From assembly GCA_026196045.1 (NCBI GenBank), contig JAPHRJ010000130.1, positions 1 through 38,719 on the forward strand: a stretch of DNA of 38,719 nt. Reading direction: 5' to 3'. The DNA comes from Gammaproteobacteria bacterium (lineage in GTDB: Bacteria > Pseudomonadota > Gammaproteobacteria > UBA6429 > Thiohalophilaceae). The notes beneath the pieces are model-generated. The model had not been told where the DNA came from and searched no databases. It saw nothing but the letters and a program-made list of their open reading frames with translations. This document shows, piece by piece, positions 1 to 38,719 of this stretch (positions within the stretch are counted from its first letter, which is position 1; each line of letters starts with the position of its first letter). The position numbers and the translations under genes are program-made.

Positions 1-50
1 CATGCTTCGACCCTTCGACAGGCTCAGGACTTCAGCACGAACGGTGGTAT
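1..50. repeat. Dispersed intergenic repeat copy
   Basis: The first bases carry a CTTCGACAGGCTCAGGAC core followed by a CACGAACGG element. Related cores recur at 18033-18081 and 18114-18162, always between genes. Short elements of this kind (TTCGACAGGCTCAGG...GAACGG) are known to be scattered between genes in many bacterial genomes. The left edge is cut by the window. No transposase is near it. It may act as a 3' end structure for bcp, but that is inference. Confidence 0.6.
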
Positions 51-129
51 TCAATTGGTTTTATTTATAAGTGATTGTTTTTGATCGTTGTTTTGTGGGC
101 ATACCTCAGACCCTGACCCAATTTATAAA

Positions 130-594
130 TTAAAGTCCTTGAACCTTATTTAACATTTCCTGTGCGTGGCCTTCGGCAGTAACACCATAGAGTGCATCTT
201 CTAGCACACCCTCTTTGTTAATGAGAAACGTTGAACGTACGATGCCCATTTTCTTAACGCCTTTCTTTTCTTTTTCCTGCCACACACCGTAGGCTTCGCA
301 AACTTCACCTGTTGTATCGGCCAGCAAATCCACCTTAAGTCCAAACTTATCAACGAAGGCCTGATGACTTTCGCATGAATCTTTACTCACGCCAATGACC
401 ACAGTATCTGCTTTTGCAAACTCACTGGCGAGTTGTGTAAATTGATTGGCTTCTATGGTGCAACCGGGCGTGTCGTCTTTTGGATAAAAATACAAAATAA
501 CATTTTTGTTACCTTTGTAATCAGACAAACTGATCATGTCATTGCTCTGGTTTAACACACTGAATGCAGGGGCGTTCTGATTTTTTTCTAACAT
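130..594 (-). CDS. bcp: Thioredoxin-dependent peroxiredoxin, Bcp/PrxQ family
   Basis: This 154-residue protein is full length for the family and is expected to reduce hydrogen peroxide and organic peroxides in the cytoplasm using thioredoxin. The active-site stretch DDTPGCTIEA puts the peroxidatic cysteine at residue 45, with Thr42 and Pro43 as usual. The Cys that sits five residues later in E. coli Bcp is Asn50 here. Cys74, in KDSCESH, is therefore the best candidate resolving cysteine; Cys99 is the only other one. An AAGGA ribosome site precedes the ATG. The next gene upstream on the same strand (620-1009) is 25 bases away, so the two may be cotranscribed. The identification is firm; the catalytic subtype is inferred from cysteine positions. 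Confidence 0.95.
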   Translation of the reverse strand: MLEKNQNAPAFSVLNQSNDMISLSDYKGNKNVILYFYPKDDTPGCTIEANQFTQLASEFAKADTVVIGVSKDSCESHQAFVDKFGLKVDLLADTTGEVCEAYGVWQEKEKKGVKKMGIVRSTFLINKEGVLEDALYGVTAEGHAQEMLNKVQGL

Positions 595-619
595 AATCGT
601 TCCTTATAATTTTATACTG

Positions 620-1009
620 TTATGGTCCCTTTACGGATGTGGATCGTATTGATTCAGGTAGTAAGGGATTACAGTTCTTTATGGTTACTTTTCCCTGTAA
701 CATATTACCTCTTGAGTATTCATTAAAGTGACATGTATTGGTCCTGGGATCATAATTTTCTATCCACAAATTATCATCTTTCCAGGTTGATGCGATATGG
801 TATTGTCCCTCAGGAACGGCTATCGACATGACACCACCATAATGCTTCACAAACACCTGCTGAAAATGAAAGAAATAGGCCGCCCAGCCAATCACAAATA
901 CCACCAGAGCACTAATTAGTCCCGGCTTCCATTTATCTGCACGGCCAAGAAAAAACAAAAAGGCCATAGCAATCGCAATCACCAGCGCCCAGTAAAAATA
1001 AGTAATCAT
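620..1009 (-). CDS. Small membrane protein of unknown function
   Basis: I do not recognise this 129-residue protein. Residues 1-20 and about 30-48 form two hydrophobic segments separated by a short basic loop (GRADKWKPG), so the N terminus is a two-helix membrane hairpin. The remaining ~80 residues are polar, contain two cysteines (in NTCHF and KNCNP) and lie after the second helix. The region resembles a small soluble domain anchored to the inner membrane, with the same face as the N terminus if both helices span. It lies 25 bases upstream of bcp on the same strand and may form an operon with it. Function cannot be assigned. Confidence 0.7.
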   Translation of the reverse strand: MITYFYWALVIAIAMAFLFFLGRADKWKPGLISALVVFVIGWAAYFFHFQQVFVKHYGGVMSIAVPEGQYHIASTWKDDNLWIENYDPRTNTCHFNEYSRGNMLQGKVTIKNCNPLLPESIRSTSVKGP

Positions 1010-1077
1010 ATGTATATCCTCACTTTATATAATATATCTGGCTGTATTATAGAAACTGCTTAAAGCAGTATTTTTTA

Positions 1078-1839
1078 CTATTTCTTCAAACGATAACCAG
1101 TTTTAAACATCCACCACACTACAATCAAACAGGCTGTCAGAAAAGTCAGTATCATAAACAGACTTAAACCCACGCTGACATCCGACACTTCGAAGAAGCT
1201 CCAGCGAAAGCCGCTGATCAAATAAACCACTGGGTTAAACAGCGTGACGGTTTGCCAGGCTGGTGGCAACATGTCGATGGTATAAAAGCTGCCGCCAAGA
1301 AACACCAGTGGCGTGATCACCAGCATCGGAATGAGTTGTAGTTTTTCGAAGTTGGTCGCCCACAGGCCAATAATAAACCCAAACAGACTGAACGACACGC
1401 AGGTAAGGATCAGAAAACCCATCATCCACACGGGATGGGCAATATTCAATGGCACAAAAAATCCAGCCGTGGCAAGAATCACCAGACCAATAATCATTGA
1501 TTTTGTCGCCGCCGCACCAACATAACCAGTCAGAATTTCAAAAAAGGATATTGGTGCCGACATCACTTCATAAATGGTGCCAGTGAATTTGGGAAAAAAG
1601 ATAGCAAATGAGGCATTGGCGATACTCTGGGTCAATAGCGTCAGCATCATTAGACCGGGGACAATAAACGTGCCGTAAGAGACACCATCAATCTCCTGCA
1701 TGCGCGAACCAATCGCCGAACCGAAGACCACAAAATAAAGCGCGGTCGAAATTACCGGCGAAGCAAAGCTCTGCATCAGCGTATTTCGAAAACGCAGCAT
1801 TTCGTATTTATATATAACTCGGATGGCGTAAATATTCAT
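1078..1839 (-). CDS. yadH: ABC-2 type transporter permease, YadH-like
   Basis: This 253-residue integral membrane protein has the pattern of ABC-2 permeases (COG0842): a short N-terminal cytoplasmic stretch with [15 protein letters not shown], then about six hydrophobic segments. A conserved segment, [13 protein letters not shown], precedes the last part. Its length is close to E. coli YadH. The start codon overlaps the stop of the upstream ATPase gene by four bases (ATGA), so translation is coupled and the two form one exporter. The substrate cannot be read from the sequence; related pairs are annotated as drug or polysaccharide-type exporters. The last helix ends in a basic tail, TGYRLKK, on the cytoplasmic side. 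Confidence 0.9.
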
Positions 1840-2762
1840 GGCTTTTCCATCACCAGGTTTACAAAAATGTCTTCAAGGGAACTTTGTGAAGTCTGGATAT
1901 CTTTTAGCAGCAACCCGGCATCGCTGATGGTACGCAATAAACTGGCAATTCCCGTGTGTGGATTGCTTGAATCATAGGTATAAGTCAGCTGCTTACCATC
2001 GGCAGACAGTTCCAGCGCCCATTCGGCCAGTACATCTGGGATATGGCTGGCTGATTCCTTGAGTTCGACGAGTAACTGCTTTTTACCTAACTTGTGCATC
2101 AAGGCCTGTTTATCTTCCACCAACAGCAGTTCACCATTGTTGATCACCCCCACCCGATCAGCGATTTCCTCCGCCTCTTCGATATAATGGGTCGTCAATA
2201 CAATAGTAACATCGGATTCACGCAGGCGACGCACCAGTTCCCACATGTCTTTGCGCAGTTCAACATCGACACCTGCCGTGGGTTCATCCAGAAACAGCAC
2301 CCGTGGTTCATGCACCAGGGCTTTACCAATGAGCACACGCCGCTTCATGCCTCCCGATAGTGTCATCAGTTCACTGTCTTTTTTGTCCCATAGCGACAGT
2401 TCTCTTAACACGTGCTCAATCAAGGCTGGATTCGGTTTTTTACCGAACAAACCACGACTAAAATTCAGCGTCTCCCACACCGTATCAAACGAACCGAGCG
2501 TGAGTTCCTGTGGCACCAGACCAATTAGACTGCGCGTAACACGATAATCCGTGACGATGTCATGGCCAGCCACCGACACCGAACCCGAGCTGGGATTCAC
2601 AAGCCCACAAATAGCAGATATCAGTGTGGTCTTTCCCGCCCCATTCGGCCCAAGCAATGCCAGAATTTCACCCTGCTGAATATCCAGGCTCACTTCCTTC
2701 AGTGCCTGAAAACCACTCGCATAGGTTTTACTTAAATTAGATATGGAAACAATGGCTTGCAT
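1836..2762 (-). CDS. yadG: ABC transporter ATP-binding protein, YadG-like
   Basis: This is the ATPase subunit of an ABC-2 exporter, 308 residues, the same length as E. coli YadG. Walker A is GPNGAGKTT at about residues 38-46, the signature is LSGGMKRR, and Walker B with the catalytic glutamate is [12 protein letters not shown], followed by the switch histidine in LTTHY. A C-terminal extension of ~80 residues after the nucleotide-binding fold is normal for this group. The ATG sits at a clear boundary and the gene overlaps yadH by four bases. Upstream lies a 273-base gap, so this is likely the first gene of a two-gene operon. Substrate is unknown. Confidence 0.95.
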
Positions 2763-3035
2763 GAGGTGTTATTAAACAATAAGTGTGAAAACGAATTAGA
2801 GTATAACCTGACTTATAAGAGAGAGCGACTGGCGAATAAGTTATTGTGGTGTAACTCAGAAGGGCATTGAGGAGGATGAGTCTGTAGATAAAGCATTACC
2901 ACCCTCTCGCATATCCTGTACTTAGCGGTACTTATACAATTATGACTGTCGTGCTGGCTTTTGGTGCAACAAAAATCTTCACGCCGTTTTTAAAAGAACA
3001 GCGAGAACAAATTACTTAATTTAATAAGAAACTGA
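2763..3035. other. Gap between yadG and the suf-linked small gene
   Basis: No convincing gene. One plus-strand open stretch at about 2898-3020 would encode a hydrophobic run ending TPFLKEQREQIT, but it lacks a placed start codon with a ribosome site; it might be a gene remnant. The yadG promoter should lie at the left end of this gap. Confidence 0.4.
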
Positions 3036-3257
3036 TTATCTCTTCAGTTCGTTATCTCGATAGTGTGGATCTGACCAGCAACGTGGTAGCGATTCACCCG
3101 ACAGGAAGACTAAATCTTCCTTTTTAAATTTATTGGGATCCTGCACTTCTTCACCTTCCTGATAACAACCAGTCACTTCATTCTGATTTAAATTTACCAG
3201 ATCAATAAAGTCTGCAACTTCGATCATATGACCACTTGATTTCTGTCTTAATAACAT
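3036..3257 (-). CDS. Small conserved protein at the end of the suf operon
   Basis: This 73-residue protein begins MLLRQKSSGHMIEV and has a compact acidic middle (EGEEVQDPNKFKKEDLVF) and a conserved-looking end with SLPRCWSDPHYR. I recall similar short proteins in other gammaproteobacteria as conserved hypotheticals, but I cannot name a function. There are two cysteines, Cys31 in GCYQEG and one in PRCWSD. It starts 49 bases after sufE on the same strand and an AGGAG-type ribosome site precedes the ATG, so it is plausibly the last cistron of the suf transcript. Position suggests, but does not prove, a role linked to Fe-S assembly. Confidence 0.75.
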   Translation of the reverse strand: MLLRQKSSGHMIEVADFIDLVNLNQNEVTGCYQEGEEVQDPNKFKKEDLVFLSGESLPRCWSDPHYRDNELKR

Positions 3258-3306
3258 GACTCTTCTCCTGTTTAAACGGATATCGAAATATCACTATCTA
3301 TTCACA

Positions 3307-3747
3307 CTACATACAGACGGTATCCCTAAATGCCTCGTCCAGTTCTTTTGCCTGTTGCTTCATCAATGCGACAATGCCATAGACGCCCACATGGCGGAAT
3401 GGTGATAAATGCTCATCAAGGTGCAGGCGGGTAAACAACTCATCCATATCAAGCGCTTCAATTTCGCCTGCTGTCTTATCCGTAGTGAGTTGAATCAATA
3501 TTGCCAGTACACCGCGGATAATACTGGTGTCACAATCACCATAAAACTGGATCAATCCGGGTTCATCTGCATTCCAGTGAGCACTCACATAGACAGTGCT
3601 CATACAGCCTTTCACATTATTTCTGTCCACCATTAAATGTGGAGGCATGGCTGGTAATTTCTCACCCAGCTCGATGATATAGCTGTAACGTTGCTCCCAG
3701 TCATCGAGTAACTCGAAGGTATCTACCAGATCGTCCAGTCGACTCAT
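3307..3747 (-). CDS. sufE: Cysteine desulfuration protein SufE
   Basis: SufE accepts a persulfide from the desulfurase SufS and passes the sulfur to the SufBCD scaffold. The 146-residue length fits the family. The acceptor cysteine is Cys48 in NNVKGCMSTVYV, matching the E. coli loop around Cys51, and the downstream segment GDCDTSIIRGVLAILIQL is the usual conserved core. The gene follows sufT by 14 bases on the same strand and belongs to the operon sufBCDTE. Its usual partner sufS is not in this operon or anywhere else in the window, so the sulfur donor must be encoded elsewhere. Identification is firm. Confidence 0.95.
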   Translation of the reverse strand: MSRLDDLVDTFELLDDWEQRYSYIIELGEKLPAMPPHLMVDRNNVKGCMSTVYVSAHWNADEPGLIQFYGDCDTSIIRGVLAILIQLTTDKTAGEIEALDMDELFTRLHLDEHLSPFRHVGVYGIVALMKQQAKELDEAFRDTVCM

Positions 3748-3761
3748 ATCATTACACCTGT

Positions 3762-4163
3762 TTACCAGTACATACCCAGTTCGAGTCTGGCCGCTTCACT
3801 GATGCGCTCCTGATTCCAGGGTGGCTCCCAGACCAATGTTATTTTTGCATCCTTAACACCCTCGACAGACTTGACGGCTGTAACCACCTGCTGCGGTAGA
3901 ATCTCTGCAACCGGACAGGCCGGTGCTGTCAGTGTCATGTCTATATCCACAATGGCCTCTTCACTAATACTGACTCGATAAATAAGCCCAAGATCATAAA
4001 TGTTGACATGGATTTCTGGGTCAAACACGGTACGTATGGCGGCGATAACTTTCTGCTGTAAGTCTGCAAAATCAAAATGCCTGTCGCACCTATCCGGCAC
4101 AGATTGATCCTGTTGCGTTTCAGCATTCGATTCCTGTTTTGGATTGGGATGCTTAGTGTCCAT
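3762..4163 (-). CDS. sufT: SufT, MIP18/DUF59 Fe-S maturation factor
   Basis: A protein of 133 residues of the MIP18 (DUF59) family, which helps Fe-S cluster maturation or delivery. The hallmark is FDPEIHVNIYDLGLIY followed by a TLTAPACPVAEILP loop with the conserved cysteine, and the end PPWNQERISEAARLELGMYW is typical of SufT. I chose the ATG at 4163 (protein starting MDTKHPNPKQ), which overlaps the sufD stop by 11 bases. The frame stays open up to 4241, but that longer form would run 89 bases into sufD and its extra residues look unlike the family. The N-terminal ~30 residues are polar and variable. It lies between sufD and sufE. Confidence 0.92.
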   Translation of the reverse strand: MDTKHPNPKQESNAETQQDQSVPDRCDRHFDFADLQQKVIAAIRTVFDPEIHVNIYDLGLIYRVSISEEAIVDIDMTLTAPACPVAEILPQQVVTAVKSVEGVKDAKITLVWEPPWNQERISEAARLELGMYW

Positions 4164-5535
4164 AATTATCGCCACTGCTAACGTTATGGGCATTAAGGGT
4201 ACGCGTAAGGCTATCAACCATGTACAGTCGCAATTCTTCATTCCTGATATTCATCATAATATCTTCGGCAAAGCCCTGGCATAACATTTTGCGTGCCTCA
4301 CTTTCTGCAATACCGCGAGAGCGCAAATAAAACAGGTGTTCCTTATCGAGTCTCCCTACCGTTGTTCCATGACTACATTTCACATCATCGGCATAAATTT
4401 CCAGTTGCGGCTTGGTATTGACTTCTGCATCATTGACTAACAACAGGTTGTCATTCGTTAATACGGCATCACTCTTCTGTGCATGCTTATCGACCAGAAT
4501 TCGTCCATCAAATACGGCGGTTCCTTTGCCATATAAAATTCCTTTGAATTGTTCACGACTACGACATAAAGGTTGTCGATGTTGTACGTCAAGATGGAAA
4601 TCAATAAGCTGTTCATCACCGACGGCATACAGGCCATATAAATCACATTCAGATTGCTCTTCTTCAAAGTTTACTTTGTATTCTGTTCTCGCCCAGGCAC
4701 CGCCCAGGGCCAGACTGGCGCTGTGATAATGACTATTTTTTTTCTGGGTAACATATAGCATACTCAGATGATAGGCCTGACGGCTTTCATCCTGAAAACG
4801 ATAATGTTCAAGCTTCGAACCTTCATCAAGGTAAATTTCAGTTACATTGCTATGAAAATATTTATTGTTTTCACTCTGGTCACTAACAAAATTTTCAATC
4901 ACCTGGACACTGGAACCCTCGTGTAAAAAAATAATATTGCGTGTCTGGATCAAGTTTTCTCTATCGTCCTCTGATGTGGCATGATTCGTATTTAAATAGA
5001 CGATTTCAACAGGATGATCGAGATGAACACCCTGATCAATATTTATAAATACACCATCATTAAACATGGCATCATTGAGAGCGCTAAATTTATCCTTGTG
5101 TAATTTATGCCCATAAATAAAGCTGTATGCCAATTTTTCCGGCATTAAATGTATGGCATCACCAATACTACACACTGTAATCCCGTCATGAAGCTCCTCA
5201 AGATTAGATAGTGACACGGCATAATAGCCATTAATAAAAACCAGACGATAACTTGTTAATGGCGGTAACAAATTGTCATATAGTTCTACATTAGTGAAAC
5301 CACCTGTAGATTCATCAGGCTGAACAAAATTATTCTCAAACAGCTTTTCAATATGATCATAGCGCCAGGCTTCCTGCTTACGATTTAGTAATGGTAATGA
5401 GTTCACAGCCTGTCTGGCATCTTTTCTATACTGGCGTAACCAGTGTGTATTATCTTTTATCAGGAGATCATCCTGATCCAGCACCTGCATAAACCATTCA
5501 CGTTGCTCCTGTTGACGTTGCTGCCTTGATATCAT
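4153..5535 (-). CDS. sufD: Fe-S assembly scaffold subunit SufD
   Basis: SufD pairs with SufB and SufC to form the SufBC2D scaffold on which Fe-S clusters are built. The 460-residue protein shows the family's right-handed beta-helix core, and near the C terminus the strongly conserved KCSHGTTVGRLDKEHLFYLRSRG, which contains the histidine equivalent to E. coli His360, followed by EARKMLCQGFAED. The N-terminal helical region contains RKQEAWRYDHIEKLF, the usual sequence just before the core. The start overlaps the sufC stop by four bases (ATGA), so translation is coupled. The end overlaps sufT by 11 bases. All signs are of an intact gene. Confidence 0.95.
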   Translation of the reverse strand: MISRQQRQQEQREWFMQVLDQDDLLIKDNTHWLRQYRKDARQAVNSLPLLNRKQEAWRYDHIEKLFENNFVQPDESTGGFTNVELYDNLLPPLTSYRLVFINGYYAVSLSNLEELHDGITVCSIGDAIHLMPEKLAYSFIYGHKLHKDKFSALNDAMFNDGVFINIDQGVHLDHPVEIVYLNTNHATSEDDRENLIQTRNIIFLHEGSSVQVIENFVSDQSENNKYFHSNVTEIYLDEGSKLEHYRFQDESRQAYHLSMLYVTQKKNSHYHSASLALGGAWARTEYKVNFEEEQSECDLYGLYAVGDEQLIDFHLDVQHRQPLCRSREQFKGILYGKGTAVFDGRILVDKHAQKSDAVLTNDNLLLVNDAEVNTKPQLEIYADDVKCSHGTTVGRLDKEHLFYLRSRGIAESEARKMLCQGFAEDIMMNIRNEELRLYMVDSLTRTLNAHNVSSGDNYGH

Positions 5536-6284
5536 GCGGCATTCTCCTCAGCAATCCATCCATATCCTTTCTTTTCAAGTTCCAGTGCCAGTCGTTTATC
5601 ACCTGTACGGGCAATACGACCATTAACCAGCACGTGTACGAGATCTGGCTCTATATATTCAAGCAAACGCGGGTAATGTGTTACCAGGATGATTGCACGA
5701 TCAGGACGACGTAATGTATTCACCCCCTGCGCAATAATTCGCAGTGCATCTATATCAAGACCGGAATCTGTTTCATCAAGAATAGCTAGCCTGGGTTCAA
5801 GCATTGCCATCTGTAAAATCTCGTTGCGTTTTTTTTCTCCCCCTGAGAAACCAGCGTTAACATTACGTTTTAACAACTTTTCATCCAGTTGTAATAACGC
5901 CGCTTTTTTACGAACAAGTTTCAGAAATTCTACGGTATCCAGTTCTTCTTCACCTCTGGCTCGGTGAACGGCATTAATGGATTCACGCAGAAACATCATG
6001 TTATTGACACCGGGTAGTTCTACTGGATATTGCATCGCAAGAAAGACACCTAAATGCGCACGTTCTTCCGGTAATAGCTCAAGCAGGTTCTGGTCATCCA
6101 GTAATACCTGCCCATCGGTTACTTCATACCCATCTCGGCCAGCAAGCACATGTGACAGTGTACTTTTACCCGAACCGTTGGGACCCATAATTGCGTGTAC
6201 TTCACCTGCGTTAACATCCAGATCAAGACCGTTTAAGATCTGTTTGTTGTCTACCTTTACCTTCAGGTTTTTTATGTTCAACAT
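5532..6284 (-). CDS. sufC: Fe-S assembly ATPase SufC
   Basis: SufC is the ABC-type ATPase that drives conformational change in the SufBC2D complex. It has 250 residues, the normal length. Walker A GPNGSGKST covers residues 34-42, the SufC form of the signature is FSGGEKKRNE at 146-155, and Walker B is LAILDETDSGLD around 167-178, with the switch histidine in LVTHYPRLL. There is no transmembrane region, as expected. It starts 43 bases after sufB and overlaps sufD by four bases. The identification is unambiguous. Confidence 0.98.
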   Translation of the reverse strand: MLNIKNLKVKVDNKQILNGLDLDVNAGEVHAIMGPNGSGKSTLSHVLAGRDGYEVTDGQVLLDDQNLLELLPEERAHLGVFLAMQYPVELPGVNNMMFLRESINAVHRARGEEELDTVEFLKLVRKKAALLQLDEKLLKRNVNAGFSGGEKKRNEILQMAMLEPRLAILDETDSGLDIDALRIIAQGVNTLRRPDRAIILVTHYPRLLEYIEPDLVHVLVNGRIARTGDKRLALELEKKGYGWIAEENAA

Positions 6285-6327
6285 TCTAATAACCTCTATC
6301 TATAAAGTTCTGAAACCTTATTAATCA

Positions 6328-7785
6328 TTATCCTACGGCCCCTTCCAGGGTCAGGTTCAATAACTTTTGCGCTTCTACAGCAAATTCCATGGGCAACTCA
6401 TTAAACACTTCTTTACAGAAGCCATTAACAATCATGGATACGGCATCTTCTTCTGACAGTCCGCGTTGGCGACAGTAAAACAATTGATCTTCACTGATTT
6501 TTGAAGTCGTTGCTTCATGCTCTACTTCTGCATCGGGATTCATGACTTCAATATACGGGAAAGTATTGGCTGCACACTTGTCGCCCAGTAGTAAGGAATC
6601 ACACTGGGTATGATTGCGCCCGCCCTCTGCGCGTTTTGACATGCGCACCAGTCCACGATAAGTATTCTGCCCATAGCCTGCCGATATCCCTTTCGAAACA
6701 ATGGTGCTGCGAGTGTTGCGTCCAATGTGAAGCATTTTGGTTCCGGTATCAGCCTGTTGTCTGCCCCGAGTCACTGCAACGGAATAAAACTCACCGACTG
6801 AATCATCACCCTGAAGAATACAGCTTGGGTATTTCCATGTAATGGCCGATCCGGTTTCTACCTGGGTCCAGGAAATGTGCGAACGCTTTCCGCGACAGGC
6901 TCCTCGTTTGGTGACAAAGTTATAAATGCCTCCCTTCCCCTGCTCGTTACCGGGATACCAGTTCTGTACAGTGGAATATTTTATAAAGGCATCATCCATT
7001 GCGATCAGTTCGACGACAGCGGCATGCAACTGATTTTCATCACGCATAGGTGCGGTGCAACCTTCCAGATAACTTACGTAACTTCCGGCTTCTGCAATAA
7101 TTAACGTACGTTCAAACTGTCCGGTTTTTGCTTCGTTAATTCTAAAATAAGTGGATAACTCCATGGGACAACGAACACCTTCAGGAATATAGACAAAGGT
7201 GCCGTCAGTAAATACGGCCGCATTGAGGCAGGCATAGAAGTTATCTGCGTAGGAAACGACCGAACCAAGATATTTTTGTACCAGTTCAGGGTGTTTCTGA
7301 ATGGCTTCAGACATTGAACAGAAGATCACACCGGCTTCAGCCAGCTTCTCCTTAAACGTTGTGGCCACAGAAATACTATCAAACACGGCATCGACTGCCA
7401 CTCCGGCAAGGGCTTTCTGCTCTTCCAGTGGAATACCTAATTTCTCATAGGCATGCAGTAATTCTGGATCCACTTCATCCAGGCTTTTTGGACCTTCCCG
7501 TTTCTTTGGTGCGGAGTAATATGAAATGGCCTGAAAATCGATATCGGGATGCTTTGCCTGCGCCCACTGAGGATCTTCCAGAGTCAGCCAACGCCGATAT
7601 GCTTTCAGGCGCCAGTCCAGCACCCATTCGGGCTCATTTTTTCTGGCAGAAATCAAACGGATAACGTCTTCATTCAGACCAGGAGGGAATGTGTCAGATT
7701 CAATCGATGTGACAAAGCCATGCTGGTAGCCGCTGCTGACCAGATCATCGACCGTCGGCTGAGACGTTTTTGGAGCTGAACTCAT
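6328..7785 (-). CDS. sufB: Fe-S assembly scaffold subunit SufB
   Basis: SufB is the central scaffold subunit where sulfur is received and clusters assemble. The protein of 485 residues closely follows the E. coli sequence: the end [18 protein letters not shown] carries the essential cysteine equivalent to Cys405, and [13 protein letters not shown] carries the nearby glutamate. Other markers are [16 protein letters not shown] and [22 protein letters not shown] chose the ATG at 7785 (MSSAPKTSQ) because a perfect GGAGG lies eight bases ahead of it; an ATG at 7800 in the same frame overlaps that ribosome site and lacks its own. It is the first gene of the operon, directly behind an IscR-like site. 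Confidence 0.96.
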
Positions 7786-7793
7786 GATAACAA

Positions 7794-7798
7794 CCTCC
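7794..7798 (-). promoter_or_regulatory. Ribosome site that fixes the sufB start
   Basis: GGAGG on the minus strand lies eight bases before the ATG at 7785. It decides between the two in-frame ATGs at 7800 and 7785 in favour of the downstream one. Confidence 0.8.
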
Positions 7799-7802
7799 AT
7801 CT

Positions 7803-7827
7803 ATACCTGAGCGAAATACTAGGGTAT
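7803..7827 (-). promoter_or_regulatory. IscR type-1-like operator of the suf operon
   Basis: The 25-base element has half-sites ATACCTGAG and CTAGGGTAT around a seven-base AT-rich centre. Compared with the published E. coli IscR type 1 pattern ATASYYGACT...AGTCRRSTAT, I count 21 of 25 positions agreeing. It lies 18 to 42 bases before the sufB ATG and overlaps a probable -10 box, so binding of [2Fe-2S]-IscR would block transcription. No iscR gene is in the window. The match is read by eye; the regulator is inferred. Confidence 0.75.
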
Positions 7828-7854
7828 ATAGCTATTTATATGCCTGTTCCTCAA
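7825..7854 (-). promoter_or_regulatory. Probable sufB promoter
   Basis: On the minus strand a TTGAGG -35 box (7849-7854) is followed after 18 bases by a TATATA -10 box (7825-7830). The -10 overlaps the left arm of the IscR-like site, which fits repression by occlusion. Predicted transcription would start about 30 bases before the sufB ATG. Confidence 0.5.
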
Positions 7855-8030
7855 AAAGATCAACGACACAATGAGTAAGGCTTAGCGCGAGATTTAGCTT
7901 ATGGAGGAGGCCAAAACTGGCCATTTGTAACTATATTCAAACAAACATTTTTACTGAGGTTTTTGTGGTTTCCTGTCCCTGCTTTGATCTCGAGGGGCAG
8001 AAAGTATCCTGCTGAATTAATACGCTGAAA

Positions 8031-8474
8031 TTACTCGACTTTCATTACATATTTTAATATTTCAACCACCTGCTCTGGGGTTGTGGCCCAGGCCATTGCA
8101 GCACCATCAACTTCTTTGAGGGGATGGACGATGTCTTCATCATGCAGGGTAATATAAGGTTTACCAAGCGCGGCACAGATACCGGCATCAAAGGCGGCGT
8201 TCCATTGTTTATATTTATCGCCAAAACGTACGATGGCAATATCACATTTTTCTATCAGGGTTCTGGTGCGTATGGCATTAACCTTTGCCGACTTATGATC
8301 ACGCCAGAAATTTTCTTTTTCCTTGCCCAGCACATCACCGGCCGCATCACTGGCTTCATGGTTGGTGACAGCAGAAGTAAAACTGGCAGGCAATCCGTTT
8401 TTCTCAGCACCCTGCATGAGTTGTTCGCGCCAGTCGGTATGGATTTCACCTGATAAATACACGTTCCACTGCAT
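8031..8474 (-). CDS. ytoQ: YtoQ family protein
   Basis: This 147-residue protein matches the YtoQ family, which has a fold related to nucleoside 2-deoxyribosyltransferases but no settled function. Visible hallmarks are the start MQWNVYLSGEIHTDWRE, then SAVTNHEASDAAGDVLG, the segment CDIAIVRFGDKYKQWNAAFDAG, and GKPYITLHDEDIVHPLKE. No signal peptide or membrane segment is present, so it is cytoplasmic. It lies 67 bases downstream of the DUF1499 gene on the same strand and 230 bases from the suf promoter, whose transcript it does not join. Family assignment is confident; activity is not known. Confidence 0.9.
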   Translation of the reverse strand: MQWNVYLSGEIHTDWREQLMQGAEKNGLPASFTSAVTNHEASDAAGDVLGKEKENFWRDHKSAKVNAIRTRTLIEKCDIAIVRFGDKYKQWNAAFDAGICAALGKPYITLHDEDIVHPLKEVDGAAMAWATTPEQVVEILKYVMKVE

Positions 8475-8541
8475 TGTTGTTACCTTCTATATTTTAATGA
8501 ATAAAATTCGAGACAGGACAGATTGTACTGCCCTGTCAGCT

Positions 8542-9015
8542 TTAACTGGAACCCGAAGCCAGGAATACTTCGCGAATTTGTCCTACCCGTTGTCGGTTCG
8601 CTCCCAGATCAGAATGCCCTGCTCGTGATGCTGAACGAATATGAATTTGCTGTTTGCTTTCATCTAGCCTTAATTCAACATCATCAATATAACGCATGAG
8701 CGGTGTCCTGTAATAAGCATGCAAATAGCCGTCCTGCTCACCTGTAATCACCCCTCCTGTCTCTACGATAGCCTGTTTTATTCTTTCCCAGGCCGCTGCT
8801 GCTGTTGTGGTGTAAAGCAATGGTTCAATATAGGCCGCATTATCTGGCTGTTCACTACAGATACAATTCGGGCTGGTCGGACAGGCTCGTAACTCGTTAT
8901 TGAGCAGTCCCAGTTCCGGTTGTTTGCGCGAAGAAATCGATAAAGCAATAAAATACAAAACCACGATTAAAGCGATACCGGTAACACTATAAAGCAGGAT
9001 TTTCACTAAACACAT
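8542..9015 (-). CDS. Membrane-anchored DUF1499 protein
   Basis: A 157-residue protein of the DUF1499 family. Residues 4-27 form one hydrophobic segment that anchors it in, or exports it across, the inner membrane. The family marks are ACPTSPNCICSE at about residues 44-55, RTPLMRYIDDVELRLDE in the middle, and IRSASRAGHSDLGANRQRV near the end. The soluble part probably faces the periplasm. Function is unknown for the family. It is the last gene of the long minus-strand block; a divergent start for the radical SAM gene lies 198 bases away, so this interval should hold two promoters. Confidence 0.88.
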   Translation of the reverse strand: MCLVKILLYSVTGIALIVVLYFIALSISSRKQPELGLLNNELRACPTSPNCICSEQPDNAAYIEPLLYTTTAAAAWERIKQAIVETGGVITGEQDGYLHAYYRTPLMRYIDDVELRLDESKQQIHIRSASRAGHSDLGANRQRVGQIREVFLASGSS

Positions 9016-9213
9016 ATTCCACAGTATGAAGGGGATTAAAGAACATCGCCCATAAGACTAACACCGTATTCATACTTAGAGAATACGTTTTAATGCTGAA
9101 TATGCCTGTAGCAATTGAATGACTCGACACTGCGCGTTAGGATGTCGTTATTATATCGGTATGCTTATATGTACAACCTAAATACCCCTTCATATTGAGT
9201 AGTTAAAGCTATC

Positions 9214-10953
9214 ATGGCAGTCAGCACACAAGACATCCGGCAGGAACAGAATCAGGCAGCGTTATTCCCTGTCTATCTGACTACCATGCGCCTTCGCTTT
9301 AAGAATGAAGTAAACCGTCTGACCAGTGGTGGCGCCATGGCTAAACTGCTAGCGGGAAAAGCCGATGCTGCTGACCTTAATTTTCTACTGAGCTACGTTT
9401 ATCTTTTCCACTGGTTACAGCACAACATACCAGAGACACACCGAACAACCGTACTCGAAGGCTTTCGCGGCCAACGTCGCCGTTTCCTGATGGATCTTCT
9501 GTTATCGGATTCCGCTGAAACTTTTGTTCGTGGTTATATTGCGCACTGGTTGCAAACAGGTGCTAATGAAGCCCCCGTGCAACAGCAACAGTTATTACGA
9601 CTGCTTGCTACTCAGAACAATGATACCGACAAACTGGTCAAAGCTATTCTGAATGTCTGGCAATCCCTGGGGCTTTTTACCCAGAGCTACAAAGTAACCT
9701 ATAGTGAACTGGGACATCAGGAACGTGATCGTTATAAGCAGATGTTAGGTAACGAAGATCAGGAACGACTGGCACTGGTGGATGCTTTACCTGATCCCGG
9801 TTTTAAGGGTAAGAAACCACGCTATGCCAAAGCCGGTCTAATACCGGCGATGGGTTGTCCACAAACCTGTCGTCACTGCATGTTTATCTGGCGTCCACCC
9901 AAACCCAGGAATGCTGATCCTGATTTATTGTATAAACTAGTCGATGAACTCACTGATAGTGTGCTGTTTACCGGAGGTGACCTGACTAACCAGCTTGACA
10001 GTTTTTATAATGCTATTAGCAGCATGCCTCATATCAAAAACTTTGCAATTTTATTAAACGGCGATTTTGCAACTGACAAAAAGGCAACGGACGAAGTACT
10101 GCAAGCCATGTCGAAGGCCATAAAAAGTCGTCCGAAAAAATGGGCCAAAGCTAACATTCTGTTACAGATCAGCTTCGATGATTTTCATCAGGAAGTAATT
10201 GTTGATAAGCATGGCAAGTTGAAAGAACGCATTCCTGTTAGCAAGATTGCGAACATCGTCGAACTGGCTCCTCGTTATCACAAACAGATCCAACTGGCCC
10301 TGCTACATAAACAGACCAGTCTTAACTTTTCTATGGACGTGTTCCAGAAAGGTGTATTTGGACGACTGGCAAGAGAATTAGGGAATCGTGGCCATCAGGT
10401 ACAGATATTATCTACTGCTCCCGCTGCAAGAGAAAAACGTAACCCCCTCTCACCCGATAAAACAGCTCCCATTATAAAGGATGCCAGTTTTGTACTGACA
10501 CGTTACCCGGATAACCCAATCCTGTTTACCAGTTCTACTATTGATGCTTATGGTCGTGCTGAGGCAATGGATGAATGGGAAATAGTAAAAGAAAAAGAAT
10601 TATTACAGCAGGTACTGGAACAGGAACCACCACCCGGTGTGAACTTCGATATTGATCTGATGTTGTGGTTCAACGGCTGGGCTACGTTATTCAATGCCGT
10701 ACACATGTGTCTTGGTGATATTTACTCAGATGGTATTGACACTATCCTGGCTCGCCAGCGTAAAGATCCATTGTCACATGCACTGCATCATTTTGATAAA
10801 CGCCTGTTAAGTTTTTATAGCGAAGTGAAAACAGATCTTGATAAGAAGATCGAAGCCGCCACTGGTCCACATCATCTATTCCATATACTGACCGAAGATC
10901 CGGCGGTGCGTCTGCATATGACTCGACGCTTGATTAAAGACCAGACTGTTTAA
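9214..10953 (+). CDS. Radical SAM protein of unknown function
   Basis: A 579-residue protein whose middle carries the radical SAM [4Fe-4S] motif CPQTCRHC, with Cys215, Cys219 and Cys222, and a GGD at 254-256 in place of the common GGE S-adenosylmethionine contact. A largely helical ~200-residue N-terminal region comes first. After the core there is a C-terminal region of about 150 residues rich in aromatic and histidine residues (LMLWFNGWATLFNAVHMC). Only four cysteines exist in the whole protein, so it has no SPASM or other auxiliary cluster of usual kind. The substrate is not known to me. It ends eight bases from the convergent glycosyltransferase-like gene. The ATG at 9214 lacks a strong ribosome site. 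Confidence 0.85.
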   Translation: MAVSTQDIRQEQNQAALFPVYLTTMRLRFKNEVNRLTSGGAMAKLLAGKADAADLNFLLSYVYLFHWLQHNIPETHRTTVLEGFRGQRRRFLMDLLLSDSAETFVRGYIAHWLQTGANEAPVQQQQLLRLLATQNNDTDKLVKAILNVWQSLGLFTQSYKVTYSELGHQERDRYKQMLGNEDQERLALVDALPDPGFKGKKPRYAKAGLIPAMGCPQTCRHCMFIWRPPKPRNADPDLLYKLVDELTDSVLFTGGDLTNQLDSFYNAISSMPHIKNFAILLNGDFATDKKATDEVLQAMSKAIKSRPKKWAKANILLQISFDDFHQEVIVDKHGKLKERIPVSKIANIVELAPRYHKQIQLALLHKQTSLNFSMDVFQKGVFGRLARELGNRGHQVQILSTAPAAREKRNPLSPDKTAPIIKDASFVLTRYPDNPILFTSSTIDAYGRAEAMDEWEIVKEKELLQQVLEQEPPPGVNFDIDLMLWFNGWATLFNAVHMCLGDIYSDGIDTILARQRKDPLSHALHHFDKRLLSFYSEVKTDLDKKIEAATGPHHLFHILTEDPAVRLHMTRRLIKDQTV

Positions 10954-10960
10954 GGCTTAT

Positions 10961-11713
10961 TTATATATCTAACAACACATCAATCAGTTGATCCATTTCT
11001 TTAGCAGAGACTTCCTGCCTTTCACAACTGGAGATACAGAGATTAGCCCCGGTAACTGGCTGGGGAGAATTTTCAATAAATAGATCCAGTGCCGCACCAT
11101 TCCCCTGAAGTATGTCCTTTATCACTAGTGGACTTAACATTCCTGCGGTTTCCATGACAGGAAAAATGGCGATATTATGTAATGCTGTTAATAATTTCGG
11201 GCCGATAAACTGCGAAGGTACAGTTCCTTTATTTAATGACAATAGTCGCTCGGCTGTTTCAATATAAAAGTCTAAAAAGCTATTACTGTCACAAAACATT
11301 AAGAGGGCATTGTGTATTTTTTTATAGAACTTCAATTTACCGGGCTTACCAGACTTAATTGATTTATCTCTCTGAACCCACACTTCTCGCCCCATGGCGT
11401 AGGGAAGATCAGGAAGTATAAATTTTTCAGGATTAAAAATAAGAAAATCAGCATCCAGCCAGACTACGGTTTTATATCCACGACTCAGTGCATCCTGTAA
11501 CGCAACCAAACGTGCAAGATCTGAGGCAATAACACGCTGGTTTTCTAACAGGTCCAGGAATATATCTGGCAAGTAATCAAATAACTCATCACCAATAAAA
11601 TGATATTCATATTGATTGAGAACACACCAGCCCTGAACTGAATCCAGGCAACGCTCAACCCAGGGATAAGGTAAGGGTGAGCAGTGGGATTGAATGACAA
11701 GTGTGTCATACAT
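10961..11713 (-). CDS. GT-A-like glycosyltransferase, putative
   Basis: This 250-residue protein looks like a GT-A fold sugar transferase. Evidence is the start YDTLVIQSHCSPLPYPWVER, the segment VIASDLARLVALQDAL that is typical of enzymes recognising a nucleotide sugar, and a DxD motif in TVVWLDADFLIFNPEKF. No membrane segment or signal peptide is present. The C-terminal third is less typical and could hold the acceptor site. It points toward the radical SAM gene and ends eight bases from it, and it is divergent from sqr with 222 bases between. The donor and acceptor cannot be told; a role in surface polysaccharide or in modifying a small molecule are both possible. Confidence 0.65.
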   Translation of the reverse strand: MYDTLVIQSHCSPLPYPWVERCLDSVQGWCVLNQYEYHFIGDELFDYLPDIFLDLLENQRVIASDLARLVALQDALSRGYKTVVWLDADFLIFNPEKFILPDLPYAMGREVWVQRDKSIKSGKPGKLKFYKKIHNALLMFCDSNSFLDFYIETAERLLSLNKGTVPSQFIGPKLLTALHNIAIFPVMETAGMLSPLVIKDILQGNGAALDLFIENSPQPVTGANLCISSCERQEVSAKEMDQLIDVLLDI

Positions 11714-11899
11714 TATGTAAATACCACTGTATACTTTCTGTTCTCATTATTAGTACGCCATATATCAAATCATAACAGACAAAGTGCTGAAAGCTATGCT
11801 TACTATTAATCGATGTATAACACGGATCAGTAGTATTTACTTTGTTCTTAATCTGTGTTCTTGATCTCGGACCATGACAAATCGGATTATCAGTCCTAT

Positions 11900-11917
11900 A
11901 TTTAATAGATATTAAAT
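11900..11917. promoter_or_regulatory. AT-rich palindrome upstream of sqr, candidate operator
   Basis: ATTTAATA and its exact reverse complement TATTAAAT are separated by two bases (GA). The element ends 18 bases before the sqr ATG, leaving room for the GGGGGG-type ribosome site. Sulfide-responsive repressors of the ArsR family (BigR/SqrR) often bind AT-rich inverted repeats near such genes, so this is a candidate site. The regulator is inferred. Confidence 0.5.
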
Positions 11918-11935
11918 CTATGGGGGGATCCTAAG

Positions 11936-13210
11936 ATGGCACATATCGTTATATTAGGAGCAGGAATTGGCGGACTACCCGCCGCGTTTGAACTCAGACC
12001 AATACTTGAAAAACAACATGAGATCACTGTGATCAACGCTAATGATTACTTTCAGTTTGTCCCGTCTAACCCATGGCTTGCAGTTGGCTGGCGTCAGCGT
12101 GAGGCAATAACTATTCCATTACGAAAAATACTTAATCGCCGCAAGATCAATTTTATTGCTGACTGGGTTGATAAAATTGATGCCGAAGGAAATAAACTTC
12201 AACTTAAAAGTGGTGATGAAATCGATTATGACTACCTGATCATTGCCACTGGTCCCCGCCTGGCCTTTGAAGAAGTAGAGGGCTCCGGTCCAAACAATGG
12301 CTTTACTCAGTCTATCTGTACCGTTGACCATGCAGAAAAATCCTATGAGGACTTCAAACGCCTGATTAAAAATAAAGGCCCGGTGATTGTCGGAGCTGCA
12401 CCCTTTGCCAGTTGCTTTGGCCCCGCTTATGAATACGCCGCCATCGTGGATACTGAGCTAACCCGTCGCAGGATCCGTGATCGTGTACCAATGACCTTCG
12501 TCACCAGTGAACCCTATGTTGGCCATCTTGGTCTGGGGGGTGTCGGTGATTCAAAAGGCATGCTGGAACATGAGTTACGTAACCGTCACATCAATGCCAT
12601 TACCAATGCAAAAGTAACAAAAGTCGAAGAGGGAATGATGTATGTCGATCAGCTCGATAGAAAAGGCGAAATCGAACAGCAACATGAACTTCCTTTCAAT
12701 CACTCTATGATATTACCTGCATTCAAAGGTGTCGATCCCGTCGCGTCTGTTGAAGGTTTATGTAACCCACGTGGATTTGTTCTTGTTGATGAGCATCAGC
12801 GCAATCCTAAATACACAAATATCTATTCAGCTGGTGTTTGCATAGCCATTCCTCCAGTAGAAGTTACTCCTGTTCCCACTGGGGCACCCAAAACGGGGTA
12901 TATGATTGAGTCCATGGTGACTGCAATTATCAAAAACATTAAAGCCGAAATTACTGGCTACCCGGTTGCCTCAAAAGCAACATGGAATGCTTTCTGCCTT
13001 GCCGATCTGGGTGATACCGGTGCGGCCTTCATTGCTCAACCACAAATACCACCGCGTAATATTACCTGGTTTAAAAAAGGCAAATGGGTTCACATGGCAA
13101 AGATTATGTTTGAAAAATATTTCCTCTATAAAATGCGTAGAGGTGTTTCCGAACCCCTGTTTGAAAAATGGGCCCTGAAGATGATGGGTATCGCTAAATT
13201 ACAGCGCTAG
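11936..13210 (+). CDS. sqr: Sulfide:quinone oxidoreductase
   Basis: A 424-residue membrane-associated flavoprotein that oxidises sulfide and passes electrons to quinone. The N-terminal FAD motif is VILGAGIGGLPAAFEL. The three cysteines used for catalysis in the Acidithiobacillus ferrooxidans enzyme (128, 160, 356) have counterparts here at Cys128 (SICTVDH), Cys160 (ASCFGPAYEYA) and Cys354 (NAFCLADLGDTG). The quinone and FAD region has PPVEVTPVPTGAPKTGYMIE, and the amphipathic C-terminal end (EKYFLYKMRRGVSEP) fits peripheral membrane binding. No signal peptide is seen. The ATG at 11936 has a purine-rich ribosome site. The gene stands alone, with a possible operator just upstream. Very confident in family, and the cysteines support real sulfide oxidation. 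Confidence 0.96.
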   Translation: MAHIVILGAGIGGLPAAFELRPILEKQHEITVINANDYFQFVPSNPWLAVGWRQREAITIPLRKILNRRKINFIADWVDKIDAEGNKLQLKSGDEIDYDYLIIATGPRLAFEEVEGSGPNNGFTQSICTVDHAEKSYEDFKRLIKNKGPVIVGAAPFASCFGPAYEYAAIVDTELTRRRIRDRVPMTFVTSEPYVGHLGLGGVGDSKGMLEHELRNRHINAITNAKVTKVEEGMMYVDQLDRKGEIEQQHELPFNHSMILPAFKGVDPVASVEGLCNPRGFVLVDEHQRNPKYTNIYSAGVCIAIPPVEVTPVPTGAPKTGYMIESMVTAIIKNIKAEITGYPVASKATWNAFCLADLGDTGAAFIAQPQIPPRNITWFKKGKWVHMAKIMFEKYFLYKMRRGVSEPLFEKWALKMMGIAKLQR

Positions 13211-13307
13211 TTTCGATAACTGACAAAAGAACACAAGGGATCACAACTACCAGCCCTGGGGCATGAACATCAACTTCCCCGAGGCAGGGAGTATTGACTG
13301 CTCATTT

Positions 13308-13682
13308 TTATTGTTGAGCAAGGGTCTTACTGATCTCGGCATACTTTTCTAATGTCTCACGTTCCAGCACCTTGTCTGCCACTGAGATAAAACGACGGAT
13401 TTCATCAGCGGCCTCTTCGTGCCGCCCCTGCTTCCACAATGAATTGAACAGCGCGATAGAAAGCATGCCCGAACCCGGTTCGGCCAGAATTAAACGCTCA
13501 TAGACCATCTCAGCTTCGGCATATTTCTTCTCGTAGAAATAGGCACCCCCGAGCATCAGCAAGGCTGTTGTGTTTTTGGAATCTTCATTTAGTATTTCCA
13601 GCAGGGCGACTCGCGCCTCTTCACCCCGGCTTGCCTCCAGCAGGGACCTGGCCTTCTGTAATCTCTCTTCAATATTGCTCAT
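13308..13682 (-). CDS. Tetratricopeptide repeat protein
   Basis: A short 124-residue protein made almost entirely of TPR-like helix pairs: ARVALLEILNEDSKNTTALL, then LGGAYFYEKKYAEAEMVYER and LFNSLWKQGRHEEAADEIRRF. No signal peptide, membrane segment or catalytic domain is visible, so it is probably a cytoplasmic adaptor or scaffold. It is convergent with sqr, whose stop lies 97 bases away, and the space between holds GC-rich complementary runs that could end transcription. No partner can be named. Confidence 0.8.
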   Translation of the reverse strand: MSNIEERLQKARSLLEASRGEEARVALLEILNEDSKNTTALLMLGGAYFYEKKYAEAEMVYERLILAEPGSGMLSIALFNSLWKQGRHEEAADEIRRFISVADKVLERETLEKYAEISKTLAQQ

Positions 13683-13787
13683 ATAACACTCTTTAATACG
13701 ATGAATAGCCGTTATTTGTTCGACAGGATCCTATCACATTCTCTAATATTTCTACTAAGCCACTGTTTTTAGTTATTAATTCCCTCT

Positions 13788-13831
13788 ATCCCATAATAGG
13801 GGTATGGGATGGTCAATTTATAACCTATAAT
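13788..13831 (+). promoter_or_regulatory. Inverted repeat and -10 box upstream of the CTERM gene
   Basis: ATCCCATA (13788-13795) and its exact reverse complement TATGGGAT (13803-13810) flank seven bases. A perfect TATAAT lies at 13826-13831, placing the right arm of the repeat at the -35 region. This looks like a regulated promoter for the gene starting at 13898. No regulator can be named. Confidence 0.45.
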
Positions 13832-13897
13832 TCGCACCAAATTCACCAGTAGAGTGATGTGAGTCAAATCTGTAACGTTGGAAGGAAGTAGAAAAAA

Positions 13898-14275
13898 ATG
13901 AAAAGAAGTCTGTTTGCTCTCCTATTTGTATCCCTGATTATTACCAATGTCTCGGCCGGGACTGTGCGCCCTCAAATAAACCCACTGGATGATATGGCAT
14001 CGTCTGATCATCGTGGTAAAACGCATGGTATAAACCTTAAAAAAGGCAAAGGCCCGAAACCACCTGCTTTTGAATTTCCAAATGATTTTAATCCTGTTAC
14101 TCCCCTCAAAATTGAAGAACTTAGAAACTTTCATGCATATGGGAAAGGTTACAAAGGCTTTGATAAGCCATCTATAAAAGTTAGTCCCGTACCTGTGCCT
14201 GCAGCCGTCTGGTTGTTTATGTCAGGCCTGATTGGAATGGTTGGTATTGCACGTCGCAAAAAATCATTTAAGTAA
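13898..14275 (+). CDS. VPxPA-CTERM (exosortase-sorted) surface protein
   Basis: A 125-residue secreted protein. Residues 1-21 (MKRSLFALLFVSLIITNVSA) are a signal peptide. The end has the full layout of a PEP-CTERM-type sorting signal of the VPLPA subgroup: VPVPA at about residues 98-102, then a membrane helix AVWLFMSGLIGMVGIA, then the basic tail RRKKSFK. Such proteins are processed by an exosortase at the inner membrane; no exosortase is in this window. The mature part of ~75 residues is basic and proline-rich and I do not recognise it. An AAGGAAG ribosome site precedes the ATG. Two hairpins follow the stop, one a strong terminator. Confidence 0.85.
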   Translation: MKRSLFALLFVSLIITNVSAGTVRPQINPLDDMASSDHRGKTHGINLKKGKGPKPPAFEFPNDFNPVTPLKIEELRNFHAYGKGYKGFDKPSIKVSPVPVPAAVWLFMSGLIGMVGIARRKKSFK

Positions 14276-14277
14276 TC

Positions 14278-14303
14278 GATAGTTTAAGCATTGTTAAACT
14301 ATC
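14278..14303. repeat. Perfect 10-bp hairpin after the CTERM gene
   Basis: GATAGTTTAA and its exact reverse complement flank the six-base loop GCATTG. It overlaps the region just after the stop codon and lies immediately before the strong terminator, so it may stabilise the 3' end. Confidence 0.6.
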
Positions 14304-14305
14304 AT

Positions 14306-14346
14306 AAAAAAGGCCGGCCAATATCATGTATTGGTCGGCCTTTTTT
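14306..14346. terminator. Bidirectional rho-independent terminator
   Basis: A 12-bp stem (GGCCGGCCAATA against TATTGGTCGGCC, one G-U pair) with a five-base loop is flanked by an A run on the left and a T run on the right. It can end transcription from the CTERM gene on the plus strand and from icd on the minus strand. Confidence 0.93.
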
Positions 14347-14377
14347 ATGTCTTCTGTAAACAAATTTGATAGTTTAT

Positions 14378-16615
<2,238 letters not shown>

Positions 16616-16746
16616 TCATCTCTCTAAATTCATCAACGGCGGGGGCCGCCTGCAGGAATCGCGTATTATATTTCATATCGGGAATGGGTTCACGTGCCAT
16701 TATCTGGCTAAAAACCGGAAGCTGCTCAGAAAAGTTCAGGAAAATA

Positions 16747-17931
16747 TTAATGACAAATACAATTTCGGCCTTTTTTCTTTGCGCGATAAAGTGCCTTATC
16801 AGCCAATTTTAATACCTCCCAGGGAGAGGACGCTGTGGTCTCTGAGTCCGCAATTCCAATCGAAACCGTCACGGTGACGGTTTTACTTTTCTTTTGTTTT
16901 CCTTTTTTGTCACTTTTTCTTCTACTCGCACGGTTTACCACAAACGGAGAGTTTGCAATGGTTTCACGCAATGTTTCCAGATACGGTTTAGCTTCACTAA
17001 CACGCTTCCCCGTAAACACGACTGAAAATTCTTCTCCCCCATAGCGATAGGACACTCCACCACCTGTGATCTTATTTAGCTTTGATGCAATCATACGTAA
17101 CACCGCATCACCGGTATCATGCCCATAGGTATCATTAAATTTCTTAAAATGATCGACATCCAGCATGGCAACGGTATACACGCCACTTATCTTTTGAAAT
17201 TTCTCACGTAAAGCTCGTCTTCCCGGTAATTCAGTAAGCTCATCCAGATAGGCCATACGCCAGGACTCCTGCAACACGGCATACAGACACATCAATAGAG
17301 CAAAAATACTAAATATATTTAAACTCCGGCTGGCATCGCCATAATGCATCTGCACGACCAGCATAATGAGGACACCTAATCCGGCTGACATGTGCGGCAA
17401 TGGTCTTAGAAAAAACAATACCAGCATATAAAGAAATACGGCCATGGAAATCATCAACACGGTTTGTGATTGATGAGTCCAGTCAAAGTAGCGAGCAGGC
17501 AACCAGTCGGATAAAAGAAAGTGCGTTGCCCATGATGGGGCATTCATTATTACATAAATTGAAAAAACTATGCTTAAGAAAAGGATCGCATAGGCTGGAA
17601 TGGCTCGGACACTTAAAATACCGCGTTCGGGTAATACTGTTAAAACCAATAATAGAAAAGGTAAAAATCCGGATGCCAGTGCATAGCTGATCTCTGTTGT
17701 TGCTAACTCTAGTCCAAGAACAACATTTGCAGTGACAATTAGCAAGGTATAAAAGAATACAGGACTACGATTAAAATGAATCGTTAAACCAAGCACCAGT
17801 AGTGCAAGTATAATCGGTAAAAAAACAATACCGTTTATAACAGGCTGAGGAATTAAATCATATTTCTGGAAACCATAAAATGACAGGACTAGCAGGATTA
17901 AGACAGGTACAAGACTTCGTATTATTCTCAT
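16747..17931 (-). CDS. Membrane GGDEF diguanylate cyclase
   Basis: A 394-residue protein with an N-terminal half made of about seven hydrophobic segments (residues ~1-210), followed by a GGDEF domain that makes cyclic di-GMP. The active site reads RYGGEEF, with upstream marks DELTELPGRRAL and AMLDVDHFKKFNDTYGHDTGDAVLR, so it should be active. The position five residues before GGEEF, where feedback-inhibited cyclases have RxxD, reads TGGG, so the product-inhibition site is missing. A lysine-rich insert (RRKSDKKGKQKKSK) lies in the later part of the domain. The membrane half is probably a sensor; its signal is unknown. It starts 134 bases from icd on the same strand. Confidence 0.9.
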   Translation of the reverse strand: MRIIRSLVPVLILLVLSFYGFQKYDLIPQPVINGIVFLPIILALLVLGLTIHFNRSPVFFYTLLIVTANVVLGLELATTEISYALASGFLPFLLLVLTVLPERGILSVRAIPAYAILFLSIVFSIYVIMNAPSWATHFLLSDWLPARYFDWTHQSQTVLMISMAVFLYMLVLFFLRPLPHMSAGLGVLIMLVVQMHYGDASRSLNIFSIFALLMCLYAVLQESWRMAYLDELTELPGRRALREKFQKISGVYTVAMLDVDHFKKFNDTYGHDTGDAVLRMIASKLNKITGGGVSYRYGGEEFSVVFTGKRVSEAKPYLETLRETIANSPFVVNRASRRKSDKKGKQKKSKTVTVTVSIGIADSETTASSPWEVLKLADKALYRAKKKGRNCICH

Positions 17932-18032
17932 GTAATGCTTTTTAGTTTTTACTAATGAGGTTTCTAGCTAATTCTCTACACTTGCCTGTCAACTAAACAA
18001 ATACTCTGAATTTAAGTACGCAATCAGGCTTT

Positions 18033-18081
18033 ACGTTCGTGGTGAGCCCTTCGGTGTTACTCAGGTGAGCCTTGTCGAACC
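18033..18081. repeat. Dispersed intergenic repeat copy, inverted
   Basis: The segment runs from CGTTCGTGGTGAGCCCTTCG to GTCGAACCATGAACCG. It is the opposite orientation of the type of element at 1-50, with a CTCAGG core in the middle. Its two ends are partly complementary (TTCGTGGT against ACCATGAA), so it could fold into a hairpin. Confidence 0.6.
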
Positions 18082-18113
18082 ATGAACCGTGAATATCTGT
18101 ATTGTTACCTTTT

Positions 18114-18162
18114 CACCCTTCGACACCCCTTCGCCAGGCTCTGGACAGGACTCAGGGTGAAC
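18114..18162. repeat. Dispersed intergenic repeat copy
   Basis: CACCCTTCGAC, a CCAGGCTCTGGACAGG middle and CTCAGGGTGAACGGT end match the same repeat type as at 1-50. The ends (CACCCT and AGGGTG) are exactly complementary, so the whole element can fold. It lies downstream of the GGDEF gene's start and upstream of the HDOD gene's end, with nothing else in 17932-18194. Confidence 0.65.
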
Positions 18163-18194
18163 GGTATCACTGTACAGTAATTCGGAGCATATAT

Positions 18195-19016
18195 TCAGGC
18201 TGCAATATACTCCTGCCAAACTCCTTCGGCCTGTTGCTGTATGTTTTCTATTTGTTCTTCGGATAATTGAAGTACTGCAAGCAATTCTTCCTGTGTTAGC
18301 TCAATGCTCTCAGTAAATGGACTGGCATTGTCCGACTGGCTTGCTAACAGGTGTGCAAGTACAAGGATGCAAATTTCAGGCTCGGCATTTTTGAGCGCCT
18401 GTTGCTGCCGTTCTGGTAAATGAAATTTAGCAAGCAACTGCTGTTCAGCGGGCAGGCGGAATTCATGAGCCACATGTGCGGTTACCGCATCGTGACTGAT
18501 GCCGAAACGTTCTTTCTCAATATTGTCGATATTCGTTCCAGTTGCTATGGCCTGCTCATAAAGATCCTTATAGTCTGCGTCCAGATTGACACAGAGTACT
18601 AACATACCGATATCATGAAACAGGCCGAGGAACTCAATATCATCACTCTTTTGAGGGCAACATTGCTGGGCGATGAGTTTGCCATAGAGAGCAATAAGGT
18701 GAAGATGTTCAAAAATCTGTCGCGCGATATCACTGTCAGAAGGCAGTGTTGAACGTATCGTGGCCATCATGATCGCACTGCGTACACTATTAAGTCCAAG
18801 TAACCGCAGTGCTGTGGGTATATTGGTGATTTCCTGGCTACGATGATAAAGAGGTGAATTGGCATAACGCAGCATGGTGCTGGCCAGCAGTGGATCCTGC
18901 ATAATGGCCTCTTCCAGATCCTGCATATCGGGTTCCTTTGCCGAAATGATCTGCAATGCACGGGCTGCCTGTGCCGTGGCTTTGGGTATTTCAAGTTGCG
19001 ATAAACTGATAGCCAT
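18195..19016 (-). CDS. HDOD domain protein
   Basis: A 273-residue protein that is a single HDOD domain, a catalytically dead relative of HD phosphohydrolases found in signalling proteins. Marks are EEAIMQDPLLASTMLRYANSP, then IPTALRLLGLNSVRSAIMMA, then FLGLFHDIGML and ISHDAVTAHVAHEFRLP. No receiver, EAL or GGDEF domain is attached, so this is the stand-alone form. It is expected to work in the cytoplasm through protein contacts. It starts 26 bases after the invertase gene on the same strand, so the two are probably one transcript; the functional link, if any, is unclear. A GGDEF gene lies downstream, but the repeats between them argue for separate transcripts. Confidence 0.9.
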   Translation of the reverse strand: MAISLSQLEIPKATAQAARALQIISAKEPDMQDLEEAIMQDPLLASTMLRYANSPLYHRSQEITNIPTALRLLGLNSVRSAIMMATIRSTLPSDSDIARQIFEHLHLIALYGKLIAQQCCPQKSDDIEFLGLFHDIGMLVLCVNLDADYKDLYEQAIATGTNIDNIEKERFGISHDAVTAHVAHEFRLPAEQQLLAKFHLPERQQQALKNAEPEICILVLAHLLASQSDNASPFTESIELTQEELLAVLQLSEEQIENIQQQAEGVWQEYIAA

Positions 19017-19042
19017 AACCCACTATACCATTGGTAAACGAA

Positions 19043-20410
19043 TTAGAAATTAATGGATTCAAAAACAGGCAAACTATCCGGATTATCCAGAAGATGGTTT
19101 GCAATAATCAGTCCGGCAGCTGACCAGACCTGACCATAATTTGAACGCCTGCCGACAAGACTGCCTCGTTTGCCATCATAGTACTCTGGCCAGTTGTCAT
19201 CGGGAACTTTCTCCATAGCAAGATTGAGCGCCTTGCGTGCCAGATCAACACGGCCCGTCTTGATCGCCGCCCCGACAAATGCCCAGATAAGGCAGGGCCA
19301 GTTACCGCCATTATGATAGGACCAGGGTACGTTCTTTGGATCACTACCGGTCGTATAGGCCCACTTGTCACCAGTAACGGCAGGGTAACAAATCTTAAGG
19401 GGTACCAGACCAAACAGTTCATCCCAGCGATGTTCAAACAGATTCATAATTTGTGCAGACTGTTGCTCGGTAGTCAGACCAAATAATATCGATAACAGGT
19501 TTCCAAATGAAAAGAAGCGAAAATCCATACGACCAGGGCCAAGGTTACCCAGCATATACCCCGTCTCCGGGGCTAACCAGCCATCAATCCAGTCAGGTAT
19601 GGATTCCGGGAAAATATTAAGCAGGTTGACCGCGTCAACACCAAACTCTTCACTTTTGTAACGATGTATCTCATTAAGTCGTTCAGTATCGAGCCAGAAA
19701 TAAATACGAACATAAGAACGCAGAGTCTGTTGACGTTTCTTACAGAGACTCAATAAGTGTTCGTTTTTCTCATTGTGAATAAGCAGTTCCTGTGCCGTGG
19801 CCAACATGCCATAAAACAGGGCCTGGATTTCCAGAGGATGACCATAAACACCCATACGGCGATCAATCATGAATGAAGCATCGGGTACCAGCATAGCGGG
19901 AGACGCTTCAAAACTTTCTATTAAATAAAGTCCAAGTGTCTGGTGCATGCCTTCCTGGAAAATTTCTGAATGAGCCAGTTCCAGATCACCCGTCGATAAA
20001 ACATAACTGCGCAGGAGCAACATCCACCACATAGCCGAGTCCACTGGAGCTACGCGGCCGATAGCGCGATCACCAAAATCTGCAGAAGGTTTGACATCCA
20101 CATCAACTTCACAGGGCACCTTGAAACTGGCGGGCATCAGACCTAATGCCCGTTCATGCCCGGCCATGACCGATTGCTGATTACGCAATTCAAGTATCAA
20201 ACAGAGGAAGTTACGTACAATTTCCGGCTTGCCATCCATAAGGAAGACCAGTGCCGAAGGCACAAAATCACGCACAAAACATTCTTCATAATTTTCCGCT
20301 GCTACGGTGCTATCCACCGCCGCAGCCGTTCCGACCGGGTTGCCCTTGTAACAAAGAACGGAATCATTGAGTAACTGGTAGGCTGACTCTAAAGCAGTTT
20401 TAGGATCCAA
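19043..20410 (-). CDS. Alkaline/neutral invertase, GH100 family
   Basis: A 455-residue cytoplasmic enzyme of glycoside hydrolase family 100 that splits sucrose into glucose and fructose. Marks are EECFVRDFVPSALVFLMDGK near the N terminus, VAPVDSAMWWMLLLRSY, FMIDRRMGVYGHPLEIQALF, and PWSYHNGGNWPCLIW. No signal peptide is present. The frame opens with TTG at 20410, an in-frame TAA lying just upstream and no ATG in range, so TTG is the likely start. GH100 is best known from plants and cyanobacteria and is patchy in proteobacteria. No sucrose synthesis genes are in the window. It leads a probable two-gene operon with the HDOD gene. Confidence 0.9.
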   Translation of the reverse strand: MDPKTALESAYQLLNDSVLCYKGNPVGTAAAVDSTVAAENYEECFVRDFVPSALVFLMDGKPEIVRNFLCLILELRNQQSVMAGHERALGLMPASFKVPCEVDVDVKPSADFGDRAIGRVAPVDSAMWWMLLLRSYVLSTGDLELAHSEIFQEGMHQTLGLYLIESFEASPAMLVPDASFMIDRRMGVYGHPLEIQALFYGMLATAQELLIHNEKNEHLLSLCKKRQQTLRSYVRIYFWLDTERLNEIHRYKSEEFGVDAVNLLNIFPESIPDWIDGWLAPETGYMLGNLGPGRMDFRFFSFGNLLSILFGLTTEQQSAQIMNLFEHRWDELFGLVPLKICYPAVTGDKWAYTTGSDPKNVPWSYHNGGNWPCLIWAFVGAAIKTGRVDLARKALNLAMEKVPDDNWPEYYDGKRGSLVGRRSNYGQVWSAAGLIIANHLLDNPDSLPVFESINF

Positions 20411-20566
20411 GGTTTAAAATACCCACATTGGTGTTATTGTTTTATGACAGTATAGCTGATTCTTACTGGAGCACATTCTAACTGCTCACCTGTTTCCTTT
20501 ATCGGCCATTATTCGTATCATGTTTAGCTTCACACGCTATATAACCCTGTGTTTTAAGAGAGCTTT

Positions 20567-20965
20567 ATGTCTGAAGAAATTGCAAAACAATGGCTGACCA
20601 ATGCAGTGACTACTGCAAACAACAAGAACTACTCAGCACATATGGATCTGATATCCAAACGTGTGAGTCTGACTGGTGTACCGGGCTTTGAAAGTATCGG
20701 CTACGATGACTGGGCCGCACAGTGTCAGCATGAATTTGAAAATAATGTACTGAAAAGTGTGCGCTATGACGGACTTAAGCTTGCGGCATCAACCGACTCG
20801 CGAGTGATGTTCAAAACCTTTGAAACGGTTGAGGCAACCGATGGTACGATCAATGCTCAGGGTATTGAAGTGTTACTGGAAAAAGAAGATGACGGACAGT
20901 GGCGTCTGGTTCAGGAACGTGTTTTAGCGGATGATGAAACGGCATTTAATAAGTTGCTGCCGTAG
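20567..20965 (+). CDS. NTF2/SnoaL-like small protein, putative
   Basis: A 132-residue soluble protein with the feel of the NTF2/SnoaL fold: an N-terminal helix pair (EIAKQWLTNAVTTANNKNYSAHMDLISKRVSLTG), then alternating strands (VRYDGLKLAASTDSRVMFKTFETVEATDG, EVLLEKEDDGQWRLVQERV). The family is very broad and includes enzymes and binding proteins, so no activity can be assigned. There is no signal peptide. The ATG is preceded by AAGAGAGC. It is divergent from the invertase, with 156 bases between, and convergent with the RRM gene. Confidence 0.65.
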   Translation: MSEEIAKQWLTNAVTTANNKNYSAHMDLISKRVSLTGVPGFESIGYDDWAAQCQHEFENNVLKSVRYDGLKLAASTDSRVMFKTFETVEATDGTINAQGIEVLLEKEDDGQWRLVQERVLADDETAFNKLLP

Positions 20966-21042
20966 GAGGATGTTCAGATCCAGGAGGAGAAGAGAGAGAT
21001 GATGCTTACTCTCTGACCTCAGTAATACGATCACTTTTATTT

Positions 21043-21315
21043 TTAACGGCGACGGCCGCCCTTGTGGCCTTTTCCGCGTTCTTCTTCGAATCTGATTTTC
21101 AGGTTACTGCCTTCAAATGACTTGCCGTCAAACTCAGCAATAGCCGCACGAGCTTCATGACCTTCCATTTCTAAAAAACCAAACCCTTTGCACTTGCCTG
21201 AAAACAGGTCTTTCACCAGCTTAATAGAACGTACCGTACTGAACTGTGAAAATAGTGCTGTAAGGGATTCTTCCGTAACGGTAGGCGCTAAGCCCCCGAT
21301 AAATAATTTCTTCAT
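21043..21315 (-). CDS. Single-RRM RNA-binding protein
   Basis: A 90-residue protein made of one RRM. RNP2 is KLFIGGLAP at residues 2-10, RNP1 is CKGFGFLEM, and the tail ends in GKGHKGGRRR, a basic glycine-rich stretch as in cyanobacterial and gammaproteobacterial cold-inducible RRM proteins. It probably binds single-stranded RNA. A GGGAG ribosome site precedes its ATG. It lies downstream of a cold-shock gene in the same direction, with the terminator at 21345-21373 between them, so its expression may depend on readthrough. A second RRM gene is at 29343-29591. Confidence 0.95.
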   Translation of the reverse strand: MKKLFIGGLAPTVTEESLTALFSQFSTVRSIKLVKDLFSGKCKGFGFLEMEGHEARAAIAEFDGKSFEGSNLKIRFEEERGKGHKGGRRR

Positions 21316-21344
21316 TCTGAAGCTCCCTTCGTACGTATAAAAAG

Positions 21345-21373
21345 AAAAACCCCGCGAAATCTCGCGGGGTTTT
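21345..21373 (-). terminator. Rho-independent terminator between csp and RRM genes
   Basis: An eight-base GC-rich stem (CCCCGCGA with TCGCGGGG, loop of four) is followed on the minus strand by a T-rich run. It closes the csp gene at 21400-21600 and precedes the RRM start by about 30 bases. Confidence 0.9.
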
Positions 21374-21399
21374 CTCTAGACATCAAACAAACAGGCTAA

Positions 21400-21600
21400 T
21401 TAAGCTTGAACGTTTGTAGCCTGTGGACCTTTAGGACCGTCTTCTACGTCGAAGGATACTTTCTGGCCTTCAGCCAGTGTACGGAAACCTGAGCTAGCGA
21501 TTGCAGAGAAATGAACGAAAACGTCCTTGCTGCCATCGTCTGGAGTGATAAAGCCGAAGCCTTTGGATTCGTTAAACCATTTAACAATTCCTGTTGCCAT
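21400..21600 (-). CDS. Cold-shock protein, CspA family
   Basis: A 66-residue cold-shock-domain protein that binds single-stranded RNA and DNA and melts RNA structure. RNP1 is KGFGFITPD and RNP2 is VFVHFSAI, with the start [16 protein letters not shown] and the end [17 protein letters not shown] typical of the family. A TGAGGT ribosome site precedes the ATG. It has a long AT-rich region upstream and a strong terminator downstream. A second csp gene, at 22940-23146, is similar but not identical. I do not assign a letter. Confidence 0.97.
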
Positions 21601-21901
21601 GTTAATTACCTCATTAAATATTAAAATTAAAAATGTGTTACAAATCTTACAAGGAAATTAACCAGGAGAGAACTCAAAAGCACTTCTGACAAGAACCAGT
21701 ATAGAATGTAGCGCTACATAGTGTAACCGGATTCTATTCTGAAAAACCACCTATTTTTCTAAATTTGTATAAAAAACTTCCCTTCAAATATGCCGTAATA
21801 GCGATCACTATAAACTGCGGAATTTATCTAATTATTTGTCAATAAAATCAATTGGATACAATCATTTTTCGCACTTTTAAACTCTGAACAGAAAAACCTT
21901 A
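21601..21901 (-). promoter_or_regulatory. Upstream region of the csp gene
   Basis: About 300 bases without a gene. It contains a perfect 14-base palindrome, ATGTAGCGCTACAT, at 21706-21719, lying next to a possible promoter (TTTTCA and CACTAT, 16 apart, on the minus strand). A transcript starting there would have a leader of around 100 bases, which fits a cold-shock gene. The function of the palindrome is unknown. Confidence 0.45.
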
Positions 21902-22312
21902 TTAATCCCGGATTACCGTACAAACAATATGCCGTTGTGAACGAGGCCCATCAAACTCACACAGAAAGATGTTTTGCCAGGTAGAAAGCCCCAGTTGGCC
22001 ATCTATTACAGGTATGGTTTCCGATGGCCCTACCAGGCCGGCTTTCAAGTGAGCGTCACCATTGCCATCCTGCTCGTCATGCAGCCAGACTCCCTGTGGA
22101 ATAATCTTTCGTAAGAAATTCACCACATCTGTCTGCACACTTTCATCCCAGTTTTCCTGAATCATTATTGCCGCTGTTGCCCCCTGGGCATATAGCGTCA
22201 CAATGCCATCACGAATATCACTGCTTTTAACAATCCGTTTAACCTGCTCAGTAATATCCACCAGGGTTTCGCGCTTATCAGTACTAATGGTAATTACATC
22301 GCGCATCTTCAT
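21902..22312 (-). CDS. yjbQ: YjbQ family protein (UPF0047)
   Basis: A 136-residue protein of the YjbQ family, described in some databases as a secondary thiamine-phosphate synthase because some members can supply a little thiamine-phosphate synthase activity. Marks are VTLYAQGATAAIMIQENWDE, the metal-binding-type segment HDEQDGNGDAHLKAGLVGPS, and GLSTWQNIFLCEFDGPRSQR. No signal or membrane segments. Its ATG lies eight bases after the stop of the next gene upstream (MTH1187 type), with a CTTTAG region between and no terminator, so the two are an operon. Physiological function remains uncertain. Confidence 0.9.
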   Translation of the reverse strand: MKMRDVITISTDKRETLVDITEQVKRIVKSSDIRDGIVTLYAQGATAAIMIQENWDESVQTDVVNFLRKIIPQGVWLHDEQDGNGDAHLKAGLVGPSETIPVIDGQLGLSTWQNIFLCEFDGPRSQRHIVCTVIRD

Positions 22313-22320
22313 ACACCAAA

Positions 22321-22599
22321 CTAAAGTCGCTTACCCGCCAGAGTTGGGGTTTTATCCGTACGCGTTTCAAGTTTCAGCAAACTCACCAGTCGTACGCTCC
22401 CTTCTTTGTGTAGAGCTTCATGAATTTGCGCAACTGCAGTGAGGATCTCTGCAAGCTCACCTTCGATGTTTGTACCAGAAGCATGTGTCTCAATAATAAA
22501 ATCATACCCATTAAGTAATTCAACAATGCGAACGACCTGTTTTCTTACTGATACTCCACCACCGATTGGCATCACCTGTAATTCTGCTGTCGCTTTCAT
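22321..22599 (-). CDS. MTH1187-type thiamine-binding protein
   Basis: A 92-residue protein of the MTH1187/YkoF-like thiamine-binding family (UPF0045). It has the family start TAELQVMPIGGGVSVRKQV, then YDFIIETHASGTNIEGELAEI and a C-terminal strand VRLVSLLKLETRTDK. These proteins form tetramers with a ferredoxin-like fold and can bind thiamine. It leads a two-gene operon with yjbQ, eight bases apart. No thiamine transporter or biosynthesis gene is nearby and I see no clear TPP riboswitch in the 340 bases upstream. Pairing suggests thiamine recovery or handling, by inference. Confidence 0.88.
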   Translation of the reverse strand: MKATAELQVMPIGGGVSVRKQVVRIVELLNGYDFIIETHASGTNIEGELAEILTAVAQIHEALHKEGSVRLVSLLKLETRTDKTPTLAGKRL

Positions 22600-22742
22600 T
22601 TAAAAATTTCCTGGTTAATGGATAGTTGCATAATAAACTGATCAAAAGTGTACTTACTGCTTATCACTACATTATGTAACATGAATTTTTAGCTCTGCTT
22701 CAATTATATGTATATAAACTCATTTAATCCTGTCTTTATTAC

Positions 22743-22939
22743 TTGAATACGCGTACTATGAACCCATATAAGAAATTGTATGTAATTCAGTTTAGAAAGA
22801 CATACATCTTATTTGCACATTGTTCATGGTTACACAATAAAGTCCCGACGAAACTGTAGTTCACTCCTGATTTTCCTGTTTCTCCTCGTATGATTTGCAT
22901 TACACTTTTTTACTTAATTGATATATATGAGGTATTTAC
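22743..22939 (+). promoter_or_regulatory. Promoter and long leader of the second csp gene
   Basis: The stretch 22600-22939 has no gene. TTGAAT (22743-22748) and TATAAG (22767-22772), 18 bases apart, form a good sigma-70 promoter, so transcription would start near 22780 and give a leader of about 160 bases. That length is like E. coli cspA. A GTATGT (22778-22783) and ACATAC (22800-22805) pair forms a hairpin close to the predicted 5' end. A GAGG ribosome site precedes the ATG at 22940. Confidence 0.5.
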
Positions 22940-23146
22940 ATGATTAACGGTATTGTTAAATGGTTTGACGAAGGCAAAGGTTTTGGCTTTATAACTCCGG
23001 ATGATGGCACTAAAGATGTCTTTGTACATTTTTCTGCTATTAGCTCCGAAGGTTTTAAAACCCTTGGTGAAGGCCAACGTGTTAGCTTTGATGTTACAAG
23101 CGGCCCCAAGGGTCCTCAGGCTTCAAGCGTTACACTTCAGCACTAA
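22940..23146 (+). CDS. Cold-shock protein, CspA family, second copy
   Basis: A 68-residue cold-shock-domain protein. RNP1 is KGFGFITPD and RNP2 is VFVHFSAI, starting [16 protein letters not shown] and ending SSVTLQH. It matches the protein at 21400-21600 at most positions, so these are paralogues in opposite orientation about 1.3 kb apart. It has a long leader, as cold-inducible csp genes have, and a perfect 26-base palindrome after the stop. Probably an RNA chaperone acting in the cytoplasm. Confidence 0.96.
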
Positions 23147-23165
23147 CACTATTCCAGTACGACTC

Positions 23166-23191
23166 GAACCAGCTGTTTAAACAGCTGGTTC
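23166..23191 (+). terminator. Palindromic 3' structure of the second csp gene
   Basis: GAACCAGCTG pairs exactly with CAGCTGGTTC, and the bases between are also self-complementary, giving a perfect 26-base palindrome. The following bases are pyrimidine-rich but not a clean T run, so it is a weak terminator or an mRNA-stabilising end. Confidence 0.65.
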
Positions 23192-23664
23192 CTTCTCTAC
23201 TTTCTTTCTCTCTATGGTATTCACAATGAACCTTATACTCGATGGGCTATTGGACCTGTCTACCTGGGGCATATTGATTGGTGACGAAGGATTGCATAAC
23301 AACAGTATCGTAAACTGGGACCAGCTTATCGCAAGGTTCTGCATCTAATAAGTAAATTGTTAATCCTGGAAGATATTAACTTGAACAGTGACCATCTATA
23401 TTGATGATGTTCTGTATCAGAGTAAAAATGTTTATTCAGTCAGTATTAATTGTATCTAATATCATCCCTTTACCTGTTAATTATCCACCTATTTACACAA
23501 TATTCAGGTATGATAGCTAAACATTATCTGGTGCACCTCGGTCTGCACCTGAATACACCGCGGTAATCCTTAGCCGATTTCCTCGAAACACAATATTAAG
23601 TTTCCGCCTAGACCGACCCAAACCAATTATATTGGGTAGGCCGATCCCTGGAGAACATCTTAGA
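23192..23664 (+). promoter_or_regulatory. Upstream region of rhlE
   Basis: About 470 bases. A 40-codon frame at 23226-23348 has no good ribosome site and is not called as a gene. Toward rhlE there are two small hairpins: GGTGCA with TGCACC (about 23530-23550), and ACCCAA with TTGGGT, the second ending some 25 bases before the rhlE start and close to its ribosome site. They suggest a structured leader, as is known for cold-induced DEAD-box helicase genes. Confidence 0.4.
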
Positions 23665-24981
23665 ATGTCATTTGAATCCCTCGGTCTCAGAACCGAATTA
23701 CTTCGTGCTGTATCTGAAAAAGGCTATAGTGCTCCGACTCCCATTCAGCAACAGGCCATCCCGCTCATCCTTGAAGGACGCGATATCATGGGTGGCGCTC
23801 AGACAGGCACTGGTAAAACAGCCGGTTTTACCCTGCCGCTGTTACAGCAGTTAATGTCAACGGCCAGGACAGACACTAAACGTCGTCATGTCCGTACCCT
23901 GGTATTAACCCCAACACGCGAACTGGCCGCACAGGTTGGTGAAAGTGTCGATACTTATGGAAAGTACCTGCCATTAAAATCCACCGTGATTTTTGGTGGT
24001 GTGAAAATTAATCCACAAATACAGAAACTACGTCAGGGTGTTGATATCCTGGTTGCAACACCGGGCCGTTTACTGGATCACGTCAGTCAAAACACAGTTG
24101 ATCTTTCTAATGTAGAGATTCTGGTCCTTGATGAAGCGGATCGTATGCTCGACATGGGTTTTATTCGCGACATTAATAAGGTTCTTGCGCTTTTACCCAA
24201 ACAGAAACAGACTCTGTTCTTCTCAGCGACTTTCTCTGACGAGATTAAACGACTGGCCAATAAGCTGCTCAAGTCACCAGCATTAGTTGAAGTTGCACGA
24301 CACAACGCCGCCGCTGAAAGCGTTACTCAGGTAATACATCCTGTCGACAAGCGTCGCAAACGTGAACTACTTTCTTTCCTGATTGGTTCTAATAACTGGA
24401 AACAGGTACTGGTATTCACACGTACCAAGCATGGTGCTAACCGCCTGTCTGAACAGTTACACACCGATGGCATTACGTCTGCCGCCATTCATGGCAACAA
24501 AAGCCAGGGAGCACGTACCCGTGCATTGGCCGATTTTAAAGCTGGTAAGGTGCGAGTACTGGTTGCCACAGATATCGCTGCACGTGGTCTGGACATTAAC
24601 CAGTTACCACACGTGGTCAACTATGAATTACCAAATGTTGCTGAAGATTACGTGCACCGTATTGGGCGCACCGGTCGTGCAGGTAATGAAGGTGAGGCCA
24701 TGTCACTGGTCTGTATTGATGAACAGAGATTACTGAAAGACATTGAACGTCTTCTTAAACGTGAGATTCCTAAAGTCATCGTTGACGGTTATACTCCAGA
24801 TCCAGCCATTAAAGCCGAACCCATCAATAAACAACGCGGTGGTGGTGGAAGACCCGGCAATGGTAAAAACGGGGCACGTAAACAAAGCTCACCGCGTCGT
24901 GGTCGACAGTCAGCACAGCCTGTCACCAAAAATAATCGAAATCGACGTAGTGCGGGACAAAACCAGCAACGGGCTAGCTAA
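23665..24981 (+). CDS. rhlE: DEAD-box ATP-dependent RNA helicase RhlE
   Basis: A 438-residue RNA helicase that unwinds RNA duplexes, implicated in ribosome assembly and RNA decay in relatives. Motifs in order: Q motif with [14 protein letters not shown], Walker A AQTGTGKT (about 46-53), [20 protein letters not shown] in [16 protein letters not shown], then [12 protein letters not shown] and [10 protein letters not shown]. The tail is basic and glycine/arginine-rich ([10 protein letters not shown]), typical of RhlE. I start at the ATG 23665 (MSFESLGL), as in relatives; the frame stays open back to 23632 but those residues are unlike the family. A GGAG precedes by ~11 bases. The next gene starts two bases after its stop. 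Confidence 0.95.
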
Positions 24982-24983
24982 AC

Positions 24984-25232
24984 ATGACAAACGAGAATCC
25001 TGACAACCCTAAGTACCAGGTGATAAGCGTCGAGAAGACAACGCCACCCTCAGGTCTGCCAGGAGATAACTGGTATCGCTATGTGATTGGACAGGGACGT
25101 TCAAAAATTGATGGGCTAAAACGCGGTTCCCTTCAGGCTGTGACTCAACATGCTGAATCGGTTGTTGATGACATGAATGAACGAAATAATCGTGGTGGCT
25201 CAACCTACACTGCACGTCGACCTAATAAATAA
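24984..25232 (+). CDS. Small conserved hypothetical protein
   Basis: An 82-residue soluble protein that I do not assign to a family with a function. It is rich in charged and polar residues; the middle has LPGDNWYRYVIGQGRSKIDG and LKRGSLQAVTQHAESVVDDMNERN, then a basic tail YTARRPNK. The pattern Gly-Trp-Tyr-x-Tyr with a following helix suggests a small RNA- or protein-binding domain, but that is a guess. The ATG lies two bases after the rhlE stop, so it is translated with rhlE in one transcript. Confidence 0.7.
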   Translation: MTNENPDNPKYQVISVEKTTPPSGLPGDNWYRYVIGQGRSKIDGLKRGSLQAVTQHAESVVDDMNERNNRGGSTYTARRPNK

Positions 25233-25270
25233 CGGTATCCCCTTATCCATTAACCCATCCGGGTCGCCAT

Positions 25271-25939
25271 TTGCAGAATTATCTTCTCAAGTATGAAGCC
25301 ATCACTGTTAACAACATTGATTATCAAATTCGCTCACTCAAAGATCGTCAGCAATTTTATGATCATGAACAGCGAGCAGAAGCAGCGGGTATTTCCTCTG
25401 CGACCTGGTCACTGTTTGGTGTAGTCTGGCCTTCATCACGAGTACTTGCGGCCACCGTGAGTGTTATTGAGCTCGCAGGAAAGCGTATACTGGAAATTGG
25501 CTGTGGCCTGGCTCTATCCAGCATCGTACTGCATAAAATGGGTTTCGATATCACGGCCAGTGACTACCACCCTCTGGTCAAAAGATTTCTGGATAAAAAC
25601 GTACTAAAAAACAACCTACCACCAATAAAATTTCAAACTGGAAACTGGGAAACAGAGAACCCGTTACTGGGTGAATATGACCTGATTATAGGTAGTGACA
25701 TTTTATACGAACCGGCACACTCAGAAGATGTTTCCCAGTTTATTGATTGCCACTCCAGTAACAATGTTGAAGTGATTATCGTGGATCCAAACAGGGGAAA
25801 TCGCGCCATTTTTACAAAAAAAATGCTGGCTCTGGGTTACGCACACCATTTTGAACGATTTAATCTAACGAGATTAGATGAGAAAAACTGCAAAGGAAGG
25901 ATACTACATTATAGCCGTGAAGAATCCGTACTAGCTTAA
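25271..25939 (+). CDS. SAM-dependent methyltransferase, class I
   Basis: A 222-residue class I methyltransferase. The SAM-binding motif I is ILEIGCGLALSSIVLHKMG with the following acidic residue in ASDYHPL, and motif IV region is DLIIGSDILYEPAHSEDV. This looks like the METTL21/FAM86-type lysine (or related) protein methyltransferases by the DILYE motif, though the substrate cannot be told. The frame opens with TTG at 25271; no ATG in frame exists before the SAM motif, so TTG is taken as the start with moderate confidence. It follows the small gene by 38 bases and may be the third gene of the rhlE operon. Confidence 0.85.
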   Translation: MQNYLLKYEAITVNNIDYQIRSLKDRQQFYDHEQRAEAAGISSATWSLFGVVWPSSRVLAATVSVIELAGKRILEIGCGLALSSIVLHKMGFDITASDYHPLVKRFLDKNVLKNNLPPIKFQTGNWETENPLLGEYDLIIGSDILYEPAHSEDVSQFIDCHSSNNVEVIIVDPNRGNRAIFTKKMLALGYAHHFERFNLTRLDEKNCKGRILHYSREESVLA

Positions 25940-25963
25940 GCCATAAAGAATTACTTACAGGAT

Positions 25964-26527
25964 CTATTGTTCGGAAAGTAATTGTCTTGCCTGATTGTAA
26001 CTCAAACCCTGAATACCACTTTTAAACATAGAATCACGCAATGAACTGGCCAGGGCCGAAGCAAATACACGCTGATAAAAAGGCAAGGACTCCAGATAAA
26101 ATGGCAATACTTTGTCGATACTATCCACGGTACTTAAAGCCTGCTCAAACTCGCGTTGCCGATTTTCTATAAGCGTCATTAACTCCTCATTTCTCGCCGT
26201 ATTTTCATCCAGTGTTAATGTCCAGGTAATATCTTTTTGCAGGATACATTCACCGATAATCTGTCCAAAGTTATTCTCACCCCACTCTGTTGGAGAAATC
26301 ATGGATAACTGGAAACTATTGCTTCGCCGATATAACCAGTAGGATTTACCCACTACGGGCTTAAACTGAAATTTACTGTGTAATACAAATAATGAAGTAA
26401 ACAATTCACGGCTAATCTGTTCAATGTGCTTGGGGTGAACAGAAACCATCGCTCGGCTGCCTGTCAAACAGTCCAGTACAGGCACCAGCCCCTTGCCTTG
26501 AGGATTTGGATTCGATTGTTTATTCAT
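25964..26527 (-). CDS. Conserved protein, possibly DUF2452
   Basis: A protein of about 187 residues beginning MNKQSNPNPQGKGLVPVLDC. I recall the NPNPQGKGLVPVL opening and the FKPVVGKSYWLYRRSNSFQLSMISPTEW segment from a DUF2452-type conserved family, without function. The C-terminal half is helical (EQALSTVDSIDKVLPFYL). I chose the ATG at 26527; an ATG at 26551 in frame is also possible but would add MVFLIRIK. Neither has a strong ribosome site. It is convergent with the methyltransferase, 24 bases away, and divergent from dbpA. Confidence 0.7.
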   Translation of the reverse strand: MNKQSNPNPQGKGLVPVLDCLTGSRAMVSVHPKHIEQISRELFTSLFVLHSKFQFKPVVGKSYWLYRRSNSFQLSMISPTEWGENNFGQIIGECILQKDITWTLTLDENTARNEELMTLIENRQREFEQALSTVDSIDKVLPFYLESLPFYQRVFASALASSLRDSMFKSGIQGLSYNQARQLLSEQ

Positions 26528-26672
26528 TTTAATACGGATTAAAAAAACCATTATTTAACATATGACGATACCTTGCATTCAAAACAGGGGTCAGGATTAT
26601 GTGGCACTCCGCTCGGGCCTCTGATCTGCTATCATATACCGCTACTTTCACTATCGAAAAAGATGAAATCCT

Positions 26673-28052
26673 GTGTCCAATACTACCTTCTCTACCTTAC
26701 CATTAAGACCTGAACTTTTAGCCACGATCGAGTCACTGGATTATAAAACCATGACTCCAATCCAGGCCCAAAGCCTTCCCGCTATTTTACAGGGCTCGGA
26801 TGTACAGGCACAGGCAAAAACAGGCAGCGGTAAAACAGCCGCCTTTGGCATCGGTCTGCTCCACAAACTCGACGTTCAAACATATGAAACACAGGCATTG
26901 GTACTGTGCCCAACTCGTGAACTGGCCGATCAGGTCAGTCAGGAACTTCGTCGTCTGGCACGAGGCATTCCTAATACCCGAATTACTACCCTGTGCGGTG
27001 GTAAACCCCTTGGCCCACAACTCGCATCACTGGAATATAATCCGCATATCGTGGTTGGCACACCTGGACGTTTATTAAAACATTTAGAAAAAGGTTCATT
27101 AAAACTGGACACCTTATCTACTCTGGTTCTGGATGAAGCCGACCGTATGCTGGATATGGGCTTTTATGACGATATCATGCAAATCATTGGGATGACCCCG
27201 AATCAAAGACAAACCCTGTTATTCTCAGCCACCTATCCGGAAGAAATAGAAACCATTAGTCATACCGTCCTGCGCGATCCGCTTGATGTTCGCGTCGAGG
27301 CATTGCATGACAATAAAAAAATAAAACAGATTTTTTATGAAATCCAGAAAGGCGACCGAACCCAAACATTAGTCAGCCTGCTGCAACATTATCGTCCTGA
27401 ATCCAGCGTTGTATTTTGCAATCGAAAACAACAGTGTCAGGAACTGGCCGAATCCTTATGGCAGCAGGGTTTCCATGCTCTGGCACTGCACGGCGATCTT
27501 GAACAAAAGGATCGTGATCAGGTACTGGTACGATTTTCCAATAAAAGCAGTTCAATTCTTATTGCCACCGATGTAGCCGCTCGTGGACTGGATATAAAAG
27601 ATGTCAACGCGGTGATTAACTACGAGTTATCTCCCGACCCGGAAGTCCATATTCATCGAATAGGACGCACGGGTCGTGCTGGTAATGAAGGTCTGGCCCT
27701 GAGCCTGTTCATGGCCTCTGAAGCACCCAAAGTTAATGCGATTGAAGAGTACCAGAATAGTCCGGTCAGAATTGACAATACATCTACTCTAAAAACCCGT
27801 GAGCACTTCAAACTAAGTCCTCCGATGGTCAGCCTGCAAATTAATGCTGGGCGTAAAAATAAAGTTCGCGCGGGTGACATATTGGGAGCATTAACAGCCA
27901 ATACTAACTTACCGAGTAAACAAATCGGAAAAATTAATATTTTTGATAATCTGGCCTATGTCGCGGTGGAACGTCCAATAGCCAAACAGGCTTTGAAAAT
28001 TCTGTCTGAAGGTAAAATAAAAGGCCGCAAATTTCGGGTACGAAAACTTTGA
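26673..28052 (+). CDS. dbpA: DEAD-box RNA helicase DbpA
   Basis: A 459-residue RNA helicase specific for 23S rRNA hairpin 92 in E. coli, acting in large-subunit assembly. Motifs: [67 protein letters not shown]. The last ~75 residues, with NAGRKNKVRAGDILGALT and IFDNLAYVAVERPIAKQAL, are the DbpA C-terminal RRM-like domain that binds rRNA. The start is GTG (MSNTTFSTLPL), placed as in relatives. It overlaps the next gene by four bases. Confidence 0.95.
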   Translation: MSNTTFSTLPLRPELLATIESLDYKTMTPIQAQSLPAILQGSDVQAQAKTGSGKTAAFGIGLLHKLDVQTYETQALVLCPTRELADQVSQELRRLARGIPNTRITTLCGGKPLGPQLASLEYNPHIVVGTPGRLLKHLEKGSLKLDTLSTLVLDEADRMLDMGFYDDIMQIIGMTPNQRQTLLFSATYPEEIETISHTVLRDPLDVRVEALHDNKKIKQIFYEIQKGDRTQTLVSLLQHYRPESSVVFCNRKQQCQELAESLWQQGFHALALHGDLEQKDRDQVLVRFSNKSSSILIATDVAARGLDIKDVNAVINYELSPDPEVHIHRIGRTGRAGNEGLALSLFMASEAPKVNAIEEYQNSPVRIDNTSTLKTREHFKLSPPMVSLQINAGRKNKVRAGDILGALTANTNLPSKQIGKINIFDNLAYVAVERPIAKQALKILSEGKIKGRKFRVRKL

Positions 28053-28579
28053 CAGTGAAAAAGTTGAATCAGGGAACAAAACAGGAAGTAAATAAGGTTA
28101 AAGCTGGCAAAAAAATTGCTATTTTTGTCGATGTACAGAATATTTATTACACCACCCGTCAGGCCTATGGCCGCCAGTTTAATTACCGCAAACTCTGGCA
28201 AAAAATCAGTTCTGAAGGCAATATTATTACCGCCAATGCTTATGCCACTCATCGTGGTGATGATAAGCAACTTAAATTCCAGAATGCTCTCAAACAAATT
28301 GGCTTTACCATAAGACTTAAACCCTATATTCAGCGTAGTGACGGCTCTGCTAAAGGGGACTGGGATGTAGGTATTACGATTGATATTCTGGATGCCGCAA
28401 AAGAGGTGGATACCGTGATATTACTCTCTGGGGACGGTGATTTTGATCTTTTACTGGAGAAAATTAAACGAGACGATCATGTCTGTGCTGAAGTTTATGG
28501 TGTACCATCTCTGACATCCAGTTCCCTGATAGATTCAGCCAGTATTTATCATCGAATTGATGAAGATTTATTACTGTAA
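28049..28579 (+). CDS. NYN domain (LabA/DUF88) protein
   Basis: A 176-residue protein of the NYN/PIN-like nuclease family. The Asp-rich active-site pattern is visible as IAIFVDVQNIYY, then GSAKGDWDVGITIDILDAA, then VILLSGDGDFDLLLEKIK. Members are thought to be RNases, but substrates of LabA types are mostly unknown. The frame starts with TTG at 28049, overlapping the dbpA stop TGA; GTG at 28055 is an alternative. Either way translation is coupled to dbpA, pointing to joint RNA work. No signal or membrane region. Confidence 0.85.
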   Translation: MTVKKLNQGTKQEVNKVKAGKKIAIFVDVQNIYYTTRQAYGRQFNYRKLWQKISSEGNIITANAYATHRGDDKQLKFQNALKQIGFTIRLKPYIQRSDGSAKGDWDVGITIDILDAAKEVDTVILLSGDGDFDLLLEKIKRDDHVCAEVYGVPSLTSSSLIDSASIYHRIDEDLLL

Positions 28580-28634
28580 AAAATTTTAAAATTTGAATAA
28601 TAATTTTAAAAAAATGGATCTTTTTCCTTTTAAT

Positions 28635-28662
28635 TTGCCTGTTTAAAATTACCTGCTAGAAT
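28635..28662 (+). promoter_or_regulatory. Promoter of the basic AK-rich protein gene
   Basis: TTGCCT (28635-28640) and TAGAAT (28657-28662) with a 16-base spacer form a plausible sigma-70 promoter in an AT-rich zone, about 38 bases before the ATG at 28700. Confidence 0.5.
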
Positions 28663-28699
28663 AAACGCTTAATAATTACTTTTCTAAAAGGAAAATTTG

Positions 28700-29179
28700 A
28701 TGCCGCAAGCAAAAGCAAAAGCAAAAGCAAAAGCAAAAAAAGTCGTAAAGAATGATGCAATCGAAAAATCTATTAATGTTGTCATGAGCACATTGTCAGA
28801 TGCTGGTGTTGATTGTGAAAAAAGCATTCTCGTATGTACCAAGGATGCTAAATCTAACCTGGCTGCCTCTAAACGTCTCAGCAAAAAACGTGCTGCTTTA
28901 AGCAAACGTAAAAGAACGACTGCTGCCAGACTGAAAAAAACGCCAAATGCCGAAAATCGTAAAGCGGCTAAAGCAGTTGAAAAAGAGCTGGCTGCTGTCA
29001 AAAAAGAAATCGATAAATTAACACCGATTAAATCAGCCAATGCTGCAGAACTGGCCGCACTCAAAGTAACATCTCGTCGTATTAATGCGTATGCTGGTGT
29101 ATTAGAACGAGCTGACAGAGTTCTGAATAAGCCTAAAAAGAAACGTCGTAAAAAACGCGCTGCAAAAAAAGCTGCCTAA
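28700..29179 (+). CDS. Basic histone-H1-like protein
   Basis: A 159-residue, highly basic protein rich in Lys and Ala. It opens with an (Ala-Lys)5 run (MPQAKAKAK...), then has a short folded-looking part with two cysteines (VDCEKSILVCTKDAKS), a long Lys/Ala/Glu helical middle likely to form a coiled coil (KAAKAVEKELAAVKKEIDKL), and a tail KPKKKRRKKRAAKKAA. It resembles H1-like and AlgP-type DNA-binding proteins, so binding DNA or RNA is likely, but no family name is certain. The start is ATG 28700, with AAAAGGA just before; a TTG three bases earlier is in frame and dismissed. Own promoter is visible upstream. Confidence 0.75.
   Translation: MPQAKAKAKAKAKKVVKNDAIEKSINVVMSTLSDAGVDCEKSILVCTKDAKSNLAASKRLSKKRAALSKRKRTTAARLKKTPNAENRKAAKAVEKELAAVKKEIDKLTPIKSANAAELAALKVTSRRINAYAGVLERADRVLNKPKKKRRKKRAAKKAA
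28709..28738 (+). repeat. Hexanucleotide repeat (GCAAAA)x5
   Basis: Five perfect tandem copies of GCAAAA encode the Ala-Lys run at the N terminus. The unit length is a multiple of three, so slippage would change the number of Ala-Lys pairs and not the frame. Confidence 0.95.
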
Positions 29180-29211
29180 TACTGGAATAATTCAGCATTA
29201 CAGCTCAGGGG

Positions 29212-29266
29212 CAGATCACGATTAGGTAACCTGTAACCAGGGTACCCATTAAATAATCGTGGTCTG
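29212..29266. repeat. Long two-part hairpin upstream of the RRM gene
   Basis: CAGATCACGATTA pairs with TAATCGTGGTCTG (one G-U), and inside it GGTAACCTG pairs with CAGGGTACC with a mismatch. The folded element is 55 bases long and followed by TTTCC. It lies after the histone-like gene and 76 bases before the RRM gene, so it could be a terminator for the first, or a structured leader of the second. Confidence 0.6.
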
Positions 29267-29342
29267 TTTCCACTTCAAAAGAACTATCTACAATTTTCCT
29301 CTACAATCTTTTCCCTGTCCGGAAAAATAACACGGTGATCCC

Positions 29343-29591
29343 ATGAAAATACTGGTGCGTAACCTTGCCCGTAACACCACAGAAGCTGAACTTCTGGCTA
29401 TGTTCGAAGCTCACGGTACTGTGCAGTCCTGCACACTGGTATTAGACAAAGAAACTGGCAGTTCCAAAGGTTTTGGTTTCGTTGAAATGCCCAAACCAGG
29501 TGAGGCCAAGCTGGCCATAAAAAACCTCAATTTTACCGATGTTGGTGGTAATAAAATCCGTGTAAAAAAAGCAGAACAAAAACCGGATTAA
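29343..29591 (+). CDS. Single-RRM RNA-binding protein, second copy
   Basis: An 82-residue single RRM protein. RNP2 is KILVRNLAR at the start and RNP1 is SKGFGFVEM. It ends VGGNKIRVKKAEQKPD and lacks the glycine-rich tail of the protein at 21043-21315. It probably binds RNA and is likely cold-linked, by analogy to similar proteins. The ATG at 29343 follows CACGGTGATCCC without a strong ribosome site. The large hairpin at 29212-29266 lies upstream. Confidence 0.93.
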   Translation: MKILVRNLARNTTEAELLAMFEAHGTVQSCTLVLDKETGSSKGFGFVEMPKPGEAKLAIKNLNFTDVGGNKIRVKKAEQKPD

Positions 29592-30006
29592 ACAAACAGA
29601 TAGAGGCCTCCACCAATCACAACGACTACACAAAGCCCATGTAGCCTATTTATAAAATCAGGCATTCGTATCACCCGTAACGGCTTTTTTTGCCTTTGGA
29701 ATGGTCTGATTCGCAATTGATTGTCCAAATTTCTGCTAAAACACAAAATATACCAATAAAAACACCTGGAGCATGAACAACCCAGGCTCGCCATTACCAG
29801 AACCTAAGCCGGTGCATTCAGAAAGTCGTGAAAACGATATACCAGCATTCCTGATCCTGTCGCATGTTGACCGATTTGGTTACTTACTTTTCTGGCAAGG
29901 ACTCCGTAACACGTGATTATCCGCTTCAAACATTAGAAAACTTGCGGCTAACTATATAATATAGTTAGCCATCCCATTACATCGATAGATAACTTAAAAT
30001 AAGCGC
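29592..30006. other. Gap between RRM gene and bioA
   Basis: 415 bases. It holds a 47-codon plus-strand frame at 29773-29916 (start MNNPGSPLPEPKPV, end FWQGLRNT) that has GGAG only one base from its ATG, so it is an uncertain gene, and the palindromic bioA promoter region. No other feature was seen. Confidence 0.5.
29946..29970. promoter_or_regulatory. Perfect palindrome over the bioA promoter
   Basis: GGCTAACTATA is followed by TAA and then by its exact reverse complement. A TATAAT -10 box lies inside it at 29955-29960. It ends 36 bases before the bioA ATG. It looks like a repressor operator, but the half-sites do not match the E. coli BirA pattern that I know (TTGTAAACC type). Confidence 0.6.
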
Positions 30007-31299
30007 ATGCAAGAGCCTTTAAGCCCACAGGATCTTCTCAGGATTGATCGTGAACATATCTGGCACCCATACAGTGCGATGGATTCAGACATGCCCGTGT
30101 ACCCTGTCGCTTCAGCTCAGGGTGTGCGCCTGACCCTGTCTGATGGTCGAGAGCTGATTGATGGCATGGCCTCATGGTGGTGTGCCATTCACGGCTATAA
30201 CCATCCAGTAATGAATACGGCCTTACAGAGTCAGCTTGAAAACATGTCCCATGTGATGTTTGGTGGACTGACGCATGCACCTGCGGCTGAACTTACTCAG
30301 CGTCTAGTAGATTTAACTCCAGCACCTTTACAGAAAGTATTTCTCTCTGATTCGGGTTCAGTGTCGGTTGAAGTGGCCATGAAAATGGCCATTCAGTATT
30401 GGCACAGCAGAGGCCAGTCCCAGCGCCAGCATTTTCTGGCTCTACGTTCAGGCTATCATGGCGATACTTTTGCGGCGATGTCCGTCTGCGATCCTGTCAC
30501 CGGGATGCATGCTTTATTCAAAGATATTCTTCCCCAGCAATTTTTTGTACCCCAACCACTGAGCCGATTTGGCCAGCCCTGTGTAGAAGAAGATATTGCA
30601 GCTTTGGAACAGGCATTAAACCAGCACCAGAAAGATGTGGCGGCATTAATTCTGGAACCCATTGTGCAGGGAGCTGGAGGGATGTGGTTTTATTCTGCTG
30701 AATATCTACAGAAAGCCCGCGAGCTTTGTGACAAATATAAGGTGCTACTAATTGCTGATGAGATTGCCACTGGCTTTGGTCGTACAGGTAAATTATTTGC
30801 CTGTGAACATGCCAATATCAGCCCCGATATTATGTGTGTTGGTAAATCTTTAACGGGTGGCTATATGTCCCTGGCAGCCACATTGACGACTGAAGAAGTG
30901 GCAAACACGATTGATAAGGGTGAACCGGGGGTATTCATGCATGGGCCGACGTTTATGGCCAGTCCATTAGCCTGTACGGCCGCCCAAACCAGTATTGATC
31001 TCTTGCTGTCTTCGGACTGGCAGGCCAACATTGCCCGTCTGCAACAGGGGCTGGAAACAGGCCTGGCACCCTGTCGTGAATTTGATAATGTCAAAGAAGT
31101 CCGCGTACTGGGTGCCATAGGTGTTGTGGAAATGAAACAACCGGTAGAGATGAAAACCATTACCGAAGCTTTTGTAAATGCGGGAATATGGGTGCGTCCA
31201 TTCGGTAAACTCGTGTACCTGATGCCACCCTTCGTAATGAGTGATGAGGATCTAGCCATCCTGACGCAAAATCTTGTTAAGGTCGTCAGTGCCTGTTAG
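30007..31299 (+). CDS. bioA: Adenosylmethionine-8-amino-7-oxononanoate aminotransferase
   Basis: A 430-residue PLP enzyme of biotin synthesis that converts 7-keto-8-aminopelargonate to 7,8-diaminopelargonate, using S-adenosylmethionine as amino donor. Marks are HIWHPYSAM, DGMASWWCAIHGYNHP, ADEIATGFGRTGKLFACEH, and the PLP lysine Lys280 in CVGKSLTGGYMSLAATLTT. The length and order follow E. coli BioA. No other bio gene is adjacent: the gene is separate from bioBFHCD, as in many gammaproteobacteria. A palindrome overlaps its promoter. The ribosome site is weak. Confidence 0.96.
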   Translation: MQEPLSPQDLLRIDREHIWHPYSAMDSDMPVYPVASAQGVRLTLSDGRELIDGMASWWCAIHGYNHPVMNTALQSQLENMSHVMFGGLTHAPAAELTQRLVDLTPAPLQKVFLSDSGSVSVEVAMKMAIQYWHSRGQSQRQHFLALRSGYHGDTFAAMSVCDPVTGMHALFKDILPQQFFVPQPLSRFGQPCVEEDIAALEQALNQHQKDVAALILEPIVQGAGGMWFYSAEYLQKARELCDKYKVLLIADEIATGFGRTGKLFACEHANISPDIMCVGKSLTGGYMSLAATLTTEEVANTIDKGEPGVFMHGPTFMASPLACTAAQTSIDLLLSSDWQANIARLQQGLETGLAPCREFDNVKEVRVLGAIGVVEMKQPVEMKTITEAFVNAGIWVRPFGKLVYLMPPFVMSDEDLAILTQNLVKVVSAC

Positions 31300-31431
31300 T
31301 CCCTTACCAGTGCTACCTTCTACCTTAACAACCAGCCATATTCATACTGGGCTAAAACAGTCTATTATTAACAGGATATGGCTACTGTTTAATACGCAGC
31401 TTCAATTTAATGGGAACTCAATGGGGCATCC

Positions 31432-32754
31432 ATGCAGGAACGGCTAAATAAGATCTATAACTTCTTTAATAAAGAACTGTGGCAAATGGATACCGCGCCT
31501 ATGCCTCTATTACAACGTTATGGCATTGGCCTGTTTCGTGTGAGTTATGTCCTGATCCATGAACTGGCTACCGGTATGTTAAACCTGAGAGCCATGTCGC
31601 TGGTATATACCACCCTGCTTTCTCTGGTACCGTTGATTGCAGTAAGTTTTTCTGTTTTAAAAGGCTTTGGTGTTCATAACCAGGTTGAACCACTATTACA
31701 GAATTTTGTAGCGCCATTAGGCCCAAATGGTATAGAGATCGTCGATAAAATTCTACTCTTTGTAGAAAACATGAAAGTCGGTGTACTGGGTGCCGTGGGT
31801 CTGGCTTTATTGCTGTATACCGTGATTTCTCTGATCCAGAAAATCGAATCGGCTTTCAATTATGTCTGGCATACCGAAGGTAAACGTTCACTTGCTCGAC
31901 GTTTTAGTGACTATCTCAGTGTAATAATGATTGGCCCCGTGCTGGTATTCTCTGCTATCGGTATCACTGCTTCGATCATGAATCACAGTATTATGCAAAC
32001 CATTGTTGCTATCGAACCTTTTGGTAGTCTGATAATTTTTCTCAGCAAAATGGTTCCCTACCTGTTTGTGATTGCCGCTTTTACTTTCATTTATATGTTT
32101 GTACCAAACACCAGAGTGCAATTTAAATCGGCTCTGGTGGGTGCAGTGGTGGGTGGTATTCTCTGGCAAACCAGTGGAGTGATCTTTGCCTCTTTTATGG
32201 CCGGTTCCACCAAGTATGCCGCCATTTATTCCGGTTTTGCAATTCTGATCCTGTTCATGATCTGGCTTTACCTTAGCTGGTTAATTCTGCTATTTGGTGC
32301 TCATGTCGCTTACTTACATCAACATCCGGATCAAATACGTCCCGAAAGAAAACGTATGGAGTTAAGTGCTTATCACCGCGAATATCTGGTGCTGACTCTT
32401 ATGAGTCTAATTGCGTCTCATTATTATCGTGACGAACCACGTTGGACCAGTGAGTCTCTGGCTGAACACCTGGCTATCCCTCATGATATCCTGTTTGAGT
32501 TGCTGGATTTGTTAACCCAATCCAATTTAATCGTGGAAACCAACGATACGCCACCAACTTATGTACCAGCCCATGATCCTGCCAGTCTTACACTCGACTC
32601 GATCCTGGCACTGATCCACCATTATGGTGAACAGAATTATTTGCTCAAGGAACAGGCGCTGCAACATAGCCCAGTACAGCAATTATTTAAGGAAATGGAT
32701 GGTTCATTTAAAACGTCACTGGCAGGTAAAACACTAAAAGATCTGATTGAATAA
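31432..32754 (+). CDS. yihY: YihY/UPF0761 family inner membrane protein
   Basis: A 440-residue inner-membrane protein of the YihY family (once mislabelled ribonuclease BN). The N-terminal ~300 residues hold about six transmembrane segments, with family marks MSLVYTTLLSLVPLIAVSFS and NTRVQFKSALVGAVVGGILW. After the membrane part, residues ~320-440 form a cytoplasmic domain with a winged-helix look (WTSESLAEHLAIPHDILFELL). Function in the family is unsettled, maybe membrane or envelope related. The gene follows bioA by 132 bases on the same strand and has its own upstream region. Confidence 0.9.
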   Translation: MQERLNKIYNFFNKELWQMDTAPMPLLQRYGIGLFRVSYVLIHELATGMLNLRAMSLVYTTLLSLVPLIAVSFSVLKGFGVHNQVEPLLQNFVAPLGPNGIEIVDKILLFVENMKVGVLGAVGLALLLYTVISLIQKIESAFNYVWHTEGKRSLARRFSDYLSVIMIGPVLVFSAIGITASIMNHSIMQTIVAIEPFGSLIIFLSKMVPYLFVIAAFTFIYMFVPNTRVQFKSALVGAVVGGILWQTSGVIFASFMAGSTKYAAIYSGFAILILFMIWLYLSWLILLFGAHVAYLHQHPDQIRPERKRMELSAYHREYLVLTLMSLIASHYYRDEPRWTSESLAEHLAIPHDILFELLDLLTQSNLIVETNDTPPTYVPAHDPASLTLDSILALIHHYGEQNYLLKEQALQHSPVQQLFKEMDGSFKTSLAGKTLKDLIE

Positions 32755-32937
32755 GTAATTCAGGAAAGAATACTAATAAATCATACGCTTAGCTTTTTTT
32801 CTGAGAATTCCCCCTGGTTTCTTGCTCATAAACATAGTCCTCATGCTATGCCATAAGTCAGATACACATTTAGCACTCATCTGTTAGGATTTATTAAGTA
32901 AAATTAATACAAAATAAGATGTACGGGGAATTAAACC
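32755..32937. other. Region after yihY
   Basis: 183 bases, AT-rich, no gene or clear terminator. Probably holds the promoter of the small gene at 32938. Confidence 0.4.
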
Positions 32938-33099
32938 ATGTTTTACCTGGATTCGAACCACGAACTACAAACCTCCAACAAAAAATCATTCTCTGATGAT
33001 TATCAAACGGGCCGCACCAGCATTGACGAACTGTACCAATGGCTAGACCGTCCTGTCACGGAAGAAGAAGTCCGCACTGTCGACTTCGAGCAACAGTAA
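32938..33099 (+). CDS. Small acidic protein, 53 residues
   Basis: An ATG at 32938, 10 bases after a GGGGAA purine run, opens a 53-codon frame beginning MFYLDSNHELQTSNKKSF and ending VDFEQQ. The segment SIDELYQWLDRPVTEEEVRT looks like a folded helix pair rather than random sequence, and the codon choice resembles the neighbours (CTG, GAA, GAC). It lies in a 749-base space between yihY and lpxD, where nothing else explains the DNA. I do not recognise it. A GGCAG/CTGCC hairpin follows its stop at about 33121-33136. Confidence 0.55.
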   Translation: MFYLDSNHELQTSNKKSFSDDYQTGRTSIDELYQWLDRPVTEEEVRTVDFEQQ

Positions 33100-33503
33100 C
33101 AGGAACTCTCACAGACAATCTGGCAGATGATACTGCCGCCTAATGTATCCGCCTCAACCAACCGGGTCATGTGAATACGTTTGTCTTTATAAATAAGCCT
33201 CTGTCACCAAATTCTGCCTTACCCCGGTTATTCTAATACCTGACAGTATTTATACTTTCAGTCCACTTCCTGTCACCAATCTGGCAAGACATCCATAAAG
33301 AAACCATTTATTAGCAAAATAATTCCTGAGTAAACAATTCACATATGTGGCTCACGTGTATAAAATTGTCTGCCATATGTGCTGTGCACTTGAATTAATG
33401 GCCAGACTCAGTAAAACTTGGCTAAGCTTCTGTTTTAAATGATTTTTACTTCAAAGCCTTTTGTTTCAGGCTAATATTCATAATCACAATCTGGTGGGCC
33501 CGG
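33100..33503. other. Gap upstream of lpxD
   Basis: About 400 bases without a gene. A ten-base palindrome, CACATATGTG, lies at 33340-33349, and CATATGTG recurs at 33374-33381, so there is a pair of related sites some 33 bases apart, upstream of lpxD. They may be regulatory. The region is AT-rich and likely contains the lpxD promoter. Confidence 0.4.
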
Positions 33504-34568
33504 ATGACTGCGAAAAAGACGACAAACCAGATATCTTATACTGTGCAGGAAATTGCTGACTTCCTGGGTGCACGAGTAGTTGGCGATAGTAGCCTGAGTA
33601 TTAGCTCAGTTAATGCATTAACAGAAGCCTCTCCCGGCGCAATCAGCTTTTTATCTGATGGTAAACGCCGAAAAGAACTCACACAGACTCAGGCCTCAGC
33701 CGTTCTTCTTCCTGAAGCTGAAGCAGAAAACTGTCCGGTAACGGCCATTGTTGTTGATAAGCCTTATGTCGCGTATGCCCGTACGGCGGCATTACTGTAT
33801 CCTGCAAAAAAACAACCTGCCGGTATTGATCCTGCTGCCTCCGTAGATAGCACAGCCACAATTGATCCCAGTGCCTGGATTGGACCCTGTAGCGTGATAG
33901 GTGCAGGAGTAGAAATCGCGGCTGGTGTACAGATTGGGCCAGGTTGTGTGATTGGTGAAAATAGTAAAATTGGTCAGGACTCCGTCCTTGCTGCCAATGT
34001 CAGCATTGCTCACGAATGTCAGATCGGTCAACGTGCTCTCATCCATTCGGGTGTGGTGATTGGTGCCGATGGCTTTGGTCAGGCCGATGCCGGTAACGAG
34101 TGGGTCAAGATCCCACAAATTGGCCGAGTCATCATCGGTGATGATGTCGAATTAGGAGCTAACACCTGTATTGATCGCGGTGCCATTGGCGACACGATTA
34201 TCGGTAATGGTTGTCGTTTCGATAATCTAATCCAGATTGCCCACAACGTTAACATCGGTGAACGTACGGTCATTGCGGCACAGAGTGGAATTTCTGGTAG
34301 CACTTCTTTCGGTGAACATTGCATTATTGCTGGTCAGGTTGGTGTAACCGGCCATTTAAAAATTACAGACAATGTTGTCCTTGCTGGTGGAGCAGTTGCA
34401 CGGCAGGATATTAAAAAACCTGGCGTTTATGCTTCTGGCTCTCCGTTGGAACCTATTAAATCCTGGTATAAAAACTCAACTCGAATTAAACAACTCGATG
34501 AAATGAATAAAAAGATTCGTGAGCTTGAAAAGAAATTACAGGCGCTAGAAAAAGATAGCAACACCTGA
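33504..34568 (+). CDS. lpxD: UDP-3-O-(3-hydroxyacyl)glucosamine N-acyltransferase LpxD
   Basis: A 354-residue trimeric acyltransferase that adds the second hydroxyacyl chain in lipid A synthesis. The N-terminal ~100 residues form the uridine-binding domain, then a left-handed beta-helix of hexapeptide repeats (IGPCSVIGAGVEIAAGV and onward). The catalytic histidine is His247 in IQIAHNVNIG, matching E. coli His239, and the C-terminal helix is KKIRELEKKLQALEK. The gene is alone: it lacks its usual neighbours bamA, skp, fabZ and lpxA. It may be a second copy of lpxD in this genome, since the standard one normally lies in that operon. Intact and confidently named. Confidence 0.95.
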   Translation: MTAKKTTNQISYTVQEIADFLGARVVGDSSLSISSVNALTEASPGAISFLSDGKRRKELTQTQASAVLLPEAEAENCPVTAIVVDKPYVAYARTAALLYPAKKQPAGIDPAASVDSTATIDPSAWIGPCSVIGAGVEIAAGVQIGPGCVIGENSKIGQDSVLAANVSIAHECQIGQRALIHSGVVIGADGFGQADAGNEWVKIPQIGRVIIGDDVELGANTCIDRGAIGDTIIGNGCRFDNLIQIAHNVNIGERTVIAAQSGISGSTSFGEHCIIAGQVGVTGHLKITDNVVLAGGAVARQDIKKPGVYASGSPLEPIKSWYKNSTRIKQLDEMNKKIRELEKKLQALEKDSNT

Positions 34569-34663
34569 CACTTAATTTATTGCCGTGTTGATCAATATTA
34601 AATGTACTGCAACCGGCATTCCTGATAATACGTTTTATTATACATTTATAGTTTGAGGTTATT

Positions 34664-35128
34664 ATGTGCACACGTTGCTGGATCCTGGCGCTAGTTCTTT
34701 CAGTTATTACGGGTGGAATGATTTTTAAATTTATAATTTCTGGCTCTGTTGAACCGGCTTCTGATGGTCGAATGGCATTACAGGTAACCGCCGATGAACG
34801 TGATTTTGTTCTTGCAGAAATGCGTACTTTCCTGGCCAGTATCCAGGGTATTACTCAGGGGCTGACAACGGATGAGATGGATTCTGTTGTTGAAGCCGCA
34901 CGACGTTCTGGTGCCGCTGCCCAACAGACTATGCCCGGCTCACTGGTGGGTAAGTTACCGCTTGAATTCAAGAAACTCGGTTTTGATACTCATAGACAAT
35001 TTGATCAGCTTGCACTTGATGCTGAACAACTGGGTGATCATGCCTACACACTCAAGCAACTGTCAGAACTCATAAATAACTGCGTTGCCTGTCATGCGAC
35101 TTATCGGATCGATGTGATTGTTGAGTAA
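34664..35128 (+). CDS. Cytochrome c'-like membrane-anchored haem protein
   Basis: A 154-residue protein with one N-terminal membrane segment (residues ~6-26), either an anchor or an uncleaved signal, then a helical domain. A haem c motif CVACH (Cys140, Cys143, His144) followed by ATYR near the C terminus has the place and form seen in cytochrome c' four-helix bundles. Middle parts such as FLASIQGITQGLTTDEMDSVVEAARR and LPLEFKKLGFDTHRQFDQLA look like the other helices. Function in relatives is binding of NO or electron transfer; here unknown. It follows lpxD by 95 bases and ends three bases before the convergent GT39 gene. Confidence 0.8.
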   Translation: MCTRCWILALVLSVITGGMIFKFIISGSVEPASDGRMALQVTADERDFVLAEMRTFLASIQGITQGLTTDEMDSVVEAARRSGAAAQQTMPGSLVGKLPLEFKKLGFDTHRQFDQLALDAEQLGDHAYTLKQLSELINNCVACHATYRIDVIVE

Positions 35129-35131
35129 GCC

Positions 35132-36649
35132 TTACTTCTGTTCCTGGGCTTTACCGTAGCGTTCATGCATATAACATTGCCCTACCGGTAGAAAATCAGG
35201 GATAGTGTAAAACCGAGATAAGGTCTCTTCAAGAATCTGCTCGCGATAAGCTTTAAACTTAAAACCCTGGCCTAATAAATAATAAAATTCCGTTTCCGCT
35301 ATCGGCAGGGGTTTTATTTCAGCCTTTTCAAAGAAATCCCTGTAACTATCCAGCTTCGGCGAATAACTTACTAACACAATATTCTTGCCTTCCAGCTCTC
35401 TCAGGTCAGTAATAATATCATCCTGGCGGGCGTGATGAGATCCTTTTCCAATAACAATGACATGTTTCCCCGAGGCATAAGCTAACAAAGCTGACTCGGT
35501 ATAACTGTCTGTTGCCAGTATATAGTCCGACTCATAAGCCTGAAGTTTTTCCAGTATCTCGCTGCTATACATGCCATACACAACATCTTTATAGGTATTC
35601 TCATTATCCTTAAACAGGCCTGGAGCCGTCACCACAATCACTACAAAAGCCAGAAGATGCAAGGTGGTGAATGGCAACATAAAATAGAAGCTTTTACGTA
35701 AGGCTGTTGAATTCAATATCCCGGCCATACCCAAAAAGACAAAAGGATAAAAACTTAATAGCCAGTGCAGGCCGATAGAGACCCAGAAGGACAAAATAAA
35801 GAACAATCCAAACGGTACGACGAACAGGCCAATAAATACCCCTTCCCGTCCTCCTCTTTCTCCCCATAGATGAGCCCTGACCGTAGCCTGATGTTTGAAA
35901 TAAAAATACACAATCGGAGGTGTTAACAGGTACACCAGAGTCAGAATATATTTCCAGGTCAGTTTGAATGAAAAGCTGCTGCCTTCGGTTCTATTAAACA
36001 GATTAAACAGGTAGTTGTCCCAGCAATGGTTATAGTTCCAGAGCAGGTTCAGGAAGATAAAAGGTAATGTTCCTGCAATAATTAATAACAGCCCCAGATA
36101 CGGCTGTATTCCGCGGCGAACAAACAGGACTAAATACAGAAAATAGGCCACCCCTAACAGGCCGGCAAAGAACTTGGAGAAGAAGGCCAGCCCTAACAAA
36201 ATGCCACAGAGTAAATACCAGCCCATGCTATCCCGTCGTTGTGACTGGTAGAAAGCCAGACCAGACAGGAAGGACCAGAGCAGTAAAGGTGTGTCCGTGG
36301 TAATCAATACTCCCAGCATATTAATGGGAGCCAACATATACAGTACTGAGATCATCACAGCAGTTTGAGCGTAGGAACGACTCAGAATGCGGTAAATTGC
36401 CCAGGCAATAAATGTCGTTGTCAGGATCTGTGGTAACCGCAACCACATTGCCGCATCACTAAACTGCAACATGGCCGCCAGGAACCAGCCCACCATGGGA
36501 GGGTGATCATAATAACCATAGTCGAGATGCCGTCCCCACTGGATGAAATACACTTCATCACCGGTCATGGGCAACCAGTAGGCCACCATCAGCTTAATGA
36601 TCAGGGCACCCAGTAAATAAAACCAGAAATGGCGTTCGGTCAACGGCAT
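35132..36649 (-). CDS. GT39-type membrane glycosyltransferase
   Basis: A membrane glycosyltransferase of the PMT/ArnT (GT39) superfamily, which moves sugars from a lipid-phosphate donor. The catalytic Asp lies in the first outer loop, in MTGDEVYFIQWGRHLDYGYYDHPPM, with the partly conserved acidic motif GDE. About 10 to 12 hydrophobic segments follow, then a C-terminal ~110-residue soluble periplasmic part. I start at ATG 36649 (MPLTERHFWFY, about 505 residues), because AGGA lies four bases before it and TM1 follows at once. ATGs at 36697 and 36811 in the same frame are possible, but would extend into the valS promoter region. Substrate is not known. Confidence 0.88.
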   Translation of the reverse strand: MPLTERHFWFYLLGALIIKLMVAYWLPMTGDEVYFIQWGRHLDYGYYDHPPMVGWFLAAMLQFSDAAMWLRLPQILTTTFIAWAIYRILSRSYAQTAVMISVLYMLAPINMLGVLITTDTPLLLWSFLSGLAFYQSQRRDSMGWYLLCGILLGLAFFSKFFAGLLGVAYFLYLVLFVRRGIQPYLGLLLIIAGTLPFIFLNLLWNYNHCWDNYLFNLFNRTEGSSFSFKLTWKYILTLVYLLTPPIVYFYFKHQATVRAHLWGERGGREGVFIGLFVVPFGLFFILSFWVSIGLHWLLSFYPFVFLGMAGILNSTALRKSFYFMLPFTTLHLLAFVVIVVTAPGLFKDNENTYKDVVYGMYSSEILEKLQAYESDYILATDSYTESALLAYASGKHVIVIGKGSHHARQDDIITDLRELEGKNIVLVSYSPKLDSYRDFFEKAEIKPLPIAETEFYYLLGQGFKFKAYREQILEETLSRFYTIPDFLPVGQCYMHERYGKAQEQK

Positions 36650-36854
36650 AAAATCCTGTGTATTCTTGCTTAGTTCTAAAGGGCGCAATACTAGCATGTT
36701 CCCCGCCCTTGTTCCCGCCCAGTTCTGATTCCTGTCATAACCCGAACCTGCTGTAATTGCGGTTATGGCCTGTCGGAAATGTCCGGTATAATGCCGGATT
36801 TGAAATTTCATTCGACAATATCGTCACAAGACGAAAAAACATACGGTCAGATTC

Positions 36855-38719
36855 GTGGAAAAGACATATAACCCCCAAACGATTGAACAAAGCTGGTACC
36901 AAACCTGGGAAAGTAAAGGCTATTTCGCCCCAGCCGGAGGTGATGAGAGTTACTGCATCATGATCCCGCCTCCCAACGTGACGGGTAGCCTGCACATGGG
37001 CCATGCCTTTCAGGACACCATTATGGATGCTCTCACCCGTTATCACCGTATGAAAGGTGACAACACCCTGTGGCAGCCTGGAACCGATCATGCCGGGATT
37101 GCTACTCAGATGGTTGTCGAACGCCTGCTCGAATCTGAAGGGAAAACTCGCCACGATCTGGGCCGTGATAAATTTATTGAAAAGGTCTGGGAATGGAAAG
37201 AACAGTCTGGTGGCACCATCACTCGCCAGTTACGCCGCATGGGTACCTCTCCTGACTGGCAACGCGAGCGCTTTACCATGGACGATGGCCTCTCTGATGC
37301 GGTGAAAGAAGTATTCATCAAGCTTTATCAGGAAGGTCTGATCTACCGCGGAAAACGTCTGGTTAACTGGGATACGGTGCTGCATACCGCCGTGTCAGAT
37401 CTGGAAGTCCTGTCTCAGGAAGAAAATGGCTACCTCTGGCATATGCGCTACCCACTGACCAATGGCACCGGTCATGTTACTGTTGCCACGACCCGTCCAG
37501 AAACTATGCTCGGTGATGCCGCCGTGGCCGTCCATCCCGGTGATGAACGTTACAAACACCTGCTGGGTGAATATGTTGAACTGCCCCTGACCGGTCGTCG
37601 TATTCCCATTATTGCGGATGACTATGTCGATCCCGAATTTGGAACCGGCTGTGTGAAAATCACCCCGGCTCATGACTTCAATGACTATGGCGTCTGGCAA
37701 CGTCATCGTGATCATTCAGCAATTCAGGAACTGCCTCACGGTGGTTTAATCAATATTTTCACCGTCGATGCTGCCGTACGTGAGAACGAAGCCGATGAAG
37801 ATGAATTAATCCCGGCCAAATATACTGGACTGGATCGTTTCGATGCGCGTAAGCAGATCATTAGTGATCTTGAAGATCAGGAACTGCTGGAAAAAATCGA
37901 CGATCATAAATTGATGGTGCCTCGGGGTGACCGCTCCGGTACCGTGATTGAGCCGTTCCTCACCGACCAGTGGTATGTCAAAGTAGAGCCATTGGCCAGA
38001 CCAGCGATTGAAGCCGTGGAAACTGGCAAAATCCGCTTCGTACCCGATAACTGGAAAAACACCTATTATGAATGGATGCGCAATATCCAGGACTGGTGTA
38101 TCAGCCGTCAAATCTGGTGGGGACATCGTATCCCGGCCTGGTATGACGAACAGGGCAATATTTATGTTGGCCGCACTGAAGCAGAAGTTCGTGAACAACA
38201 TGGTCTGGCTGATGATTTTGTCCTGCGCCAGGATGATGACGTACTGGATACCTGGTTCTCCTCCGCGCTGTGGCCTTTCTCAACTCTGGGCTGGCCGGAA
38301 AATACCGATACCCTGAAAACCTTCTATCCAACCAGCGTACTGGTTACGGGCTTTGATATTATTTTCTTCTGGGTCGCGCGCATGATCATGATGGGCCTGA
38401 AATTCATGGATGACGTTCCTTTCCATGAAATTTATATCCACGGTCTGGTACGTGACTCCGAAGGCCAGAAGATGTCCAAGTCCAAGGGCAACGTACTGGA
38501 TCCCATTGACCTGATCGATGGTATTGAACTGGAAGCCCTGGTCAGCAAACGTACCAGCGGCATGATGCAGCCTCATCTGGCTGAAAAAATTGAGAAACAG
38601 ACTCGTAAGAATTTCCCTGCCGGTATTCCTGCTTTTGGTACCGATGCCTTACGCTTTACCTTTGCCGCCATGGCATCAACTGGTCGCGATATTATTCTTT
38701 CAATGGATCGACTGGAAGG
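36855..38719 (+). CDS. valS: Valyl-tRNA synthetase, 5' part (cut by the window end)
   Basis: The reading frame from 36855 to the end gives about 621 residues of ValS, which is some 920-950 residues long in gammaproteobacteria, so the last third is missing because the window stops. It charges tRNA-Val with valine. The start is GTG ([15 protein letters not shown] as written, Met in the protein), with the HIGH motif in [14 protein letters not shown], an editing domain with [12 protein letters not shown], and the KMSKS motif in [11 protein letters not shown]. Sequence follows E. coli closely. It is divergent from the GT39 gene, with about 205 bases between the chosen starts. Confidence 0.97.

Follow-up and report, generated by a model that had tools for sequence, protein, structure and literature searches.

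Radical SAM enzymes are encoded beside glycosyltransferases in ArsS/TIGR04283 arsenosugar-type gene sets and in mycofactocin, where the pair is MftC/MftF. A different setting is that of EpeE (YydG, TIGR04078), the peptide epimerase of Bacillus subtilis. A 2021 review reports two [4Fe-4S] clusters in EpeE and a requirement for Cys223, whose proposed part is to terminate the reaction at the alpha-carbon radical, and describes the epimerases as acting independently of a leader (PMC8326336). Here, we compare with these systems a radical SAM protein encoded in a 38,719-nucleotide stretch of gammaproteobacterial DNA (contig JAPHRJ010000130.1 of assembly GCA_026196045.1), hereafter the window, and the family to which it belongs.

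An uncatalogued radical SAM family and its nearest fold

The radical SAM gene (positions 9214..10953, + strand) encodes a protein of 579 aa and is supported by its open reading frame, a match to Pfam Radical_SAM, a 58-sequence alignment and a structural model. Convergent to it lies a gene for a GT-A-like glycosyltransferase of 250 aa (10961..11713, - strand), recognised by fold search. An earlier sequence-only reading had described both frames correctly but placed them eight bases apart, whereas the stop codons are separated by 7 bases. Chance is ruled out for both, given that they are long reading frames conserved across many genomes.

The radical SAM gene is present in 11 of 58 relatives, the window genome included (G000, the window genome, and G001, G003, G013, G015, G020, G024, G029, G034, G036 and G045), and 10 of these carriers sit in the family of the window (37 genomes). 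It was also found in 34 of 398 Pseudomonadota genomes, all except G000 outside the class of the window, and in 33 of the 48 genomes of the class of G062, which we take as Magnetococcia because loci titled Magnetococcales carry the same genes, L054 being identical with L087 and L055 with L114 in the glycosyltransferase tree. A pattern scan in which each species was represented by a single genome, which was the sole coverage of other phyla and may miss distant members, gave 47 loci, five of them titled Magnetococcales and the rest gammaproteobacteria (Sedimenticola, Chromatiales, tubeworm symbionts) or unspecific Proteobacteria and symbionts. The gene was not found in plasmids (PLSDB) or viral contigs. 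In the tree of the radical SAM proteins, the gammaproteobacterial members are cleanly separated from those of Magnetococcia (support 100/100).

For the family alignment, 60 sequences were drawn from a set of 72 with a minimum length of 530 aa and <85% identity, and two truncated rows (L044, L045) were removed to leave 58. The window protein passes Pfam Radical_SAM (PF04055) with 31.6 bits at a cut-off of 29.5, close enough to the limit that a near homologue (L013, 27.6 bits) falls slightly under it, and no Pfam or NCBIfam family beyond this generic superfamily fits. The nearest NCBIfam model is TIGR04078, which the protein fails by a wide margin (22.7 bits, cut-off 300) and which matches weakly (E <= 0.1) in 46 of the 58 homologues. 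Searched against the PDB, a profile of the 58 sequences found EpeE through its positions 210-325 (E 0.0008). Aligned by hhalign with six EpeE-like plasmid proteins, the family matched over 152 core columns at E 5.8e-10, and the C-terminal parts alone gave a non-significant E of 0.15. A literature search of titles and abstract openings found no work on this family. The remark that the protein matches no nameable class was hence largely right, as no curated family tested fits; the family is uncatalogued but has a clear structural parent and is not an orphan fold.

The radical SAM [4Fe-4S] motif CPQTCRHC (residues 215-222; 9856..9879, + strand) has its three cysteines invariant in 58/58 sequences and shares the CxxxCxxC spacing with EpeE. 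Where EpeE has GGE, the window protein has GGD (residues 254-256; 9973..9981, + strand), and this is a trait of the whole family, given that neither glycine (G254, G255) varies and that conservation of D256 reaches at least 90%. A further common element is the SxDxxH motif, SFDDFH in the window protein (residues 320-325; 10171..10188, + strand) and SYDEYH at the aligned place in EpeE; S320, D322 and H325 are invariant in the 58 homologues, as are the serine and histidine in the six EpeE-like proteins.

The main difference lies in the remaining cysteines. The EpeE-like proteins have four extra invariant ones (C221, C222, C288 and C291, in the numbering of the first), whereas among the 58 homologues no cysteine is invariant beyond C215, C219 and C222. 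The sole other cysteine of the window protein, C499 (10708..10710, + strand), is kept in 33 of the 58, namely in 32/36 gammaproteobacterial rows and 1/22 Magnetococcia rows, and is thus not family-wide. Hence, the second-cluster cysteines and the conserved catalytic thiol of EpeE are both missing across the family. The motifs, the single additional cysteine in the C-terminal part and the lack of an auxiliary cluster motif had all been read correctly from the sequence, the last of these being a trait of the family. Nine basic residues are invariant in the alignment (R185, K206, R227, R306, K366, K408, R448, R514 and R566). Separately, the pattern FDxDxMxWxxGxxTLFxAxHxxLG resembles by eye the EpeE cluster region with its cysteines replaced.

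An AlphaFold2 model built on the 58-sequence alignment (mean pLDDT 94.8, pTM 0.91) placed EpeE chains first in Foldseek, at E 2.9e-9 to 9e-9. In VIA-align 2, residues 194-579 of the model aligned with EpeE over 299-307 residues with Z 23.4-24.2 and an rmsd of 3.3-3.6 Å; in one superposition 305 of the 322 EpeE residues were covered (Z 24.2, rmsd 3.4 Å). The next families, anSME and SkfB, reached Z 14.6. The SPASM/twitch enzymes SkfB, SuiB and anSME (Z about 14) have the same core and the general layout of the C-terminal part, but their auxiliary-cluster cysteines are absent from the C-terminal domain of the window family. Among the matches listed, viperin, BlsE, BtrN, DesII, MoaA and others were taken to share the core only and were set aside as parents. 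We conclude that the protein very probably belongs structurally to the EpeE/YydG branch.

Relative to EpeE, the family carries an extra N-terminal domain of about 200 residues (codons 1-200; 9214..9813, + strand), all-helical in the secondary structure of the model, as the sequence-only reading had predicted, and a family trait with W67, W149, R185 and D190 invariant. No Pfam family matched this domain in the window protein itself. A mycoplasma lipoprotein of 1310 aa (the best PDB profile match, E 0.0075) and the NRD1 CID (E 0.03 in a single-sequence search) were judged chance matches, and 21 Pfam families that matched the domain elsewhere were scattered, each in 1-2 of the 58 members. An RRE is a winged helix with beta strands, whereas residues 1-200 form helices only in the full-length model, and no RRE family matched. 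The protein is not of the B12-dependent radical SAM type, judging by the lack of a B12-binding Pfam match and by an N-terminal part that is all-helical and not a cobalamin-binding Rossmann domain.

Gene neighbourhoods in Magnetococcia and gammaproteobacteria

In Magnetococcia, a GT2 glycosyltransferase gene lies upstream of the radical SAM gene. One copy (L064) passes TIGR04283 with 209.3 bits at a cut-off of 182, and several of the longer type fall under that cut-off, at 165-181 bits. In 27 of the 33 radical-SAM-positive Magnetococcia, such a TIGR04283-like gene precedes the radical SAM gene in the same orientation, at a distance of no more than 6 kb; the gap between the two matches is at most 523 bases in 22 of these 27, the ends of the two frames overlap by 1-10 bases in several loci, and the other six carriers have their TIGR04283 match on another contig. 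Simple hydropathy scans gave no transmembrane segment in these glycosyltransferases, or one marginal segment.

In a glycosyltransferase tree, the long type (about 345 aa) is gathered in a single clade, distinct from TIGR04283 proteins of ordinary type (225-245 aa), with support 100/99. Placed with the long type were 27 Magnetococcia carriers, and one (G136) has the ordinary type alone; five carriers with frames of 328-434 aa (G100, G128, G168, G187, G235) stood outside the tree, and L076, L077 and L079 had no row in it. The 15 non-carriers comprise one with the long type (G104, where the radical SAM gene was not found), six with the ordinary type and eight with no match at E <= 1e-20. Because of kinship and genome incompleteness, these counts carry less weight as independent evidence. 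The gammaproteobacterial clade, the window included, does not have this link; the window genome holds a TIGR04283 gene of the ordinary type only, on a separate contig (C91). The arrangement thus recalls ArsS/TIGR04283 and MftC/MftF, in which a radical SAM gene stands beside a TIGR04283- or MftF-like GT2 gene, but it is matched here in Magnetococcia only and with a separate, longer subfamily than ordinary TIGR04283, and the NCBIfam matches of the 58 radical SAM proteins include neither an ArsS-type nor an MftC-type model. In Magnetococcia, the radical SAM family may therefore have a link to sugars.

A glycosyltransferase in the same operon would also suit a small-molecule enzyme like viperin, BlsE or DesII, with one cluster and a nucleotide or nucleotide-sugar as substrate. 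The nine invariant lysines and arginines could accommodate such an anionic substrate, and the fold search returned viperin-like enzymes, BlsE and DesII at lower scores (Z 12-13). However, these scores fall short of EpeE by about 10 Z units and reflect what is common to most radical SAM cores, and we regard this explanation as a less probable alternative.

In gammaproteobacteria no recurrent partner of the gene was seen. From 147 neighbouring proteins, 134 were non-redundant and 125 remained after those of >700 aa were dropped; of these, 121 were scanned and four short ones left out. Among the best 25 of 192 Pfam families, none occurred in more than 4 of the 121 proteins, the commonest being the Macro domain and an AAA family. 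A small precursor gene in relatives, which the first reading had proposed to look for, was sought among frames of 20-110 aa at most 900 bases away in loci with a radical SAM frame of at least 300 aa. None is conserved across gammaproteobacterial lineages, and the small frames that recur there, among the matches listed, are near-identical stretches of tubeworm symbionts. Nine Magnetococcia genomes of two sister families have a 62-aa frame directly downstream, most copies without cysteine; its product may have an accessory role in that branch and cannot be a general substrate of the family.

These neighbourhoods bear on whether the protein is a genuine RiPP epimerase like EpeE, with its precursor encoded elsewhere and, in the gammaproteobacterial clade, C499 as the donor of hydrogen. 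In favour of this, no fold is closer than that of EpeE, C499 is kept in most gammaproteobacterial rows, and leader-independent action is reported for the epimerases (PMC8326336). However, C499 is missing in 21/22 Magnetococcia and 4/36 gammaproteobacterial rows, the second-cluster cysteines are absent, TIGR04078 is missed by far, and no set of epipeptide precursor, peptidase and ABC transporter genes, as at the Macrococcoides epipeptide locus, recurs beside the gene. We consider this explanation improbable.

Several other associations were rejected. The FtsY and SLT transglycosylase genes near Magnetococcia copies were read as reflecting a conserved chromosome position and not as partners, and the proximity of a suf operon, which tubeworm symbionts have in common with the window, was not counted, as gene order differs and the lineages are too few. 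A link to sulfur oxidation was dismissed: DsrA was over the cut-off in 9/11 carriers versus 24/47 non-carriers, and inside the family of the window (37 genomes) in 8/10 carriers and 20/27 non-carriers, with no clear association. Nitrogen fixation fared no better, with NifH over the cut-off in 1/11 carriers (2/11 at E <= 1e-60) and 7/47 non-carriers, and the same holds for magnetosomes in Magnetococcia, where MamA at E <= 1e-30 was found in 29/33 carriers versus 14/15 non-carriers.

The convergent glycosyltransferase of the window

Neither Pfam nor NCBIfam gave a match to the 250-aa neighbour at E <= 1. The model of this protein, of modest quality (pLDDT 73), matched GT-A enzymes in 56 chains at E <= 0.001, including chlorella virus glycosyltransferase 2p72, beta-1,4-galactosyltransferase and glycogenin, and the DxD motif (DAD, residues 87-89; 11447..11455, - strand) has D87 and D89 invariant in four aligned sequences. 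The assignment of a GT-A-like enzyme with a DxD motif, made from the letters alone, is borne out at this model quality. Homologues in relatives are full length, with 63-68% identity.

The gene is present in 7 of the 58 relatives (G000, G002, G016, G019, G026, G027, G032), and with 11 carriers of one gene and 7 of the other, G000 is the only genome with both. None of the flanking genes of the window were seen around four glycosyltransferase homologues, whose contexts elsewhere are unrelated. No relative of the enzyme was found among the frames picked at 86 other radical SAM loci, in a neighbour listing of 87 places that missed the radical SAM gene itself at six (L012, L016, L029, L065, L068, L075). 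Because G000 alone stands in both carrier lists, the pairing is best read as chance.

That the two genes act jointly on a modified sugar or peptide, as first proposed from their adjacency and from the GT-A fold and DxD motif of the neighbour, is thus very improbable: convergent genes do not form one operon, the two co-occur in 1/58 relatives, and the other loci have no counterpart of the glycosyltransferase. The homologues are scattered without the pairing, and the convergent glycosyltransferase appears to be a chance neighbour outside the radical SAM system. What survives of the idea is a pairing with a glycosyltransferase of another family, the TIGR04283-like GT2, in Magnetococcia.

Proposed function and significance

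We propose that the product of the radical SAM gene is a stand-alone enzyme with a single [4Fe-4S] cluster, belonging structurally to the branch of EpeE/YydG. Its C-terminal part would descend from the auxiliary-cluster region of EpeE after loss of the cluster ligands, a homology for which the evidence is the fold search. The enzyme would cleave SAM, and the resulting 5'-deoxyadenosyl radical would abstract a single hydrogen at a C-H bond in a substrate that is probably delivered in trans, with the helical domain as a candidate binding site for the substrate or a partner. Return of the hydrogen by the cysteine route of EpeE is improbable, given that a conserved thiol is absent. A sugar-containing or phosphorylated substrate, such as a glycan, a glycolipid or a nucleotide sugar, seems somewhat likelier than a free peptide in view of the operon in Magnetococcia and of how many lysines and arginines are invariant; on its own, this choice of substrate is a tentative guess. 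To the combined reading, a one-cluster enzyme of the EpeE branch with a substrate in trans and a slight preference for a sugar or phosphorylated compound, we assign a probability of roughly 0.55. A bolder version, which we put forward only as speculation, is a new carbohydrate-acting class, in which a peptide-epimerase scaffold without its auxiliary cluster and thiol, and with an added helical substrate-binding domain, would modify a glycan or glycolipid together with the dedicated glycosyltransferase of Magnetococcia.

For the window, a tempting but wrong functional pairing is corrected. If the proposal is true, the protein stands for a radical SAM family that is not yet catalogued and whose structural parent is clear, and a comparison of two related enzymes could then test what the loss of the second cluster and the thiol does on the EpeE scaffold. 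It would also define a two-gene unit for knock-out in Magnetococcia, most of whose genomes carry the radical SAM gene.

Suf-like and flavoprotein genes near the radical SAM gene

At 4153-7800 the window holds genes resembling SufB/SufC/SufD, names that were assigned by eye only. In tubeworm symbionts (loci L023, L024, L025, L027 and L043), genes from the same sequence clusters occur close to the radical SAM gene too, arranged in an order other than that of the window. The product of window positions 11936-13210 scores 109 bits with NF049943, versus a cut-off of 525, and is akin to the type III sulfide quinone reductases; in another of the compared loci, L018, the radical SAM gene is adjoined by a gene for a flavocytochrome c sulfide dehydrogenase-like flavoprotein. 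A small protein encoded at 13898-14275 of the window carries a VPLPA-CTERM/PEP-CTERM sorting signal.

Variation at the radical SAM gene in other genomes

In nine Magnetococcia genomes from two families, a conserved 62-aa ORF lies directly 3' of the radical SAM gene and on the same strand (L064, 3152-3340; L055, 6650-6904; and seven further Magnetococcia genomes), with the conserved motifs SDLTxLKxxLLKGMP, ILDY and FMP in this order. In a draft genome of Candidatus Endoriftia persephone (L051, 813-2531), the radical SAM frame itself is broken into ORFs of 344 and 153 aa, which may reflect decay or a sequencing error.

Plasmid loci with EpeE-like radical SAM genes

Genes for radical SAM proteins resembling the peptide epimerase EpeE are found on plasmids of the Firmicute Lactococcus lactis (L159, 1936-3475), the archaeon Halocatena salina (L161, 1913-3514) and the betaproteobacterium Eleftheria terrae (L163, 2040-3493), each immediately preceded by a gene for a hypothetical protein of 129-177 aa. 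On Thermus aquaticus plasmid pTA14 (L160, 1512-3818), the EpeE-like radical SAM gene comes after the gene for a protein of 301 aa, which has an Asn-rich stretch close to its C-terminus, and before an SdpI-family gene; this locus looks like an undescribed RiPP locus.
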